Positions 1 through 64,000 of a stretch of DNA of 64,000 nt are shown one piece after another. A model generated the notes under the pieces. It saw only the letters and a program-made list of their open reading frames with translations. It had not been told where the DNA came from and did not search any database. This DNA comes from Arthrobacter sp. AFG7.2 (GTDB taxonomy: Bacteria > Actinomycetota > Actinomycetes > Actinomycetales > Micrococcaceae), in NCBI RefSeq assembly GCF_002892835.1, contig NZ_PJMB01000002.1:62001-126000 (forward strand), written 5' to 3'. The first letter of the stretch is position 1; every line of letters starts with the position of its first letter. The translations under genes and the position numbers were made by a program.

Positions 1-668
1 TTGCGGCGGAACAGCCAGGCTTTGGCGTGCAGCCTTGTTGCCTGGGTTTCATAGCTGATCTTCACCTCGGCTCCGTACCTGGTGACGAGCTCGTCAATGG
101 CGCGGCGTTCGGTGGCGCCCATGTAGGTGGTGGTGATGACTCGAAGCTTGGCGCCACGTTCTTTGAGCTGCTCAAGGGCTGGCTGCAGGAGCCGCAGACC
201 GGTCCACCTAATGAAGGCGCAGAGAAGATCAACTGTGTTGGCCGACTCCATCTCAGCTCGAAGCTCGGCGGCCAGGTTGGGCTCGTCCTTGCTGTTGGTA
301 AGAAGTGCTGAGTCGCTGAGCTTAGTTATGGGGCGACGGAGTCGTCTGCGCTTGAGCGCGTCCCGGCGGTAGAGGGACTGGAGTTGCGTAGGTCCGGGAG
401 CAATGCAATCTTTGCTGCTCAGTTGCTGAAGAAGTTGATTAGCAAGGCTAACCCTATCTTCAGGCCTGACTGCGGCAAGAGCATCCCTCACGGCGGCTGC
501 AACGTAACGAGAGAGGACATCGGGGGTATCTTCGTCGGCTATGTCCACAAGGATCGGCTGCAATGCCGACGCGTCATTGAGGACAGCACCTAACGCCTCG
601 GTGTTAAGAAGTTCGTACAAGCCCTCCTGAAGTCCACCAGCCACGCCTACACCAATGATATTAGTCAC
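1..668 (-). CDS. DUF3427-type helicase with N-terminal PLD nuclease domain (N-terminal part, runs off window start)
   Basis: I translated the minus strand from a GTG at 668 (an in-frame TAG lies just upstream) and it stays open to base 1, giving 222 residues. After about 115 residues of alpha-helical lead comes a segment with LLTNSKDEPNLAAELRAEM, then SANTVDLLCAFIRWTGLRLL, a strand-turn VITTTYMGATERR and the HxK catalytic signature in RLHAKAWLF. This is the N-terminal phospholipase-D-like nuclease half of the bacterial DEAD/DEAH helicases that end in DUF3427. The helicase motifs would lie outside the window. Such proteins are cytosolic and are frequent in defence islands; the nuclease reading is by family resemblance. 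The HIT/NTase operon lies upstream on the same strand. The start could instead be an internal GTG a few codons later. Confidence 0.75.
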   Translation of the reverse strand, partial: MTNIIGVGVAGGLQEGLYELLNTEALGAVLNDASALQPILVDIADEDTPDVLSRYVAAAVRDALAAVRPEDRVSLANQLLQQLSSKDCIAPGPTQLQSLYRRDALKRRRLRRPITKLSDSALLTNSKDEPNLAAELRAEMESANTVDLLCAFIRWTGLRLLQPALEQLKERGAKLRVITTTYMGATERRAIDELVTRYGAEVKISYETQATRLHAKAWLFRR

Positions 669-1025
669 TGCGTAAGGCTAACCGTTCCCAATTTGAAGAT
701 TAGGATTCGCGACGCCATCCTTTACCGCTTGCATACACCGCAACCGCCCGTGTCGCCTTTCTGATTATGTTGCTTCGATCTGAACACCCCGCCGATTCGG
801 AATAGGACGAGCACCCTGATGTCAGCAGATCAAAGAACGTGAAATTGGCTTACGCTCCGATACTTTCAAAGATCCGGTTTGTAGCATGCCAGCCAATCGA
901 CAACTGGCAATTAGAAGCAACGAACGCCGAAACGCAGTCCGACATCCAACCTTCATTGCTTCTTCCAGCGACATTAGATCAAGCACGACGCTCACCTAAA
1001 CCACAGCGACCTGAACAGCTAAGCT
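669..1025. other. Intergenic region between HIT gene and helicase
   Basis: About 357 bases that are AT-richer than the conserved genes. I see no convincing coding frame, hairpin or RNA gene. It presumably carries the promoter of the minus-strand helicase gene that starts at 668. Confidence 0.5.
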
Positions 1026-1535
1026 TTAGCCGTTCAAATCGAATAACGGATCAGAAAGAACCAACTCATCCAACTTTGACGTACGAGTGTCTAGACGTTG
1101 GAGTTCCTGGAATATGCGCATTTTTATACGGTCGCGCAAATCCGCCGGCAACTTCTGCTTTGTTCGCTGATCGTTCCAGGGGGAGCAATCCGGGAACATC
1201 TCCCGATCCGAGAATCGAGGAATTAGATGCGCGTGAACATGCGGATCTCTATTACCGAGAATGGAAACGTTGACTCGGTCGGCCCCCGTAGCCTCTCTAA
1301 TGGCTTGCATCGCGATCTGAATATCCCGCATGAAGCCCAACATTGTGTCCATGGGCATGGTCTCAATCGTGACCCTATGTTCATTCAGAGCCAGTATGGA
1401 TCGTCCGGGGAATCTGTCGTCATCATAGAGGCCAAGACGGGAGTGTTGCGACTGTGCGATTGGCTCCCAAAGTTCGAATCCGCATTTGCACGGAACATCT
1501 TGAAGTAGTGGAGTTCTCAGTGACACTGTCTTCAT
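1026..1535 (-). CDS. HIT-family nucleotide hydrolase/transferase
   Basis: 169 residues. The histidine-triad signature is seen as PHVHAHLIPR (H99, H101, H103), preceded by a NRDPHV loop and the N-terminal substrate strand FPGRSILALNEHR. HIT enzymes hydrolyse or transfer nucleoside monophosphates (AMP-lysine, ApnA, adenylylated products) through the middle histidine. It overlaps the upstream nucleotidyltransferase gene by four bases (ATGA), so the two are translationally coupled. Inference: the HIT protein may remove or process a nucleotidyl group added by its NTase partner. The triad is intact; the substrate is unknown. Confidence 0.85.
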   Translation of the reverse strand: MKTVSLRTPLLQDVPCKCGFELWEPIAQSQHSRLGLYDDDRFPGRSILALNEHRVTIETMPMDTMLGFMRDIQIAMQAIREATGADRVNVSILGNRDPHVHAHLIPRFSDREMFPDCSPWNDQRTKQKLPADLRDRIKMRIFQELQRLDTRTSKLDELVLSDPLFDLNG

Positions 1536-2596
1536 GACAACATGTACTCCTTCGTAAAGTGAATCATATTCTTTGAAGTCAGAACATCGCTTATGTCCTG
1601 ATGCAACTGCTTTCCGCGTTTTCGCATGTCTCCGAAATTTGCAGATTCTTTAGGATCAGGCTCCTTGCATTCAATTTCTACTGATTTCCGCCAGGCTTGA
1701 TCACCAGACCGTTCTATGAAGTAGTCCAGAGTTTCTACTATTCTTTGCACCTTTTCGCGACCGCCGTCTGCATCCATATCGACGTAATTGAGGAGGCGAA
1801 TCAAGCGAAGAACTGCAGGTTCCTTGAACGCGCGAAGTAGAAACTCGAGCTCATCCGGGTTACCTTCGTGAGATAGGAGATACAAGGGAGCAATAGAAGA
1901 TATGAAGCATAGCTTGCGCGAGATAAGCAACTTCAAGTATCGAAGCGAATAGGGAACGCCCGATATGTTTCCCCTTGACTGCTTAGCATGGTAATCAACC
2001 GCGATCGTCCGCCAGTACCGGATAATGTCATTAAGCAGGAATCGTGGAATCTTCTCTGAAGGAGACTTTCGAGCTTCCAGATACATACTCAAAATTGTCT
2101 TGATGGTTTCTTCGTGGACGGCGGGGTCGAATAGCGAAACACTTTCTTCCAAGAAGAGAATTCGACGGGTCAAGTTGTGATTAGTGTCATCTTCAAGACC
2201 GACATGCTCAGTTAGCTTGGAGGCATCTATGCAGGATCCGAAAATGCCGCTACTTCCGGGCGCGGAGAGAACAACACCATCAACCAAGGTTTCGCGCAGC
2301 CGATCAATGACAACCATCTGGTGACGCTTGCTGTCTTCTTCCTGCATGCCTATGAAGAGGTAATCAAGATCAGAGCTTGGCGTGAGTTCGTGACGCGCAA
2401 GCGAACCAAATGCCACTAGGTCATCGCCGCAACCAGCCATCTCCGGCACCTGCGCTAGCGCTGAGCGTGCACGATCAATCGCAGCGGTGCTTCGAGCAGA
2501 AGCCGCTAGCAGACTCTTCGACGAGTCCTTGGCTAGGCTCAACTTGTTGAGCTCCTCGGTCAAAAGATCAGTAAAACTGATGGATACTTCCGCCAT
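1532..2596 (-). CDS. DNA polymerase beta-type nucleotidyltransferase protein
   Basis: 354 residues from ATG 2596 (a GTG at 2602 is the alternative). The nucleotidyltransferase signature is GSLARHELTPSSDLDY, i.e. G64-S65 followed by the metal-binding pair D76-x-D78. The rest is largely helical, with a conserved-looking segment FLLNDIIRYWRT near residue 190. The fold family includes GlnD-like, MNT-type and CD-NTase enzymes that transfer NMP groups to proteins, RNA or nucleotides. I cannot place it in a named subfamily. The third acidic residue is not obvious. It is coupled to the HIT gene downstream and preceded 128 bases upstream by a two-helix membrane protein. This arrangement suggests a defence or toxin-antitoxin-like function, which is inference. 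Confidence 0.8.
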   Translation of the reverse strand: MAEVSISFTDLLTEELNKLSLAKDSSKSLLAASARSTAAIDRARSALAQVPEMAGCGDDLVAFGSLARHELTPSSDLDYLFIGMQEEDSKRHQMVVIDRLRETLVDGVVLSAPGSSGIFGSCIDASKLTEHVGLEDDTNHNLTRRILFLEESVSLFDPAVHEETIKTILSMYLEARKSPSEKIPRFLLNDIIRYWRTIAVDYHAKQSRGNISGVPYSLRYLKLLISRKLCFISSIAPLYLLSHEGNPDELEFLLRAFKEPAVLRLIRLLNYVDMDADGGREKVQRIVETLDYFIERSGDQAWRKSVEIECKEPDPKESANFGDMRKRGKQLHQDISDVLTSKNMIHFTKEYMLS

Positions 2597-2724
2597 CAGC
2601 ACCCCCAGTACCTCGTTACCCCTATGTCTCGGACTAGTCTACGGCAGAGCCATGGCCCTTCTCCTCATCTTCGAAGGCGAGTGTGAGCCCACTCATACGT
2701 CGCCCCGTCTAACCAATAGTCAGT

Positions 2725-3177
2725 TCAATCAGAAATGCCAGTGCGTGTGAACCACCTGGCAACTCGCGACGAACTCCGTGAATCGGGGCGTGGCATCTTC
2801 CGTAATGCATCCTCGTAGAAAGCTAGTCGGGTCGCAGATCTTGCATATCTCCTCTGCGTGAGAACGACCTGCAGTGTCAGATACAGACCGGAAATAAGCA
2901 TGAATGCACCCACTGTAATGGAGACAGCTAGCATCCATGGTTCGTCTCCTTGAAGTGAGAGTGCCGTCAACAGAGGAAGGGACGCGACAACCGCTGCAAA
3001 GTAGATGCCGGCCATTGGACCGAGTCCACCTCCAGAGAGGAGCGAGGTCTCATGTCTTAGCGTTCGCATGACTTGAAAACGCTGTTCCTCCGGTAGTCGG
3101 AGGAAAGCTTGAATGTCATCTTCCTGGACGGTCACGTCCTCAACTAGATGGTGTTCGGAAGGTGTTCGAGTTCCCAT
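2725..3177 (-). CDS. Small two-helix membrane protein
   Basis: 150 residues. An acidic N-terminal 50 residues (EDDIQAFLRLPEEQRFQV) is followed by two hydrophobic helices at about 53-72 and 80-102 joined by a short GDEPW loop, then a basic C-terminal tail ending in VARWFTRTGISD. I do not recognise the family. It lies upstream of and on the same strand as the NTase-HIT pair, so it may be the first gene of a three-gene operon. A two-helix membrane partner next to an NTase is reminiscent of membrane effectors in nucleotide-signal defence systems; this is only a contextual inference. Confidence 0.7.
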   Translation of the reverse strand: MGTRTPSEHHLVEDVTVQEDDIQAFLRLPEEQRFQVMRTLRHETSLLSGGGLGPMAGIYFAAVVASLPLLTALSLQGDEPWMLAVSITVGAFMLISGLYLTLQVVLTQRRYARSATRLAFYEDALRKMPRPDSRSSSRVARWFTRTGISD

Positions 3178-3610
3178 TTGATGAGAGTATCTTTCATCTG
3201 CGGCCAGCGAGGTTCATGAAGGGGCTCCGATCCCCTGTAAAGAAATTGCGATCTAGGACCCGAGGGAATGAGGGGCTGGTTGTCATGGATAAGGTCGTCA
3301 ACCTGGACGAACCTGTTTCGTCGAAGACGTAGTAACGCTGAGCGCCCTTAACTGCAGGAAAAGCGCAAGGGAAATTGCTTTGCTGTAGCCCAAGTGGTTC
3401 AAGGACATCAGCCTGTTCGGACGCCCTTCGCCCGGTACCCCCGGGAACGTATCAACACATGTTGGACTTCAGGTAATGCCGCCTTAACTGGAGAACGAAG
3501 GACCCGGGTTCCTCGTTACACAGCCTATTGGCAGGAGCAGTTGCCCAGCGATGAGCAAGTACCGGAGCAATTGTCTCAGTAACCCGGGCTCTCCCGAGTT
3601 CATCTCGGCC
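3178..3610. other. Intergenic region left of the first amidase copy
   Basis: About 430 bases. A short plus-strand frame at 3394-3582 has no ribosome-binding site and no recognisable composition. I see no RNA gene, terminator or integrase remnant. The right edge is the abrupt junction where homology to the amidase 3' end begins. Confidence 0.4.
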
Positions 3611-4244
3611 CTACAACCTTCTTTGCCGGAACATCGGGAACGACACTCGCACCCGCTCCACGGTCTCCGGCGAAACCTCCACCACACGCACGCAGGGCTC
3701 CAGCCCAACCAGGCCCCTCGGGTCCACCAGCACGCTCCGGCCCACCGACATCGGCGGCGCCTGGCAGACCCCCGCCACGTAGACGCTGTTCTCGGTCGCC
3801 CGGGCCGCGTTCAGTGCCAGCCACTGCTCCGTTTTGTGCTCTCCCGGCACCCAGGACGAGCAGACGAGCAGGACCTGCGCGCCGGTGTCGGCCAGTGACC
3901 TGGCCAGCTCCGGGAACCGCAGGTCGTAGCAGGTCATCAGCCCGAACCGCACTCCCCCGTGCTCGAACACCACCGGGGCGGTGGACGGGCCCGGCTTGAT
4001 GAACGTGGACTCGCCGAAGCCCTGCGCGTCGAAAAGGTGGATCTTCCGGTAGAAAGCCAACCGGTCGCCGTCGGGCCCGAAAGCCACCAGCGTGTTGTAC
4101 GCCCGGCCCGGCTCGTCCGAAGTTTCCACCACGCCCACCACCAGCGCGCTGCCGTGGCGGCGGGCGATGGACGCCAGATCCCGGCAGACGGGCCCGTTCA
4201 GCGGCTCGGCCACCGCGGGGAACGTCGCGTCCACCTTCTTCTTC
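3611..4244 (-). pseudogene. Amidase (nitrilase superfamily) fragment, copy 1
   Basis: Nearly full-length C-terminal part of the amidase found intact at 12557-13336. It begins at the KKKVDATFP segment (about residue 46 of the intact protein) and runs to the same stop codon. The catalytic Lys (YRKIHLFD) and Cys (MTCYDLRFPE) remain, but the N-terminus with the catalytic Glu (FPEYA) is missing. Homology stops abruptly at about 4244. It also lacks a few codons near VDPRGLVGLEP compared with VDPMGVVEADLGLEP in the other copies. It is a direct repeat in the same orientation as the other copies and cannot encode an active enzyme. Confidence 0.9.
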
Positions 4245-4308
4245 GGCAGCTGTGCAGAAGGCCCCTCAGAGAGCGCTGTAGAGTTTTCCCAGGAGATGGG
4301 GGAATGCA

Positions 4309-4854
4309 GTGGCAGTGAACAGTTTCGAAACGCTGAAGAAGGTCATCGAGGAGAACTCACAAGCGGGTGAGTTCTATCGTGCTGTGCATGAGTGGACCGT
4401 GACAGCGGTGGAGGAGGATCCACTCCAGGAGGGCGAATGCGTCTGCGGCCAGCAACATCTTCGGTATATGTACACCATCCAAAATCTGTATACAGGGCGG
4501 CCGCTGGAATACATCGGCAGCAAATGCGTAGAGCACTTCCAGAGTAGCGAGCTGAACCTTCAGGTCAATGTGTTCCGGGGGCTGTTCGATCTCAGGAAGA
4601 AGATCCTCGCGGGGGAGAAAATCTTTCTCGACGAGGACTTCTCACGTGAAATCCTGCGGTGGTTGTATGAAAATGAGGCTTTCTCGGCTAATCAGTACAA
4701 CGGCAATAACGGCCTGAATGACTACCAGTTTCTTCTGGACATGTTCAACAAGCGTCATAAGGACAGGATCACCCAGGGGCAAGAGAACAAGATCTGGGCA
4801 CTGCTGCAATATTCGGTGAAGCCATTTGTTCGCGATCATCCTGCACTCGGCTAG
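4309..4854 (+). CDS. Uncharacterised protein with CxC/GSxC putative zinc-binding core
   Basis: 181 residues from a GTG at 4309, with a GGGGGA ribosome-binding site seven bases upstream. Residues about 42-82 carry CVCGQQHLRYMYTI and YIGSKCVEHF. These pair a CxC knuckle with a later GSxC and H, which looks like a small metal-binding module. The C-terminal half is helical, charged and rich in Asn and Lys (NQYNGNNGLNDYQFLLDMF). I recall similar CxCG...GSxCxxHF proteins in phage- and island-borne genes but cannot name the family. It is the first gene of the cargo block between amidase copies 1 and 2 and has lower GC than the conserved genes. Confidence 0.75.
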   Translation: MAVNSFETLKKVIEENSQAGEFYRAVHEWTVTAVEEDPLQEGECVCGQQHLRYMYTIQNLYTGRPLEYIGSKCVEHFQSSELNLQVNVFRGLFDLRKKILAGEKIFLDEDFSREILRWLYENEAFSANQYNGNNGLNDYQFLLDMFNKRHKDRITQGQENKIWALLQYSVKPFVRDHPALG

Positions 4855-4984
4855 GTCACCTGGTGAGACGCGCACGTGTCGGTGGCGTTTCCGTTCCTTC
4901 ATGTCGCCCTGCTTGGACTGTCTCAGTTTGCGGCGAGTAGTGGGTGGAGCATTCCGACTAATGGGAGCGGAGGCCGCCAGAACA

Positions 4985-5468
4985 TAGGGCATTGGCGCCT
5001 GCCAGCCTGGGCATTTTTTTCACTTCCTGTCGCTTCTGCTGCCAAAAATCCCAGCCGAAATCCCCGAACACGCCGACCTGGATCACGCTGTTATCGCCAG
5101 AAACCGGAATCGCCCTGATCGACTCCAAAATGTGGGCCGACGGCGTCTATTGGTGGGACAACAAGCAGCTCTTCCGCAACGGCAGGGAGCTTAAGGCCTT
5201 CGTACTAGGAGCAGGTGTTGAGGCACTTCGTGCCGCCTATCCCGGTTATGTGGTTGAAGATTGGACGGTGCTGCACTCACCGACCGGAAGGCTCTCCCTG
5301 CCGTCAGTGGAGCGTGCAGATATTTTCCCACTACCCGGCCGGGCACCCATCCGGCTGGTCACTCCACTGGAGCTTGTATCGGAGGTGCATGCCTTCTTGG
5401 CAGAGGGCGTTGCCCTCCATACAGTCCAGGTCCCAGCCCTAGCCGGGCTCCTCCGCTCAATGTTGTAA
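4985..5468 (+). pseudogene. NERD (nuclease-related) domain gene, frameshifted and 5'-truncated
   Basis: Two frames must be joined to recover a NERD-like domain. The first reads LPKIPAEIPEHADLDHAVIA up to about 5096. A one-base shift then gives ETGIALIDSKMWADGVYWW and continues to 5468. The DH..V..TGI.LIDSK pattern is the hallmark of NERD proteins, predicted cytosolic nucleases related to restriction endonucleases. An in-frame TAG lies just upstream of the first part, so the N-terminus is lost. A GTG or ATG start in the second frame alone would miss the catalytic Asp region. I call it a relic; a sequencing indel at about 5097 is the alternative. Confidence 0.7.
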
Positions 5469-5561
5469 CCGGATGGACGTGGGGACTCCGCTCCTCCCCG
5501 GCGCTGGAAATTCTCCTGTCAGCGCGATCTCAGACGCAGTTGGACGTAGTCGCACTCCCGC

Positions 5562-5864
5562 CTAGCCTTCCAACCATATCCGCTGAGTAAATCCGCCACG
5601 CTTGTGACGCTTTGCGGTTGCCGCCTCGGCCACTTCTGCAAGCGAATACCCCAGGTTGTCGAGTACGGCGGTGAAAACCTCGAGAACATCCGCTGCCTCT
5701 TCCAAACGCTGACTAGCATCAGCATCGCGAAGTTCCTCGGCTTCTTCGACCAACTTCGCGAGAAGACTGTCCAGGTATGCACCGGAGTCAAGAATGCGGG
5801 TGTCAGGTCTCAGCCCCGCGGATGTCATGATTTCCGGGATCCGGTCCCTCACTAATTTGCCCAA
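5562..5864 (-). CDS. MazG-like nucleotide pyrophosphohydrolase
   Basis: 100 residues beginning GKLVRDRIPEI at a TTG codon (5864) with AAGGA upstream. The N-terminal KLVRDRIP motif and the helix KLVEEAEELRDA followed by EEAADVLEVF (ExxE ... ExxD metal site) define the all-alpha NTP/dNTP pyrophosphohydrolase fold of MazG and phosphoribosyl-ATP pyrophosphatases. It likely hydrolyses a nucleoside triphosphate to the monophosphate and PPi in the cytosol. It is divergent from the HNH gene with only 27 bases between them. Full length for this small subfamily. Confidence 0.85.
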   Translation of the reverse strand: MGKLVRDRIPEIMTSAGLRPDTRILDSGAYLDSLLAKLVEEAEELRDADASQRLEEAADVLEVFTAVLDNLGYSLAEVAEAATAKRHKRGGFTQRIWLEG

Positions 5865-5891
5865 GTCAGACGTCCTTCCGATACTTGCACG

Positions 5892-6884
5892 ATGGGGTTC
5901 TACTCAGCACATCCGACTGCTTCGACTGCCTGGCGGCTGGCCGTGCTGATGGGCGCCAACGCTCGAACTTATAAGTTCGCCCTTGCAGATGCTCTGATCG
6001 AGCATGCTAGCGAGGGCCGCTCTTCCGTCACACTACGGGAGCTCGCCACCTCATACACCTCAGCAATAATTAGGCACTCTGCTAATGGCCCGCAAGCGCC
6101 TGCGTCCATGAATCTAGCGCCAAAGGATTTCCTATCCTTGGTCAACAAGTTCCGTGAAGCGTCTCCAGGCGATGCTCCTCCGACGGAAGAGCTGGTGGAC
6201 TCAGCAGTGCGCGCGATGCCAGGCATGGTGATGCAGAAGTTTCACAACCTGCGTGGAGGCGTCGAGACACCCCACCGCTTCTATTCACTCAGGGCATCAG
6301 GGCGAGACGCCGTTGTGGACTTCACCCCGGCTTTGAAGGCTGTGGCCGGTTCCACCGAACTGCACAGTTTGAGCTCAGAGCTGGACGCACGTTGGCAGAT
6401 CGTCGAAGCATCGTTTGCTAGCGGAGTCGGACAAAGTCTGATGGGGCAGGGACTCGGGATTGATCTGAGCTTGGAACATCTCCTTGAGAAACGGCGCAGG
6501 CGACCGGTGGCGGGTCTGACGGCTGCTGTCGCCGGCTTCCAGTACGGCCGCTGCCTGATCTGCTGTGAACCCCTTGAACCATTTGATTCTGTCGCCATTG
6601 ATCACGTTTTTCCATTCTCATTAATGAATAACGGGAGAGCGCTGATTGGTCCGCATTTAGACCTTGATGCCGTCTGGAACCTCGCCCCGGCGCACGCTTC
6701 CTGCAACGGTCAGAAGAGCAATCGACCCCCTACGCGTGTTGAGATTTTCCGGCTTGGACAGCGAAATGAGGCAATCATGCTCTCACCCCACCCCCTTCGC
6801 CGGACGCTCGAACTGTCACTTGCCCTAGGAGGCTTCAAAGCGGGTGAAGGTTCGTGGCACAAGTTCTTGGCATCAGTGCTTTAA
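5892..6884 (+). CDS. HNH endonuclease domain protein
   Basis: 330 residues. An N-terminal helical region of about 200 residues (ARTYKFALADALIEHA) leads into a C-terminal HNH nuclease module. That module has C221xxC224, DHVFPFS (D237-H238), NLAPAH (N263, H268) and SCNGQKS (C271-N272). This is the beta-beta-alpha metal arrangement used to cut DNA. The start at 5892 has no clear ribosome-binding site, and the next ATG at 5949 is possible but removes family-typical sequence. It is divergent from the MazG-like gene. The large N-terminal domain probably gives target or partner recognition; its family is not known to me. Confidence 0.85.
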   Translation: MGFYSAHPTASTAWRLAVLMGANARTYKFALADALIEHASEGRSSVTLRELATSYTSAIIRHSANGPQAPASMNLAPKDFLSLVNKFREASPGDAPPTEELVDSAVRAMPGMVMQKFHNLRGGVETPHRFYSLRASGRDAVVDFTPALKAVAGSTELHSLSSELDARWQIVEASFASGVGQSLMGQGLGIDLSLEHLLEKRRRRPVAGLTAAVAGFQYGRCLICCEPLEPFDSVAIDHVFPFSLMNNGRALIGPHLDLDAVWNLAPAHASCNGQKSNRPPTRVEIFRLGQRNEAIMLSPHPLRRTLELSLALGGFKAGEGSWHKFLASVL

Positions 6885-6966
6885 CTACCGTGGATTCTGC
6901 TGCGCGTTATCCGGACGAGTTCCAGCGCCTCGAGCATGCAGTTCTCAATTTCAAGGCTGACCCAAC

Positions 6967-7635
6967 ATGAGAATCGTTTCCTGGAACTGCGCCATGGGCT
7001 TCGCAAAAAAGCGCCCTCTCGTCGAGGCACTGAACCCTGACATCGCAAGCTTGCCGGAAGCTTCTCAGAGAGACATCGAGGAAACTGAGGCGCCGTTCAA
7101 GGCCTGGGTGGGTTCCAACCCGCACAAGGGGCTGGGTATTGTCGGCTTCACAAACCGTTCTTACAGGCTTCACGAGGCCGGCATGCTGCTGCCTTGGCAT
7201 ATTCCGTTTAGCGTGGATGGACTGAACGTAATCGGGCTTTGGTCTCATGTCCGAGATAAAGATCTCAAGTATGTGCGGGTAACACATGGGATTATCGATC
7301 GTCACGCCAGTTTCTTATCCTCAGCACCTTCACTGATCATTGGTGACTTCAACAGCAACACTGTTTGGGACCAAGAGCATCCCGGCCGGAACCATTCCAT
7401 GCTTGTGACGAAGCTTGAGGCTCTCGGCTTGCAGAGCGTTTATCACAGGAGTCAAGGCCTGCCCCACGGCGAGGAGATCATAAAGACTTACTTTCACACG
7501 AAAAAGCTTCGCTTCGGCCATCACATCGATTACGCATTCCTTGGCGGAAAATCAGCATCGATGGCGGGCCGGCCGGAGGACTGGCTGACGTACAGCGACC
7601 ACATGCCCCTAATCCTCGACATTGACGAGGCTTAG
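6967..7635 (+). CDS. Endonuclease/exonuclease/phosphatase (EEP) family protein
   Basis: 222 residues. The fold's ordered motifs are present: RIVSWNC (N7), LPEAS (metal Glu E31), SLIIGDFNSN, a HHIDYAF strand and SDHMPLILDI at the C-terminus. EEP enzymes hydrolyse phosphodiester or phosphomonoester bonds in DNA, RNA or small molecules with Mg2+. It lies 82 bases after the HNH gene on the same strand and is the last gene of this cargo block, ending 40 bases before amidase copy 2. No signal peptide is visible, so it is likely cytosolic and acts on nucleic acid or nucleotides. Confidence 0.85.
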   Translation: MRIVSWNCAMGFAKKRPLVEALNPDIASLPEASQRDIEETEAPFKAWVGSNPHKGLGIVGFTNRSYRLHEAGMLLPWHIPFSVDGLNVIGLWSHVRDKDLKYVRVTHGIIDRHASFLSSAPSLIIGDFNSNTVWDQEHPGRNHSMLVTKLEALGLQSVYHRSQGLPHGEEIIKTYFHTKKLRFGHHIDYAFLGGKSASMAGRPEDWLTYSDHMPLILDIDEA

Positions 7636-7675
7636 AAGCTCTGTTGGTGCCTTTCGCTGGTCCCCGGAGCCCGGC

Positions 7676-8456
7676 TTACAACCGCCGCTGCCGGAACATC
7701 GGGAACGACTCCCGCACCCGCTCCACTGTCTCCAGCGAAACCTCCACCGCCCGCACCCCAGGCTCCAGCCCCAGGTCCGCTTCAACGACCCCCATCGGGT
7801 CCACCAGCACGCTCCGGCCCACGGACACCGGCGGCGCCTGGCACACCCCCACGACGTAGACGCTGTTCTCGATCGCCCGCGCCGCGTTAAGCGCCAGCCA
7901 CTGCTCCGTCTTGTTAGTGCCCGGCACCCAGGACGAGCAGACCAGCAAAACCTGCGCGCCGGCGTCGGCCAGCGACCTCGCCAGCTCCGGGAACCGCAGG
8001 TCGTAACAGGTCATCAGCCCGAACCGCACTCCCCCGTGCTCGAACACCACCGGCTCGGTTGACGGCCCCGGCTTGATGAACTTCGACTCCCCGAAGCCCT
8101 GCGCGTCGAAAAGGTGGATCTTCCGGTAGGAAGCCAGCCGGCCGCCGTCGGGCCCGAAAGCCACCAGCGTGTTGTACGCCCGGCCCGGCTCCTCCGAGGT
8201 TTCCACCACGCCCGCCACCAGCGCAATGCGGTGGCGGCGGGCAATGCCGGCAAGCTCCCGGCAGACGGGACCGTCCAGCGGCTCGGCCTTCTCGGGGAAG
8301 GTCGCGTCAACCTTCTTCTTCTCATAGGTGGCGTACTCCGGGAAAGGCCACCAGCGCGGCGCCGTCGCGCGCTGCCTCGGCGGCGAACCTGTCGATCGCG
8401 GCGAGGTTGGCCCGGATGTCGGCGCCCGACTCCAGCTGCCCCAGCGCTATCCTCAC
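7676..8456 (-). pseudogene. Amidase (nitrilase superfamily), copy 2, frameshifted
   Basis: Full-length counterpart of the amidase at 12557-13336, from a GTG at 8456 to a TAA at 7676. One extra base at about 8346 (AAAGGCCACC against AAAGCGACC in the intact copy) shifts the frame near residue 37, just before the catalytic Glu. Downstream, the Lys (YRKIHLFD) and Cys (MTCYDLRFPE) motifs are still readable. Translation from an internal Met (MAGVVETSEEP) would give only a C-terminal fragment. It remains linked to a permease fragment in the same order as the intact locus, so a two-gene segment was duplicated. Confidence 0.9.
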
Positions 8457-8504
8457 GAGCATTCCTTCCCTCGGCCCAGCGGCCACACTACAACCCGACA
8501 AACG

Positions 8505-9150
8505 TCAGACGACTGCCTCGACCGTCGCCTTCTCCGTGGCCGTCATCTCCGGCGGTGAGGCTTTGAAACCGCGCGTGATCAGCGCCAGGACCAACACGCC
8601 CAGCACCAGCCAGGAAACCCCCAGCGTAATGGCGTTGCCGTCCAGCCGGGAGAGCAGGTAGGCGCAGATGACGGCGCCAATCACCGGGACCACCACGTGG
8701 GACACCGGGTTCACCTGCTGCCCGGCCCGGCGCCGGCGCATGTAGTGGAACACCACCGCGACGTTCACCAGCGTGAAGGCGGTGAAGGCACCAAAGTTGA
8801 TGAACGACGTCGACGTGGCCACGTCCAGGAAGATCGCGATCAGGCCCACGACGCCGGTGACCACCAGGTTCGCCACCGGGGTGTGGAACTTCTCGCTGAG
8901 CTGGCCGAAGACCGCCTTGGGGAGGACGGAGTCGCGGCCCATCGCGTACAGCAGGCGGGAGGCGCTGGCCTGCGCGGCGAGGCCGGAGGCGAACTGCGCC
9001 ACCACCAGCCCGGCCAGGAACACGGCGCCGAACAGCTGCCCGCCGATCTGCAGGGCGATGGAGCTCGCCGCTGAGGCCGAGTCCTCAAACACGCCGCCGG
9101 GGTGGACCAGCTGGGTCACTAGGACGGACGACCAGCATGATGACCCGTAG
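8505..9150 (-). pseudogene. APC permease fragment (C-terminal ~40%), duplicate of 13384-14733
   Basis: Carries the VTQLVHPGGVFED segment through to the ATEKATVEAVV end of the permease, near-identical to the intact gene, with the same TGA position relative to the amidase copy. At 9119-9125 the match is interrupted by a deletion of roughly 40 bases; a few more codons (RVIMLVV) match before homology is lost at about 9150. The first 250 or so residues with the first helices are absent, so it is not functional. Together with amidase copy 2 it forms a direct repeat of about 1.5 kb. Confidence 0.88.
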
Positions 9151-9316
9151 GAAGTCCTTGACTGTCTTCCGCTATTGGGCGTGCGAGGGAAGTGTGATGG
9201 GAAATCGGAGGCATGGCCGCGTGTGCAGAAAACGCGGCATGTCACGCCCCAAAGCGTTGATAATGCCGATAACCTACGAGTCAATCAGTACTCGCTTGAG
9301 AGGGAGGCCGCGTTTA

Positions 9317-10006
9317 ATGGGTGGTGAAGAAGAGGAAGAGTGGCACGGCGATGAATACTTGACGCCTGCACTGCGTCCGGCACCCATGGAATGGTCTGTG
9401 CTTGAGGCTATTCCTAATGCCTTTAGTCCGGAGCCCCACACCCTCCTGCACATCAAGTTTGAGTCTCGGGACTACTCGTTACGGCAATTCAGCGAGACGA
9501 TACTCGATGCCGAAGCCATGATTCAGTTTTTCTCCATAACCGCTGGTCCCATAGCTAAAGGTGGTCTGGGTAGACCTCTAGCCCGCGAAGCGGTCGACCA
9601 GATTCGAGAGTATGTTTCCGAGCACATTGAAGTCCGTGGCGTCTCCCTCAGCAGTCCGCTCGAAATCGTCTACGTAGCCGCCACGGCAGCTGCAATTGCT
9701 GCTGCTCTCAACAGGTGGATTACCGTGAAGTCGAACTGGGAAAAGGCGCGGGCGGAAAAGGCAAAAGCTGATACCGCTGTGGCGGAAAGCAAAGTAGCGC
9801 GCGCCGAAGCCAACCGCGACGTGAAGAAGGCAAGACTTGAAGAGCTGGCAACGGAATTCGTCATCGACTTCGTAGAGAACGAGACCAAGCAGGGCTTTCA
9901 TTCGCTACCCGACGTACATCCACTCAAGAAGATGACCAAACGAACAATAAATGGATTGACCGAATTGGACAGTGCGTCAGCTGAGATGACTAGATCTGAT
10001 AGGTGA
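9317..10006 (+). CDS. Uncharacterised membrane-anchored coiled-coil protein
   Basis: 229 residues starting at ATG 9317, chosen for a strong AGGGAGG nine bases upstream; earlier in-frame ATGs at 9137 and 9263 lack one. The order is an acidic head (GGEEEEEW), a globular region of about 100 residues, one hydrophobic helix (VYVAATAAAIAAAL) at about 116-131, then a long Ala/Lys/Glu coiled coil of about 50 residues and a mixed tail. I do not recognise it. It sits alone between the permease fragment and an amidase relic, with lower GC than the conserved genes, so it is probably acquired cargo. Confidence 0.7.
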   Translation: MGGEEEEEWHGDEYLTPALRPAPMEWSVLEAIPNAFSPEPHTLLHIKFESRDYSLRQFSETILDAEAMIQFFSITAGPIAKGGLGRPLAREAVDQIREYVSEHIEVRGVSLSSPLEIVYVAATAAAIAAALNRWITVKSNWEKARAEKAKADTAVAESKVARAEANRDVKKARLEELATEFVIDFVENETKQGFHSLPDVHPLKKMTKRTINGLTELDSASAEMTRSDR

Positions 10007-10538
10007 TAACCTGGTCGTCGATAATAGTGCGCGCGCACTCGCGTAATGCGCCGACCTCTTCTATAGAGTTGCAGATTTTTTCAACAATAAAACCAACTGC
10101 TGCTCTTTGTTTTGGTGCCGATAGCAAACTTAATAGCTAACTTCTTTGCGTGGACCTCGGCACAGGACCTGAACACCGACGTCGGCCAGTGACTTGTCCA
10201 GCTCCGGGAACAGCAGGTCGTTAGACTGAACCGCGCTTTCCCATGCTGTAATATCGCTTGGACCTACGACGAGAGCAAACTCCGCCGACGGGCCTCTGCG
10301 CCGGGCTGCCTCAGGATGCGCCCAAAGACACCTCGCCCCTTGTATTGGGGCCTTAATCCCCCTTGAAGGGAACGGGGGCTTAGATTTATAGCAGCACTGG
10401 AGTCAAACTCTTCTTTCCCGAGGTCACAGGCCCGCGGAGCGTCACACCAGCAAAGAGCAGGAAACCCATGCGCTTCTCCTACTGCGAATGAACCTGTGGG
10501 CTGTAATCTGAGAGCCAGTCTTAGCAGGGCAGGGGAAC
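10007..10538. other. Degenerate intergenic region containing an amidase relic
   Basis: About 530 bases with an AT-rich first third (10060-10140) and no supported gene. Bases 10164-10243 are a decayed piece of the amidase gene, annotated separately. I see no promoter or terminator that I would defend. Confidence 0.5.
10164..10243 (-). pseudogene. Decayed internal fragment of the amidase gene
   Basis: Aligns by eye with the amidase region coding for ELARSLADAGAQVLL (12828-12918 in the intact copy). Blocks such as GTCGGCCAG and AGCTCCGGGAACNGCAGGTCGT are shared, followed by a deletion of about 12 bases and then GAACCGCNCT. It has more substitutions than copies 1-3, so it is older or less constrained. 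Same orientation as all other copies. Confidence 0.7.
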
Positions 10539-10919
10539 ATGGATATCCAGGGCTGGTTGTATCAGACATTTGGTTGGATCCAATGGAATGAAGCCTTCCT
10601 TCAGGGAGCCTTGGGGGGCAGTGTCCTTGGACTCGGTAGACTAATCGTCACCATTATTGGGATGGACCACGAGAGCCACCCAACTAAGTATGGCCAGCTG
10701 ATAGCCAGCCACATCCTGGCGGCCGTGCTGTTTGGACTACTCGGTGGTGTAATGGCATTTGCTTTCGAGGGGAGGGCAGGCAGCTTTATGCAAGGCATCT
10801 CGGCCATGGCCCTTTTGGGTATCCTCGCAGGCACGATGCTTCCCGTATCACCTGGCAAGCGGTCAGCTGACACTCCTTCCACTCCCCTGAAACAAGAGAG
10901 CCAAGGAATGACCCCGTGA
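10539..10919 (+). CDS. Small membrane protein, probable three-helix
   Basis: 126 residues, ATG preceded by AGGGGAAC. Three hydrophobic stretches are visible: about 24-41, 54-75 and 84-100, with a short hydrophilic C-terminal tail (PGKRSADTPSTP). No recognised family. Its last codons overlap the GTG start of the downstream SRPBCC gene by four bases, so the two are translationally coupled and probably work together at the membrane. Confidence 0.75.
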   Translation: MDIQGWLYQTFGWIQWNEAFLQGALGGSVLGLGRLIVTIIGMDHESHPTKYGQLIASHILAAVLFGLLGGVMAFAFEGRAGSFMQGISAMALLGILAGTMLPVSPGKRSADTPSTPLKQESQGMTP

Positions 10920-12256
10920 AGCGGAAGCCGGTAGCTGCATCCGATTCATTCTGGGGTGACCTTGCCAACGCCCTGGCACTCCGGCCCGTTTACCGTCAGC
11001 CTCTGACCCAAACCCAGCAGGTCAAACCCTCCTCCGCGTCTACCTCGAGTCCTGGTCCCCAAAAATGGCAGAAGCCACAAGAGCCTTCGCAAAAGCAGGC
11101 AAAGGTTGATGGCCAGCATGAGCCAGACCCAGCAGCGTCCAATCCAAGCACCGTTTCTGCCCAACCAGCCCTTACGGAACAGAACCTCGATGATGAAATT
11201 GCAGCCGCAGCGGGTTTACTAATAAGGGCATTAGCCAAGCGTGGACGAGCTCCGCAAATGACCGGACCGGAGCAGGAGTCCGTTTCTGTGCCGCTAGGGG
11301 TGGAAAAACGCATTCTGGTGAACGTACCGGTGAGCACGGCCTACAACCAGTGGACCCAGTTCGAGGACTTCCCGCACTTCATGGGCGGTGTCAAAACTGT
11401 CACGCAGCTCAGTGACGACCGGCTGGAGTGGGTAGCCGAGATCGGCGGCGTCCGCCGGCAGTGGGAAGCGAAGGTTCTGGAGCAGGTACCCGAGCGCAGG
11501 ATCGCTTGGGCGGCCACGGAAGGTGCCACGAATGCGGGCGTTGTGGAATTTGAGGACATCGGCGGCGGGCAGACGTCCGTGCAGCTGAGACTCGAATACG
11601 AGCCCGAAGGACTTATCGAGAAGGTGGGCGACAAGCTCAATGTGGTGGACCGGCAGGCCGAAGCAGACCTGCAGCGGTTCAAGGAATTCATTGAGGATGA
11701 AGGTTACGCCAGCGGTGCCTGGCGCGGCGCCGTCAACCCCGGTGCCACCGTGGGCACGCCCGGAGTGGAAGACGCCGCCGGATCCCGCGGCGATTCGGGC
11801 AAGGTAGGCGTCTCAGGCAAGGTGGCCGCTGGACTCGGCGTTGCCGCTGCCGCCGGCGCAGCAGCTGCCATGGCGGCCGGCACCAACAAGGGCACTACGG
11901 AGGCCGCCGACGAAACAGTGACTCCGACCGTTCCCGGGAAGCCTGTCACGGTGACGCCGCTGACGACGGACACCACCACAGACACCAGGTCAACGGGCAC
12001 CACCACAGACACCACATCAACGGGCACCTCTACCACGGATACGACGGCGGCAGCGGGCTCCACCGGTTCGGTCGCCGACCTCGGTAATGACAGGATCGGG
12101 CACGCATTCGACCAGACCAACGGCCTAGTGGACACAACGGGCGAGTCCGACGAGACGCTGGAAGGCGAAAACTTGAGCGCCGCCGAGCGCCGCGACGATG
12201 ACCGCCGGCCCGACGGCGGCCTGCCGCCCATCGGCGGCAACCTCGGCCAGCATTGA
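10916..12256 (+). CDS. SRPBCC (START-like/cyclase) protein with disordered Ala- and Thr-rich tail
   Basis: 446 residues from a GTG overlapping the upstream stop. Residues 1-120 are Gln/Pro/Ser-rich and probably disordered. A polyketide-cyclase/dehydrase SRPBCC domain spans about 125-260 (VPVSTAYNQWTQFEDFPHFM, then LEWVAEIGGVRRQWEA). Then come a Gly/Ala stretch around 300-325 and Thr/Asp/Ser repeats of the TTDTTTDT type at about 345-385. SRPBCC domains bind hydrophobic ligands; cyclase/dehydrase-like members of this type occur in many Actinobacteria with unknown ligands. There is no signal peptide. The Ala/Gly stretch could be a weak membrane segment. Confidence 0.8.
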   Translation: MKRKPVAASDSFWGDLANALALRPVYRQPLTQTQQVKPSSASTSSPGPQKWQKPQEPSQKQAKVDGQHEPDPAASNPSTVSAQPALTEQNLDDEIAAAAGLLIRALAKRGRAPQMTGPEQESVSVPLGVEKRILVNVPVSTAYNQWTQFEDFPHFMGGVKTVTQLSDDRLEWVAEIGGVRRQWEAKVLEQVPERRIAWAATEGATNAGVVEFEDIGGGQTSVQLRLEYEPEGLIEKVGDKLNVVDRQAEADLQRFKEFIEDEGYASGAWRGAVNPGATVGTPGVEDAAGSRGDSGKVGVSGKVAAGLGVAAAAGAAAAMAAGTNKGTTEAADETVTPTVPGKPVTVTPLTTDTTTDTRSTGTTTDTTSTGTSTTDTTAAAGSTGSVADLGNDRIGHAFDQTNGLVDTTGESDETLEGENLSAAERRDDDRRPDGGLPPIGGNLGQH

Positions 12257-12556
12257 TCCTGACGTCCATGTTTGAGTATCTAATGCCATTAGTCGGCGAG
12301 GCGCGCCCCATCGAAATGAACAGCATGGTTGGCGAGCTAGGGTCATCCTGAACGAAACAACGAGTTGGCACGATCGCTTAACCTTCCACAAACCTATGTG
12401 GAAACAGAACGAGCTTCGGCATGACGACAGGAGCCTCAGGACCTGGTCGATGCTCTGCTTCAGTCAGAGAATGAGGAGAAATCGAATGGTTAATCCACAG
12501 CCCTTTTCTCCGTCACACTGCTTTCGGAATACCTGCCCGTGTGCTGGAGGTCGTCC
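12257..12556. other. Intergenic region between SRPBCC gene and intact amidase
   Basis: Exactly 300 bases between convergent genes. I see no coding frame with a ribosome-binding site and no clear terminator hairpin. The right edge is the amidase stop codon, the same boundary at which the other amidase copies begin. Confidence 0.5.
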
Positions 12557-13336
12557 CTACAGCCGCCGCTGCCGGAACATCGGGAACGAGTCCCGTACCC
12601 GGTCCACCGTTTCCAGCGAAAACTCCACTGAGCACACTCCGGGCTCCAGCCCGAGGTCAGCCTCCACAACCCCCATCGGATCCACCAGCACGCTCCGCCC
12701 CACGGACACCGGCGGCGCCTGGCAAATTCCCGCGACGTACACGCTGTTCTCGATCGCCCGGGCGGCGTTCAGCGCCAGCCACTGCTCCGTCTTGTGCTCC
12801 CCCGGCACCCAGGACGAGCAGACCAGCAGGACCTGCGCGCCGGCGTCGGCCAGGGACCTTGCCAGCTCCGGGAACCGCAGGTCGTAGCAGGTCATCAGCC
12901 CGAACCGCACTCCCCCATGCTCGAACACCGCCGGGTCAGTGGACGGTCCCGGCTTGATGAACGTGGACTCCCCGAAGCCCTGCGCGTCGAAAAGGTGCAT
13001 CTTCCGGTAGGAAGCCAGCCGGCCGCCGTCGGGCCCCAAAGCCACCAGCGTGTTGTACGCCCGGCCGGTCTCGTCCGAGGTCTCCACCACGCCCGCCACC
13101 AGCGCGATGCGGTAGCGGCGGGCGATGCCGGCCAACTCCCGGCAGACGGGGCCGTCCAGGGACTCGGCCACCGCGGGGAACGTCGCGTCCACCTTCTTCT
13201 TCTCGTAGGTGGCGTACTCCGGGAAAGCGACCAGCGCTGCGCCGTCGCGCGCTGCCTCGGCGGCAAACCTGTCGATCGCGGCGAGGTTCGCCCGGATGTC
13301 GGCGCCCGACTCCAGCTGCCCCAGCGCAATCCTCAC
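12557..13336 (-). CDS. Nitrilase-superfamily amidase (carbon-nitrogen hydrolase), intact copy
   Basis: 259 residues from a GTG at 13336 with a strong GGGAGGAAG site. The catalytic triad is intact: E40 (AFPEYA), K112 (YRKMHLFD) and C150 (MTCYDLRFPE). The length and sequence match the Nit1/Nit2-like branch that hydrolyses small amides such as omega-amides of 2-oxo acids or deaminated glutathione; the exact substrate is unknown. It is the last gene of a minus-strand operon behind an APC permease and a second amidase, so imported amide or amine compounds may be the substrates. This is the source gene for four partial copies in the window. Confidence 0.9.
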   Translation of the reverse strand: MRIALGQLESGADIRANLAAIDRFAAEAARDGAALVAFPEYATYEKKKVDATFPAVAESLDGPVCRELAGIARRYRIALVAGVVETSDETGRAYNTLVALGPDGGRLASYRKMHLFDAQGFGESTFIKPGPSTDPAVFEHGGVRFGLMTCYDLRFPELARSLADAGAQVLLVCSSWVPGEHKTEQWLALNAARAIENSVYVAGICQAPPVSVGRSVLVDPMGVVEADLGLEPGVCSVEFSLETVDRVRDSFPMFRQRRL

Positions 13337-13383
13337 GGCTCTTCCTCCCTTCGCCCCGGCGGCAACACTACAAACAGACAGTC

Positions 13384-14733
13384 TCAGGCGGCCGCCTCCA
13401 CCGTCGCCTTCTCCGTGGCCGTCATCTCCGGCGGCGAAGCCTTGAACCCGCGGGTGATCAGGGCCAGGACCACAACACCCAGCACCAGCCAGGACACACC
13501 CAGCGTAATGGCGTTGCTGTCCAGCCGGGAGAGCAGGTAGGAGCAGATGACGGCGCCGATCACCGGGACCACCACGTAGGACACCGGGTTCAGCTGGTGC
13601 CCGGCCCGGCGCTGGCGCACATAGTGGAACACCACCGAGGCGTTCACCAGCGTGAAGGCGGTGAACGCACCAAAGTTGATGAACGACGTCGACGTGGCCA
13701 CATCCAGGAAGATCGCGATCAGGCCCACGACGCCCGTGACCACCAGGTTCGCCACGGGGGTGTGGAACTTCTCGCTGAGCCGGCCGAAGACCGCCTTGGG
13801 CAAGACGGAGTCGCGGCCCATCGCGTACAGCAGGCGTGAGGCGCTGGCCTGAGCGGCGAGGCCGGAGGCGAACTGCGCCACCACCAGGCCGGCCAGGAAC
13901 ACGGCGCCGAACAGCTGCCCGCCGATCTGCAGGGCGATGGAGCTGGCAGCGGACGCCGAGTCCTCGAACACGCCGCCGGGGTGGACCAGCTGGGTCACGT
14001 AGGAGACCGCCACGAAGATGCCGCCGCCGATCAGGGCCACGAGCATGATGGCGCGCGGCACGGTCCGGCGCGGGTTGATGGTTTCCTCGGTGAGGGTGGT
14101 GACGGCGTCGAACCCCAGGAACGAGTACGCGGCGATGGCCGCGCCGGCGGAGATGGTGGCGAAGCTGGCGGTGTCGTTGAAGAACGGCTGCCCGCCGGCC
14201 AGTCCCCCGGCGCCGTTGGCGGACACCACGCTGCCGATGGCCAGCGCCACGAAGAACACCAGGACCAGCAGCTGGAACGCCATCAGCACGTAGTTGGCCT
14301 TGTCCGCCACCTTGATGCCCAGGATGTTCAGCAGCGTGGTGATGACGATGAAGCCCACGATCCAGACGCCGATGGGGATGCCGGGGAACTGGGCGCTCAG
14401 GTAGGAGCCGCCGATCAGCCAGATGACCATGGGCAGGAAGAGGTAGTCGAGCAGGACGGCCCAGCCCACCAGGAACCCGACGCGGGGATCGATGGAGCGG
14501 CGGACGTAGGTGTAGGCGGAGCCGGCCACGGGGTAGGCGATGGCCATCCGGCCGTAGCTGTGCGCGGTGAACAGCATGGCCACGAGCGCCACGAGGTACG
14601 CGGCGGGCGCGGCGCCGCCGGTGGTTTCGGCGATGATGCCGAAGATCCCCAGGACGATGATCGGGGTCAGGTACGCCAGCCCGAACAGGACCAGCGAGGG
14701 CAACTTCAGCGTGCGGGTGAGGGTTGTTGTCAC
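13384..14733 (-). CDS. APC-family amino-acid/amine permease
   Basis: 449 residues with about 12 hydrophobic helices. The N-terminal family signature is seen as LVLFGLAYLTPIIVLGIFG, followed by GSAYTYVRR and, later, AAIAAYSFLGFDAVTTLTEE. APC permeases move amino acids or amines across the cytoplasmic membrane, driven by H+ or by exchange. It starts nine bases after the upstream amidase gene and ends 47 bases before the downstream one, so all three are one operon. A C-terminal duplicate lies at 8505-9150. Confidence 0.92.
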   Translation of the reverse strand: MTTTLTRTLKLPSLVLFGLAYLTPIIVLGIFGIIAETTGGAAPAAYLVALVAMLFTAHSYGRMAIAYPVAGSAYTYVRRSIDPRVGFLVGWAVLLDYLFLPMVIWLIGGSYLSAQFPGIPIGVWIVGFIVITTLLNILGIKVADKANYVLMAFQLLVLVFFVALAIGSVVSANGAGGLAGGQPFFNDTASFATISAGAAIAAYSFLGFDAVTTLTEETINPRRTVPRAIMLVALIGGGIFVAVSYVTQLVHPGGVFEDSASAASSIALQIGGQLFGAVFLAGLVVAQFASGLAAQASASRLLYAMGRDSVLPKAVFGRLSEKFHTPVANLVVTGVVGLIAIFLDVATSTSFINFGAFTAFTLVNASVVFHYVRQRRAGHQLNPVSYVVVPVIGAVICSYLLSRLDSNAITLGVSWLVLGVVVLALITRGFKASPPEMTATEKATVEAAA

Positions 14734-14742
14734 GGTGTTTCC

Positions 14743-15621
14743 TTAGGGCTTGTAGGACGGCGGTGTCCAGGTGGCCGGGTTGATGCGGCCTTGGTAGACG
14801 GAAAGTTCGACGGCGGGCTCCCCCTCGCGGAACTGCGACCAGGGGCGGTTGAGGTTCTCCGTCCCGTGCGTGCGGACGCGGTCGACGGCGGCAAGGTCCA
14901 GTTCCGCGGTGAGCAGCTGCGGCTGATCGTCTGTTGCTTCTGTGAGGGTGTTGCCCTCCGGGTCCACGATGATGCTCTTGCCCTGGCCGGTGGGGCCGGC
15001 GCAGTTGACGCTGACCATAAAGACCTGGTTCACGATGGCGTTGGCCTTGGCGAGGATCAGTTCCTGTTTGCGGTCCGGGGTGGTGGTTTTGACGACGTTG
15101 AGGATGACGTCGGCTCCCATCCAGGCGAGCTGGCGGGACACCTCCGGGTACCAGGCGTCGTAGCAGATGTTCAGGCCCACCCTGCCGATGCCGGGCAGGT
15201 CCACGGTGGTGAACCGGTCGCCGGGGTCGTAGGGCTCGAATGGGCGCCAGGGGAAGATCTTGCGGTAGTAGCCGGCGAGCTCTCCGTCCGGGGAGAGGAC
15301 CAGCTGGGTGTTGAACAGCTGCCCTTCCGGGCCGCGTTCGCAGACGCTGCCGGGCACCAGCCAGATGTTGAGGTCTTTCGCGAGCTGTTTGAGTTCTTTG
15401 ACCCGTGGTCCGTCCAGGGGTTCGGCACTTGCTTGGAGCATTTCGGTTCTTTGCAGGTCCGGGTTTTCGTCACCGAACAGGTGCAGCTCGGGGAAGACCA
15501 CGAGCTTGCTGTGCGGCTGGGCTTCGAGGGCTTTCTGGACCTCGTCCGCGAACGCCGAGACGGGTTCGCTGATGAGCCGGGGCCTTGCTTGGGCCGCGAC
15601 GAGGGGAAGGGTGCGTTGCAT
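14743..15621 (-). CDS. Second nitrilase-superfamily amidase
   Basis: 292 residues with the triad E45 (VVFPELHLF), K121 (YYRKIFPW) and C153 (NICYDAWYPE). It differs from the 259-residue amidase downstream and belongs to a separate branch of aliphatic amidase/nitrilase-like enzymes. It is the first gene of the operon amidase - permease - amidase. It is divergent from the GntR-type regulator at 15696 across a 74-base control region. The likely role is hydrolysis of an imported amide or nitrile to acid and ammonia; substrate not known. Confidence 0.9.
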   Translation of the reverse strand: MQRTLPLVAAQARPRLISEPVSAFADEVQKALEAQPHSKLVVFPELHLFGDENPDLQRTEMLQASAEPLDGPRVKELKQLAKDLNIWLVPGSVCERGPEGQLFNTQLVLSPDGELAGYYRKIFPWRPFEPYDPGDRFTTVDLPGIGRVGLNICYDAWYPEVSRQLAWMGADVILNVVKTTTPDRKQELILAKANAIVNQVFMVSVNCAGPTGQGKSIIVDPEGNTLTEATDDQPQLLTAELDLAAVDRVRTHGTENLNRPWSQFREGEPAVELSVYQGRINPATWTPPSYKP

Positions 15622-15651
15622 GGGTTTGTCTCCGCATTGGGGTGTGATCCG

Positions 15652-15675
15652 GGTTATATTAGATCAGAATGAACC
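15652..15675. promoter_or_regulatory. Imperfect palindrome, candidate GntR operator
   Basis: A 24-base dyad with GGTT/AACC outer arms, a shared central GATC and one more matching pair, lying between the divergent amidase operon (starts 15621) and the GntR gene (starts 15696). Its position is right for autoregulation and operon control. Only the symmetry and context support it. Confidence 0.5.
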
Positions 15676-15695
15676 AATAAAGGAAAGGGGGCGGC

Positions 15696-16466
15696 GTGGG
15701 CCGTAAGGTAGCGGATATGACCCGTCAGCTTGAGGACACCGCCGAGCCCCCGCGCCTTGGCGCCGGCAGGATGTCCGGGATGGAGCGCCGCAGTGCGATG
15801 GACGCGGTGCGGATGCGGATCGGGATGGCGATTTCTTTAGGACTCTTGAAACCCGGCGAGCGGCTGCCGGACCAGGAGGACGTGGCGCTGGGTCTCTCGG
15901 TCAGTCCGATTACGGCCCGCCGTGCGCTGGCGAGCCTGGCGGAGCAGGGCGTGGTGGTGCGCCGACGTGGCCGGGCGGGCGGGACGTTTGTGGCGGATTC
16001 CCCACCGTCAGATGTTTTGGCTGAGCTTTCGGCGTCGCCGGCGGAGTCACAGGCGGTGAACCGGCTGGTGGACCGGCGGCTGCTGTTTGAGTGCGCGGTG
16101 ACGCACTACGCGGCGGTCAATGCCACGCCCGAACAGCTGGACGAGCTGGAGCGGCTGACCGGGGCCATGGCAGAGGCCACTGACTGGTCCGTCTACCATC
16201 AGGCCGACGAGCGGTTCCATCAATTGGTGGGAACGGCGTCAGGAATGGGTAGCGCCGTCGAGGTTTATCACGAGACGCTTGCCGAGCTCTATGACTACTT
16301 CATCCCCTACCCCATCGAGAAGCTGCACAAGTCCAACCACGACCACATTGCGCTGGTGGCAGCCCTCCGCGCCGGTCGCGTTGAGGAAGCCGTGGAAGTT
16401 TCCCGGAAGCACGTAGACATCCTGCACCGAACGATGTTCATGGGGCTGGCGCAGGGCGGAGCTTGA
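15696..16466 (+). CDS. GntR-family (FadR/FCD-type) transcriptional regulator
   Basis: 256 residues from a GTG at 15696 with AGGAAAGG seven bases upstream. The N-terminal winged HTH (about 30-100) contains LPDQEDVALGLSVSPITARR and FVADSPP. The C-terminal helical effector domain (about 115-250) holds FCD-like metal-site candidates: the Asp/His in YHQADERFHQLV and later histidines (HDHIALVAAL). It is a DNA-binding repressor or activator, probably controlling the divergent amidase-permease operon in response to a carboxylate ligand. Confidence 0.9.
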   Translation: MGRKVADMTRQLEDTAEPPRLGAGRMSGMERRSAMDAVRMRIGMAISLGLLKPGERLPDQEDVALGLSVSPITARRALASLAEQGVVVRRRGRAGGTFVADSPPSDVLAELSASPAESQAVNRLVDRRLLFECAVTHYAAVNATPEQLDELERLTGAMAEATDWSVYHQADERFHQLVGTASGMGSAVEVYHETLAELYDYFIPYPIEKLHKSNHDHIALVAALRAGRVEEAVEVSRKHVDILHRTMFMGLAQGGA

Positions 16467-16627
16467 GTCGCCACGCCATCCGCAAGCCGGTTGTGAAGTC
16501 GGTTCGGATCCTGCACGAACAAAGGCTGCCCCAAGGCGTCGTTTTGGCGCGAGTTGGCGACATCGTCGCGCCACTCTAAGCTCTCGGAGATTGAGCGTTT
16601 GATATCCGAGGCCAAGGGGGAAACAGC

Positions 16628-17311
16628 ATGACGACAGCGACAGGTGTGACATACGAAATGCGGTCCGTGAAGACGGTTCGTGGCATGGAGGCCAGGACTC
16701 GAGTCAAGTTAGAGAAAGAGGGCTGGGAGTTTGTCTCTCAGATTCAAGGAGCGGTGCGGACGGAACTGACCTTTCGACGGCCGAAACCAGAAATTCCGTG
16801 GAAAATGATCGGGATCGGCGGCGGCCTACTTGCGCTTTTTATTGTGGTGCTGTCCATCATGAGTGCGCTCGGGGGCGGGGCCAATTCGAGCAACGACGCG
16901 GCAACCCTTCCGCCACTACCTCCATCCCAAACCGCGCCAACTTAAGCAAGCACACCATCCGTTGAGCTAACGCCTGCTGCCCCTGTGGTAACCGCCACCT
17001 CCGTCGATGAGTTGCTAGACAAGCTCAATTCCGCCCAAATGGGTGGAATTAAGATTGGGGACCAGTTTCGACTGACCGGCGAACTGTTCATGTCCGATCT
17101 GTGGATGACCGGGGCGTCCGGAGAGTACAACGTCTTGCTAAAGGCCCACGGTGGAGCCGATGACCTCTCGGTGTTCGTTGATAAATCAGATGCAGCCAGG
17201 TGGCAGGACGGCACACAGGTCCAGATGATCGTGGAAATGGGCGAGGCTACGATCAACGGTGAAACCACGGCCGGCTGGCTCAGGGCCCTTTCTGTGGAGA
17301 CGATCCCGTAG
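16628..17311 (+). pseudogene. Single-helix membrane protein gene split by an in-frame stop
   Basis: ATG at 16628 with AAGGGGG upstream gives 105 residues: a basic-acidic head (VKLEKEGWEFVSQ), one membrane helix (about 60-80) and a Pro-rich linker ending SQTAPT. A TAA at 16943-16945 follows. The same frame then continues without another stop to 17311, coding for a compact domain (ELLDKLNSAQMGGIKIGDQF ... LRALSVETIP). No ribosome-binding site precedes the second part. The simplest reading is one 227-codon gene with a recent nonsense mutation. A separate start at GTG 16985 is the weaker alternative. The family is not recognised. Confidence 0.7.
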
Positions 17312-17441
17312 CCGAAACAACCGCATCCGCGCTGCGATCAGCATGAACACTGCCATGCGAGATCTGTGCTTTAACGGGCACCTAGCTCGCCAGGAGTGCG
17401 TCTGGCTATTCAGAAGCCGTAGCTTATTTTGCGACGTCCGA

Positions 17442-17651
17442 TCATCCGAGACTCTCGAACACCAGGGTCGCCTGAATGCGGTCGCCGCCCCCGATCATTC
17501 CCTTACTCCCGCTGCTGGCGGTGGTTATGGTGTGGAGTCGATAGCCTTTGGCGGCCTGATCGTTGATGGCTTTCTCAAGGGAGGTCAGGTTGCCTGAACC
17601 GGTTCCCCAAAGTTTTTCTTTCAGAATCACCTGCAGGACGACATACCGCAT
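17442..17651 (-). CDS. DUF4177-like small protein
   Basis: 69 residues with GGAAGGAA upstream of the ATG at 17651. The pattern LEKAINDQAAKGYRLHTITT followed by GGGDRIQATLVFE matches the short DUF4177 family (a helix with QGW/GYxLHxV, then LVFE strand), whose function is unknown. It is alone on its strand between the split membrane gene and an empty region. Confidence 0.8.
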   Translation of the reverse strand: MRYVVLQVILKEKLWGTGSGNLTSLEKAINDQAAKGYRLHTITTASSGSKGMIGGGDRIQATLVFESLG

Positions 17652-18206
17652 GACACGAATTCCTTCCGTTGCTAGCTAATTGGAGCCATGCTAATCGATA
17701 CGGCGTGCACCCCTAGGGACGTGAGAAACGACGCGGTGGACGACCCCGTATATCAAGCAACGCGATGCGAAAAGCTGCAGATGTCGTACCGCGACTACAT
17801 CGCGCTCCGCCCAGCCCTTCGCACGCAGTGCTGAGGAGGCCGTGGAGGTCGTTGGACTGATAGCCCCGCGACCACTGTCACCTCTTGGCAAAAATACACA
17901 ACGCGAGTATCACAGAAGCTCGGAGCGAACCCAGAAAGCATCAACAAAGGATCAAGATTAGCGATTGATAATCAGGATTCGCACAGTTTTCTCCCAGAAA
18001 ACCAAAATGCGGGCATTTTCTCAGATGTAATGAAATGACTTTGACGCTGTTGGGGGAAGCGAAGATGTTGTGTCTGTCGGCTGGATCGGTCTACCGCTTT
18101 TGCGGCCCCCGCTCCATGCTGGATTTCCTCCATGCGCGTCCATCATCGCACCTACCCCGCACGCTTAGCTTCGCATGTCGGTCAGGTGTCCTATGGAAGG
18201 ACTCTC
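17652..18206. other. 555-base region without a supported gene
   Basis: An ATG at 17687 opens a 48-codon plus-strand frame (ends at a TGA near 17833) containing MSYRDYIALRPALRTQC, with no ribosome-binding site; the next frame continues with AEEAVEVVGLIAPRPL, so a decayed gene is possible. The rest (17900-18030) is AT-rich and may hold the promoter of the TM2-Ltp gene. Nothing here is firm. Confidence 0.35.
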
Positions 18207-19115
18207 ATGAGCCAGCAACCCTACACCGCCCCTTACCCTCCGAACTACGGCTACGGTGAACCGCCGGTAAGCAACAAATCATTCCTGGCGGCCTGGCTGC
18301 TCTCGCTGCTCCTTGGCGTCCTCGGCGTTGATCGTTTCTACCTTGGCAAGGTGGGAACCGGCATCCTGAAGCTGGTCACACTCGGCGGCTTCGGTATCTG
18401 GGCACTAGTTGACCTCATATTGATTCTCACGAACAAAATGCGGGACAAGCAGGGTCTTCCGCTGGAAGGTTACGACAGGCACCGGAAGGTCGCTTTGATT
18501 GTCACCGGCGTCGTTATTCTCCTGAGCATCGTCGTCAACTCGGCCCGGGCAGGTTCTGCCCCTTCGTCTGCACCCGCTGCATCAACTCCCAAGGTCACCA
18601 CTGCAGCTGAGACCGCCTCTGCCGCACCCACCAAGGACCCGGCCGTGGTGGCTGCAGAGGCTGAAGCCTCTGCAAAGGCGAAGGCTGAGAAGGATGCTGC
18701 GGCTAAGGCAAAAGCAGAAGCAGACGCGGCTGCTAAGGCTGAGGCGGAGGCTGCAGCAAAGGCAAAAGCAGAAGCAGAAGCCGCCGCTAAGGCTCAGGCT
18801 GAGGCCGAAGCCGCCGCCAAAAAGGGGACCATCAGCCAGCAGAGCGCCCAGCGAAAGGCCGGCGACTACCTCAAGTTCACCGCTTTCTCGCGATCTGGCC
18901 TGATCGATCAGCTGGTGTTCGAGAAGTTCTCAGTGGAGGACTCAACTTGGGCCGTGGACCACATGACTATCGACTACAACGAGCAGGCAGCCAAGAAAGC
19001 CAAGGATTATTTGAAGTTCAGCTCCTTCTCCCGTCCCGGGCTGGTCGATCAGCTGCTCTTTGAGGGCTATACGCCAGAGCAGGCCGAGTATGGAGCCAGC
19101 ACGACAGGCCTCTAA
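18207..19115 (+). CDS. TM2-domain protein with two Ltp (host-cell-surface lipoprotein) repeats
   Basis: 302 residues, ATG at 18207 with GGAAGG nine bases upstream. A Pro/Tyr-rich head is followed by a TM2 domain (about 24-75: two helices around LGVDRFYLGKVGTGILKL) and a third helix (about 92-112). Next comes an Ala/Lys/Glu-rich spacer, probably an extended helix (about 140-205), then two tandem Ltp domains (SAQRKAGDYLKFTAFSR and AAKKAKDYLKFSSFSR). In phage TP-J34 the Ltp domain blocks DNA injection by related phages. A membrane-anchored arm presenting two Ltp domains outside the cell fits superinfection exclusion, but the function here is inferred. Confidence 0.85.
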   Translation: MSQQPYTAPYPPNYGYGEPPVSNKSFLAAWLLSLLLGVLGVDRFYLGKVGTGILKLVTLGGFGIWALVDLILILTNKMRDKQGLPLEGYDRHRKVALIVTGVVILLSIVVNSARAGSAPSSAPAASTPKVTTAAETASAAPTKDPAVVAAEAEASAKAKAEKDAAAKAKAEADAAAKAEAEAAAKAKAEAEAAAKAQAEAEAAAKKGTISQQSAQRKAGDYLKFTAFSRSGLIDQLVFEKFSVEDSTWAVDHMTIDYNEQAAKKAKDYLKFSSFSRPGLVDQLLFEGYTPEQAEYGASTTGL

Positions 19116-19366
19116 CGGCCGGGCAAGGTTTCTAGCTCAGGCTCGAAGTCGATCCCGCCATCGCAATAGGGCAACCGAGACATCTACTGACGGTTGTGCC
19201 CAGGGTCCTCTTGGACGCTGTCCAGGAGGACCCTAGCGAACAGATAGTTCCGATCTTTGACCTCCGACTTATCGCGGCATGGCCGGGGATGCCACGAGTG
19301 AGCCAACTGATAATCGAGCCGCAACTGGACATCCAATTGTCGAAACACTTATGAAGGGAAATTAGA

Positions 19367-19789
19367 TTGAAATCCATCGCAACTTTGGCCAGCGGTGCGC
19401 TCCTGTGCTTCGCCCTCTCGAGCTGTGCGGGGTCCCCGCAAGCAGTTCCCACTGTCACGCATACCGTGACTGAGACGGCCACGGCAACAGTGATCGTGAC
19501 GGCGACCGCCACGGTGACTGCTGAGCCCGTTGCTCCTGCCGTTGTCGCGGCGCCAGTGCCGGCGGCTCCTGCTGCTCCAGCGATTGCCGTGATCCCGGCC
19601 AACGCTGCGGGAATGAATGCAGAGGCACTTGATGACGAGTTATCCGCTTTGGGCTTCAAAAAAATCGTCTATAACGCTGACACTGGCAAGACCGTGCTTC
19701 TGCTCAGCAACTGGACAGTTACTGGAATCGACAACGCCGGAGCGGAACAAGCCCTCGACAAAGCAGTGGTCGTTCACGTAACGAAGTAG
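19367..19789 (+). CDS. Small Thr/Val/Ala-rich lipoprotein
   Basis: 140 residues from a TTG at 19367 with AAGGGAAA upstream. It has a lipoprotein signal peptide with lipobox LSSC (Cys about 20). A Thr-Val-Ala low-complexity stretch (VTHTVTETATATV) follows, then an Ala/Pro linker. The small C-terminal domain of about 55 residues (LDDELSALGFKKIVYNADTG ... VVVHV) resembles PASTA-type folds, but I am not certain of that. It should be anchored on the outer face of the membrane. Confidence 0.75.
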   Translation: MKSIATLASGALLCFALSSCAGSPQAVPTVTHTVTETATATVIVTATATVTAEPVAPAVVAAPVPAAPAAPAIAVIPANAAGMNAEALDDELSALGFKKIVYNADTGKTVLLLSNWTVTGIDNAGAEQALDKAVVVHVTK

Positions 19790-19865
19790 GTATGATACCG
19801 GTGGAAGTTGAGGTTTTAGAGACTTTGGTGCTGCCTGCACTGATCTTGATCCTTGACTGACAGAG

Positions 19866-20318
19866 CTAGAAGCTGACTCCGACTCCGCCACCTCGGAACT
19901 TTGCTTGGTGTTCCACAAATGGAGCCACCCACCAAGAATCAATCTGGTGAAGGTGGACGCGAATAGCAGGGACTTCATAACTGGTCATACCACCGGGGAA
20001 CACCTGGGCGGGAGACAGCGAGAGTACGTCCAGTGTCGGCAGGGTATCCGCCGGAGACATGGCATCCAAGATCTCTCTAGCCTTTTGGTCAGCGATGAGT
20101 TCTTTTTCCTGACGGGATGTCTTCCATTTACCCGCATCCTTGAAAAATTCCACTCCAAATTCTTCGAAGTTCTTGTCAGCAAATCTAGATGTGGATACTG
20201 ACTTACCCACATAAACAGTTGCCCCGCAAACGACCACTACGCGATAGAGGTCTGCGCCGCCCTCTGCTGCTTTTACAATGGCCTGCAGGTGAGGGTCCGT
20301 AGTTTCGATAGTGTTCAT
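19866..20318 (-). CDS. Uncharacterised protein
   Basis: 150 residues, mixed alpha/beta by composition, with no signal peptide and no membrane helix. An N-terminal half (AAEGGADLYRVVVVCGATVYVG) leads to a charged helix (SRQEKELIADQKAREILDAM) and a C-terminal part ending GGGVGVSF. No clear ribosome-binding site precedes the ATG. I do not recognise the family; codon use is plausible for a gene. Confidence 0.6.
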   Translation of the reverse strand: MNTIETTDPHLQAIVKAAEGGADLYRVVVVCGATVYVGKSVSTSRFADKNFEEFGVEFFKDAGKWKTSRQEKELIADQKAREILDAMSPADTLPTLDVLSLSPAQVFPGGMTSYEVPAIRVHLHQIDSWWVAPFVEHQAKFRGGGVGVSF

Positions 20319-20620
20319 TCAGGAACTATAACAACAAGAACATTTTTTATCTGAGTCCTCAACATCTTGGTAAGGAGACCTAGCGGATTGTCTTTGTCGA
20401 GTGAATTAGAGTCCAACCAACGACTAGTCACGCGGGTGCAGAAAACGGCAACTTTCGTCAGAAAGGACAGGCACTACGCAGGCTCGTTGTCTACGACCTC
20501 CTGTTCCAGGCAGTGAACGGCCGTATGCTGCCCCTGAATTGCTGCTGCTTCACGTCATGATTCTGCGTGAGGAATCCGTGTCGCTATGATGACGTGTCTC
20601 GTCGTTCTAAATGGGGAAAA
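20319..20620. other. Intergenic region between divergent small genes
   Basis: 302 bases between the minus-strand protein ending upstream and the plus-strand lipoprotein. I see no coding frame or hairpin of note. Promoters for both genes are expected here but I could not define them. Confidence 0.4.
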
Positions 20621-21247
20621 ATGAATACTATTCGCACTGTTGCTGGGGCCGTCTTCCTTAGCCTGGTTCTCAGTTCCTGCTCATCTTCGGCTCCGGAAAC
20701 GGCGCCCACCGTATCGGTCCCGCCTGCCGCCACGCAGACTGCCACTCCTGCACCGACACCGACACCAAGTCGTAAGGAGAATGCGAGAGGGCAGTTGGTC
20801 AAGGAAATTGGTGAAACTGCATCGCAGCTCACCGATCCAAAATCCGATACTCCCACATTGACCTTCAAGGTCACCTCGATTCAGCCGATTAAGTGCGATG
20901 CACCTTACGCTACTCAACCGACCGGAACCATCATCGGGATCAGTCTGGAAGTTGCCACCACGAGCACCTTCTCAGGCCCCCTTACCGTCAATGGTGAGGA
21001 AGGGCTTATCAGCTTCGATCCATATTATTGGAAAGGCTATGCCGCGAACGGCACCCGCATGAACAAGATCGATTCGACTGCTGTTCAGGGCTGCCTTTCC
21101 GATGAAAGTAAAATTCTTCCCAGTTATATAGGCAAAGGGGAACAGCTCAACGGCTTGGTTCTTCTTGATGTCACATCACCTTCAGGTGAAGTCTCTTATG
21201 ACCCTTCAGGTGGTGGCGGCTGGGTTTGGAAATACCCGTCGGCCTAA
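20621..21247 (+). CDS. Lipoprotein with C-terminal beta domain
   Basis: 208 residues from ATG 20621 (GGGGAAAA upstream). Signal peptide with lipobox LSSC at about residue 18, then a Pro/Thr/Ala linker (about 25-50). A domain of about 140 residues follows (TLTFKVTSIQPIKC ... LVLLDVTSPSGEVSY), which in strand pattern resembles the immunoglobulin-like DUF4352 family. It contains two Cys (IKC and QGC) that could form a disulfide. Outer-surface location expected; role unknown. Confidence 0.78.
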   Translation: MNTIRTVAGAVFLSLVLSSCSSSAPETAPTVSVPPAATQTATPAPTPTPSRKENARGQLVKEIGETASQLTDPKSDTPTLTFKVTSIQPIKCDAPYATQPTGTIIGISLEVATTSTFSGPLTVNGEEGLISFDPYYWKGYAANGTRMNKIDSTAVQGCLSDESKILPSYIGKGEQLNGLVLLDVTSPSGEVSYDPSGGGGWVWKYPSA

Positions 21248-21472
21248 TCAAATAGCTATTCGAATACCATGCAGGGGAAGCTGTTTCTATGCCCGGCCAT
21301 TACAAACGATCAGCGCGACTCGGCCCTTCCCTGTAAGGCGAAAGGGCACGTCTAGCCAGGTGGACTGGTCCCGAAAGTTGGACTGAAGAATTCAGTTTCG
21401 ACTCCGGGATGCAGTTCTGGCCGGACGCGCCCTTCGCATGCCACCACCCGCAAAGCGGTTCAGGCGCCTGGA

Positions 21473-22885
21473 TCAGTCGATCAGCACAGGCTGCTTGTCA
21501 CCCTCGGGAGATTCCACACGGGGCCGAGCGTCGCGCTTCCGGTGATTCACCCAGTTAGCCACAGCTAGCAGCGCCACGAGTGTAAAAGTACTAAGCAGCT
21601 GGGGACGGGAATCCTCGCCGATGAAGCCCACCGTAAAGATCGCCGCGAGGATGAGCAGGCCAAAGCACGTGAGCCACGGGAAGCCGGGCATCCGCAGGGG
21701 AAGCTCAGTTCCCTCGCGGTCGGCGCGGAGGCGCAGCGCGAGCTGGGCCAGGAGCGCGGACGTCCACACCAGCAGGCACGTCGAGCCCACAATGTTCAGC
21801 AGGACGCCAAGGACCATCTCGGGGAACGCCAGCTCCAGCACCACCGTGACAATGCCGAAGGCGACGCTGGCCAGGACTGCGACCACCGGAACCCGCGCCT
21901 TGGACACCGAAGCGAGCAGGCGCGGAGCCTCACCCCGCTCGGCCAAAGAGTACGCCATCCGGGAGGCACCGTAGAGGTTGGCGTTGAGCGCGGAGAGGAG
22001 TGCCGCGACGGCGACGAGGGTGATGGCGGTGGCGGCACCGGGCATGCCGGCGGCCTCCAACACCGCGGCGAACGGGCTCTTCAGTCCCTCCGAACCAACG
22101 GGAACCACGGCCGCGATGATGAAGATGGCACCGATGTAGAACACCAGGATGCGCCACAGCACCGTCCGCACCGCCTTCTTTACGCTCCGGGCCGGCTCGG
22201 CGGTCTCTGCTGCGGCCACGGACACAATCTCGGTGCCGCCGAACGCGAACGCCACCACGAACAGTGCCGTGGCAATTCCGGCGAAACCGCTAGGCGCGAA
22301 GCCCTCGCCCATGAAGTTGGACAGCCCCGGCGACTGGACGCCCGGCAGCCAGCCGAACAGCAGGGCAGCGCCCACGGCCAGGAACACGACGATTGCCGCC
22401 ACCTTGAGCAGGGCGAACCAGAACTCGAACTCGCCAAAGTTCTTCACACTGGTCAGGTTCACGGCGGTGAGCACCACGATGAACACGAAAGCCATCAGCC
22501 ACACCGGCAGAGCCGGGAAAATGGTGGCCAGTAGGCCTGCCGCCCCGAGCGCTTCGGCCGCGATGACCACCACCAGCTGGATCCACCACAGCCAGCCCAC
22601 CGTGGCACCGGCCACCGGCCCGTAGGCCTTGGCGGTGTAGACGGAGAATGCGCCGCTGTCCGGGTTGGCCGCGGCCATCTCACCAAGCGCCCACATCACC
22701 AGGATGATGAGCGTTCCGGCGACGAGGTAGGAGATGAGCACCGCCGGGCCGGCCGCCTGGATGCCGGCGCCGGAGCCGATGAAGAGGCCCGCGCCGATGG
22801 CGCTGCCAAGCCCCATCATCGTGAGCTGGCGGGGTTTGAGGGCCGCGCCGAGGGCGCGGGCAGACGTCTTTGTCTGTTGTTCCAT
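21473..22885 (-). CDS. Amino-acid permease (APC superfamily, AAT-like)
   Basis: 470 residues from ATG 22885, chosen for GAGGAA upstream; an upstream in-frame start lacks one. Signature MMGLGSAIGAGLFIGSG at the first helix and about 12 hydrophobic helices, ending in a basic tail. These transporters import amino acids by proton symport. It starts 45 bases after the aminotransferase gene on the same strand, so the two probably share a transcript, with aromatic or branched amino acids as likely substrates. Confidence 0.92.
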   Translation of the reverse strand: MEQQTKTSARALGAALKPRQLTMMGLGSAIGAGLFIGSGAGIQAAGPAVLISYLVAGTLIILVMWALGEMAAANPDSGAFSVYTAKAYGPVAGATVGWLWWIQLVVVIAAEALGAAGLLATIFPALPVWLMAFVFIVVLTAVNLTSVKNFGEFEFWFALLKVAAIVVFLAVGAALLFGWLPGVQSPGLSNFMGEGFAPSGFAGIATALFVVAFAFGGTEIVSVAAAETAEPARSVKKAVRTVLWRILVFYIGAIFIIAAVVPVGSEGLKSPFAAVLEAAGMPGAATAITLVAVAALLSALNANLYGASRMAYSLAERGEAPRLLASVSKARVPVVAVLASVAFGIVTVVLELAFPEMVLGVLLNIVGSTCLLVWTSALLAQLALRLRADREGTELPLRMPGFPWLTCFGLLILAAIFTVGFIGEDSRPQLLSTFTLVALLAVANWVNHRKRDARPRVESPEGDKQPVLID

Positions 22886-22929
22886 GGGGATTCCTCTAGT
22901 TAGTAGGTGGAACTGTTGGGGATAAAACT

Positions 22930-24027
22930 TCAGGCTGCGTGGGCTTCGAGGAGCCGGAGCACGCGGTCGTTGCACGCGGGGTCGGCAACGGTGATCCGCA
23001 CGCCGTCGCCCTGGTACGCGCGGACCATGACGCCGGCGGCATCAAACGCCTCCACGAGCCGCGCCAGGAGATCGTCATCGGCACGGATCCACAGGAAATT
23101 GCCCTGGCTCGGCTGCAGCTTCCAGCCCTGGGCTTCCAGCTGCGCCGCCATCCGGGAGCGCTCCTGCCTGACAGCGGCAACGCGAGTTTCCATCTCCTCC
23201 CCCGCGTCCAGCGATGCGATGGCCGCTTTCTGGGCCAGCGCGCTCACCGAGAAAGGCAGCGCGGTCCGGCGCAGCCCCTCGGCGATGGCCGGTGCTGCCA
23301 CGGCGTATCCCACGCGCAGGCCAGCGAGCCCGTAAGCCTTGGAGAAGGTGCGCAGGATGCAGACGTTCGGGTACTGGCGGTAGAGCGCCAGGGAATCGGG
23401 GCCGCTGCCTGCTTCGGCGTATTCCACGTAGGCCTCGTCAATCACCACGAGGATGTCGGAGCGGACAGCACGCAGGAAGGCTTCAATGCGGTCATGGCTG
23501 ATCGGCACGCCGGTGGGATTGTTGGGGGTGCACAACAGGATGACCTTGGTGCGCACCGTAACGGCCTCGGCCATGGCATCGAGGTCGTGGCCCTCAAGGT
23601 GGTCCAGCGGGATGCGGACCGGCCGGGCGCCCGCCAGCTCCACCAGGATGGGGTAAGCCTCGAAGGAGCGCCACGCGAAAATCACTTCGTCCCCGGCGTC
23701 GCACAGTCCGGTGATGATCTGCTGGAGGACGCCCACGCTGCCGGGTCCCACTGCAACCTCAGCGGCGGTGACGCCCAGTTGCCGGGCGATCCGTTCGCGG
23801 AGTTCGACGGCGGCCATGTCCGGGTAGCGGTTCATCCGGCCGGCCGCTTCGGCCACCGCAGTGATGGCTGCGGGCAGCGGCTCGTAGTGGCTTTCGTTGC
23901 TGGCGAGGGCTGCGACGTCCGCGCCGGCGCTGCGCCGGCCCGGGACGTAAGACGGAAGGCCGGCGACGGCGCCACGAAGGGTGGGCAGCGCGATGGCTGG
24001 AGCGGCCAGGAGTTGTTCAGCGGTCAT
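22930..24027 (-). CDS. HisC-like (aromatic) aminotransferase
   Basis: 365 residues, PLP fold type I. The PLP lysine is K230 (RTFSKAYGLAGLRVGY). Other landmarks are the CTPNNPTG loop (about 166-173), DEAYVEYA and the C-terminal substrate Arg (GDGVRITV). The family contains histidinol-phosphate and aromatic aminotransferases. Because the neighbours are an amino-acid permease, an Lrp regulator and a ThDP enzyme and not his genes, an aromatic/catabolic role is more likely. Divergent from the Lrp gene across 93 bases. Confidence 0.88.
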   Translation of the reverse strand: MTAEQLLAAPAIALPTLRGAVAGLPSYVPGRRSAGADVAALASNESHYEPLPAAITAVAEAAGRMNRYPDMAAVELRERIARQLGVTAAEVAVGPGSVGVLQQIITGLCDAGDEVIFAWRSFEAYPILVELAGARPVRIPLDHLEGHDLDAMAEAVTVRTKVILLCTPNNPTGVPISHDRIEAFLRAVRSDILVVIDEAYVEYAEAGSGPDSLALYRQYPNVCILRTFSKAYGLAGLRVGYAVAAPAIAEGLRRTALPFSVSALAQKAAIASLDAGEEMETRVAAVRQERSRMAAQLEAQGWKLQPSQGNFLWIRADDDLLARLVEAFDAAGVMVRAYQGDGVRITVADPACNDRVLRLLEAHAA

Positions 24028-24120
24028 GAGGACTGACTATGGAAGTGACCCGGCCCACATTGCAAGATACGCTCTAGCCACTGGGACTTCTGCTCAACTT
24101 CTACTGTGTCTGGTGAAAAT

Positions 24121-24624
24121 ATGACCACCGCGAACTCTCGCACCCTCGATTCCCTGGACGGCCGGATCATCCTGGCCCTGGACAAGGATCCCGAAGCCAG
24201 CGCCCTGGCACTCTCCCGGACGCTCGGCGTCGCACGCAACACCGTCCACGCCCGCTTGGCGCGGCTGGAACGCAGCGGCGCCCTCCGCTCTTTCAGCCGC
24301 AGGCTTGACCCCGCCGCACTGGGCTACGAGCTCATGGCCTTCCTCTCGCTGTCCATCAGCCAGACGCGGGCCGGTTCGGTGGAGCAGGGCCTCGCGGCAA
24401 TCCCCGAGGTCATCGAGGTGCACGCCACCACCGGCGACGCGGACCTCATGGCCAAGGTAGTGGCGCGCGGCACGGCCGACCTGTACCGCGTCACCAACCA
24501 GATCCTGGAGATCGAGGGAGTCCAGCGGACCAGCACGGCTATTTCCGTGGTTGAGCTGATGGCGCCACGCTACGACGGCCTCCTGGCCCGGCTGACGGAG
24601 CAGGAATCACGCCTCTCGGAGTAA
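24121..24624 (+). CDS. Lrp/AsnC-family regulator
   Basis: 167 residues from ATG 24121 (a GTG five codons upstream is possible). The N-terminal HTH (LDGRIILALDKDPEAS ... VARNTVHARLARLE) is joined to a RAM effector domain (about 80-150) that binds amino acids and makes dimers and octamers. It is divergent from the aminotransferase-permease operon and upstream of the ThDP enzyme, and so probably controls both in response to an amino acid. Confidence 0.9.
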   Translation: MTTANSRTLDSLDGRIILALDKDPEASALALSRTLGVARNTVHARLARLERSGALRSFSRRLDPAALGYELMAFLSLSISQTRAGSVEQGLAAIPEVIEVHATTGDADLMAKVVARGTADLYRVTNQILEIEGVQRTSTAISVVELMAPRYDGLLARLTEQESRLSE

Positions 24625-24626
24625 AC

Positions 24627-24658
24627 CAAAGTGACGGGCACCAGAGTTGGGCACTTTG
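24627..24658. promoter_or_regulatory. Inverted repeat between Lrp and ThDP genes
   Basis: Perfect 7-base arms CAAAGTG / CACTTTG separated by 18 bases, just after the Lrp stop codon and about 87 bases before the ThDP enzyme start. It could be an Lrp-type operator for the downstream gene or a weak hairpin; there is no T-run. Confidence 0.4.
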
Positions 24659-24744
24659 TCACTGCTGCCACCATCCGGCTGCCAATTCTCCCAACCACTT
24701 CTCCCTCTATTGCCACTGCGAAAAGCAGCCCGCAAGATTCCTGC

Positions 24745-26403
24745 ATGACTACTCTTACCGTTTCCGGCCGCGTCGCGCAGGTTCTCAGCAGCTACGTCAG
24801 CGACGTGTTCGGCGTTATGGGCAACGGCAACGTCTACTTCCTGGACGCCGCGGAGAAGCAGGGCCTCCGCTTCACCCCCGTCCGGCATGAAGGCGCTGCG
24901 ATCGCCGCCGCCGACGCCCACTATCGGTCCTCCGGACGCCTCGCCGCCGGCACCACCACCTACGGCCCCGGCTACACCAACGCACTCACGGCCCTGGCCG
25001 AGGCGGTCCAGGCGCAGATCCCGGTTGTGCTGGTCACCGGGGACGCCCCCACCAGCGGCGCCCGGCCGCAGGACGTGGACCAGACGGCCATCGCCACCGG
25101 CCTCGGCGCGGCGACCTTCACTGTCACCCGCGACGCCGCCGGCGCCATCACGCAGCAGGCGGTGGAGTACGCACTCACCAAGCGCACCGCCGTCGTGCTT
25201 GCCATTCCCTACGACCTCGCGTCCCTCGAAGCCGGGAACGAGGAGCTTCCCGCGGCGCACGCACCGAAGGTGACGGACGACATCGACGGCGGCCTTGGGC
25301 AGGCAGCCCGCCTGCTCGCCGGTGCCAAGCGCCCGCTGATCCTGGCCGGGCGGGGTGCGCACCTCGCCGGAGCCGGGCCGGAACTCCGCGAGCTCGCCGA
25401 CCGGATCGGCGCACTGACCGCCGGAACCGCCCTGGCACTTAACCTCCTCAAAGGCGAGGGGTACCTGGGCGTCGCCGGCGGCTTCGGCACGGATACCGCG
25501 GCCGGCCCCATGGGCGAGGCGGACGTGGTCCTGGTGGTCGGGGCCAGCCTGAGCCCCTTCACGATGCGGTTCGGGCATCTGCTCGGCCCGGACAGCACGG
25601 TAATCCAGATCGACGCCGGCCTGCAGCCGACCAACCCGCGGGTGGATCTGTTCGTCAGCGCGGACGCGAAGACAGCCGCGGGACGCCTCCTGTCATTGCT
25701 GGATGGTGAGGCTGCGGCGGAAGGCTGGCGCGCGGAAGCTTCCAGGCGTCTTGCTGAAGGGCCTGCCCACCACCCGGGCTCGGACGAGACCTCCGACGGC
25801 CGGCTGGACCCGCGCTCCCTCGCCAGCGCACTGGATGCCGTGCTGCCGGAACGCCGCACGGTGGTCCAGGACGGCGGGCACTTCATCGGCTGGGCGCCCA
25901 TGTACTGGAACATCCCGCGGCCGCAGGACATGGTGATGGTGGGGACCGCGTTCCAGTCCATCGGGCTGGGACTCGCGAGCGCCGTCGGGGCAGCCCGCGC
26001 GGTGGAGGACGGCCGCACCCTGGTGCTGGCCTCCGGCGACGGCGGTTTCCTGATGGGCCTGTCCGACCTTGAATCGCTCATCGGTGCGGCTCGCAGCGCG
26101 ATCGTTGTGATCTACAACGATGCCGCCTACGGGGCTGAGATCCACCAGTACGGCTCCCAGGGCCTGACCGAAAAGCCCATGCTGATCCCCGAGGTTGACT
26201 TCAGCGGTGTTGCCCGGGCGTTGGGTGCCGAGTCTGCTGTGATCCGGTCCCTTGGTGACCTTTCCGCGCTTCAGGAGTGGATCAACGCCGGCGCGCAGGG
26301 AACGTTCGTTGCCGACTGCCGGATCACGTCCAGCGTCCGGGCGCCCTGGCTGACCGAGTGGATGCAGGCTTCGCAGGCGGCGAAGGCTGCGGTGGCGGGG
26401 TAG
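24745..26403 (+). CDS. Thiamine-diphosphate-dependent enzyme (acetolactate synthase/2-oxoacid decarboxylase-like)
   Basis: 552 residues from ATG 24745. Three-domain layout: an N-terminal pyrimidine-binding domain with catalytic Glu (VRHEGAAIAAADAH), a central Rossmann-like domain (RPLILAGRGAHLAGAGPEL) and a C-terminal ThDP-binding domain with GDGGFLMGLSDLESLI ... VVIYNDAAYG. It could decarboxylate or ligate a 2-oxo acid. Next to an aminotransferase that makes 2-oxo acids, a decarboxylase role is attractive but not proven. It lacks hallmarks that would fix it as IlvB. Confidence 0.85.
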   Translation: MTTLTVSGRVAQVLSSYVSDVFGVMGNGNVYFLDAAEKQGLRFTPVRHEGAAIAAADAHYRSSGRLAAGTTTYGPGYTNALTALAEAVQAQIPVVLVTGDAPTSGARPQDVDQTAIATGLGAATFTVTRDAAGAITQQAVEYALTKRTAVVLAIPYDLASLEAGNEELPAAHAPKVTDDIDGGLGQAARLLAGAKRPLILAGRGAHLAGAGPELRELADRIGALTAGTALALNLLKGEGYLGVAGGFGTDTAAGPMGEADVVLVVGASLSPFTMRFGHLLGPDSTVIQIDAGLQPTNPRVDLFVSADAKTAAGRLLSLLDGEAAAEGWRAEASRRLAEGPAHHPGSDETSDGRLDPRSLASALDAVLPERRTVVQDGGHFIGWAPMYWNIPRPQDMVMVGTAFQSIGLGLASAVGAARAVEDGRTLVLASGDGGFLMGLSDLESLIGAARSAIVVIYNDAAYGAEIHQYGSQGLTEKPMLIPEVDFSGVARALGAESAVIRSLGDLSALQEWINAGAQGTFVADCRITSSVRAPWLTEWMQASQAAKAAVAG

Positions 26404-26469
26404 CAAGGACTCGAAGCCTCGCGCTGGTAGTCCATCTGGAGCCGCGAATTGGGCCGTCCAACAGGTAGG

Positions 26470-26680
26470 GGCACAACGAACTCTGGTTAAACAACGAAGA
26501 CCAGCCGCAGGGAAGGAAGTAGCCAAATTGCCTGGGGGAGTCGTAATCAGTAGCCGGGGCAACTCAGCCTCCGTCCTCGTCGACGGCGTCTTCGTCCTCT
26601 TCATGGTCACCCTCGCTGAGGCCGAGGCCTAGGTTGTCAGCCTCCGCGAGCCTGACTCCCCCGGCGCGCCAGCCCTCTAA
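26470..26680 (+). pseudogene. Decayed copy of the small protein gene at 33709-33924
   Basis: Shares with 33709-33924 a nearly identical core (VISSRGNSASVLVDGVF then LFMVT) over roughly 200 bases. Here one base is missing near 26503, a TAG interrupts the start region and another TAG follows EAEA. It lies directly behind the 3' end of the ThDP enzyme gene. It is a dead paralogue showing that this small unit has been duplicated within 7 kb. Confidence 0.7.
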
Positions 26681-26793
26681 GCCTCCTCATCCTATGTGCC
26701 GTAACGCCCAAGGCCACGGACCGGTGAGGGGCCAGGGCCTTTTTGGGGGGAAGTGGTGCTAGTAGTCGATGGCTTTCCGGCCCATAAATTTTC

Positions 26794-26958
26794 GTTGCGC
26801 TTGGCCGTCAGCTCGTGCAGCTTTCCCTTCATCTGGTCGAGCCCGCCCTTGAGCGTGTCAACCACTTCGTTCTGTGAGGCCAGGCCCGGCTCCAGCGCCT
26901 TCGCGGTGCCTTCGGAGGTCATCTGCCGCTGAAGAGCGAGCCTGGCCAGGGCATCAAC
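26794..26958 (-). pseudogene. Possible PspA/IM30 (phage-shock protein A) fragment
   Basis: About 55 codons reading LARLALQRQMTSEGTAKALE, then SQNEVVDTLKGGLDQMKGK and LHELTAKRNE. This matches the central coiled coil of PspA proteins, where LARxALxRK and LKxxLxxMKxKxxELxxKR are typical. The surrounding frame (Pro/Arg/Ser-rich) does not look like protein, and no start or full domain is present. Probably a relic; the assignment is by pattern only. Confidence 0.5.
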
Positions 26959-27200
26959 TCGTCGGCGTCCACAGTGTTCCCAGCAGACCGGAACTCGTCG
27001 GCTTTCCTCGCATTTTATGTGTACGAAAGGGGGCGCCAGACGCGCCCAAAGCGTAAGGTCACTCGGCGCTGCGGTCAGGATCCGGGCAGCCGGAAGGCCC
27101 CGGCTTTCCGACCTGGGTCTGGGCGGCGGCGTTGAGCAGCTGCTCTGCCACAGCCTCACATGCGCATACTGGGGTGCTGTCGGCGGCAACGTTTGGACAC

Positions 27201-27239
27201 CGTGCTGCCGCCGCAACCTGTCAAGGCGGCGGCAGCACG
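27201..27239. terminator. Perfect 14-bp hairpin downstream of beta-helix gene
   Basis: Arms 27201-27214 and 27226-27239 are perfectly complementary (CGTGCTGCCGCCGC and its complement) with an 11-base loop. It lies 38 bases beyond the stop of the minus-strand beta-helix gene. No T-run follows, as is common for terminators in high-GC actinobacteria. Confidence 0.75.
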
Positions 27240-27276
27240 TGCACTGATGGGATAGCGACTCCGTTACGTCAGCCTC

Positions 27277-28926
27277 TCAGTAACTGACGGCGAAGACGGA
27301 TGCCTGTTCCCTGCCGGTCCGCGCCTGCCATTGTGCGGCCTGTTCGCTGATCTCCGGGTTTTCGACTCCATAGGCAATTTTTTTACCGGCACCAAGCTTA
27401 ATAGTGTTGCCGTGGGTGACGATCCCGGCGGGAATCTGCCTGTCGCCGCTGTTGCGGGTGTAATTGTCCCGCGCCCCAAGGAAGCTGTTGCCCGTAATTT
27501 CCACGTCCACAGGGACTTCCATGGAGTAGGTCAACAGGTGCGTCCCCTTGCCGTCCCGGTCAGACCGGATGAGCGCGGCCCACGAGTACCCGGCGTCGAT
27601 ACAGGTGTTATTGATAAACCTGCACCGAAGAAATCCGGTGCCGCCACCTTTGCCCCACAGTTCCAGTGTCATGTTGCAGTTCTCAATCCGGTTGGAATCC
27701 CACGTAATATCGGTCCAGCCCGCCGTGCCGGTGCCCTGTGCCGACAGCGCGACGTCGTACGTCTGCCGGATCACGTTCTCCCGGATCATGACCCTCGCCG
27801 CGCCTACGTACAGTTCCACCCCGTTGCCGTACCGCGTAGTTCCCGATAGGGCGGAACCGCCGATCCACTCGATTTCATTCCGCTGGATGAGGACATTCTT
27901 GCCGCCGGTAGCGACACCGTGCGCTCCAGTACCGCCGAGGTAGAGGTCCTGCACCGTGGTATGGGAGGCCAGCCGCAAAATGTCCCTTTGAACGGAGATA
28001 GCCACCCCCGCCCCCGGGTTCACCCCCAACCGGACGTAGACGTTTGTGGAATCGCTGAAGAACTCCCAGTCCGCTGCCAACTCGGAAATGGACCAGCGTT
28101 TTCGGCCGTGAATAATGCCAGCGGCCTTTAGGAATCCCACGTTCGTGGATGGCTCGAAGGTATTGCCCGAATACTGCCCACTGTTCGCCGCGATGTTCAG
28201 TTTCCAAATGTTCCCGCTGTACGGCGTCCACGCCGCATTACTCACCTTGTACCCCAGCAAACGAGGCCGTGCCCCCTCACCGTAAGCGCCGATAGTCAGG
28301 CTGCCCGCAGTCCCGATCAAGGACGGCATATGGATGGACCCGTAAAATTCGTGCCCGCGCTTGAACAGGACGGTGGATCCGCGTTGCAGTTCGCCCGAAG
28401 CCATTGCCGACCGTACCTTGGCAAGAGTGCGCCACGGTGCCGTCACGCTTCCCGGATTACCATCCGAACCTGACGCGCTGACGTACCGAACGTTTCCATT
28501 CGCGTACGCCGGGGCCGCCCCGGCCAGCGCCGCCGTTATGAACGCCACCGCGCCCTGGAGAACGGACCGCCGCTTCACACCCTGTTTCTTAAACCGCTGT
28601 TCGCCGGCAGCATCTGCCCGCGTTCCAATGACAGAACGGACGACAATTCCGGTGAGGAACAGGACGAGTCCCAGCACGATGAAGGTCCACGCCGGCGCGG
28701 CCACAGCGGCGATACTTATCTCACAGATGCCTACCGCGCCAGCCGTGCCCTGAAACGTCCCGTACAACTCAAAAAACCCCATGTTCGGACCAACGGCGCT
28801 TCTGCACATGGATCCTGCACTGGCGAAACCCAGGATGAGACCGGCAACACTCAGAATGGGGCCGATTACGATCAGCCAGATCCAGGCACGAGACCATTTC
28901 GGTGCCTGAGGAATGATTTTAGACAT
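27277..28926 (-). CDS. Membrane-tethered right-handed beta-helix protein with internal Tat-like motif
   Basis: 549 residues from ATG 28926 (AAGGGGG upstream). Two membrane helices (about 13-36 and 73-98) precede a cytosolic-looking basic stretch and a twin-arginine motif KRRSVLQGA (R119-R120) with a hydrophobic segment ending AAPAYA at about 142. The remainder (about 147-549) starts with the YVSASGSDGNPG motif typical of DUF1565/pectate-lyase-like parallel beta-helices and has repeated short strands with N-turns. Such domains bind or cut polysaccharide. The doubled export signal is unusual and looks like a fusion of a small membrane protein to a Tat-exported beta-helix protein. Confidence 0.8.
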   Translation of the reverse strand: MSKIIPQAPKWSRAWIWLIVIGPILSVAGLILGFASAGSMCRSAVGPNMGFFELYGTFQGTAGAVGICEISIAAVAAPAWTFIVLGLVLFLTGIVVRSVIGTRADAAGEQRFKKQGVKRRSVLQGAVAFITAALAGAAPAYANGNVRYVSASGSDGNPGSVTAPWRTLAKVRSAMASGELQRGSTVLFKRGHEFYGSIHMPSLIGTAGSLTIGAYGEGARPRLLGYKVSNAAWTPYSGNIWKLNIAANSGQYSGNTFEPSTNVGFLKAAGIIHGRKRWSISELAADWEFFSDSTNVYVRLGVNPGAGVAISVQRDILRLASHTTVQDLYLGGTGAHGVATGGKNVLIQRNEIEWIGGSALSGTTRYGNGVELYVGAARVMIRENVIRQTYDVALSAQGTGTAGWTDITWDSNRIENCNMTLELWGKGGGTGFLRCRFINNTCIDAGYSWAALIRSDRDGKGTHLLTYSMEVPVDVEITGNSFLGARDNYTRNSGDRQIPAGIVTHGNTIKLGAGKKIAYGVENPEISEQAAQWQARTGREQASVFAVSY

Positions 28927-29219
28927 GCTTCCCCCTTGAAAGCTTCCAATGATGCAGTGGCATCGTATCCGCGGCCGCCCATGCAGGATCTCGGGCGCGC
29001 CCAAGCCCGGGACCGGGACGTTCCAGCAGGGCCTCTGACCAGGGGTGTCGCCGAGACCACGGTCAGCGCCACAGCCTCGGCTTCACCGTGCTGGCTGCAG
29101 TGGGTGCCAGCCGCTAAGGCGCATCAATGTCCTCCGCCTCACGGAACCGTTACGGTGCGGTTCGCCACTTCCCCGCCGGATCCGGAATAGCGATGCCATG
29201 CCCTGCGGTTGTCGCAGGC

Positions 29220-30149
29220 ATGAAGGCAATCACTTACAGCACATACGGCAACCCGGACGTCCTCGAATACGGCGATCAACCGATGCCAAAAGTCGGACCC
29301 GGCATGGTCCTGGTCAAAGTCAAGGCAGCCGCAGTGAACCCGGTGGACTGGAAAATCATGGCCGGGTACCTGGATCCGGTCATGGACCTGGAGTTTCCCG
29401 CCATCCCCGGCTGGGACGTAGCGGGGGTTGTGGAGTCGGTGGGGATTGATGCCCGGCAGTTCAAGCCCGGCGACGAGGTCATTGCCTATGGCCGCAAAGA
29501 CTACGTCCACGGCGGCAGCTTTGCCGAGTACATCGCACTGCCGGAGCGGCTCCTGGCCCGGAAGCCCGCCTCACTCAATTGGAAGGAATCGGCAGGCCTG
29601 CCGCTGGCGGGCCTGACCGCCTACCAGGTCCTCAACCGGCTGGGCCTGAAGGCCGACGGAACCGTCCTGATCCACGGCGGTTCCGGAGGCGTTGGATCGC
29701 TTGGCATCCAGATCGCGGTGGCCCTCGGCGCCAACGTCATTGCCACGGCCTCGGAGAAGAACCACGAATTCCTCCGTTCGCTGGGAGCGGAGCCGGTTGC
29801 CTACGGGGACGGGCTCGCGGAGCGCGTGCGGGCGCTGCGCCCTGGCGGTGTGGACGTCGTTGCCGACTTTGTGGGCGGAAACCTCGACGCAACGCTTGCG
29901 GTTCTGGCCGACGGAGGCCGGCACGCCTCGATTGCCGACAGTGAAGTGGAGCAGCACGGCGGCGACTGGATGTGGGTCCATCCGGTGGGAGCCGACCTGC
30001 AGGAACTCGCCGATCTGGTGGACAGCCGGAAGATGCGCGTTGAAGTCGCCGAGGTCTTCCCGCTGGACAAGGCCGCGGATGCTTTCCGGTCCAACATGGA
30101 AGGCCATACCCGCGGCAAGATCGTGGTTGCCGTAGACCAGGATTCCTGA
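29220..30149 (+). CDS. NAD(P)-dependent zinc-free alcohol/quinone oxidoreductase (MDR family)
   Basis: 309 residues; start at ATG 29220 chosen because MKAITYSTYGNPDVLEY is the usual family N-terminus. GroES-like domain to about 120, then a Rossmann fold with LIHGGSGGVGSLGIQIA (AxxGxxG type) and a return to the catalytic fold. Lacks the structural zinc Cys cluster, as expected for quinone oxidoreductase-type members. It would reduce small quinones, enones or aldehydes with NADPH. Followed 49 bases later by an alpha/beta hydrolase. Confidence 0.9.
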   Translation: MKAITYSTYGNPDVLEYGDQPMPKVGPGMVLVKVKAAAVNPVDWKIMAGYLDPVMDLEFPAIPGWDVAGVVESVGIDARQFKPGDEVIAYGRKDYVHGGSFAEYIALPERLLARKPASLNWKESAGLPLAGLTAYQVLNRLGLKADGTVLIHGGSGGVGSLGIQIAVALGANVIATASEKNHEFLRSLGAEPVAYGDGLAERVRALRPGGVDVVADFVGGNLDATLAVLADGGRHASIADSEVEQHGGDWMWVHPVGADLQELADLVDSRKMRVEVAEVFPLDKAADAFRSNMEGHTRGKIVVAVDQDS

Positions 30150-30198
30150 CCTAGATCCGCTACAGGGCTGTGACCGCTTGAGGCTATAGTCTTTGCCG

Positions 30199-31044
30199 AT
30201 GGGCAGGTGGAACGAAAGGCAGCGGACGGTCCCCTCTGAAGGGGCGGACCTGGCAGTGTTTGAGTACGGGCCGGACCCGGCAGCCGATGCTCCTGTCCTG
30301 CTCCTGGTGCATGGCTACCCGGACGACCACCGCTTATACCTTCCGCTGATCCGCGAATTGGCCGAAACGTTCCATATCATCGCTTATGACACCCGCAACG
30401 CCGGCTCGTCCGTAACAGACGTGCCGGGGAGCTTTGCGCTGCAGGCCCTGGTGGACGATCTGTATGCCGTGCTGGCCGCAACGCAGGCCACGTCCGTTCA
30501 CCTTGTGGGCCACGACTGGGGGTCCATCCAGGGATGGGCAGCAGTCCAGGACCCTCGTGCCCCCGGAAGGATCAGCCGCTTCACAAGCGTGTCCGGGCCG
30601 GACCTGCAGCACTTTTCCCGGTGGATACGCGAAAGGCTGCGGCACCCGCGGGGCTGGCCCCAGCTGTTGGGACAACTCCTGCGCAGCTTCTACGTGGCCG
30701 TGTTCCAGATTCCCCTGCTGCCCGAGGTGCTCTGGCGCTTTTTCCTTACCGGTTCCTACGAGCGTGCCACCGGGCGCACCGTAGGCGACAATCCCATCCG
30801 CGGGCTTGCCCTCTACCGGGCAAACGTCCCAGCCACGCCCCAGCCTCCGGTTCGGGTGTCTATTCCCGTCCATGTGATTGTCCCGGTCAGGGACCCATTC
30901 CTCTCCCCGAGCCTGACCGACGGTTTGACTGACTGGGTTCCCAGGCTGACGGTGACGAAAGTGGAGGCTGGGCACTGGTGGCCGGCCACGCACGCCTCAG
31001 ACTTTGCGAAGCTATTGCGGAAAGAACACAACAAAGAGCTCTAA
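30199..31044 (+). CDS. Epoxide-hydrolase-like alpha/beta hydrolase
   Basis: 281 residues from ATG 30199 (a TTG two codons earlier is possible). The oxyanion loop is LLLVHGYPDD. The nucleophile elbow is VGHDWGS, with Asp where esterases have Ser, as in epoxide hydrolases and haloalkane dehalogenases. The general-base His is in VEAGHWWPATH. Likely hydrolyses an epoxide or related ester in the cytosol; the substrate is unknown. Same strand as and close to the upstream oxidoreductase. Confidence 0.88.
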   Translation: MGRWNERQRTVPSEGADLAVFEYGPDPAADAPVLLLVHGYPDDHRLYLPLIRELAETFHIIAYDTRNAGSSVTDVPGSFALQALVDDLYAVLAATQATSVHLVGHDWGSIQGWAAVQDPRAPGRISRFTSVSGPDLQHFSRWIRERLRHPRGWPQLLGQLLRSFYVAVFQIPLLPEVLWRFFLTGSYERATGRTVGDNPIRGLALYRANVPATPQPPVRVSIPVHVIVPVRDPFLSPSLTDGLTDWVPRLTVTKVEAGHWWPATHASDFAKLLRKEHNKEL

Positions 31045-31190
31045 ACAGAAACGCCGGGGATACCGTACGCACCACCCGCAATTCACCACCGCTTCAACTC
31101 CCGGCACCACAACCGCAACCTGCCCTCCCTAGCGTTGACGGGTCACCGGCCCACGGGCCGCCCCCGTTTCTTGCTGGAGGAAACCACCCC

Positions 31191-32258
31191 ATGCGCACAG
31201 TTCTCACTGCCGCGGCAACCGCCGCCCTCATCGCCGCCATGGCGAGCCCCGCCGTCGCGAACTCCACGGACGAAGCCCGAACGCCGTCGTCGGACGCTGC
31301 CCGAGCCGCCACCTCCGCCCTGAAGGTCAGCGAGCGCAACGGCTCTTTCGACCTGCAGTCACACCGTGGCGGACGCGGTGAGTGGACCGAGGAGTCGCTG
31401 GCCGCGTTCGAGAACTCTCTCGCCTTGGGCGTGACCACGCTGGAGCTGGACACCCACCTGACAGAGGACGGCAAGGTGATCGTCTGGCACGACGACACCA
31501 TCCAGGCCGCCAAGTGTGCCGACACCGCACCAGCCACCGCCGGTGACCCCGAGTTCCCGTACGTGGGCGACCGCGTGGCCGAGCTGTCCCTGGCGCAGAT
31601 CAAGACGCTGAACTGCGGCTTCGTGCAGTTGGCCGGCTACCCGGAGCAGGACGTGATTGGGGGAAACCGGATCGCTGAGCTCAAGGACGTCTACCAGCTG
31701 GTCCGCGACACCAAGGCCGCCAAGGTCCGCTTCAACGTGGAGACCAAGGTGGAGGGCAGCCAGATCGGTGGCGCCGGGATGGAGTCCCTTACCCGCGCCG
31801 TAGTGGCCGAAGTCCAGGCCTCCGGGATGGCGGACCGCACCACCCTGCAGTCCTTCGACTGGTCTTCCCTGAACCTCACCAAGGAGATCGCACCGGAGCT
31901 CCCGCTGGTGGCACTGTCCAGCGGCGACGCCTGGATGGGAGTCGGCCAGCCGGGCGCCAGCCGCAACCTGGGCGGCATCGACATCGACGACTACGACGGT
32001 TCCCTTCCCAAGGCAGCAGCCGCCCAGGGGTACGACGTCGTCTCCCCCACCTTCCGCTCCGTCACCCCAGCGATGATCACCGAAGCGCACGAACTCGGCC
32101 TGCCCGTCATCCCCTGGACCGTCAACACCACGGCCGACATGGAACGCCTCATGGACCTCGGCGTGGACGGCATCATCACCGACTACCCCACGCGCCTGCG
32201 CACCCTCATGGCGGAACGCGGCCTGAAGCTGCCCAAGGCGTACGAGCTGAAGGGGTAA
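31191..32258 (+). CDS. Secreted glycerophosphodiester phosphodiesterase
   Basis: 355 residues from ATG 31191 (GGAGGAA upstream). A Sec signal peptide is cleaved near SPAVA-NS (about residue 22). GDPD motifs follow: SHRGGRGEWTEESLAAFENS (His and Glu of the active site), LELDTHLTEDGKVIVWHDDT (Glu-x-Asp metal pair and His), and late-barrel FNVETK and LQSFDWSSL. It hydrolyses glycerophosphodiesters to glycerol-3-phosphate and an alcohol outside the membrane, useful for phosphate or phospholipid scavenging. Confidence 0.92.
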   Translation: MRTVLTAAATAALIAAMASPAVANSTDEARTPSSDAARAATSALKVSERNGSFDLQSHRGGRGEWTEESLAAFENSLALGVTTLELDTHLTEDGKVIVWHDDTIQAAKCADTAPATAGDPEFPYVGDRVAELSLAQIKTLNCGFVQLAGYPEQDVIGGNRIAELKDVYQLVRDTKAAKVRFNVETKVEGSQIGGAGMESLTRAVVAEVQASGMADRTTLQSFDWSSLNLTKEIAPELPLVALSSGDAWMGVGQPGASRNLGGIDIDDYDGSLPKAAAAQGYDVVSPTFRSVTPAMITEAHELGLPVIPWTVNTTADMERLMDLGVDGIITDYPTRLRTLMAERGLKLPKAYELKG

Positions 32259-32285
32259 CAACGTCCCTTGCCCTGCTGCCCCTGG

Positions 32286-33362
32286 TTACCGGGCAACCAG
32301 CCGCCACAGGGACGTGACCTCGGCCGCGCGCGCCAGGAACAGGGGATCATTGCGGTCCGAGGCCTTGGGATGCGTTGGCTTGGTGTCGAGCCGGTCCACC
32401 ACCGTCAGCCCGGCCGCCGTGATGGCGGTCAGCAGATCCTCACGGGAGCGCAACCCAAGGTGCTCGGCCAGGTCGGAGAGGACCAGCCACCCCTCACCAT
32501 CTTGTTCCAGATGGTCCGGGAGTTCGTTCAGGAAGCGGAACAGCATCCTGCTGCCGGGGTCGTAAACAGCGCTGTCCAGGCTGGAATGCGGCGTGGCCGG
32601 GATCCAGGGCGGGTTGCACACGACGAGCGGTGCCCGTCCGGGCGGGAACATGTCCGTCAGGACAGCTTCAGCGCGGTCCTGGACACCGAGGTTCCGGAAA
32701 TTCTCCCCCGCGCAGGCGATGGCACGCGGTTCGTTGTCCGTCGCTACGACCCGCTGGACGCCACGGCGCGCGAGGACGGCAGCGAGCACTCCGGTGCCGG
32801 TTCCGACGTCGAACGCCAGCGTGTCAGAGGGCAGCGGAGCGGCGGCCACGAGATCCACGTACTCGCTTCGGGTGGGGAAGAACGTGCCATAGTGCGGGTG
32901 TATACGGTCCTGCAGGGCACCGACGTAGACGCCGTTCCGTCGCCACTCGTGGGCGCCGATCGCCCCGACAAGCTCGTGAAGGGACACGACGGAAGGCTCG
33001 CCGATATCACCGTACGCTTCAGCGGCTGCCTCCCGGATATCCGGTGCGCGGCGCAACGGCACCACCGGGCCCGGATCAAGGGGAATCAGCAGCAGACCGA
33101 GAATGCGTGCGCGATGCGAGGCGGACTGGCGGTGCCGGTAGAACTTTTCGGCCGGTGTTCCTGCGGTCTCTTTCTTTCCGGCGCCGATCCGCCGGTCCAG
33201 GGCGTTGAGGATCTGCCGCGCATTGTGGAAGTCACCCTGCCAGAGCATCGCGATCCCCTGCGACGCCAGCCGGTACGCATCATCGGCTGTGAGCGAGTCG
33301 GAAACCACTTGGACGCGCGTCGGTGCAGGCCTGCCGTTCGCCGAACGCCATCGTGCGGGCAT
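32286..33362 (-). CDS. Class I SAM-dependent methyltransferase (HemK/RsmC-like)
   Basis: 358 residues from ATG 33362; a TTG at 33425 would add 21 residues without a better ribosome-binding site. The C-terminal half has the SAM motif DVGTGTGVLAAVLARRG and the VCNPPWIP catalytic loop (N/D-PP-Y/W) of enzymes that methylate exocyclic or amide nitrogens. An N-terminal helical domain of about 150 residues (DAYRLASQGIAMLWQGD) could bind a protein or RNA substrate. Convergent with the GDPD gene. The target is unknown. Confidence 0.85.
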   Translation of the reverse strand: MPARWRSANGRPAPTRVQVVSDSLTADDAYRLASQGIAMLWQGDFHNARQILNALDRRIGAGKKETAGTPAEKFYRHRQSASHRARILGLLLIPLDPGPVVPLRRAPDIREAAAEAYGDIGEPSVVSLHELVGAIGAHEWRRNGVYVGALQDRIHPHYGTFFPTRSEYVDLVAAAPLPSDTLAFDVGTGTGVLAAVLARRGVQRVVATDNEPRAIACAGENFRNLGVQDRAEAVLTDMFPPGRAPLVVCNPPWIPATPHSSLDSAVYDPGSRMLFRFLNELPDHLEQDGEGWLVLSDLAEHLGLRSREDLLTAITAAGLTVVDRLDTKPTHPKASDRNDPLFLARAAEVTSLWRLVAR

Positions 33363-33574
33363 GGGAAACGTCGCGGGCGTTGCCACGGGAGCTGGTGTGT
33401 CGCTTCTGATTAGGATCCATTCCAAGATTCCAGCGCCGGACTATGACTGAGGAGTGCGGCGGTGATTCGACGGCGTTCCGCGGCTGCGGCCCAGAGTCCA
33501 GACCGTCATTGGGCAGCGATTCAAGCTTCTTGATCGATTGCGGCTGAACCTACAGTGTCAGGATACAGGGGGTG

Positions 33575-33670
33575 CTACAGCCGCCGCTGCTGGAACATCC
33601 GGAACGACTCCCGCACCCGGTCCACCGTCTCCAGCAAGACATCAACCGTGTGCACGCCGGGCTCGAGCCA
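33575..33670 (-). pseudogene. 3'-end relic of the amidase gene, copy 4
   Basis: About 96 bases that match the last 32 codons of the amidase (ending FRMFQQRRL-like and a TAG). The left edge is again the stop codon, exactly as in copies 1-3. The right edge of homology is near 33670. It lies 20 kb from the intact gene, beside the small repeated ORF at 33709. Confidence 0.8.
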
Positions 33671-33708
33671 ATAGCCCTTTTTGAGCCCCGACATGAGCCA
33701 TCCTACGG

Positions 33709-33924
33709 ATGGGGCACAACGAACACAGTTTAAGCAACGATGATCCAGCCGCAGGGAAGGAAGTGGCCAAAGTGCCGAATGGAATTGTAATCAGTAGCCG
33801 GGGCAACTCGGCCTCCGTCCTCGTCGACGGTGTCTTCGCCCTCTTCATGGTCACCGTCGCTGAGGCCGAGGCCTACGTCGCCAGCCTCCTGGAGCTTGAC
33901 TCCCTCGACGCGCCAGCCCTCTAA
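33709..33924 (+). CDS. Small uncharacterised protein, intact member of a duplicated unit
   Basis: 71 residues from ATG 33709: a polar start (GHNEHSLSNDDPAAGKEVAK) then two strands and an amphipathic helix (VISSRGNSASVLVDGVFALF, EAEAYVASLLELD). A decayed copy lies at 26470-26680, and differences between the copies fall mostly in conservative positions on this strand, which favours real coding. No known domain. It sits between amidase relic copy 4 and a possible relic of the ThDP gene end. Confidence 0.5.
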   Translation: MGHNEHSLSNDDPAAGKEVAKVPNGIVISSRGNSASVLVDGVFALFMVTVAEAEAYVASLLELDSLDAPAL

Positions 33925-33952
33925 GCCCCCTACCCGCCCCCGGTCTTGCGTA

Positions 33953-34026
33953 TCAGCCGGGCGCCCTTGAAGGAGTCCCCGCTTCGCCGCGGATTGTCGT
34001 GCGGCAAAGGCGGCGGTGGCGGGGTA
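33953..34026 (+). other. Possible relic of the ThDP enzyme 3' end
   Basis: Begins GCCGGGCGCCCT and ends GCGGCAAAGGCGGCGGTGGC followed by GGGGTAA, closely resembling the last 70 bases of the ThDP enzyme gene (which ends GCGGCGAAGGCTGCGGTGGC and GGGGTAG at 26403). The middle is poorly conserved. The pairing with the small repeated ORF, also found next to the ThDP gene, makes chance less likely. Confidence 0.35.
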
Positions 34027-34101
34027 ACTAACCCAAAGGTTCCGCCGATCCGCGGTGGCGTCGGATCTCTGATGTCGGTCACCCTGCGTAGGATCGCAAA
34101 C

Positions 34102-34326
34102 ATGAGTAGACGTGACGACGACCTGGGCTTCGTGAGAATTCAACAGGTGATCCTGCAAAAAGAAGAGGACATGAAAGCGTGGTGCCCGTCCAGCGGCGAG
34201 AACGTGGGTCTGATGATCGAGTCCCCGGGAAGCGACGACTGGTACATCAAGTGCCCGACATGCGCCACGAAGTGGGCTGGCGGCAGCACCGTGCTGGACG
34301 ACCACAACCTGCCGGGGTTCCGATAA
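34102..34326 (+). CDS. Small zinc-ribbon-like protein
   Basis: 74 residues from ATG 34102 with AGGA nine bases upstream. It carries two CP-type knuckles: AWCPSSGENVG and KCPTCATKW, with surrounding aromatic residues (DDWYIKCP). This could bind one zinc, although the first knuckle has only one Cys. No family recognised. It stands alone between relics and the minus-strand DJ-1 region. Confidence 0.6.
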   Translation: MSRRDDDLGFVRIQQVILQKEEDMKAWCPSSGENVGLMIESPGSDDWYIKCPTCATKWAGGSTVLDDHNLPGFR

Positions 34327-34356
34327 ACCTGCGGGCCTGGCGGGGATGACGGCTAG

Positions 34357-34482
34357 TTAGTCGTCAACATCTTGGGCCCGCTTCTCGCCGTCATCTGCAG
34401 CTGGCTTGTCGTGAACCTTTTTCGGGATCTTTCCCTCAACGTCAGCGGGTACCGGAGGATCCTTCTCTTCATCAGTAGCCAT
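34357..34482 (-). CDS. 41-residue highly charged small protein
   Basis: Reading the minus strand from ATG 34482 to TAA at 34357 gives MATDEEKDPPVPADVEGKIP, then a KKVHDKPAADDGEKRAQDVDD-like charged tail. It is almost wholly Asp, Glu, Lys, Pro and Ala, and probably disordered. It lies just beyond the terminator of the DJ-1-type gene and in the same direction. The ribosome-binding site is weak. Such short charged proteins are common but rarely annotated in this group; expression is unproven. Confidence 0.5.
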   Translation of the reverse strand: MATDEEKDPPVPADVEGKIPKKVHDKPAADDGEKRAQDVDD

Positions 34483-34523
34483 AGGCCAAGCCTAAGCTGC
34501 ACCCGGTTCGTTGCCGCCGGACA

Positions 34524-34565
34524 TAAGACTGACGGCCACCCTCATCCGGGTGGCCGTCAGTCTTA
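34524..34565. terminator. Perfect 18-bp hairpin terminator of the DJ-1/PfpI gene
   Basis: Arms 34524-34541 and 34548-34565 (TAAGACTGACGGCCACCC and its complement) are perfectly complementary around a six-base loop. It sits 14 bases beyond the stop of the minus-strand gene ending at 34580. AT pairs at the base of the stem suit termination in either direction. Confidence 0.9.
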
Positions 34566-34579
34566 GCGACCTGTTGGGG

Positions 34580-35350
34580 TTACTGTTCGCCCTCCGCGGC
34601 GGCAGCTGCCTTGATGGCGTCCTTCTCGGCGCGCAAGGCCTCGGCGTCGTGCTGTTCCTCGGCCTTTTCCTGGTGGATGACCGCGGCGAAGAGCTTCTCC
34701 ATCTCTTTGGCCACACCGGCAGCTGACGCCGGGTTCTGGCCGGTCACCAGCCGGTCGTCAACCACAACCTTTTCTTCAAAGACATCGGCGGAGACGTGGG
34801 TGGCGCCCTGCTCCTCAAGCCGGTCTGCCAGGAAGAACGGAATGACCTTGTCCTTGCCTGCAGCGACCTCCTCGTCGTTGGTGAAGGCCGCGACCTTCCG
34901 GCCCTCGACAAGGCGAAGCCCGTTCGCGAGCTCCACGTTCAGCAGCCCGGCCGGTCCGTGGCAGACCGCGCCCACCAGACCGCCGTTGTTGTAGACGCTG
35001 GCCACCAGGCTCTGCAGGCCTTCGCTCTCCGGGAAATCCCACATGGTGCCGTGGCCGCCCACGAGGTAGACGGCGTCGTACTGCTCCGGATCAACGACGT
35101 CGACGCGGGCCGTGTTGTAGAGGCCGGCGCGGGTGGTCTCATCCTCCGTGAAGGCGACCTGGATGGGATCTTTTGTGTCCACCTCATCGCGCGGGGGCTG
35201 GCCGCCCTGGATGGATGCAAAGTCGACGAAATGCCCGGAATCCTTGAACACCTTCCAGGGATGTGCAGCCTCGGCCACGTTGTAGCCGGTCTTCTCTCCC
35301 GTATCGCCGATCTCGGAAACGCTGGTCAAAACCATGAGGATTTTCTTCAT
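34580..35350 (-). CDS. DJ-1/PfpI-family protein, Hsp31/glyoxalase III-like
   Basis: 256 residues from ATG 35350 (AAAGGAG upstream). Nucleophile Cys in AVCHGPAGLL (C130), partner Glu in TGEKTGYN (E19), and the DAVYLVGGHGTMWDF strand-loop. The length, with an added C-terminal Ala/Glu/Lys helix, is typical of the Hsp31-like class I glutamine-amidotransferase-fold proteins that act as glutathione-independent glyoxalases, deglycases or holdases. Cytosolic stress protein by family; reaction not proven here. Confidence 0.88.
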   Translation of the reverse strand: MKKILMVLTSVSEIGDTGEKTGYNVAEAAHPWKVFKDSGHFVDFASIQGGQPPRDEVDTKDPIQVAFTEDETTRAGLYNTARVDVVDPEQYDAVYLVGGHGTMWDFPESEGLQSLVASVYNNGGLVGAVCHGPAGLLNVELANGLRLVEGRKVAAFTNDEEVAAGKDKVIPFFLADRLEEQGATHVSADVFEEKVVVDDRLVTGQNPASAAGVAKEMEKLFAAVIHQEKAEEQHDAEALRAEKDAIKAAAAAEGEQ

Positions 35351-35413
35351 GAAGTGCTCCTTTCGTCCACGTCCCACCCTACGCCCAGGCCAGTGCGAGG
35401 CCTCCCGGTTTCA

Positions 35414-36241
35414 TCAGGGCTGGCCCGTGGGGACGAGCCGGTATACGAACCGGCTGTCCAGGCCGCCGGGGCCCATCGTGAGGTCGGCTCCCTCGGTGGG
35501 CAGCACCACGGGCGCCTTGAACACGCTCCCGCTGCAGGGGACCTGTACGGGGGCGAGAACTTCCGCTCCATTCCAGGTGGCCACGGACAGCTCGGCTACC
35601 GGCAGTCCGGCACAGACGAGGTGCAGTTCGTACTCGCCCGGTTGGGCCGACAGGCCGGCGGTGGTGGTTGTGTTCCCGCTGCTGGCGCCCCGCAGCTCTC
35701 CGGGCACACTCGGTTGCAGCTGGTGTGCTGCCCACTCCGACATGTCCTCCAGCTCAGAAGCCCTGCGGTCACGGTTAACCTGCACCTTGACGCCCGTTGC
35801 TGCCGGCCTTCCTGTTGGCGGCACCGCGCTGATGGTGAGCGGACCGCCGTCGTGCCTGACAAAGCGGTCCAGCGTGGAGGTGCACTCGAAGCTGGACGCC
35901 TCCGGGACGCCGTCGGCCTTCACAACGGTGAGCTTGGCCCCGTAAACCCCTGCACAGGCGCCACTGACCAGGTAGTCGCCGGGCGCCAGGTCAAGGGACA
36001 GCTTCCCGGCGGGTTCAGCCCCGGACGGCATGCCGGGGTCGCCCGGGGAAGCCCCGAGCAGACGCGCCACTTCGCTGACGTTGTCCTCGAAGGATGCGGA
36101 CGACGGCGTTACGGGCGGCGGGGACGATGGGGCCAGCTGTTCGGGCGGTCCAGTGTACTCACACCCCGCCAGCGACATGGCCACAACGGCCGCAACGGTG
36201 AACACTCTTGCGCGCCGAGGCGGCATCCCCCCATGAGACAT
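35414..36241 (-). CDS. Lipoprotein of unknown function
   Basis: 275 residues from ATG 36241 (an upstream ATG at 36271 is possible). Signal peptide with lipobox MSLAGC, a Pro/Ser linker, then a beta-rich body in which two similar halves seem to repeat (GDYLVSGACAGVYGAKLTVV and GEYELHLVCAGLPVAELSV). Each half has a Cys-Ala-Gly turn, suggesting a duplicated domain. Anchored outside the cell. Family not recognised. Confidence 0.78.
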   Translation of the reverse strand: MSHGGMPPRRARVFTVAAVVAMSLAGCEYTGPPEQLAPSSPPPVTPSSASFEDNVSEVARLLGASPGDPGMPSGAEPAGKLSLDLAPGDYLVSGACAGVYGAKLTVVKADGVPEASSFECTSTLDRFVRHDGGPLTISAVPPTGRPAATGVKVQVNRDRRASELEDMSEWAAHQLQPSVPGELRGASSGNTTTTAGLSAQPGEYELHLVCAGLPVAELSVATWNGAEVLAPVQVPCSGSVFKAPVVLPTEGADLTMGPGGLDSRFVYRLVPTGQP

Positions 36242-36329
36242 GATCCCGAGTCTACGGTTTCCCACCCTCACCTGAGTGGGAGAGGCTACCTAGGCAAAAC
36301 TAAGAATGGTCCCAGGTGCGGACGTAGGG

Positions 36330-36722
36330 TTAGTTGGCGGTGCGTAAGCGTTGGACGGGCTTGAAGTAGTCGGTCAGGAATCCGGCCAGGATGCTGGCGA
36401 GAATTACTACCGCCGCCGGCATGAGCGTGATCGGACCAACGAAGTCTCGAATGTCGATTTTGAACAGGAGCACCAGCAGGACCGCCAGCAGAAGGTAGGC
36501 AAGGGCCAGCGCTGCTCCGACGCTTGTGATGGTCTTCCCCGCCGTCCTCCGCTTTCCCTTGGGGAACTGCTTTGCGTACTCCTCTGCCGGTCCGAATTCC
36601 GCGGCCGCTGATGACCCTGATGCCGCCTGGTGGGCTCGCACCTCATCGAGCACTTCCGCGATTTCGGATTCCGGCAACCCGCGGACTCGAAGGTTGAAGG
36701 CTAGGTTTCGCTCGTAGCTCAT
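36330..36722 (-). CDS. HAAS (DUF1700-like) membrane protein
   Basis: 130 residues. An N-terminal HAAS signalling helix set (NLAFNLRVRGLPESEIAEVL ... FGPAEEYAKQF) is followed by two membrane helices (about 65-88 and 97-118). This domain is regularly paired with PadR regulators in Firmicutes and Actinobacteria, and here it overlaps the PadR gene by four bases (ATGA). It likely works as a membrane sensor or partner in PadR signalling. Confidence 0.85.
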   Translation of the reverse strand: MSYERNLAFNLRVRGLPESEIAEVLDEVRAHQAASGSSAAAEFGPAEEYAKQFPKGKRRTAGKTITSVGAALALAYLLLAVLLVLLFKIDIRDFVGPITLMPAAVVILASILAGFLTDYFKPVQRLRTAN

Positions 36723-37063
36723 GGCATGTCCTGTCGATGTGTTCGGAGTTCAGTGAGGGCCCGCCCCATTCGGTGCCACCCTTCAGCCATTCGGCCCAGT
36801 TCGTCGCGGCCGTCCTGAGTAAGTGTGAATTGCTTGCGGCCCGGACCCGACTGGTCGTGCTGCCAGGTGTGCTCAACAAAGCCCTGGTCTTCCAGCCGCT
36901 TAAGCAGTGGATACAAGGTTCCCCCCTTGATGCGTGCGAAGCCGTGCTGCCGGAGGACCTCGGCGATGGCATACCCGTGGCTTTCCCCATGACTGAGGAC
37001 CGCGAGCACAGCCTGCGGGAGCGCCGCCCGGGTGAGCTCTGGGTCAAAATCGAGTTCTTCCAC
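36719..37063 (-). CDS. PadR-family transcriptional regulator
   Basis: 114 residues from a GTG at 37063. Winged HTH with the family signature SHGESHGYAIAEVLRQHG, then IKGGTLYPLLKRLEDQGFVE and GRKQFTLTQDGRDEL. A short C-terminal helix makes the dimer. It is coupled to the HAAS membrane gene downstream. A palindrome immediately upstream of the start (37065-37090) is a likely autoregulatory site. Confidence 0.92.
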   Translation of the reverse strand: MEELDFDPELTRAALPQAVLAVLSHGESHGYAIAEVLRQHGFARIKGGTLYPLLKRLEDQGFVEHTWQHDQSGPGRKQFTLTQDGRDELGRMAEGWHRMGRALTELRTHRQDMP

Positions 37064-37064
37064 A

Positions 37065-37090
37065 GTTAGATAGTGTCACTAACTAGATAG
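37065..37090. promoter_or_regulatory. Palindromic candidate PadR operator
   Basis: Contains the perfect odd palindrome TAGTGTCACTA (37071-37081), nested in GTTAG/CTAAC arms and flanked by two TAGATAG direct repeats. It lies immediately upstream of the PadR start, where a repressor site would overlap the promoter. Confidence 0.6.
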
Positions 37091-37239
37091 CTTCGCAACC
37101 ACGACTCTAAGACATCCGTTCTCGATGTCCCGCTGAAACCGCCTAGCCTTGGGATAGCGGATACAGAGCCTCACCGTGTACTGGTGTTGCCGCCTGTGCC
37201 GGTTCACCCCCTTGAAGACCACCCGGAAGGTACGCACCC

Positions 37240-38136
37240 ATGCGGATACTCGTCGTCGGAGCCGGAGCAACAGGCGGGGCGTTCGGCACGCTCCTGCAGG
37301 AAGCGGGACGGGATGTCACGTATCTGGTGCGGCCGCGCAAGCAGGAGGTCCTCCGCCGCGACGGGCTGCGCTTCATCTCCCCCACCACGGACCGGACGCA
37401 TCAGGTGCAGACCATCACTGCGGCGGACGGGCCTAAGCCGTTCGATCTGATCCTGGTCACCGTCAAAGCCACCGCGCTGGACGGCGTCCTCAACGAGATT
37501 GGGGCGTTCGTCGGGCCCGAAACCGCCATCATCCCGATCCTCAACGGCATGGCCCACGTGGACCAGCTTGAGCAGCAGTACCCGGGCCAGGTGCTCGGCG
37601 GCCTGGCCCGGATCGTTGCCACCCTCGACGGGGATGTGGTCCGCCAGAAAATGCCCCTCACCTCCCTCAATGTCGGCGGGCTCAACGGAAAGACCGTCCC
37701 TGCGCAGGTATCCGATGCACTGGCCGTGCCCGGCGTCGACTTTTCCATAGCCGACGACGTCACCGGCGCACTGTGGGAAAAATGGGCCTTTATCGCTGCG
37801 GCGGGAATCGTCAACTGCCTGTTCCGGGCGCCGGTGGGACGAATCATCGATGCCGGCGGGCGGGCCAGGATCCTGGAGGCGATCACGGAAACCGAAGGGG
37901 TGGCCGCAGCGGCAGGACATCCAGTGTCCGACGCCGGCCACGCGCAGGCCGTCGGTATACTCACCGAACCGGGCTCGGCCTTCACGTCCTCCCTCTACCG
38001 GGACCTCACCGCAGGCCTCCCTTCGGAGGCCGAACACATTCTCGGCGACCTCGCAGTTCGGGCCCACAGCCTCGACCTCAGCACGCCATTGCTGGACCTG
38101 ACCCTCATCCAGATCAGGGCCGGCCTGCCCGCCTGA
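37240..38136 (+). CDS. Ketopantoate reductase-family protein (PanE/ApbA-like)
   Basis: 298 residues. N-terminal Rossmann fold starting RILVVGAGATGGAFGTLL, then LILVTVKATALDGVL, ILNGMAHVDQL, the helical domain with WEKWAFIAAAGIVNCL (catalytic Lys in WEKW) and a late SLYRDLTAG segment. These enzymes reduce 2-dehydropantoate or similar 2-oxo acids with NADPH. With no other pan gene nearby, the substrate may be different. Confidence 0.88.
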   Translation: MRILVVGAGATGGAFGTLLQEAGRDVTYLVRPRKQEVLRRDGLRFISPTTDRTHQVQTITAADGPKPFDLILVTVKATALDGVLNEIGAFVGPETAIIPILNGMAHVDQLEQQYPGQVLGGLARIVATLDGDVVRQKMPLTSLNVGGLNGKTVPAQVSDALAVPGVDFSIADDVTGALWEKWAFIAAAGIVNCLFRAPVGRIIDAGGRARILEAITETEGVAAAAGHPVSDAGHAQAVGILTEPGSAFTSSLYRDLTAGLPSEAEHILGDLAVRAHSLDLSTPLLDLTLIQIRAGLPA

Positions 38137-38168
38137 AAACGGTGACCTGACCGGCGTAGCCTGAAGCC

Positions 38169-39383
38169 ATGGCATCCGAGGTCCGGAACCTGTCCCTGCG
38201 CACCGGCATCACGGTGCCGTGCCTGATCCTGGGTGACACGGACGCGAAGCCGTTGCTCCTGCTGCACGCGTGGGGTGAATCCCGGCTCTGCTTCAACCGC
38301 CTGCTGCCGTTGCTTGCCGGCTTCCGGGTCTATGCTCCGGATCTCCGCGGCCAGGGCGAGGCGGACAATCCGGAGGACGGCTACTCCCTGGCGGAGCAGG
38401 CCGAGGACGCCGCCGCGATCCTGGACGCCCTTGGGGTGACGACGGCGTTCGTCCTCGGTTCCTCCAGCGGCGGTTACGTCGCCCAGCAGCTCGCGGTGGC
38501 GCATCCCGGGCGGGTGGCGGCGCTGGTCCTGGTGGGGTCGCCGCTGAGCCTGCAGGGGCGGCCGGCCTTCGCCGACGAGGTGGACCTGCTGGCGGACCCC
38601 ATCGACGAGGACTGGGTCCGGGCCTCGCTCTCCTGGTTCACCCTGCACCAGCCTGTTCCGGGCTGGTACCTGGCGGACCGGGTGCGCGACGGCGTCCGGA
38701 TGCCGGCCCACGCGTGGAAGAAGATCCTGGCCGGACTGACGGCCGCCACCCCGCCCACGGAAGCCGGAACCATCCGGACGCCCACGCTGATCATCTATGG
38801 CGGTCAGGATGACCTGCTGCCAAGGAAGGACCAGGAGGTCCTGGCATCGCGGATTCCGGGTGCAGTACTGCAGGTCTATCCCGACGCCGGGCACCTGGTT
38901 CTGTGGGAGCACCCGGACCGGGTCGCGTCAGACGCCGCAGCCTTCCTGCACTCGCTGGAGAAGCACCCGACAGCAACGGAGGACCCCAACGATTCCGGGC
39001 CGTTCTACCACGGCACCAAAGCCGACCTGCGGCCCGGGGACCTGCTGGTCCCCGGCTATGTGTCCAACTACGGCAGCCGAAAAACGGCCAACCACATCTA
39101 CTTCACGGCCACCCTGGACGCCGCCGCGTGGGGTGCTGAACTCAGCGAGGGCGACGGGCCGGGCAGGATCTACCGGGTGGAGCCCACCGGACCGTTTGAG
39201 AACGACCCCAACCTGACCGACAAAAAGTTCCCCGGTAACCCCACCCGGTCCTACCGCACCCGGGAAGCCCTCCGCGTGCTAGGTGAGGTTTCGGACTGGC
39301 AGCCGCACTCCCCCGAGGCACTGCAGCATATGCGCAACCACCTGGAGGAACTGAAGCGGCAGGGCATCGAGGCCATCGACTAA
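38169..39383 (+). CDS. Alpha/beta hydrolase fused to rifamycin ADP-ribosyltransferase (Arr) domain
   Basis: 404 residues. Residues 1-265 are an alpha/beta hydrolase with nucleophile S99 (GSSSGG), acid D214 (GGQDDLLP) and base H242 (DAGHLVLWEH). Residues about 278-404 are a complete Arr domain: FYHGTKADL (H281), NHIYFTATL (Y311), GPFENDPNLTDKKFPGNPTR (D346). The 30- and 35-residue spacings equal those of the H19, Y49, D84 set known for mycobacterial Arr. Arr uses NAD+ to ADP-ribosylate rifamycins at the C23 hydroxyl and inactivates them. The hydrolase may act on the same macrolactam or on a different substrate. Stand-alone Arr is about 140 residues, so the fusion is notable. Confidence 0.9.
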   Translation: MASEVRNLSLRTGITVPCLILGDTDAKPLLLLHAWGESRLCFNRLLPLLAGFRVYAPDLRGQGEADNPEDGYSLAEQAEDAAAILDALGVTTAFVLGSSSGGYVAQQLAVAHPGRVAALVLVGSPLSLQGRPAFADEVDLLADPIDEDWVRASLSWFTLHQPVPGWYLADRVRDGVRMPAHAWKKILAGLTAATPPTEAGTIRTPTLIIYGGQDDLLPRKDQEVLASRIPGAVLQVYPDAGHLVLWEHPDRVASDAAAFLHSLEKHPTATEDPNDSGPFYHGTKADLRPGDLLVPGYVSNYGSRKTANHIYFTATLDAAAWGAELSEGDGPGRIYRVEPTGPFENDPNLTDKKFPGNPTRSYRTREALRVLGEVSDWQPHSPEALQHMRNHLEELKRQGIEAID

Positions 39384-39410
39384 CCCGGGCCGGCTCCGCC
39401 TGCAATGCCG

Positions 39411-41468
39411 TCAGCCCTCCGTGCCGGCGCGGATGACGGCCACCCCGACAGGCTCGAGCTTCAGGCTCTCTCCGACGGCCACCTGCCGCCCGGCCAGTAA
39501 CTCAAGCCCCGAAACCTCAAGGTCCACGACGGCTGCGGATCCTGAGTGGTTGAGGAAAAAGAGGTACCGCCTGCTGCCGGTAAACCGTTCGGTGACCTCC
39601 ACACCCTCGGGTGCAGCATGCGGCGGCCGGATCCCTGCGTCGTTAAGAACGGCCTCGACCACCCGGTCCAGCGCTTCCTGGGCAAGGTGTGTACCCAGAT
39701 AGACGGCCCGCCCGGTGCCCGGCCGGTGATCCAGGATGGCCGGCCGTCCGGCCAGGTAACCGTCAGTGTAAACAGCGACGACGTCCGCCCCCTCTACGGC
39801 GAGGTCGTCCTGCCAGCGGGAGGCCCCGTCGTCGAACCCTTGCACCGTCCCGCTGAGCAGCGTCTGGCCGGAAGCGGGCGTGATCCCCACCGTTGCGCCC
39901 GGGGCGAGGGGCGAGAAGTCACGGATATGCCCTCCGATGACCCCGCGCAGCCCGCCGGGGTAGCCGTTCTCGATGATCTGGTCATCCTGGTCCACGATCC
40001 CCGAGAAATACGAGACGAGCGCGTGACCGCCACCCTCCACGAAGGACTCGACGGCGAGCTGCTGAGTTGGGCTCATCAGGTACTGGTTGGGAATCACCAG
40101 GACCTTGTAGCGGGACAAGTCCGAGGACAGCGTCACAACGTCGACGGCAGCATTCGTCCTCCAGAGTGACTGGTAATGCCCGGCAACCACTTCCCGGTAG
40201 TTGTAGTTGTTCAACGGATGCGCGGCGCCCTCCACCGCCCACCAGTTCTCCCAGTCCCAGACGATGGCCACCTCGGCGGCGCTCCTGGAGCCCGCCAGCT
40301 CTGCAAGAGCTGCCAGTTCCTTCCCCAACTGCCGGACCTCCTGCCAGGTCCGGCTTGCTTCACCGCCGTGCGGAAGCATGGCCGAGTGGAACTTTTCCTG
40401 CCCGAAGCGTGAAGCCCGCCACTGGAAAAACATCACGGCATCGGCGCCGCGGGCAATGGCCTGGTAGGAGCCAAGGCGCATCATCCCGGGTTGTTTGGGA
40501 AGGTTCACCTTCCACTGGCTCACCGCCCCTGCGGCCTGTTCCATCATCATCCACGGCTTGCCGTCCCCCAGGTGCCGCATCAGGTCATACTGCATCGCTG
40601 CCTCCACCAGTGACGCCGGCTTGGCCGGATCCGGATAGATGTCCAGGGCGATCACGTCTGTTTCCGGCGCCCACCGCCGGTAGTCCTGGACCCGGAAAAA
40701 CTGCACGAAGTTGGTGGTGGCGGGAATCCCGGGGGTGATGCTTTTGAGCAGGTCCCGCTCCTGCCGGTAAAGGTCCACCTGGATATCCGTGGCGAATCGC
40801 GCAAAGTCCAGCTCCCGCGCGGGGTTCACCCAGCCACGCACGGGGCGCGGAAGGTGCACCTGGTTCCAGTCGCTGTACACCTGCCCCCACAAGGTGGTCC
40901 CCCAGCGTGTGTTCAGCTCATCCAAACTTCCGTGCTTACCCTGCAACCAGGTCCGGAAACCGTCGTCGCACAGGTCGCAGAAGCACTGCGCGTGGTATTC
41001 ATTACCGATGTGCCACATGGCAAGCGCCGGGTGGGCGCCGTAGCGCTGTGCCAGTTGGCGGGCCATCCGCTGGCTCCGGTCCCGGTACACGGGCGACGAC
41101 GGGCAGAAGTGGCCCCGGCTGCCCACCCCCACCCGCGTTCCATCACGTTCCACCATGAGCGCCTCCGGGAAATCCGTGGCGAGCCACGGCGGCGGCGACG
41201 CGTTGGGGGTGGCCAGGTTGACCAGGATTCCGTTCTCCCCGAGCAGGTCCATGACCTCGTCCAGCCAGCCAAAGTTGAAGTCGCCGTCTGCGGGTTCCAG
41301 CAGCGACCAGGAGAACACGCCCAGGCTGACCAGGGTGACGTTGGCTTCACGCATCAGCCGGATGTCATCCTGCCAGGTGCTGCGGGGCCACTGTTCAGGG
41401 TTGTAGTCACCGCCGTATATGATCCCCGGCAGGCGCTGGCGGAAGGACTCGAGGGGTTTGGGACTCAT
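39411..41468 (-). CDS. GH42 beta-galactosidase
   Basis: 685 residues from ATG 41468. GH42 marks: IYGGDYNPEQWP near the N-terminus, acid/base E157 in WHIGNEYH, the adjacent Cys cluster CFCDLC (metal site in the family) and nucleophile E310 in WMMMEQAAG. A beta-galactosidase trimerisation domain follows from about 400, and a small C-terminal beta domain. No signal peptide, so it is cytosolic and would act on imported galacto-oligosaccharide. Downstream of the sugar-binding protein gene on the minus strand. Confidence 0.95.
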   Translation of the reverse strand: MSPKPLESFRQRLPGIIYGGDYNPEQWPRSTWQDDIRLMREANVTLVSLGVFSWSLLEPADGDFNFGWLDEVMDLLGENGILVNLATPNASPPPWLATDFPEALMVERDGTRVGVGSRGHFCPSSPVYRDRSQRMARQLAQRYGAHPALAMWHIGNEYHAQCFCDLCDDGFRTWLQGKHGSLDELNTRWGTTLWGQVYSDWNQVHLPRPVRGWVNPARELDFARFATDIQVDLYRQERDLLKSITPGIPATTNFVQFFRVQDYRRWAPETDVIALDIYPDPAKPASLVEAAMQYDLMRHLGDGKPWMMMEQAAGAVSQWKVNLPKQPGMMRLGSYQAIARGADAVMFFQWRASRFGQEKFHSAMLPHGGEASRTWQEVRQLGKELAALAELAGSRSAAEVAIVWDWENWWAVEGAAHPLNNYNYREVVAGHYQSLWRTNAAVDVVTLSSDLSRYKVLVIPNQYLMSPTQQLAVESFVEGGGHALVSYFSGIVDQDDQIIENGYPGGLRGVIGGHIRDFSPLAPGATVGITPASGQTLLSGTVQGFDDGASRWQDDLAVEGADVVAVYTDGYLAGRPAILDHRPGTGRAVYLGTHLAQEALDRVVEAVLNDAGIRPPHAAPEGVEVTERFTGSRRYLFFLNHSGSAAVVDLEVSGLELLAGRQVAVGESLKLEPVGVAVIRAGTEG

Positions 41469-41506
41469 GGCAGGCACTTTCGGAGTGGGAACTGGTGGCA
41501 AGGAGG

Positions 41507-41537
41507 ACGGGCGGGTCCCGGCCGGGGACCCGCCCGT
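41507..41537. terminator. Strong 13-bp hairpin between sugar-binding protein and GH42 genes
   Basis: Arms 41507-41519 and 41525-41537 (ACGGGCGGGTCCC and its complement) with a five-base loop. It lies ten bases past the binding-protein stop and before the GH42 start. It may terminate partially or protect the 3' end of the binding-protein message, giving the usual excess of binding protein over enzyme. Confidence 0.8.
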
Positions 41538-41546
41538 GGACGTGTC

Positions 41547-42842
41547 TTACATGGCGGCTTTGACGTCGGCGAGGAGCTGATCCGCCGCCTGCCGGGGAGT
41601 CATGCGGTCAAAGACGACTTCCTGCGACAGCCGCTTCACCGTATCGATGAGCACCCCGCCTGCTTTGGGATGGGGGATGGCATAGGCAGGAGTGCCCAGC
41701 TCGTTGATCCGGGTCACGTATTCTGCCACCCTCCCCTCCACCGGGGTGAGCGACGGGGTGATGGCTTCCAGCATTTTGGAGCTGGAAGGAACGCCCCGAT
41801 CGAATTTGACGATTTCGCCGGCTTCGGGCGCGTGGGTGAGGAAGTCGATGAGCATCGCTGCTTCTTTGGGGTGCTCGCTGTTGGCGGCCACGGAATAGTA
41901 GATGCCCGGCTTGGTCCAGCCGCCTTCCGCCTTGAACTGCTGTTCGCCGGGGAGCCGGAAGAGCTTGAATTCCTGGCCTGCGGCCTTCTCCAGGTTGCCC
42001 AGCTGGTTGACGGAAATCAGTGTCATGGCCTTCTTTCCCAGGGCCAGCGGGGACTGCTCCAGCGCCAGGCTGGCGGACTCAAGCTCGGCTTCCACAGGCT
42101 GCGTTCCACCGCTGTCCCGCAGGCTACGGACGAATTCCCACCAGCTGGCAGCGGTTTCTGCAGTGAAGCCGATCTCGCTCCCGCCGTTCTTCCAGTAATC
42201 CTCGCCGTGCTGGCGGATCCACAAATTCATCGTTTGTTCGTCCATGGTGATGGACGTGCCCGCAACGTCCGGAAGTGCTTTGGAGATGGCTGCTGCAGTG
42301 TCCTTGAATTCATCCCAGGTCCAGGTGTTGTCATCGGGCAGGGGAACGCCTGCCTTCTCGAACAATGCCGGGTTAACTGCCATCCCGAACCCGGAGTCTC
42401 CTGTTGGGATTCCGTACAGGCCGCCGTCGATTTGCGTCCCGGCCAACGATGCCTCGGAGAAGTCGCCGGTGGGCAGGACATCCGAGTGCTTGCCCAGATC
42501 CACCAGCTGCCCGTTGTCGATGTAGGTGTACAGGTGCGGGTCTGTCATCTGCATGACGTCGGGCAGGTCGCGGGAGGCTGCGCTGGTGGACAATTTGTTG
42601 AAGTAATCACTGAAGTTGGAAAACTCCGGCTGCACCTTGATGTTGGGGTGCGCTTCCTCGAAGCGTTCGATGACCTGCTGCGTCTGCGCATGCCTGGCAT
42701 CAGAGCCCCACCAGTTGAACCTCAGCGTCACCGAATCGTCCGCGGCAGGGCTGCCGCAGCCGGCGACTCCAAGGCTTACGACGGCGGCAAGAACCGCCGC
42801 GATGGTCCTGACCTTGCGTGGTGGTGATGGTTTGAAAACCAC
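41547..42842 (-). CDS. Sugar ABC transporter substrate-binding lipoprotein
   Basis: 431 residues from a GTG with GGAG upstream. Signal peptide with lipobox LGVAGC (Cys about 29), then the family-1 binding-protein start VTLRFNWWGSDARHAQTQQ. Typical later elements are TGDSGFGMAVNPALFEKAG and TWDEFKDTA. It captures an oligosaccharide outside the membrane for the two permeases encoded divergently at 43198-45040. The ATPase is not in the window, so a shared MsiK-type ATPase is likely. Confidence 0.93.
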   Translation of the reverse strand: MVFKPSPPRKVRTIAAVLAAVVSLGVAGCGSPAADDSVTLRFNWWGSDARHAQTQQVIERFEEAHPNIKVQPEFSNFSDYFNKLSTSAASRDLPDVMQMTDPHLYTYIDNGQLVDLGKHSDVLPTGDFSEASLAGTQIDGGLYGIPTGDSGFGMAVNPALFEKAGVPLPDDNTWTWDEFKDTAAAISKALPDVAGTSITMDEQTMNLWIRQHGEDYWKNGGSEIGFTAETAASWWEFVRSLRDSGGTQPVEAELESASLALEQSPLALGKKAMTLISVNQLGNLEKAAGQEFKLFRLPGEQQFKAEGGWTKPGIYYSVAANSEHPKEAAMLIDFLTHAPEAGEIVKFDRGVPSSSKMLEAITPSLTPVEGRVAEYVTRINELGTPAYAIPHPKAGGVLIDTVKRLSQEVVFDRMTPRQAADQLLADVKAAM

Positions 42843-43014
42843 GGTGGAGCTCCTTTGCTTCAGGTGATGACCTTGCCGCCGGGCGGCGGCTGCAGGTCAT
42901 ATGGGCACCCTGGACGGGCACGAGTGTTCGGGTTTGCAGGACGACTGAGCCAATGGATGACGTTGCCGCAGCAGCAGTGCGGGGCGGCTTAAAGAATCAG
43001 TCAGAAGCCAGCAA

Positions 43015-43032
43015 TTAGTGATCGGTCACTAT
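43015..43032. promoter_or_regulatory. LacI-family operator 1
   Basis: Palindrome TTAGTGATCGGTCACTAT with central CG and TAGTGA/TCACTA arms, in the divergent control region between the binding-protein and permease genes. It matches operator 2 closely. LacI/GalR proteins bind such 16-18 bp sites with a central CG. Confidence 0.75.
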
Positions 43033-43080
43033 CACGGAAAAGCTTTCATCCAGAGCTTCAAGCGAGCTGACACTTGAAGA

Positions 43081-43098
43081 ATAGTGACCGGTAACTAT
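43081..43098. promoter_or_regulatory. LacI-family operator 2
   Basis: Palindrome ATAGTGACCGGTAACTAT, sharing the TAGTGA half-site and central CG with operator 1. The centres are 66 bases apart, so looping or control of each divergent promoter separately are both possible. The linked LacI-family gene at 45090 is the probable binder. Confidence 0.78.
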
Positions 43099-43197
43099 TT
43101 TCGTCAAGACCATTGACGCGCCGGATTTTTCACTGCAATACTCAAGTCCGTCCGGCGCCTGAGGACGCCACTTCCCAAACCACCACCCGGAGCACCC

Positions 43198-44151
43198 ATG
43201 TCAACGTTGACCCCCCTGCCCAGAAGTACCGGGGCAGGTACCGCGCCTGCCCCGCCGTCGAGATCGCTCATGAAACGGCTCGAGGAACGGGCTGCCTGGC
43301 AGTTCCTGCTCCCCTGGTTTGTAGGAATGCTGCTGATCACCATCGGCCCCATGATCGCGTCGCTCTACTTTTCCTTCACCGACTACAACCTGCTTCGCGC
43401 CCCCTCATGGGTGGGCCTGGACAACTTCGAGCAGATGCTCACTGACACGCGGCTCCACAAATCGCTCGGGGTGACGTTCGCGTACGTGCTGATCGGGGTG
43501 CCTGCGCTTCTGGTGGTGGCACTCTCCCTGGCGATGCTCCTGAACCGCGGCATTCGGGGACTTGCCTTCTACCGCTCCGTTTTCTATCTGCCGTCGCTGC
43601 TCGGCGGCTCAGTGGCGGTGGGCGTGCTCTGGCGTCAGGTCTTTGGAACCGACGGCCTGGTCAACCAGTTCCTGGCCCTCTTCGGCATCGACGGGCCGGG
43701 ATGGATTTCCAATCCAGGCACCGCGCTCAGCTCGCTGATCATGCTGCATGTCTGGAGTTTTGGCTCCTCCATGGTGATTTTCCTGGCCGGGCTACGCCAG
43801 ATCCCGGAGGAACTGTACGAGGCCGCCGCCCTGGACGGTGCAGGCCGGTGGGCCAGGTTCCGGAACGTGACCCTTCCACTGCTGACCCCCATCCTCTTCT
43901 TCAACCTCATCCTGCAGATCATCAACTCTTTCCAGACCTTCACCCAGGCCTTTGTGGTGAGCGGCGGCACCGGCGGGCCGGCAGACTCCACGCTCTTCTA
44001 CTCCCTCTACCTCTATGAGCAGGGCTTCGGCCGGCTCAACATGGGCTACGCATCGGCAATGGCATGGGTCCTGGTACTGATCATCGCCGTCTTCACGGCA
44101 ATCAACTTCTACTTCAGCAAACGATGGGTGTTCTACAGTGACCGCGATTGA
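43198..44151 (+). CDS. Sugar ABC transporter permease (MalF-type)
   Basis: 317 residues with six membrane helices and the EAA loop EELYEAAALDGAGRWARF that docks the ATPase. It overlaps the next permease gene by 14 bases. Divergent from the binding-protein gene across the two operators. Imports the oligosaccharide delivered by the lipoprotein at 41547. Confidence 0.93.
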   Translation: MSTLTPLPRSTGAGTAPAPPSRSLMKRLEERAAWQFLLPWFVGMLLITIGPMIASLYFSFTDYNLLRAPSWVGLDNFEQMLTDTRLHKSLGVTFAYVLIGVPALLVVALSLAMLLNRGIRGLAFYRSVFYLPSLLGGSVAVGVLWRQVFGTDGLVNQFLALFGIDGPGWISNPGTALSSLIMLHVWSFGSSMVIFLAGLRQIPEELYEAAALDGAGRWARFRNVTLPLLTPILFFNLILQIINSFQTFTQAFVVSGGTGGPADSTLFYSLYLYEQGFGRLNMGYASAMAWVLVLIIAVFTAINFYFSKRWVFYSDRD

Positions 44152-45040
44152 TACCGCACCAGTACAGGTTCAGACCCATAACTCACCGGACTCCGGCCGA
44201 AGCCGCAAGCAACGGGGCCAACTGCGCGGGCTAGCCAAACACATCGCACTGGTGCTTGCAGCAGGGCTGATGCTGTACCCGCTGCTGTGGATGGTGGCCA
44301 GCTCCTTCCGGCCTGAGGCCCTGATCTTCCGCGATCCCTCACTCATACCCACGGAAGTGGACACCGGACACTACGCCGACGGCTGGACTGCCCTGGCGCA
44401 TCCCTTCCATGTCTTCCTGGCCAACTCGGCCATCATCGTTGCCGGTTCGCTCCTGGGCAACCTGCTCACCTGCTCCATGGCTGCCTACGCCTTCGCAAAA
44501 CTCGAATTCCGCGGCCGCGGCATCCTGTTCGGCGCCCTGCTGCTGACCCTGATGCTGCCCATGCACGTTGTGCTGGTCCCGCAGTATGTCCTCTTCTCCA
44601 ACCTGGACTGGGTCAACACCTTCCTGCCGTTGATCGTCCCCAAATTCCTCGCGACGGACGCCTTCTTTGTGTTCCTCATGGTGCAGTTCTTCCGTGGGCT
44701 GCCCAAGGAACTGGACGAGGCCGCCCGCCTGGACGGTGCAGGGTACTGGCGGACGTACTTCCAGGTGATCCTGCCCCTGTCCGTCCCTGCCCTGGCAACC
44801 ACAGCGATCTTCACCTTCATCTGGACGTGGAACGACTTCTTCGGCCAGCTGATCTACCTCACCAAGCCTGCCCTGCAGACGGCACCCGTGGCCCTGCGCA
44901 ACTTCGTGGACGCCACCAGCGGCGCCTCCTGGGGTTCGCTGTTCGCCATGTCCATAGTGACCCTGATCCCGGTGTTCATCGTGTTCCTCGTAGGCCAGAA
45001 ATACCTCGTGAAAGGCATCGCGACAACAGGCCTCAAGTAG
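44138..45040 (+). CDS. Sugar ABC transporter permease (MalG-type)
   Basis: 300 residues from a GTG inside the end of the preceding gene. Six helices, EAA loop KELDEAARLDGAGYWRTYF and the C-terminal LVGQKYLVKGIATTGLK typical of MalG-type permeases. Forms the channel with the MalF-type partner. Confidence 0.93.
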   Translation: MTAIDTAPVQVQTHNSPDSGRSRKQRGQLRGLAKHIALVLAAGLMLYPLLWMVASSFRPEALIFRDPSLIPTEVDTGHYADGWTALAHPFHVFLANSAIIVAGSLLGNLLTCSMAAYAFAKLEFRGRGILFGALLLTLMLPMHVVLVPQYVLFSNLDWVNTFLPLIVPKFLATDAFFVFLMVQFFRGLPKELDEAARLDGAGYWRTYFQVILPLSVPALATTAIFTFIWTWNDFFGQLIYLTKPALQTAPVALRNFVDATSGASWGSLFAMSIVTLIPVFIVFLVGQKYLVKGIATTGLK

Positions 45041-45089
45041 GAATCCCAGGCGACGCACCGCCGTCGTACTGCCCATAGACTGAAGAATT

Positions 45090-46109
45090 ATGGAATCGAT
45101 CAAGGTGGCAGCCGCGCCCGGCACGGCTGCCCGCCGCGCCACCATTGTGGACGTGGCAACAGCCGCCGGCGTCTCGAAGCAGACCGTCACCCGGGCCATG
45201 AACAACATGCCGGGGATCAAAGCCGAAACCAGGGACCGCATCCAGCAGCTGGCGAAGGACCTGGGCTATGTTCCCAGCCGCTTCGCCAAAGGCCTGGCGC
45301 AGGGAGCACAAATATCCGTGGGGCTCGCCATTCCAGGCCTGACAAACCCCTACTTCCCTGCGTTTATCGCCAGCGTGGTGGAGCACGCTACCGGGCTCGG
45401 GTGGCAAGTGGTGATCAGCGATTACGTGGACAAGGCAGTAGGTCCGGTGTCCGCCGTCAGCCAGCTCGCCCCGCAGGTTGACGCCGTGATTGGCTACCTC
45501 GGCAACGAAACGGGAGCATCACAGGAGATCCTGGGGCGGCGCCCCCTGGTCCTCCTGGACCTGACAAGCAGCAACAGCGCCGGGCAGGTTTCCTTCGATT
45601 ACGCCCATGCAGCCTCCCTGGCCCTGGACCACCTGGCGGGGCAGGGCCGCCGGCACATCACCTATCTTGACTACGTTCGGGACGGCGGACTGTCCGTCCG
45701 CGGCCAGGCGTTTGCCCGGCGCGCGGGCGAAATGGGCATGTCAACCACATTCCTCAACTGTGCAGATTCGGCGGCGAGCGCCCGGGAAACCATCGCCGGG
45801 TTCCTGGCAGGCGGGAACCGCCCGGAAGCCATCGTCACGTTCAACGACCTGATGGCCGCCGGAACCATGAAGGCCCTCACCGCCGCTGGAAGGTCAATCC
45901 CCGGCGACTGCGCGGTCATCGGAATGGACGGCATTGCCATGGGAGAACTGCTGACCCCCGAGCTGACCACCCTCGCCCTGGATCTTCGGGAGGTGGGTGC
46001 CGTGGCCGTCCGGCTGGTGGAGCGGCTTCTCGCCGGGGAACTCTCACCGGCCGGTGACGACTCACGGGTGGTCCTCAAGCACCAACTGATAGTCCGGGAG
46101 TCGGCCTAA
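45090..46109 (+). CDS. LacI-family transcriptional regulator
   Basis: 339 residues. N-terminal HTH and hinge helix (TIVDVATAAGVSKQTVTRAM ... LGYVPSRFAKGLAQG), then a periplasmic-binding-protein-like sensor domain (VGLAIPGLTNPYFPAFIASV). Last gene of the permease operon. Most likely represses the galactoside locus through the two palindromes at 43015 and 43081 and is released by a galactoside or its product. Confidence 0.93.
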   Translation: MESIKVAAAPGTAARRATIVDVATAAGVSKQTVTRAMNNMPGIKAETRDRIQQLAKDLGYVPSRFAKGLAQGAQISVGLAIPGLTNPYFPAFIASVVEHATGLGWQVVISDYVDKAVGPVSAVSQLAPQVDAVIGYLGNETGASQEILGRRPLVLLDLTSSNSAGQVSFDYAHAASLALDHLAGQGRRHITYLDYVRDGGLSVRGQAFARRAGEMGMSTTFLNCADSAASARETIAGFLAGGNRPEAIVTFNDLMAAGTMKALTAAGRSIPGDCAVIGMDGIAMGELLTPELTTLALDLREVGAVAVRLVERLLAGELSPAGDDSRVVLKHQLIVRESA

Positions 46110-46263
46110 ATCACACGACGTGCAGCAACGCCTTCGGCCCCGCCATCCCCGGGGCCTGCGGCTCAGGCCGGCGTGCAAAAGTAGGGCATTTCTCCCCTGT
46201 GCACCGCCGGCCGCCGGGACTACCCTGATCCCCATCAGTGTCCACCGCCGTCGAGGAGCCGTC

Positions 46264-46581
46264 ATGGCCGGGTTTTTCCAGATCATCGAATTCAAATCCT
46301 CCCGCATCAAGGAAATCCAGGAGCTGGGCCGACCCTCCCAAACCGCGGGAAGCAACCAGCCCACCTTCCGCCGGATTGTGGCGACGGCGGACCGGGACCA
46401 CCCGGGGACCTACTTCACCATCGCGGAGTTCGAGTCCTTTGACTCGGCAATGGAGAATTCCGGCAGACCGGAAACGTCGGAGTTCGCTGCCAAAATGGCG
46501 GCGCTGTGTGACGGGCCGGTGACCTTCCACAACCTGGATGTGATCTGGGAGGACACCGGAGACGGTACGGGCACCGGTTAG
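46264..46581 (+). CDS. Uncharacterised small protein, possibly dimeric alpha/beta-barrel fold
   Basis: 105 residues from ATG 46264 with GAGG upstream. The strand-helix pattern (GFFQIIEFKSSRIKEIQEL ... FRRIVATADRDHPGTYFTIA ... VTFHNLDVIWE) resembles antibiotic-biosynthesis-monooxygenase-type folds. No catalytic residues can be named. Short spacing to the next plus-strand gene. Confidence 0.7.
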   Translation: MAGFFQIIEFKSSRIKEIQELGRPSQTAGSNQPTFRRIVATADRDHPGTYFTIAEFESFDSAMENSGRPETSEFAAKMAALCDGPVTFHNLDVIWEDTGDGTGTG

Positions 46582-46590
46582 GAGCAGACG

Positions 46591-47281
46591 GTGGCTTCCG
46601 CAGGACGGCTCCCCCACCAGAGGCGGAACACCCCGCTTACAACGGCGCGCCGGGACACCCTCCGCAGGATCCTCCTGGCCGCCGGGCCGCTCTCTTCACT
46701 GCTCTACGTGGTTTTCACGGACGTCCTGGCGGCGTCCCGGTGGGAGGGGTACCGCCGAACCGGGCAGATGGTGAGCGAACTGTTCGCCGTCGGCTCCCCC
46801 GGCCGGGAGGTCCTGGCCCCGTTTACGTGGCTCTACACGGCCATGTTCACAGTCTTCGGCCTGGGCGTGGAGCTCCGTCCGCGGGAACCGCGCCCTGCGC
46901 ATTGCCGGCGGCGTGCTCATCGCGTACGGACTGTGGAACATCATGGGAGCCCTCTACTCGCTGAGGTTGGGAGACGAAACCTCCATCGCCCCGCATATCC
47001 TCGCCACCAACGTCCAGCTCGCGCTGATGGTCGCCGCAATGTGCTTCGTGGCGGCAGGCTTCCACGGCTGGATGCGGTGGTACTCCATCCTCTCGCTCGC
47101 GGCTTCTGCAGTAATGGGCATGGTGGCGTTCGCAGCTGCTCCCGGCCCCAACCTGGTTCTCGGCATCGGCGAGCGCATCAGCATCGGGGCATTCCTCCTG
47201 TGGGTCGCAGTCCTCGCCATAGCGCTGTGGAAGCCAACGGCCAAAGACCGAATCCCCGGCAGCAAGGAGATGAAGCCATGA
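46591..47281 (+). pseudogene. DUF998-type membrane protein gene with a frameshift
   Basis: From a GTG at 46591 the first frame codes for two helices (PLSSLLYVVFTDVLA, VLAPFTWLYTAMFTVFGLGV) up to about 46868. The sequence then continues in the +1 frame (RALRIAGGVLIAYGLWNIMG ... ISIGAFLLWVAVLAIAL) to TGA 47281, which overlaps the ATG of the next gene. Joined, this gives a six-helix DUF998-like protein of about 230 residues. One inserted or lost base near 46870 breaks it; a sequencing error is possible. Confidence 0.7.
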
Positions 47282-49929
47282 CCTATATCAAGGACCTCGG
47301 CAGCGTGAAACCGGGCGATATCGCCGTCGCCGGCGGCAAAGCGGTAGGGCTGGGCGGCCTGGTCCAGGCCGGGCTGCCGGTCCCGGCCGGGTTTGTGCTG
47401 ACCACCGCCGCCTACTCGCACTTCGTCACCGAAAACGGCCTCGCGGCGGCAATCCAGGACCTGGCAGCGCTGCCACCAGAAGCGGCGCCGCAGGACTACG
47501 AGGATGCCTCGGAACGGATCACGGCCCTGTTCACGGCCGGCACCATGCCCGCCGGCATCGCCCCAGAACTGGAGGCCGCCTACGGGAACCTCGGCACCGG
47601 CGAAACACCCGTGGCCGTGCGCTCCTCCGCCACGGCCGAGGACCTCGCCTCCGCCAGTTTCGCCGGCCAGCAGGAAACCTCCCTGAACGTCCGCGGCATC
47701 GACGCCCTGACAGACGCGGTGATCGATTGCTGGGCGTCCCTCTGGACGGCGCGCGCCATGGCCTACCGCGCCCGCGAAGGTGTGCGGCCGGACCAGGTCC
47801 GGCTCGCCGTCGTGGTTCAACACATGGTGGAGGCCGAGGCCGCCGGCGTCATGTTCACCGCCAACCCCGCCAACGGCCGGCGCGACCAGACGGTCATCAG
47901 TGCCGCCTGGGGCCTGGGCGAATCGGTGGTCAGCGGGACGGTCACCACCGATGACGTGGTGGTCGACGCCGGGACCGGCACCGTCGTGTCGCGGCAGACA
48001 GCCGACAAGGACGTCATGACTGTCTACGCGGAGAACGGCATCCGGGAGCAGCCGGTGGCGGCAGCCCGCCGTCGTGCTCCCGTGCTGGATGACCAGGCGG
48101 CGGCCGACCTGGCAGCGATGGGGCAACGGACCGCGGACCACTTCGGGGTGCCGCAGGACATCGAATGGGCGCGGGCCGGCGGCGCGTTTTTCCTGCTCCA
48201 GTCCCGGCCCATTACCGCGCTGCCAGAACCGGCGGCTGACACCCCGGATACCTGGCCCGTGCCCTATCCCAACGGCCTCTACTTCCGGGCGAGCATCGTG
48301 GAGCAGCTCCCCGATCCCCTCTCCCCGCTCTTCGCCGACCTTATTGACGGCTCCGTGGCGCGCTCGCTGAAGGCCCTGATGGACGAGGCGCTGGGCCGGA
48401 GCGCGATCCGCGAGGGCGACGTGCGGATGCCCGCCATCAACGGCTACGCCTACTACTACTACCGCACCTCCGGACTGCTGCGGATGACCGGCCGGCTGGT
48501 CCCCGCGATAGGCGCCCTGGCCCTCGGCAGGGCGCACATGGGGATCGACGGCTGGCGCGGGTACTCCCATCCGCGCTACCAACGGGTCATCAAGGAATGG
48601 CAGGCACAACCCGTCACGGAGCTGACCGGCAGGGAACTGCTGGCCGGGGCGCAGGCGCTGCTGGACGCCGGGACAGTCTACTACACGGCCGTACAGTCCA
48701 TCATTCCGCTCGCGTCCACCAGCGAAATGTCCTTCCGGGCGTTCTACGACAAGCTGGTCCGCCGCGACGGCGACCCCCCGGCCCAGACGTTCCTCCTCGG
48801 CTATGACAGCGAACCCATCCGGGCCGAAAAGTCACTCTGGGACCTGGCCGGCTGGGCCCGCAGCGACCCCGCACTGATGTCGGCTTTAGTGGAACGGCCG
48901 ACGGCGGTGCTCGCCGAGTGCCAGCGCACCGGCTCGCCGCCCGCAGGGGTGGACGATGCCCTGTGGCAGGAATGGCGCTTCGCCTTCCAGGAGCATCTGG
49001 GCCTCTACGGCCACGCGGTCTACAACCTTGATTTCGCCACTCCCGTGGCCGCCGATGATCCATCCGCCCTGCTGGAAACGGTGAAGTTCTACCTCCGCGG
49101 GCAGGGCACCGACCCGCACGAGCGGCAACGGCTGCTGACCGGACGCCGGGAGGAGCTGACCGCCCAGATGGCCGGCCGGCTGGGACCGCGACGCCGCGCC
49201 GCCTTCCTCCGGCTGCTCCGGTGGGCACAGCTCGTGGCGCCCATCCGCGAAGACGCACTGGCCGACGTCGGACTCGCCTGGCCGCTGCTGCGGCGCATGC
49301 TGCTCGAACTCGGGAACCGGCTGGTGACCTCCAACGTCATCGCCGGGCCGACGGACGTATTCTGGCTGCGCTTCCAGGAGCTGGAGGCCGCCGTCAGGTT
49401 CGGCCTGGCTGAGCAAGATGCGGGAGCACCAGCCGTGGCCATTACCGGGGCTGACCGTCCGGTCCGCGCGGCCGCCGTCGAGGAGCGCAGGATGCTGTGG
49501 CGCGGCCAGGCGAAGGCCGCCGCGCCGCAGATGCTCCCGGAGCGCCCCTGGATGGAAAAGGCCATCGGGTCCATGATGCCGGCGGGATCGCAGCACCAGG
49601 CGGGGGACGTCATCAAGGGCGTGGGGGCCAGCTCCGGCCGGGTCAGCGCTCCCGTCCGTTTGCTGCGCGGTCCGCAGGACTTCGGCCAGATGCAGCCCGG
49701 CGACGTCCTGGTAGCACGCATCACCACCCCCGCCTGGACGCCGCTGTTCGCGATGGCCTCCGCCGTGGTGACCGACGTCGGCGGCCCGCTGAGCCACAGC
49801 TCCATCGTGGCCCGCGAGTACGGCATCCCGGCCGTCCTGGGCACCGGGGTCGCGACACAGCGGCTGGCCACCGGGCAGCAGGTCAGCGTGGACGGCGACG
49901 CCGGGACCGTCACAATCCAGCCTGTTTGA
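47278..49929 (+). CDS. PEP-synthase-like protein with rifamycin-phosphotransferase (RPH) domain order
   Basis: 883 residues from ATG 47278. N-terminal PPDK-type ATP-grasp domain ([52 protein letters not shown], to about 320). Then a helical middle region of about 450 residues, and a C-terminal swivelling His domain with TDVGGPLSHSSIVAREYG (H840). The C-terminal PEP-binding TIM barrel of PpsA is absent. ATP domain - middle domain - His domain is the layout of RPH, whose catalytic His is near 825 in the Listeria enzyme. RPH moves the beta-phosphate of ATP to the C21 hydroxyl of rifamycins. Many relatives have unknown substrates, so the drug target is inference. Confidence 0.8.
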   Translation: MTYIKDLGSVKPGDIAVAGGKAVGLGGLVQAGLPVPAGFVLTTAAYSHFVTENGLAAAIQDLAALPPEAAPQDYEDASERITALFTAGTMPAGIAPELEAAYGNLGTGETPVAVRSSATAEDLASASFAGQQETSLNVRGIDALTDAVIDCWASLWTARAMAYRAREGVRPDQVRLAVVVQHMVEAEAAGVMFTANPANGRRDQTVISAAWGLGESVVSGTVTTDDVVVDAGTGTVVSRQTADKDVMTVYAENGIREQPVAAARRRAPVLDDQAAADLAAMGQRTADHFGVPQDIEWARAGGAFFLLQSRPITALPEPAADTPDTWPVPYPNGLYFRASIVEQLPDPLSPLFADLIDGSVARSLKALMDEALGRSAIREGDVRMPAINGYAYYYYRTSGLLRMTGRLVPAIGALALGRAHMGIDGWRGYSHPRYQRVIKEWQAQPVTELTGRELLAGAQALLDAGTVYYTAVQSIIPLASTSEMSFRAFYDKLVRRDGDPPAQTFLLGYDSEPIRAEKSLWDLAGWARSDPALMSALVERPTAVLAECQRTGSPPAGVDDALWQEWRFAFQEHLGLYGHAVYNLDFATPVAADDPSALLETVKFYLRGQGTDPHERQRLLTGRREELTAQMAGRLGPRRRAAFLRLLRWAQLVAPIREDALADVGLAWPLLRRMLLELGNRLVTSNVIAGPTDVFWLRFQELEAAVRFGLAEQDAGAPAVAITGADRPVRAAAVEERRMLWRGQAKAAAPQMLPERPWMEKAIGSMMPAGSQHQAGDVIKGVGASSGRVSAPVRLLRGPQDFGQMQPGDVLVARITTPAWTPLFAMASAVVTDVGGPLSHSSIVAREYGIPAVLGTGVATQRLATGQQVSVDGDAGTVTIQPV

Positions 49930-49932
49930 GGG

Positions 49933-50259
49933 TTACTCCTGCATGCCGGGGTGCACGGGAACGAAATCGATTTTGTTGCCGGAGTTCGTCCGGCCTGCAG
50001 AGGTCCTGGAGTATCCGCGCGCATCAAGATCGTTCTTGGCGCGGAATTCGGCGAGCGCCGCATCGTAGGCCTTGTTCAGGGCCAGGCCTGAGAACTCCCC
50101 CGTGCTCCCGTCAGTGAAATTAATTCTGATGCGGACGCTGGCCGGGTAGTGCCGGTTCATCCGGATAAAGCCTTCTGCGTCCTGCTGGAGGGTGATCAAG
50201 GGACTCTGCTTTCGTTGGGTTTCAGCCTCAAGTGTGGCGTACCTTGCACCGTTTACCAC
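49933..50259 (-). CDS. Uncharacterised small protein
   Basis: 108 residues from a GTG at 50259. Strand-rich centre (ASVRIRINFTDGSTGEFSGL) with a following helix (NKAYDAALAEFRAKNDLD). No signal peptide or helix through the membrane, and no family recognised. Convergent with the RPH-like gene, ending four bases from it. Confidence 0.55.
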   Translation of the reverse strand: MVNGARYATLEAETQRKQSPLITLQQDAEGFIRMNRHYPASVRIRINFTDGSTGEFSGLALNKAYDAALAEFRAKNDLDARGYSRTSAGRTNSGNKIDFVPVHPGMQE

Positions 50260-50432
50260 AAATTCGCCTGCCTGCTACCAGATGGTGCCTGTCAGGCGGC
50301 CAAATGGACGAAGACCGGTGCATTGTGCGACACTTCACAAGTTTTGATGTGGTGCGCGCCACTCCGTTCACCCACCCGGCACGCACCATCTCACGCATCA
50401 CCCACGCTCTTCCATGGAGGGAACCCACACTT

Positions 50433-51974
50433 ATGAGCGACGTCTTATCAGCCATCAACAGCGTGATCTGGAGTGACTGGCTCGTCTATCTCTGCCTCGC
50501 CACCGGAGTCTACTTCTCCGTCCGGACACGCTTCCTGCAGGTCCGGCATGTCAAGGGGATGCTCCAGCAGCTGGTGCACGGCGAGAAGTCCGCCTCCGGC
50601 GTCTCCTCGTTCCAGGCCCTGGCCATGTCCCTGTCCGGCCGCGTCGGCACCGGCAACGTCGCCGGCGTCGCCACCGCGATCGCCTTCGGCGGACCGGGCG
50701 CACTGTTCTGGATGTGGGCGGTGGCCTTCCTGGGCGCGTCCACGTCCTTCGTCGAGTCCACGCTCGGCCAGATCTACAAGACCCGCGACCCGCTGACCGG
50801 CGAGTACCGCGGCGGCCCGGCCTACTACTTCTCCCGCGCGTTCGCCCACACCAAGGGCGCCGGGTTCTTCAAGGTCTACGGCTACGTCTTCGCCGCCGTG
50901 ACCGTCCTTGCCTGCGGCGTCCTCATGCCGGGTGTCCAGACCAACTCCATGGCCACCGCGATCAGCGGCGCCTGGACCCTCGAGCCATGGATTGTTGCCG
51001 TTGGCTCGGTCATCCTCCTGGCCCTCGTCGTCATGGGCGGCGTGAAGCGCATCGCCAGCGTTGCCGCGTTCGTGGTGCCCTTCATGGCCGCCGGCTACAT
51101 CATCCTCGCCCTCATCGTCGTCGTCATCAACGCCGCCCAGCTGCCGGAAATCCTCTCGCTGGTCTTCCGCAGCGCCTTCGGCATGGATTCCGCCCTCGGC
51201 GCCATCATCGGCCTGGCCGTGATGTGGGGCGTCAAGCGCGGTGTCTACTCCAACGAGGCCGGCCAGGGAACGGGCCCGCACGCCGCTGCCGCAGCCGAGG
51301 TCTCGCACCCGGCAAAGCAGGGCCTGGTCCAGGCTTTCGCGGTGTACATCGACACGCTGTTCGTGTGCTCGGCCACCGGCTTCCTGATCCTCTCCACCGG
51401 CGCCTACCGCGTCTTCTCCGGCGGGAGTGAAGACGGTGACATCCTCGCCGAAGGCGGCCTGCTCTCGGCCTCGGCCGTCGTCGGCCCGCAGTATGTGCAG
51501 GCAGGCTTCGACTCCGTCTTCCCCGGCGTCGGCGCCTCCTTCATTGCCATCACGCTGATCTTCTTCTGCCTGACCACTGTCATCGCGTACTACTACATGG
51601 CCGAGACCAACCTGCGGTTCCTCCTTGGGACCTCGTCGGCCAAGATGATTCCCGGCCTCCGTACCACCCTGGGCCGCGCCACCACCATCGCACTGCAGGT
51701 GGCCATCCTCGTCGCCGCTGCATACGGCTGCGTGAACACCGCCGCCGATGCATGGGTGATGGGTGACATCGGCGTCGGCCTCATGGCCTGGCTGAACATC
51801 GTGGGCATCCTGATCCTGCAGAAGCCGGCGTTCAAGGCGCTGAAGGACTTCGAGCGGCAGCAGAAGCTGGGCCTCGACCCGGTCTTCGACCCCAAGCCCC
51901 TTGGCATCACCGGGGCCACCTTCTGGGAGTCCTACAAGCCGGCCGAGCGCGAAAAGGAATCCGCGCAGGTCTAG
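50433..51974 (+). CDS. Alanine/glycine:cation symporter (AGCS family)
   Basis: 513 residues from ATG 50433 (GGAGGG upstream). AGCS landmarks: SSFQALAMSLSGRVGTGNVAG, GGPGALFWMWAVAFLGASTSFVE, KRGVYSNEAGQGTGPHAAAAA. About 11 membrane helices. Imports alanine or glycine with Na+ or H+. Single-gene unit with its own strong terminator at 52019. Confidence 0.93.
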   Translation: MSDVLSAINSVIWSDWLVYLCLATGVYFSVRTRFLQVRHVKGMLQQLVHGEKSASGVSSFQALAMSLSGRVGTGNVAGVATAIAFGGPGALFWMWAVAFLGASTSFVESTLGQIYKTRDPLTGEYRGGPAYYFSRAFAHTKGAGFFKVYGYVFAAVTVLACGVLMPGVQTNSMATAISGAWTLEPWIVAVGSVILLALVVMGGVKRIASVAAFVVPFMAAGYIILALIVVVINAAQLPEILSLVFRSAFGMDSALGAIIGLAVMWGVKRGVYSNEAGQGTGPHAAAAAEVSHPAKQGLVQAFAVYIDTLFVCSATGFLILSTGAYRVFSGGSEDGDILAEGGLLSASAVVGPQYVQAGFDSVFPGVGASFIAITLIFFCLTTVIAYYYMAETNLRFLLGTSSAKMIPGLRTTLGRATTIALQVAILVAAAYGCVNTAADAWVMGDIGVGLMAWLNIVGILILQKPAFKALKDFERQQKLGLDPVFDPKPLGITGATFWESYKPAEREKESAQV

Positions 51975-52018
51975 TGCCTGACCGTGGCGCCAGGGACGGG
52001 GTGACCCGGCAGCTTCAC

Positions 52019-52058
52019 GGGAGGCGGGAGTAGTACCAGGGTGCTACTCCCGCCTCCC
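52019..52058. terminator. 15-bp hairpin terminator of the AGCS gene
   Basis: Arms 52019-52033 and 52044-52058 (GGGAGGCGGGAGTAG and its complement) are perfectly paired around a ten-base loop, 45 bases past the symporter stop and before the ABC exporter operon. Confidence 0.88.
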
Positions 52059-52131
52059 ATTCACATCCCGTGGACGGACGCGGCCAGGGGGTCATGGTGC
52101 GTAATTTCGTAGTTATGCGAAAGGACAATCC

Positions 52132-53061
52132 ATGATTCACGCACAAACCCTCACGAAGCGCTTTGGCTCCCGCACGGCCGTGGACGGCATAGATTTCACG
52201 GTCCGCCCCGGCCAGGTGACGGGCCTCCTGGGTCCCAACGGTGCCGGGAAGTCGTCCACCATGCGGATGATCGTTGGCCTTGACCGCCCCACCCGTGGGG
52301 AGGTCAAGGTCAACGGCCGCGCCTACCGCGAGCACCGCGCTCCCCTTCGCGAGGTAGGTGTGCTGCTGGACGCGAAGGCTGCGCACCCCGGCCGCACCGC
52401 GCGCAAGCACCTCCTCGCCCTGGCCGCGACCCACGGCATCGAAGCCGCCCGAGTGCGGGAGGTGATCGAGCTCGCCGGGCTCGAGTCCGCCGCTGACAGG
52501 CGGGCAGGGAGCTTCTCCCTGGGCATGGGGCAGCGCCTCGGGATCGCCGCGGCACTGCTGGGCGACCCCGCCACCGTCATCCTCGACGAACCCGTCAACG
52601 GGCTGGACCCCGAAGGCGTGCTGTGGGTCCGCACCCTTCTGCGCACACTGGCCGCAGAGGGCCGCACCGTGCTCCTGTCGTCACACCTCATGAGCGAAAT
52701 GGCGCAGACTGCCGACCACCTCATCGTCCTCGGCCGGGGCCGGGTCCTCGCGGATGCGCCGCTGCGGGACCTGATTGACGGTGCCACTGCCTCGGCTGTG
52801 CGCGTACGGACACCACAGCTCAGCCGGCTGGCCAGCGCCATCACCGGCCACGGCATCACGGTCACCACGCTCGACGACGGCGCCGCCCTGGTGATGGGCA
52901 TGAGCCCCGAACACATCGGCAACGCAGCCGCCGCAGCGGGGGTGCCCCTGTACGAGGTGGCCGCCGTTGCAGGCTCGCTCGAAGACGCCTACATGAGCAT
53001 CACCGCCGACGAAGCGGAGTACCGGTCCCTCACCACTACAGCCCACAAGGAGCGTTCATGA
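52132..53061 (+). CDS. ABC exporter ATPase
   Basis: 309 residues, AAAGGA upstream. Walker A GPNGAGKSST (about 34-43), signature region FSLGMGQRLGIAAALL, Walker B TVILDEPVNGLDP, then an extra C-terminal domain of about 90 residues as in drug/bacteriocin-type exporters. It energises the permease whose gene overlaps its stop by four bases. Operon: ATPase, permease, histidine kinase, response regulator. Confidence 0.93.
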   Translation: MIHAQTLTKRFGSRTAVDGIDFTVRPGQVTGLLGPNGAGKSSTMRMIVGLDRPTRGEVKVNGRAYREHRAPLREVGVLLDAKAAHPGRTARKHLLALAATHGIEAARVREVIELAGLESAADRRAGSFSLGMGQRLGIAAALLGDPATVILDEPVNGLDPEGVLWVRTLLRTLAAEGRTVLLSSHLMSEMAQTADHLIVLGRGRVLADAPLRDLIDGATASAVRVRTPQLSRLASAITGHGITVTTLDDGAALVMGMSPEHIGNAAAAAGVPLYEVAAVAGSLEDAYMSITADEAEYRSLTTTAHKERS

Positions 53062-53903
53062 GCGCCGCCGTCCTGCCCGTCCGCCCGGGCATCCCCGCCG
53101 ACTCGCGGCTGCGTTTCAGCGGCATCCTGCGCTCCGAATGGATCAAGCTCACCAGCCTGCGGTCCACCCTGTGGTCGCTCCTCACGATTATCCTCGTCGG
53201 CATCGGCCTGAGTTTCGTGCTTGCACTGACCATGGAATCGGCCGGGGTCCCGGACGAACCATCAGTGCGGTTCACGCTCTCGATCGTCGCGATAGGGGCG
53301 GCATGCGGCCAGTTCGTGGCCGCGGTCCTGGGCGTCCTGGCCATCAGCGGTGAGTACTCTACAAAGATGGTCCAATCCACGCTGGCTGCCGTACCCTCGC
53401 GCCTGCCCGTCCTGGCGGCGAAGGCAATGGTGCTCCTGGGGCTTGTGACCGCCGTCGGGCTGGTCACCCTGTTCGGCTCCTGGGCGGCCACCTACGCGAT
53501 GTTCGATGATCTCGGCCTGGCGGTAAGCCTGGCTGAGCCCGGCTTGGCGGGTGCACTGCTGGGGGCGGCTCTCTTCCTCGGCCTGACAGCCACCTTCGCC
53601 CTGGGTGTTGGCGCCATCCTCCGGTCCGCGGCCGGCGGCGTCGCCGCAGTGCTGGGCGTTCTCCTCCTGTTGCCGCTTGCCCTGTCCCTGCTGGGCAACT
53701 CCATGGAGTGGGTCGCCGCGGTCACCCCGTACGGTTTCGCGGCTGCGGGGGAATCGATGTGGAGCATACCCGCCGGACCGGCTGCAGGCTCTCCCGTGCC
53801 CGGCACTCCCCTCACCCCCGGAGCAGGAGGACTGGTCGTCCTCGCCTGGACAACCATGTCCCTGGTGCTCGGTGCACTCACCCTTCGAGGGAGGGACGCC
53901 TGA
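53058..53903 (+). CDS. ABC exporter permease (ABC-2 type)
   Basis: 281 residues starting inside the ATPase stop (ATGA). About six helices with the ABC-2-like start LRFSGILRSEWIKLTSLRST, then MVQSTLAAVPSRLPVLAAKA and Gly-rich late helices. Likely exports a peptide, lipid or drug; no immunity or biosynthesis gene is nearby to fix the substrate. Confidence 0.9.
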   Translation: MSAAVLPVRPGIPADSRLRFSGILRSEWIKLTSLRSTLWSLLTIILVGIGLSFVLALTMESAGVPDEPSVRFTLSIVAIGAACGQFVAAVLGVLAISGEYSTKMVQSTLAAVPSRLPVLAAKAMVLLGLVTAVGLVTLFGSWAATYAMFDDLGLAVSLAEPGLAGALLGAALFLGLTATFALGVGAILRSAAGGVAAVLGVLLLLPLALSLLGNSMEWVAAVTPYGFAAAGESMWSIPAGPAAGSPVPGTPLTPGAGGLVVLAWTTMSLVLGALTLRGRDA

Positions 53904-55204
53904 AACCGGATCCGACGACGGCGCCCGGCTCCCCTGCAGGGGAGCCGGGCACTCTCGTGCTGCCGGCCCCGCCGGGACTGGTCCGCAGGTCCCTGCAGCG
54001 GCGCCCCTGGCTCGGCGACCTGCTTCCAACCGTCCTGTATGTGCTGTTCGCAGGCCTCCTGGCCACCGCCTCCGCCGGCGATCCCGACGCTGCGCCCCTG
54101 TGGATCGCCGTCGTCCTTGCCGTCCCGGGCACGGCCACAGCATTCTTCAGCCGGCGCAGGCCAGTGCTGATGTTCGCGGCCGCCACCCTGCTGTTCCTGG
54201 TTTCCGCAGCCACGAGCACAACAGCCGAACTGCTGCTGGTGCTGCTGGCCTTGTACGCCATCGGAGCCAACCGCTCCCCCCGTGCAGCCTGGACCTCCTT
54301 CGGCCTCGGAACAGGCGGCGCCGCCCTCGCCGCGTTCATCCTCACCGTCCGGTCGCGGACCGGCCCGCTCCTCCTCGAACCCACCCAGCCCCCGAACTCG
54401 GGAGACCTGTTCTCGGACTGGCTCAACAACACCATCGGCATCACCCTCACGCTGCTGATCGCGACGCTCATCGGAACCAACGTGGGCGGGCGCAAGCGTT
54501 ACATCGGCGCGCTGCTCGACCGGGCGCGGCACCTCGAACGCGAACGCGACCAGCAGTCCGAGATCGCCAGTGCCCGGGAGCGTGAGCGGATTGCACGGGA
54601 AATGCACGACATCATCGCCCACAGCCTGTCCGTCATGATCTTCCTGGCCGACGGAGCCTACGCGGCAGCCCCCGGCCGGCCCGGGCAATCCCGGGAAGCG
54701 ATGGGACGCGTCGCCGACACAGGCCGCACAACACTTGCAGAAGTGCGGCGCCTGCTCGGAGCCGTGCGCACCACGGAACGGGAGCATCCGGCCGATCACG
54801 CCCCGCAGCCGGGTGCCGCGCAACTGGGCCACCTCGCCGACGACATCCGCCGGGCCGGCCTGCCGGTCCAACTCACCACCGCCGGCCCGCCCATCACCGA
54901 CCCTGCCCTCGGCCTTACCGTTTACCGGATTGTGCAGGAATCCCTCACCAACGCCCTGCGGCACGCCCACGGAGCAAGCAAGGTCACCGTGCTGGTAGCC
55001 ACGTCCGGTGAGGCCGTTGACATCACTGTCGACGACGACGCACCCTCCGGACCGGCGGGGAACCACGAATCGGAGCCGGGACGCGGGATCCTGGGCATCC
55101 GCGAGCGGGCGGCGCTCTACGGCGGCGCCGTCGCGGCCGGCCCACGGAAAGACGGCGGCTGGCGCCTCCAGGTCCGGCTGCCCTGGACAGGAGAACCAAC
55201 ATGA
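53900..55204 (+). CDS. Sensor histidine kinase (HisKA_3 type), probable CTG start
   Basis: 434 residues if it starts at the CTG at 53900, which overlaps the permease TGA (CTGA) and has a strong GAGGGAGGG just upstream. The nearest conventional start in frame is a GTG at 53957. Four or five membrane helices (about 40-195), a coiled linker, the phospho-acceptor H236 in REMHDIIAHSL, and an ATPase domain (NALRHAHGASKVTVLV, GILGIRERAALYGG). It phosphorylates the response regulator encoded next and probably senses stress handled by the ABC exporter. Confidence 0.88.
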   Translation: MKPDPTTAPGSPAGEPGTLVLPAPPGLVRRSLQRRPWLGDLLPTVLYVLFAGLLATASAGDPDAAPLWIAVVLAVPGTATAFFSRRRPVLMFAAATLLFLVSAATSTTAELLLVLLALYAIGANRSPRAAWTSFGLGTGGAALAAFILTVRSRTGPLLLEPTQPPNSGDLFSDWLNNTIGITLTLLIATLIGTNVGGRKRYIGALLDRARHLERERDQQSEIASARERERIAREMHDIIAHSLSVMIFLADGAYAAAPGRPGQSREAMGRVADTGRTTLAEVRRLLGAVRTTEREHPADHAPQPGAAQLGHLADDIRRAGLPVQLTTAGPPITDPALGLTVYRIVQESLTNALRHAHGASKVTVLVATSGEAVDITVDDDAPSGPAGNHESEPGRGILGIRERAALYGGAVAAGPRKDGGWRLQVRLPWTGEPT

Positions 55205-55866
55205 CGGACACCATCAGGATCCTGCTCGCCGACGACCAGGAACTGGTCCGGTACGGGCTTCGCATGGTCCTCGAGGCTGAACCCGGCTTCGAGGTGGTCG
55301 GTGAAGCCGGCGACGGTGCCCTCGCGGCTCTGGCAGCGGAGCGGCTTCGTCCCCACGTAGTCCTCATGGACGTCCGGATGCCTGGAGTCGACGGACTGGA
55401 AGGGACACGACGCATCACGGCTTCACTGCCGGAGACCCGCGTGCTCGTCCTGACCACCTACGACCTTGACGACTATGCCTTCGGCGCGCTCAGTGCCGGC
55501 GCGTCCGGGTTTCTGCTCAAGGACACCAAGCCGGCCGCGCTCATCGCGGCCATCCGCGCCGTTCACCGGGGGGACGCCGTCGTCGCACCGCGCATCACTG
55601 CCAAGCTCATCGCGCTCGCTGCACCCCGGCTCGCGGCCGGACCGCCCAAAGATCAGGAGGACCCGCTGGCAGTGCTGACCAGCCGCGAACGGGATGTCTT
55701 CCGCCTCATCGGCGACGGTGCAACGAACGCGGAGATCGCTGATTCCCTCTACCTCGCGGAATCGACAGTGAAGACGCACATCGGCCGGATCCTGCACAAG
55801 CTGGGCCTGAGGGACCGGGTGCAGGCCGTCATCCTCGCCTTCGAACTCGGCGTGGTGGGCCGTTAG
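55201..55866 (+). CDS. NarL/LuxR-type response regulator
   Basis: 221 residues, ATG overlapping the kinase stop. Receiver domain with acidic pocket (LLADDQELV), phospho-acceptor D57 (VVLMDVRMPGVDG) and Lys (GFLLKDTKP). A C-terminal LuxR HTH (LTSRERDVFRLIGDGATNAE ... STVKTHIGRILHKL) follows. Presumably activates its own exporter operon. Confidence 0.94.
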   Translation: MTDTIRILLADDQELVRYGLRMVLEAEPGFEVVGEAGDGALAALAAERLRPHVVLMDVRMPGVDGLEGTRRITASLPETRVLVLTTYDLDDYAFGALSAGASGFLLKDTKPAALIAAIRAVHRGDAVVAPRITAKLIALAAPRLAAGPPKDQEDPLAVLTSRERDVFRLIGDGATNAEIADSLYLAESTVKTHIGRILHKLGLRDRVQAVILAFELGVVGR

Positions 55867-55934
55867 GCAAACCACCGCGTCATCATCACGCACTGATTCT
55901 GGAACAGGACCTTCGCTGTGATAATCCGATAGGT

Positions 55935-56939
55935 ATGTCTTCTTTACCCCAACCGTCAACGACGGCATCCGCTGCCGAAGAACGCAGCGCCCGCATCGCC
56001 GTCACCCTCTTTCCCCTGCTGATCCTGGCCGGCGGAGCCGTAGCGCTTGCCGCGCCGTCGGCCTTCACCGGGCTGGCACCCTGGATCAACCCCCTTCTGG
56101 GAGTCATCATGTTCGGCATGGGCCTGACGCTCACGCCGCCTGACTTCGCCGTCATTGCCAAGCGCCCGGTCCCGGTGGTGATCGGCGTCGTGGCGCAATA
56201 CGCCATCATGCCGTTCCTCGGCTGGCTGGTGGCGGCGGCGCTGGGGCTGCCGCCTGCGCTGGCTGCGGGCGTCATCCTGGTGGGCTGCTGCCCCGGCGGA
56301 ACTGCCTCCAACGTGGTCTCCTACCTGGCGAAGGGCGACGTTGCCCTGTCCGTGGCCATGACCACTGTGTCAACGCTGATCGCGCCGCTGCTGACCCCCG
56401 TGCTGGCACTGTGGCTGGCCGGCCAGTACATGCCCGTGGACGCCGGTTCCATGGCGTGGTCCATCGTCCAGATCGTCCTGTTCCCCGTGCTGCTGGGGCT
56501 TGTGGTCCGGTTCTTCCTCCCCCGCCTTGTCGACAAGGCGCTGCCCGCCCTGCCCTGGATTTCGGTCCTCGCCATCACCGCCGTGGTGATCGCGGTGGTT
56601 GCAGGAAGCGCGAAGGCCATCTTTGCAGCCGGGCTCCTGGTGCTTGCCGCCGTCATCCTGCACAACGGCCTGGGCTACGCGCTGGGCTATGGTGCGGCCC
56701 GTTTGTTCAAACTGCCGATTCCCTCCAGGCGCACCACTGCCATCGAGGTGGGTATGCAGAACTCAGGCCTGGCAGCAGGACTAGCGCGGCAGTACCTGAC
56801 CCCCGAAGCGGCACTGCCCGGCGCCATCTTCTCCGTCTGGCACAACGTTTCCGGTGCTGTCCTGGCGGCCTACTGGCGCCGCCGCAGCGCTCCTGCTGCG
56901 CCCGGCCGCGAGCCGGTTGCGACGGCGGTCACGGAGTAA
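55935..56939 (+). CDS. Bile acid:sodium symporter family (BASS) transporter
   Basis: 334 residues with about ten helices. BASS signatures: LGVIMFGMGLTLTPPDF, VGCCPGGTASNVVSYLAKGD (the crossover motif) and TAIEVGMQNSGLAAGLARQY. Imports an organic anion such as a 2-oxo acid, pantoate or sulfonate with Na+; the substrate cannot be told. Ends at a hairpin shared with the convergent GNAT gene. Confidence 0.92.
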   Translation: MSSLPQPSTTASAAEERSARIAVTLFPLLILAGGAVALAAPSAFTGLAPWINPLLGVIMFGMGLTLTPPDFAVIAKRPVPVVIGVVAQYAIMPFLGWLVAAALGLPPALAAGVILVGCCPGGTASNVVSYLAKGDVALSVAMTTVSTLIAPLLTPVLALWLAGQYMPVDAGSMAWSIVQIVLFPVLLGLVVRFFLPRLVDKALPALPWISVLAITAVVIAVVAGSAKAIFAAGLLVLAAVILHNGLGYALGYGAARLFKLPIPSRRTTAIEVGMQNSGLAAGLARQYLTPEAALPGAIFSVWHNVSGAVLAAYWRRRSAPAAPGREPVATAVTE

Positions 56940-56953
56940 GCGGGGCCCGCGGA

Positions 56954-56988
56954 CCGCCGTCGGACTTCCTTTACTGTTCCGACGGCGG
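56954..56988. terminator. Bidirectional hairpin between BASS and GNAT genes
   Basis: Arms 56954-56964 and 56978-56988 (CCGCCGTCGGA and its complement), 13-base loop. It overlaps the last codons of the minus-strand GNAT gene and lies 15 bases past the BASS stop, so it can serve both convergent genes. Confidence 0.75.
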
Positions 56989-57492
56989 ACCCGCATGCCC
57001 GGCGCGCCGGACCAGCCGGAATTCCGGCAGCTCCTCCCACTCGGGCGGCAGCACACTGCGCTTGCCGTCCGGGCGGAAACCCTGTTTCAGGTAGAACGCC
57101 AGCGCCCGCGGGTTGTCCTCCACCACCCAGAGATAGGCAGGCCCATCGCCGATGGCGGCGCGCATCAGTGCCGCCCCGAGCCCCGTTCCGTACGTCCGGC
57201 GGAGCGTGTAGATCGAGTACAGCTCCAGTTCTTCGGGCCCGTCGTCATCACGGCCCGGCCCCGCGTCCGCGAAGCCCACCAGTTCATTGTTGGCATCCAC
57301 CGCGATGATCCGCGGATCATCGACAGCGAGGTGCGGCCGGCGCCGTTCCACCCGTTCCGGAATGCTGGCCCTGCGGCCGCGGAAGAACCCGGCGGAGAGC
57401 AGGTGCGGGTAGCACTCCTCGTGCGCGAGGGTCTGCATGTGCACCACCGCCTCCGCATCCTGGGGCGTGGCCTGGCGAAGCTGGAAATCCAT
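56971..57492 (-). CDS. GNAT-family N-acetyltransferase
   Basis: 173 residues. N-terminal strand-helix FQLRQATPQDAEAVVHMQT, the acetyl-CoA loop region YSIYTLRRTYGTGLGAALM (Q/RxxGxG/A type) and the C-terminal VVEDNPRALAFYLKQGF strand-helix. Acetylates an amine of a small molecule or protein; the target is unknown. Single gene. Confidence 0.9.
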   Translation of the reverse strand: MDFQLRQATPQDAEAVVHMQTLAHEECYPHLLSAGFFRGRRASIPERVERRRPHLAVDDPRIIAVDANNELVGFADAGPGRDDDGPEELELYSIYTLRRTYGTGLGAALMRAAIGDGPAYLWVVEDNPRALAFYLKQGFRPDGKRSVLPPEWEELPEFRLVRRAGHAGPPSEQ

Positions 57493-57545
57493 GGCTTCAG
57501 CCTAACCAGCGGGACGCGCTGCCCTTGCCAGGGTCCACAAAGCGT

Positions 57546-57578
57546 CGTGCCGCCGTCGTAAAGTCCGACGGCGGCACG
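57546..57578. terminator. 13-bp hairpin terminator downstream of PEP synthase
   Basis: Arms 57546-57558 and 57566-57578 (CGTGCCGCCGTCG and its complement) around a seven-base loop, 24 bases beyond the PEP synthase stop on the minus strand. The stem shares the GCCGCC core with the hairpin at 27201. Confidence 0.85.
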
Positions 57579-57601
57579 CACCCAGGTGGTTGAATCAGTC
57601 T

Positions 57602-60061
57602 TTAGCGGACCCCGGCGCCTGCCACTGCTTCAGTTTCCGCCCCGGCCGAAAGGTCCGAAGCGCGGGAAGCGTCCGGTGAGGCACCCGCCGCCACGTCCGC
57701 GAGCCGGAGCCAGGTGTCCACAACGGTGTCCGGGTTCAGCGAGACGGACTCGATGCCTTCCTGCACCAGCCACTCGGCGAGGTCCGGGTGGTCGCTGGGG
57801 CCCTGTCCGCAGATGCCGACGTACTTGCCGCGTTCCCGGCACGCCTTGATGGCCATGCTGAGGAGCTTCTTGACGGCAGGATCGCGTTCGTCGAAGCCGG
57901 CGGACACGATCGCTGAGTCCCGGTCCAGGCCGAGGGCCAGCTGGGTCATGTCGTTGGAGCCGATGGAGAAGCCGTCAAAGTAGTCCAGGAATTCGTCGGC
58001 GAGCAGCGCGTTGGAGGGCAGCTCGCACATCATGATGACTTCCAGGCCGTTCTCGCCGCGGCGGAGGCCGTTCTCGGCGAGCAGCTCAATCACGCCACGC
58101 GCCTCATCCAGGGTCCGCACGAACGGGATCATCAGCTTGACGTTGGTCAGGCCCATCTCATTCCGGACGAAGGACAGGGCCTCGCACTCCAGGTCGAAGC
58201 AGTCGCGGAAGGACGGCTCCAGGTAGCGCGATGCGCCGCGGAAGCCGAGCATCGGGTTTTCCTCGTGCGGCTCGTACGCCGGTCCGCCCAGGAGGTTGGC
58301 ATACTCGTTGGACTTGAAGTCGGACATGCGCACAATCACCGGCTCCGGCGCGAACGCCGCCGCGATGGTGGACACGCCCTCGGCCAGGCGCTTGATGTAG
58401 TACTCGCGCGGGCTGCTGTACGCCGCGATCCGCTCCCGGATCTCCGCGGCCACGTCCTCCGGCTGGCTGTCCAGGTTCAGCAGCGCCTTGGGGTGGATGC
58501 CGATCTGGCGGTTGATGATGAACTCGAGCCGGGCCAGGCCCACACCGTGGTTGGGCAGCTGGGCGAAGGTGAACGCCTGTTCCGGGGTGCCCACGTTCAT
58601 CATGACCTTCACCGGGGCGTCGGGCATCTTGGTGATCCCGGTTTCCTCCACCGTGAAGTCCAGCAGGCCTTCGTAGATGGTGCCGGTTTCGCCGTCCGCG
58701 CAGGAGACGGTGACCTCCAGCCCGTCGGACAGGGAGTCGGTGGCGTGGCCGGTTCCAACGACGGCGGGGATCCCCAGTTCGCGGGCAATGATGGCCGCGT
58801 GGCAGGTCCGTCCGCCGCGGTTGGTGACGATCGCGGAGGCGCGCTTCATGATCGGTTCCCAGTCCGGGTCGGTCATGTCCGCCACCAGGACGTCGCCGGT
58901 CTGGAACGCGGCCATCTGGTCGATGGCGGTGAGGATGCGGACACTGCCGGCGCCGATCCGCTGGCCGATCGCCCGGCCCTCCGCCAGCACGGGACCGGTT
59001 TCGTTGAGGCGGAAACGGCTCTGGCTGCCGGCGGCGCGGCGGGACTGCACTGTTTCCGGACGGGCCTGCAGGATGTACAGGCCGCCGTCGATCCCGTCCT
59101 TGCCCCATTCGATGTCCATCGGGCGGCCGTAGTGCTTCTCGATGGCTACAGCGTGCCGGGCGAGCTGCTCCACGTCCTCGTCGCTGAGGCTGAAGCGGTT
59201 CCGCAGCGATGCCTCCACCGGGACGAAGTCGATGGTCCGGCCGATCTCCCGGCTGGCCGTGTAGGTCATCTGCAGGGCCTTCTCGCCCAGGCCCCGCTTG
59301 AGGATAGCGGGCCGGCCGGCCTCCAGGGCCGGCTTGTAGACGTAGAACTCATCCGGGTTCACGGCGCCCTGGACCACGGCCTCGCCCAGGCCGTAGGAGG
59401 AGGTGACGAACACGGCGTCCTGGAAGCCCGATTCCGTGTCCATGGTGAACATGACGCCGGAGGCCCCGACGTCGGAGCGCACCATCCGCTGGATTCCCGC
59501 CGAGAGTGCCACGTCCGCGTGTTCGAACTTGTGGTGCACCCGGTAGGCGATGGCGCGGTCGTTGTAGAGCGACGCGAACACGTCCTTGATGGCGGTCAGG
59601 ATGTTTTCAATACCGCGGACATTCAGGAAGGTTTCCTGCTGTCCGGCGAAGGACGCGTCGGGGAGGTCTTCCGCCGTCGCGCTGGACCGCACGGCCCAGG
59701 AGAGGTCATCGGAGCCGCCGTGCTTTTCCACGAGTTCCCGGTAGGCGTTGCGCAGCTGCTCTTCGAAGTCCGGCAGGAAGGGCGTCTGGCGCACCAGGGT
59801 GCGGATCTCCTGCCCTGCGGCGGCCAGGGCGGTCACGTCATCGGTGTCCAGGCCCACCAGCCGGTCGGCGATCTGCTGGTCCAGGCCGGAGTCCGCCAGG
59901 AAACGGCGGTAGGCATCGGCGGTGGTGGCGAAGCCGTCCGGCACCTGGACGCCTGCAGAGGTCAGGTTCTGCACCATCTCGCCCAGGGAGGCGTTTTTGC
60001 CGCCCACCCGGTCCAGGTCCTTGAGTCCGAGTTCAGAGAACCACAGGATGTCCGTTGTCAT
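57602..60061 (-). CDS. ppsA: Phosphoenolpyruvate synthase
   Basis: 819 residues. ATP-grasp domain ([31 protein letters not shown]), phosphohistidine domain with [19 protein letters not shown] (H421) and a complete C-terminal PEP-binding TIM barrel ([20 protein letters not shown]-like [21 protein letters not shown]). Converts pyruvate and ATP to PEP, AMP and phosphate for gluconeogenesis. It follows its regulator gene ppsR at a 142-base distance. Contrast with the shorter relative at 47278, which lacks the barrel. Confidence 0.96.
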
Positions 60062-60203
60062 TGTTTACTGCTCCTTTGCAGAGGGTGGCGTGCACGGTTG
60101 TGCCCGTGGCGGTAACCGGCGGGGGCACAACCCCTCCACATTGGCAGGCCCGGGAAAGGCTTGCCATATGATCTCCGCCACACTTGATTTGTGAAAATTT
60201 TCC

Positions 60204-61022
60204 CTAGTGTTTGAGGTTCATTCTTTGCAGTATGGTGGCCGCCATCTCCTCCACGGAGACACTGGCCGAGTTGAGGTACGGAATCCCGTGCGATTCGTAC
60301 AAACGCTCGGCGCTCCGCAGCTCGAAGCCGCACTGGCGCAGCGAGGCGTAGGGCGAGCCTCGGCGGCGTTCGGTGCGGACCTGGCTGAGGCGCAGCGGGT
60401 TGGTGGTCAGGCCGAAACATTTCGACACGAAGGGCTTCAGGGACCGCGGCAGCCCTTCCCGTTCGAAGTCCTCGTCCACCAGCGGGAAGTTGGCCGCGAA
60501 GATCCCGTGCTGCAGTGCCAGGTACATGGTGGTGGGCGTCTTGCCGCAGCGGGACGGGGCCACCAGGATCACCTGGGCCTTCTCCAGCGCCCGCAGGCTT
60601 TGGCCGTCGTCGTGCTCCATGGCATATTCGACGGCGGCCATCCGGGACTGGTACCGGACGGCGTTGCCCAGGCCGTGCGCCCTGCCTGGTTCCCAGCTGG
60701 CGGGGCTGCCGAGGGCCTGCTCCAGCTGGCCAACATGGGTGCCGATGAGGTCCACCATGATGCCCTGGCACTCGGAGAGGATGCTGCGGATATCGCTGCT
60801 GACCGCCGTCGAAAAAACAATGGGGACAGGGCCGGCGGCGGCCACATCGTCGATGATGCCGACCACGGACCGGGCCTGGTGGACTGTGGTGATGAACGGG
60901 ATGGTGATGCGGTCGAAATTGTTGCCGGGGAACTGCGTCAGCAGCGTGTTGCCGAGCGTTTCCGCCGTGATGCCGGTGCTGTCCGAAAGGAAATAGACAG
61001 GCCGGAGAGCGTCATTGGTCAT
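60204..61022 (-). CDS. ppsR: PEP synthase regulatory protein (bifunctional kinase/pyrophosphorylase)
   Basis: 272 residues, DUF299 family. Start VYFLSDSTGITAETLGNTLL and P-loop VAPSRCGKTPTTMYLA are characteristic. It switches PEP synthase off by ADP-dependent phosphorylation of a Thr next to the catalytic His and on by phosphate-dependent removal. Genetic linkage to ppsA supports the assignment. It starts nine bases after the upstream NmrA-like gene, so they may share a transcript. Confidence 0.94.
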   Translation of the reverse strand: MTNDALRPVYFLSDSTGITAETLGNTLLTQFPGNNFDRITIPFITTVHQARSVVGIIDDVAAAGPVPIVFSTAVSSDIRSILSECQGIMVDLIGTHVGQLEQALGSPASWEPGRAHGLGNAVRYQSRMAAVEYAMEHDDGQSLRALEKAQVILVAPSRCGKTPTTMYLALQHGIFAANFPLVDEDFEREGLPRSLKPFVSKCFGLTTNPLRLSQVRTERRRGSPYASLRQCGFELRSAERLYESHGIPYLNSASVSVEEMAATILQRMNLKH

Positions 61023-61031
61023 GGCATGACC

Positions 61032-61901
61032 TTAGCGGCCTTGCGACTCCTGAACGAAGTTGCGCACCCAGGTTTGGAGCGTGGTGGGCACCACCCCGTA
61101 GCGTGCGGGCATCCCGTCCATGTCCAGCCTGGAATCGTAGGTTTCCAGCAGTGCGAGGAAGCCGGTGAGCAGGTCCGGCATACCGTCAACGGGCTGCCCC
61201 GGAGGAATGGTGTGGACGGGAATGGGGTGCCGCAGTTCCTGCTCGAACGCCGCCACCACGTCACGCCAGGACACGGGCTCCGGGCCGCCGATGACCAGCA
61301 CCTGGCCGTCCCGCTCCGGGTGCTCAACGGCAGCGCGCACGTACTGTGCCACATCGATCATGGCCACAAGCGAGTGCACCCGCCGGCCCTCCCCCACGAG
61401 GGTGACCGGACGTCCGGTGAGGGCCGGGAGCCCGACCACCAGCACCGGCAGCTTGTCCATGAAAAGGTTGGGCTGGAGGATTGTCCAGGACATTCCGCTG
61501 CTCCGCAGCAGCTGCTCGCTTTCGCCCTTGGCGGCCATGAAGGGGTTGGGGCTGTCCGGGCTGGCGCCGAGGTTGGAGACAAAGATGAAGCGTCCGACGC
61601 CGGCCCGTGCGGCAGCTTCGATGAGGTTCCGGTTTCCGAGGCGGTCCACCGATTCAACCGTGTCTTCGCCGCCGCGGGCGGAGGAGTTGGCGGTGGTCAC
61701 GACGGTGTCCACGCCGGCACAGGCCGCTACGAGCGAGGCGGGATCTTTGAGGTCACCGATGACCGGATGGGCGCCGGCCGCTTCCAAGGCCTCATGCGCG
61801 GGACCGGCGCGGACCAGGATGCGCACCTGGAACCCGCCGTCCATCAGCGACCGGGCGATAAGCCCGCCCAACTGGCCAGTTGCTCCGACGACGAGGATCA
61901 T
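61032..61901 (-). CDS. NmrA-like NAD(P)-binding protein
   Basis: 289 residues from ATG 61901 (AAAGGAACGGG upstream). Begins ILVVGATGQLGGLIARSL (GxxGxxG) and continues with the atypical SDR pattern (HPVIGDLKDPASLVAACAGV, FIFVSNLGASPD). Atypical SDRs of this type are redox sensors or reductases of quinones and small carbonyls. In a likely operon with the SnoaL-like gene upstream and ppsR downstream. Confidence 0.9.
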   Translation of the reverse strand: MILVVGATGQLGGLIARSLMDGGFQVRILVRAGPAHEALEAAGAHPVIGDLKDPASLVAACAGVDTVVTTANSSARGGEDTVESVDRLGNRNLIEAAARAGVGRFIFVSNLGASPDSPNPFMAAKGESEQLLRSSGMSWTILQPNLFMDKLPVLVVGLPALTGRPVTLVGEGRRVHSLVAMIDVAQYVRAAVEHPERDGQVLVIGGPEPVSWRDVVAAFEQELRHPIPVHTIPPGQPVDGMPDLLTGFLALLETYDSRLDMDGMPARYGVVPTTLQTWVRNFVQESQGR

Positions 61902-61939
61902 GATGTTTCCCGTTCCTTTGATTCGGCAGCATCGGGTTC

Positions 61940-62404
61940 TTACAGACGGGATGCCGGAGTGCCGGCTTTCGGATTCCCGTCCTCCAGCGGCCGCCCCAGG
62001 ACCCGCCTGACGGCTGCGTTGACGTCGCCGCCGGCAGCCTCCACCGGCTCGAGGTAAAAGCGGGCCGAAGAAATTTCCCCGTCGGCGATGCGGAAGATGA
62101 CCACGCCGCGCATCAGGAAAGCAGCTCCATCGGTTCGCGTCCCGGCCAGCTCCCACTCTGTCCACAGGGAGCCGCCGCGGCCGGCGGTGCTGTCCACCCG
62201 GGCCTGGATGTCCGGAACCCGGGAAAAGATCTCTGACCAGTTCCCCTGGACCTGGCCCCGCCCCTGGAAGCTGCGCCGGGGGTGGACAGGCGTCTCATTG
62301 CGATAGTCAGCGGCGAAGCAGGCCACGAGATCGTCCAGCCGGTGGCCGTTCACCGCGCTGACGAGCCGCTGCAGCACCTCAACCGCGGGATCTGTGCCGG
62401 CCAT
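61940..62404 (-). CDS. SnoaL-like (NTF2-fold) protein
   Basis: 154 residues. Helix-strand start AVEVLQRLVSAVNGHRLDDLV, ACFAADYRNETPVHP and late strands RGVVIFRIADGEISSARFYL outline the cone-shaped NTF2 fold of SnoaL-like enzymes and binding proteins. Substrate unknown. First gene of the minus-strand operon and divergent from the TetR regulator. Confidence 0.88.
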   Translation of the reverse strand: MAGTDPAVEVLQRLVSAVNGHRLDDLVACFAADYRNETPVHPRRSFQGRGQVQGNWSEIFSRVPDIQARVDSTAGRGGSLWTEWELAGTRTDGAAFLMRGVVIFRIADGEISSARFYLEPVEAAGGDVNAAVRRVLGRPLEDGNPKAGTPASRL

Positions 62405-62425
62405 TCCAACTCCCCGACCAATTTT

Positions 62426-62443
62426 GATACAGTCGCCTGTATC
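62426..62443. promoter_or_regulatory. Perfect palindrome, candidate TetR operator
   Basis: GATACAG and CTGTATC arms (seven bases each, perfectly inverted) around TCGC, centred between the SnoaL-like and TetR genes only 51 bases apart. An ideal site for the divergent TetR-type repressor to control both directions. Confidence 0.82.
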
Positions 62444-62455
62444 TGATACTCAAGC

Positions 62456-63109
62456 ATGGAACGAAGAGTGGGAAACGTCAAGGACAAGCGGCGCTATGAC
62501 TCAAGCAGCCGGCTGGAGCAGGCCCGGCGAAACCGGGATGCCGTCCTCCAAGCCGCCGAGCGGCAGCTCACTGAACGTGGATACGCCGGCGCAACCCTCG
62601 CCGCTATCGCCGCCGAGGCCGGAGTTTCGGTTGAGACCGTATATAAGGCATTCGGTGGAAAGGCAGGGCTGGTCCGGGCCCTGTACGAGCGGGGCCTGGC
62701 CGGCGCAGGGACTGTCCCCGCGTACGAGCGCTCCGACGCAATGCGCGAACGCGAGACCGAGCCGGCGTCGGTGATGCGCGAGTGGGGCCTGCTCACCGCC
62801 GAGGTGGCATCACTCGTCACGCCCCTCCGGTTGCTGATGCGGTCGGCGGCCGTGACCGACCAGGAGATGGCCAGGCTGCTGGAGGACATCGAGAACGAAC
62901 GGCTCCAGCGGATGCAGCACCATGCCCGGTATCTGAAGGACCGTGGCTATCTCCGCGGAGACGTCTCCGAGGGCGAGGCGGCCGACATCCTGTGGGTCTG
63001 CAGCTCCGCCGAACTCTACGAACTGCTCGTCCTGAGGCGGGGGTGGCCGCTGCCACGGTTCGCCCGGTACGTCACGCAGTTCATGACCACCTCCCTGCTC
63101 CCCGGCTAA
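62456..63109 (+). CDS. TetR-family transcriptional regulator
   Basis: 217 residues. N-terminal HTH (about 22-68): AVLQAAERQLTERGYAGATL then AIAAEAGVSVETVYKAFGGK. A helical ligand-binding and dimer domain makes up the rest. Divergent from the SnoaL-NmrA operon and adjacent to a perfect palindrome, so the regulatory target is almost certainly this operon. Confidence 0.93.
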   Translation: MERRVGNVKDKRRYDSSSRLEQARRNRDAVLQAAERQLTERGYAGATLAAIAAEAGVSVETVYKAFGGKAGLVRALYERGLAGAGTVPAYERSDAMRERETEPASVMREWGLLTAEVASLVTPLRLLMRSAAVTDQEMARLLEDIENERLQRMQHHARYLKDRGYLRGDVSEGEAADILWVCSSAELYELLVLRRGWPLPRFARYVTQFMTTSLLPG

Positions 63110-63236
63110 GGGCGCCGCTCCCCCAAGGCGCGCGCTTTTCCCCTGCGGACGCTATTGACGGGTGCGGTGCCCGGGACCATATTTGGCGTATCCCACTAGG
63201 GCGTTGCTCCAGTAAATATCCACCCAAGGATCCGCC

Positions 63237-63815
63237 ATGAAGTCCCCCGGCCGCTTCAACAGCGGACCGCTGATTGCCATCGGCGCCGTCTGCGGCATTG
63301 CCTGGGCGGCCGGATTCCGCGCCTACATGGTTGAGCTGGCCGGGCCCGCCTCCACTGTCGGCTGGTGGGGGACGTTCGGCGCACTCCTTCTTCCGGGAGC
63401 GGTGGTGGGCGGACTCCTGGGCTGGGCGGAAGCACTGCGGCGGGCCGGCGGCCGGAGGGGATGGCGCTGGCTGGCTCTTGCGCCACTGGCGTTTGCCATC
63501 GCCCCCATGTTCCTGCCCGGCGCAATTACTGCCCTTCTTACGGAAGGACTGGGCGGAGGGGCGATTGCGGTCGCCCTGACAGCCATGGGCGCAGGCTACT
63601 CCTTCTCCCGCCGCGGGCCGCTGTGGGGCAGGCTGGCCTGCGGCCTGGTCAGCGGTGCGCTCGTGGCCGCGATGGCCCTTTCCGGTTCGGGTATCGCCGG
63701 GCCCGGGCTTGCCCTGTCGGAGCCCCGCGGCGCGTGGGTAGCGGTGCTGGCCACGTCCTTCATGCTTGTCCTTGGCCTCGCCTCATCCATCCCGCACCGG
63801 CCCGAGGTTCGATAG
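63237..63815 (+). CDS. Uncharacterised membrane protein
   Basis: 192 residues with about five hydrophobic helices (IAIGAVCGIAWAAGFRAYMV, WGTFGALLLPGAVVGGLLGW and later ones) and a basic cytoplasmic loop (RRAGGRRGWRW). AGGA upstream of the ATG. No recognised domain. Confidence 0.8.
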   Translation: MKSPGRFNSGPLIAIGAVCGIAWAAGFRAYMVELAGPASTVGWWGTFGALLLPGAVVGGLLGWAEALRRAGGRRGWRWLALAPLAFAIAPMFLPGAITALLTEGLGGGAIAVALTAMGAGYSFSRRGPLWGRLACGLVSGALVAAMALSGSGIAGPGLALSEPRGAWVAVLATSFMLVLGLASSIPHRPEVR

Positions 63816-63833
63816 CCTGCGGGACTCCGGCGC

Positions 63834-64000
63834 CTACCGGTCTGTCTTGACCACCGTGAACAGCACCGCGGAGTCCTCGTCCGCCTCCAGGCTGTGCAGG
63901 CCGTCCGGGACAATCAGGAGGTCCCCGGCCTTGCCCTGCCACGCCTCCCCGCCGGACTTAAGCCAGACCGACCCCTTGATCACGAACACTGTGGCCTCGC
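63834..64000 (-). CDS. Cupin-domain protein (C-terminal part, runs off window end)
   Basis: The last 55 codons read on the minus strand are EATVFVIKGSVWLKSGGEAW, then GKAGDLLIVPDGLHSLEAD and AVLFTVVKTDR-stop. The E...G...GD...VP...H pattern is the C-terminal cupin motif pair. A small single-domain beta-barrel metal-binding protein is expected; the start lies outside the window. Convergent with the membrane protein at 63237. Confidence 0.82.
   Translation of the reverse strand, partial: EATVFVIKGSVWLKSGGEAWQGKAGDLLIVPDGLHSLEADEDSAVLFTVVKTDR

Follow-up and report, generated by a model that had tools for sequence, protein, structure and literature searches.

Does the gene at positions 38169 to 39383 of the window, the 64,000-nucleotide stretch of Arthrobacter sp. 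AFG7.2 DNA that was analysed here, encode a genuine fusion of an alpha/beta-hydrolase with the rifamycin ADP-ribosyltransferase Arr, and would the two halves take part in one reaction? The features on which the answer depends are given below in the order of their coordinates.

37240..38136, plus strand: PanE/ApbA-like ketopantoate reductase (PF02558 and PF08546), ending 32 bp upstream of the fusion
38153..38172, plus strand: conserved start-proximal element GGCGTAGCCTGAAGCCATGG, with a putative -10 hexamer TAGCCT at 38157-38162
38169..39383, plus strand: fused alpha/beta-hydrolase and Arr gene, a single open frame from ATG to TAA, 404 aa
38247..38915, plus strand: alpha/beta-hydrolase domain, residues 27-249 (PF00561 Abhydrolase_1, whole-protein E 5.3e-34, Pfam)
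38463-38465, 38808-38810 and 38892-38894, plus strand: S99, D214 and H242, the catalytic set of the hydrolase half
38955..38957, plus strand: CTG codon at the junction (L263), which takes the place of the ATG start when aligned with stand-alone arr genes, including that of Arthrobacter nitrophenolicus (G040)
38958..39002, plus strand: linker, residues 264-278, which aligns with the tail at the N-terminus of stand-alone Arr
39003..39299, plus strand: Arr domain, residues 279-377 (PF12120 Arr-ms, profile positions 1-99 of 99, 5e-48, 161.8 bits, cut-off 25)
39009-39011, 39099-39101 and 39204-39206, plus strand: H281, Y311 and D346 of the Arr half
39411..41501, minus strand: GH42 beta-galactosidase (PF02449), convergent with the fusion

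The earlier note had described this gene as an alpha/beta-hydrolase joined to a complete Arr, and the description held: the 404-aa frame showed no internal stop on translation, PF00561 was matched in the N-terminal half and PF12120 over its full length in the C-terminal half, and the latter scored 203.3 bits against the NCBIfam equivalog model NF033144 (rifampin_ARR; cut-off, 130 bits). Its further claim that both catalytic sets, S99-D214-H242 and H281-Y311-D346, are kept was likewise confirmed. S99 is housed in GSSSG, a G-x-S-x-G motif, with D214 and H242 present, and residues 270 to 402 aligned with residues 8 to 140 of Arr-ms (PDB 2hw2) over 133 residues without a gap, which placed H281, Y311 and D346 at Arr-ms positions 19, 49 and 84, with the spacing of the known enzyme. 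We take the Arr-ms counterpart of Y311 to be the tyrosine numbered Y49. The Arr half also contains the NAD motifs HGT (residues 281-283) and SNY (residues 300-302), and seven of the nine residues of rifamycin site 1 are kept (VTDKKLPGN in Arr-ms versus LTDKKFPGN here). In a 2021 Arr survey (PMC8492726), D84 is given as the catalytic residue, HGT and S[NH][YF] as the NAD motifs, and the tyrosine is numbered Y45. The fused Arr half therefore resembles Arr-ms in its full-length domain, its gapless 133-residue alignment, the HGT and SNY motifs and the catalytic Asp, but it differs in being the C-terminal part of a 404-aa protein with no start of its own, as against an enzyme of 140 to 150 aa (PMC8492726). 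Given the N-terminal hydrolase and a size beyond the 140 to 150 aa of verified Arr enzymes, the whole protein is an atypical Arr, of which the Arr half is a member domain. An AlphaFold model of the full protein, built from 20 sequences (mean pLDDT 69, pTM 0.60, Arr half poor) and not permitting inference of the domain orientation, gave pLDDT values below 50 at residues 265 to 277 of the linker.

The hydrolase half displayed the fold, the Ser-Asp-His set and the G-x-S-x-G motif of PF00561 serine hydrolases. Compared with NCBIfam, it gave only matches below the cut-offs, the best being models of 3-oxoadipate enol-lactonase (25 of 37 families listed), and PcaD identity was rejected since the score against TIGR02427 was 101.8 bits, under the cut-off of 255.85. 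The nearest solved relatives by sequence were 5egn (Est816) and 6eb3 (Est1), and a search with the AlphaFold model returned 3om8 and esterases as nearest by fold, a result that confirms the hydrolase class only. Est816 has been described as degrading acyl-homoserine lactones. Stand-alone hydrolases of Arthrobacter and Pseudarthrobacter were 56 to 80% identical over approximately residues 1 to 263 (82 to 87% for broken copies) and share with the fusion the Ser-Asp-His set and the start-proximal element, but these proteins end at about residue 264. The fused hydrolase is an ordinary member of this family, and the hydrolase half is most likely an esterase/lactonase-type serine hydrolase that would act separately from Arr. 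Broken stand-alone copies, disrupted by a deletion or by frameshifts, were observed at L083, L084, L085 and L086 in G048, G088, G162 and, as a second copy, G055, suggesting that the hydrolase gene may be dispensable in some species.

The full fusion was found in 6 of the 206 genomes of the genus, namely the window genome (G000), G050, G153, Arthrobacter sp. AK04 (G054), Pseudarthrobacter polychromogenes (G052) and Arthrobacter sp. OY3WO11 (G081). The five proteins outside the window were 86 to 89% identical to the window protein and carried both domains in one frame, which ruled out an assembly error. In each of the six genomes, the fusion was the sole match to the window protein at E<=1e-20 among the matches listed, and each genome holds one Arr copy; further matches in the window genome (4.05 Mb) were 26 to 40% identical and fell on the hydrolase half. 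The Arr domain is present in 76 of the 206 genus genomes and the hydrolase family (identity of 56% or more, matches listed down to about 1e-45) in at least 97, at least 47 of which are without Arr; both tallies count fragments, and that of the hydrolase includes broken copies. Another search yielded 37 loci, and the 3 fused ones proved to be the same contigs as those of G052, G054 and G081.

A profile search revealed no additional Arr fused in frame to a hydrolase, either in 27 more loci of the genus, a set that omits a few Arr frames (e.g., in G029 and G140), or in 80 loci of other genera, which were picked from Arr matches with the genus rows, fragments and weaker rows of one search omitted; the hydrolase profile was built from sequences of this analysis and may miss distant hydrolases. 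As for plasmids, none of the 3697 matching records exceeded 80% identity to the query, 8 records had one place over 80% of the query, only 27 to 30% identical among the matches listed, and no hydrolase-Arr fusion was present in the best 25 of the 3697. Within the reach of these searches, the fusion occurs in a few Arthrobacter/Pseudarthrobacter species only. Tandem Arr domains were seen at L247 (7055-7666) in genome G538.

Mean dN/dS values, calculated by the Nei-Gojobori method and averaged over sequence pairs, were 0.222 for residues 1 to 262 and 0.176 for residues 276 to 404 of the six fusions (15 pairs), and 0.536 for linker residues 263 to 275 (14 pairs of fusions). The corresponding values were 0.260 for stand-alone hydrolases (12 of 32 used) and 0.131 for stand-alone Arr (14 of 15 used). 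The hydrolase Ser, Asp and His were kept in all six fusions and in all 32 stand-alone homologues checked; the Arr His, Tyr and Asp were kept in all six fusions and in 13, 15 and 15, respectively, of 15 stand-alone copies. These low ratios and the conserved catalytic residues indicated that both halves are under purifying selection and that both are maintained. Its rarity, in 6 of 206 genomes, is what one would expect if the fusion were an assembly error or the neutral read-through product of a decaying gene. Such an origin is extremely improbable and already contradicted, as this fused frame recurs in six genomes, both halves are under purifying selection and the catalytic sets are complete.

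How the halves came to be joined was suggested by the junction and by two unfused genes of A. nitrophenolicus. All the fusions but one share CTG at the junction, G081 having CTT, and, as aligned, what now serves as linker is the tail at the N-terminus of Arr. The G040 contig NZ_AOFD01000045.1 (loci L059 and L081) carries a close, unfused relative of each half, the pair lying on the same strand about 2.55 kb apart. The hydrolase of this pair terminates in FLRALG-stop and has a frameshift near codon 164, which is a draft error or decay; its arr has AAGGAGG followed by an ATGGAA start, the Met of which aligned with L263 of the fusion. The AK04 fusion DNA matched G040 at L081 6718-7521 and 10072-10479, with 9 bases between the two matches in AK04, and a further 2.4 kb upstream matched at 88.6%. 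This G040-type upstream DNA is clear only in AK04, being shorter or rearranged in G081, G052 and G050, reduced to 158 bases at 75% in G153, and absent beyond the fused gene in the window genome.

Between the hydrolase gene and arr of G040 lie an AlkD-like gene, a gene for a small likely membrane protein, and one for an EamA transporter. In G049 and G127, too, an AlkD-like gene lies close to arr (at 0.1 and 0.9 kb, respectively), with remaining flanks unlike those of G040, as expected if G040 represents the unfused state. Five of the six fusion genomes have an AlkD-like gene at another, conserved locus without arr (G153 had no match), and plain deletion alone is therefore not the full history. 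The simplest reading is that G040 retains the unfused state and that an ancestor common to the fusions lost the intervening DNA: a hydrolase gene and arr, near each other on one strand, would have lost the DNA between them, and the end of the hydrolase would now run into the former start codon of arr.

In the Arr tree, the fusions grouped together with a support of 67/82 and in 69% of bootstrap trees; in the hydrolase tree they did so in 18% (test p 0.468). Since neither tree settles whether G040 lies outside the fusion clade, the G040 arrangement may also have arisen by fission of an older fusion. A single origin of the fusion is probable, and the fusion looks real but young and local. Two further candidates were rejected. 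Vestigial Arr behind the stops of stand-alone hydrolases was ruled out, as tblastn extensions beyond approximately residue 264 contained stops or unrelated-looking sequence and no such remnant. The ketopantoate reductase was ruled out as an ancestral partner because its gene does not adjoin the fusion in any of the five other genomes, lying 4.7 kb off in G081 and giving no match in the stretches examined of the other four. The association of stand-alone arr with this DNA alkylation repair gene (AlkD-like, PF08713) in G040, G049 and G127 was observed at L081 7552-8250 and 10058-10480, at L303 and at L304.

The start of the fused gene resembles that of the stand-alone hydrolases. GGCGTAnCCTGA directly precedes the start of 23 of 32 stand-alone hydrolase genes (e.g., L014, L015 and L025) and of five fusions, the sixth fusion having GGCGTACGCTGA in its place; the looser pattern GTAnnCTG is present there in 29 of the 32. 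Beyond the element, upstream sequences diverge. With its flanks differing, the conserved GGCGTAnCCTGA has the appearance of a minimal leaderless promoter. The spacing of six bases between the TAGCCT hexamer and the ATG is suggestive of a leaderless transcript, of which TAGCCT is likely the -10 and the ATG the 5′ end.

In the window protein, no in-frame ATG, GTG or TTG occurs from residue 226 to the HGT motif at 281, indicating that Arr would hardly be made alone in this genome. Each of the five remaining fusions contains an in-frame GTG at a position between residues 232 and 252, which makes separate Arr synthesis possible there. The ribosome site of the G040 arr is absent from the fusion. The palindromic pattern CTTG-N0-6-CAAG, which we take to represent the RAE sequence, was absent from the 450 bp that precede each of the six fused genes, a comparison in which a diverged RAE could be missed, and it does precede some Arr genes of other families, e.g., at L146 and L151. 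At these two loci, which belong to two genomes and another family of the class, the palindrome GGGGCTTGCGGCAAGGCCCC or a near copy stands about 100 to 130 bp upstream of the Arr domain and fits the RAE pattern. Lacking a start, a ribosome site and a promoter of its own, Arr would be driven by the short promoter of the hydrolase, which would be leaderless and perhaps constitutive, and would be made in equal amounts with the hydrolase. In PMC10719064, a rifamycin-induced regulon of actinobacteria is described with a 19-bp RAE palindrome in the 5′ region.

Would the two halves then cooperate? The earlier note had raised the possibility of two-step drug inactivation. In such a scheme, the hydrolase would cut a rifamycin ester or amide (e.g., the 25-acetyl ester) and Arr would ADP-ribosylate the drug, or the hydrolase would act on the product of Arr. 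In favour of it, 10 of 27 loci of the genus have an alpha/beta-hydrolase gene no more than 700 bp from stand-alone arr, these hydrolases belonging to several subfamilies; in other genera such a neighbour accompanies 1 of 81 Arr copies (80 loci). However, several of the ten loci are close kin, the contrast was drawn after the fact, and among 19 fresh genus loci, whose Arr is mostly of a more distant class, 1 had such a neighbour. A random control of 20 regions of 20 kb returned no hydrolase at E<=1e-4 and one at 4e-4, which is fewer than expected and not a usable rate. Arr is also commoner in unfused genomes with the hydrolase than in those without (44 of 91 versus 26 of 109 among the matches listed, kinship ignored). 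This excess came from the 56 to 62% identical hydrolase class, with Arr in 23 of 29 genomes, and not from the class nearest the fused hydrolase (63% or more), with Arr in 21 of 62 versus 26 of 109 (p 0.21), both counts again among the matches listed and with kinship ignored. The 44 unfused genomes with both genes among the matches listed have them on one contig in 23 cases and on different contigs in 21, and only G040 holds them within 70 kb (3.4 kb between starts; the next, 74 kb). Nor did the literature on rifampicin deacetylation, by titles and abstract openings of the best matches, contain bacterial hydrolysis of rifamycin. Thus, with 1 of 19 fresh loci, a p of 0.21 and close genes in G040 only, a functional link is unsupported for the hydrolase of the fused class; no positive evidence for two-step inactivation outlasted these tests, and we regard it as unlikely. 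Quite doubtful, too, is the broader proposal that, in part of this group of soil actinobacteria, arr is repeatedly paired with serine hydrolases of several subfamilies, beside it, before it or fused to it, hydrolysis of ansamycins or of the ADP-ribosyl product completing inactivation and the fusion being the tightest form of the pairing.

The earlier note had also suggested that Arr may be redirected to a new substrate. The hydrolase domain would bring Arr to this substrate or make it, and the rifamycin role would be lost. An Arr without its own start, tied to a hydrolase of metabolic type, would fit such a change, but the Arr half scores far over the equivalog cut-off and retains the NAD motifs, the catalytic Asp (D346) and 7 of 9 site-1 residues, and its dN/dS of 0.18 is near the stand-alone value of 0.13 (14 of 15 stand-alone sequences used). 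Redirection was therefore not borne out, and conservation of this kind makes it a distinctly improbable outcome. We likewise have little expectation that the Arr half serves a stress or DNA-damage role as in Mycobacterium smegmatis, rather than resistance, with the fusion altering the timing of its synthesis. Such a role would draw on the DNA-damage role reported for the M. smegmatis Arr in PMC3138739 and on the AlkD-like repair gene near stand-alone arr in G040, G049 and G127; against it, the fusion has no AlkD-like neighbour in the five genomes that keep an AlkD-like gene elsewhere (G153, no match).

Other combinations were noticed near arr. A protein of about 800 aa with NAD/FAD-binding, flavin-monooxygenase-like and alpha/beta-hydrolase parts is encoded at L087 1259-3661 and L104 278-2692 (Pfam run on L087 only), on the same strand as arr and 2.4 to 2.8 kb upstream of it. 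Tandem alpha/beta-hydrolase domains in one frame (about 607 aa) lie close to arr at L095 7078-8901 and L099 4022-5839 (Pfam run on L095 only), the L099 copy being apparently frameshifted.

We put at roughly 0.6 the probability that the gene is a genuine, probably single-origin fusion, with both activities, probably separate, in a single polypeptide and with Arr under the hydrolase promoter; the activities, the DNA loss, the promoter and the uncoupled reactions are its predicted parts. The Arr half would use NAD to ADP-ribosylate the C-23 hydroxyl of rifamycins, the hydrolase half would act independently as an esterase/lactonase, and no coupled reaction would take place between them. ADP-ribosylation by Arr at rifamycin C-23 is reported in PMC8597724. 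The main consequence visible in the sequence would be regulatory, with Arr tied to the promoter and dose of the hydrolase.

With two enzyme domains in one resistance-related polypeptide, the fusion is comparable to AAC(6')-Ie/APH(2'')-Ia, both domains of which modify drugs of one class; it differs in that only its Arr half has a known drug role. We found no description of a hydrolase-Arr fusion among the matches listed from the open-licence PMC literature. The 2021 survey gives a range of 36 to 679 aa for Arr-domain proteins, and the words "hydrolase" and "fusion" are absent from its main text (PMC8492726). Both families are known; the combination is new, and its spread is narrow.

The fusion is a clear case of a resistance enzyme that has become a domain of a larger protein. 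Its hydrolase half would go unnoticed in surveys based on comparison with the known Arr enzyme only, or on naming the whole protein by the model that scores best. Should the hydrolase act on rifamycins, the fusion would inactivate them in two steps. As one genus contains the two genes fused, separate but neighbouring, and far apart, the effect of the fusion on resistance and regulation is directly testable.
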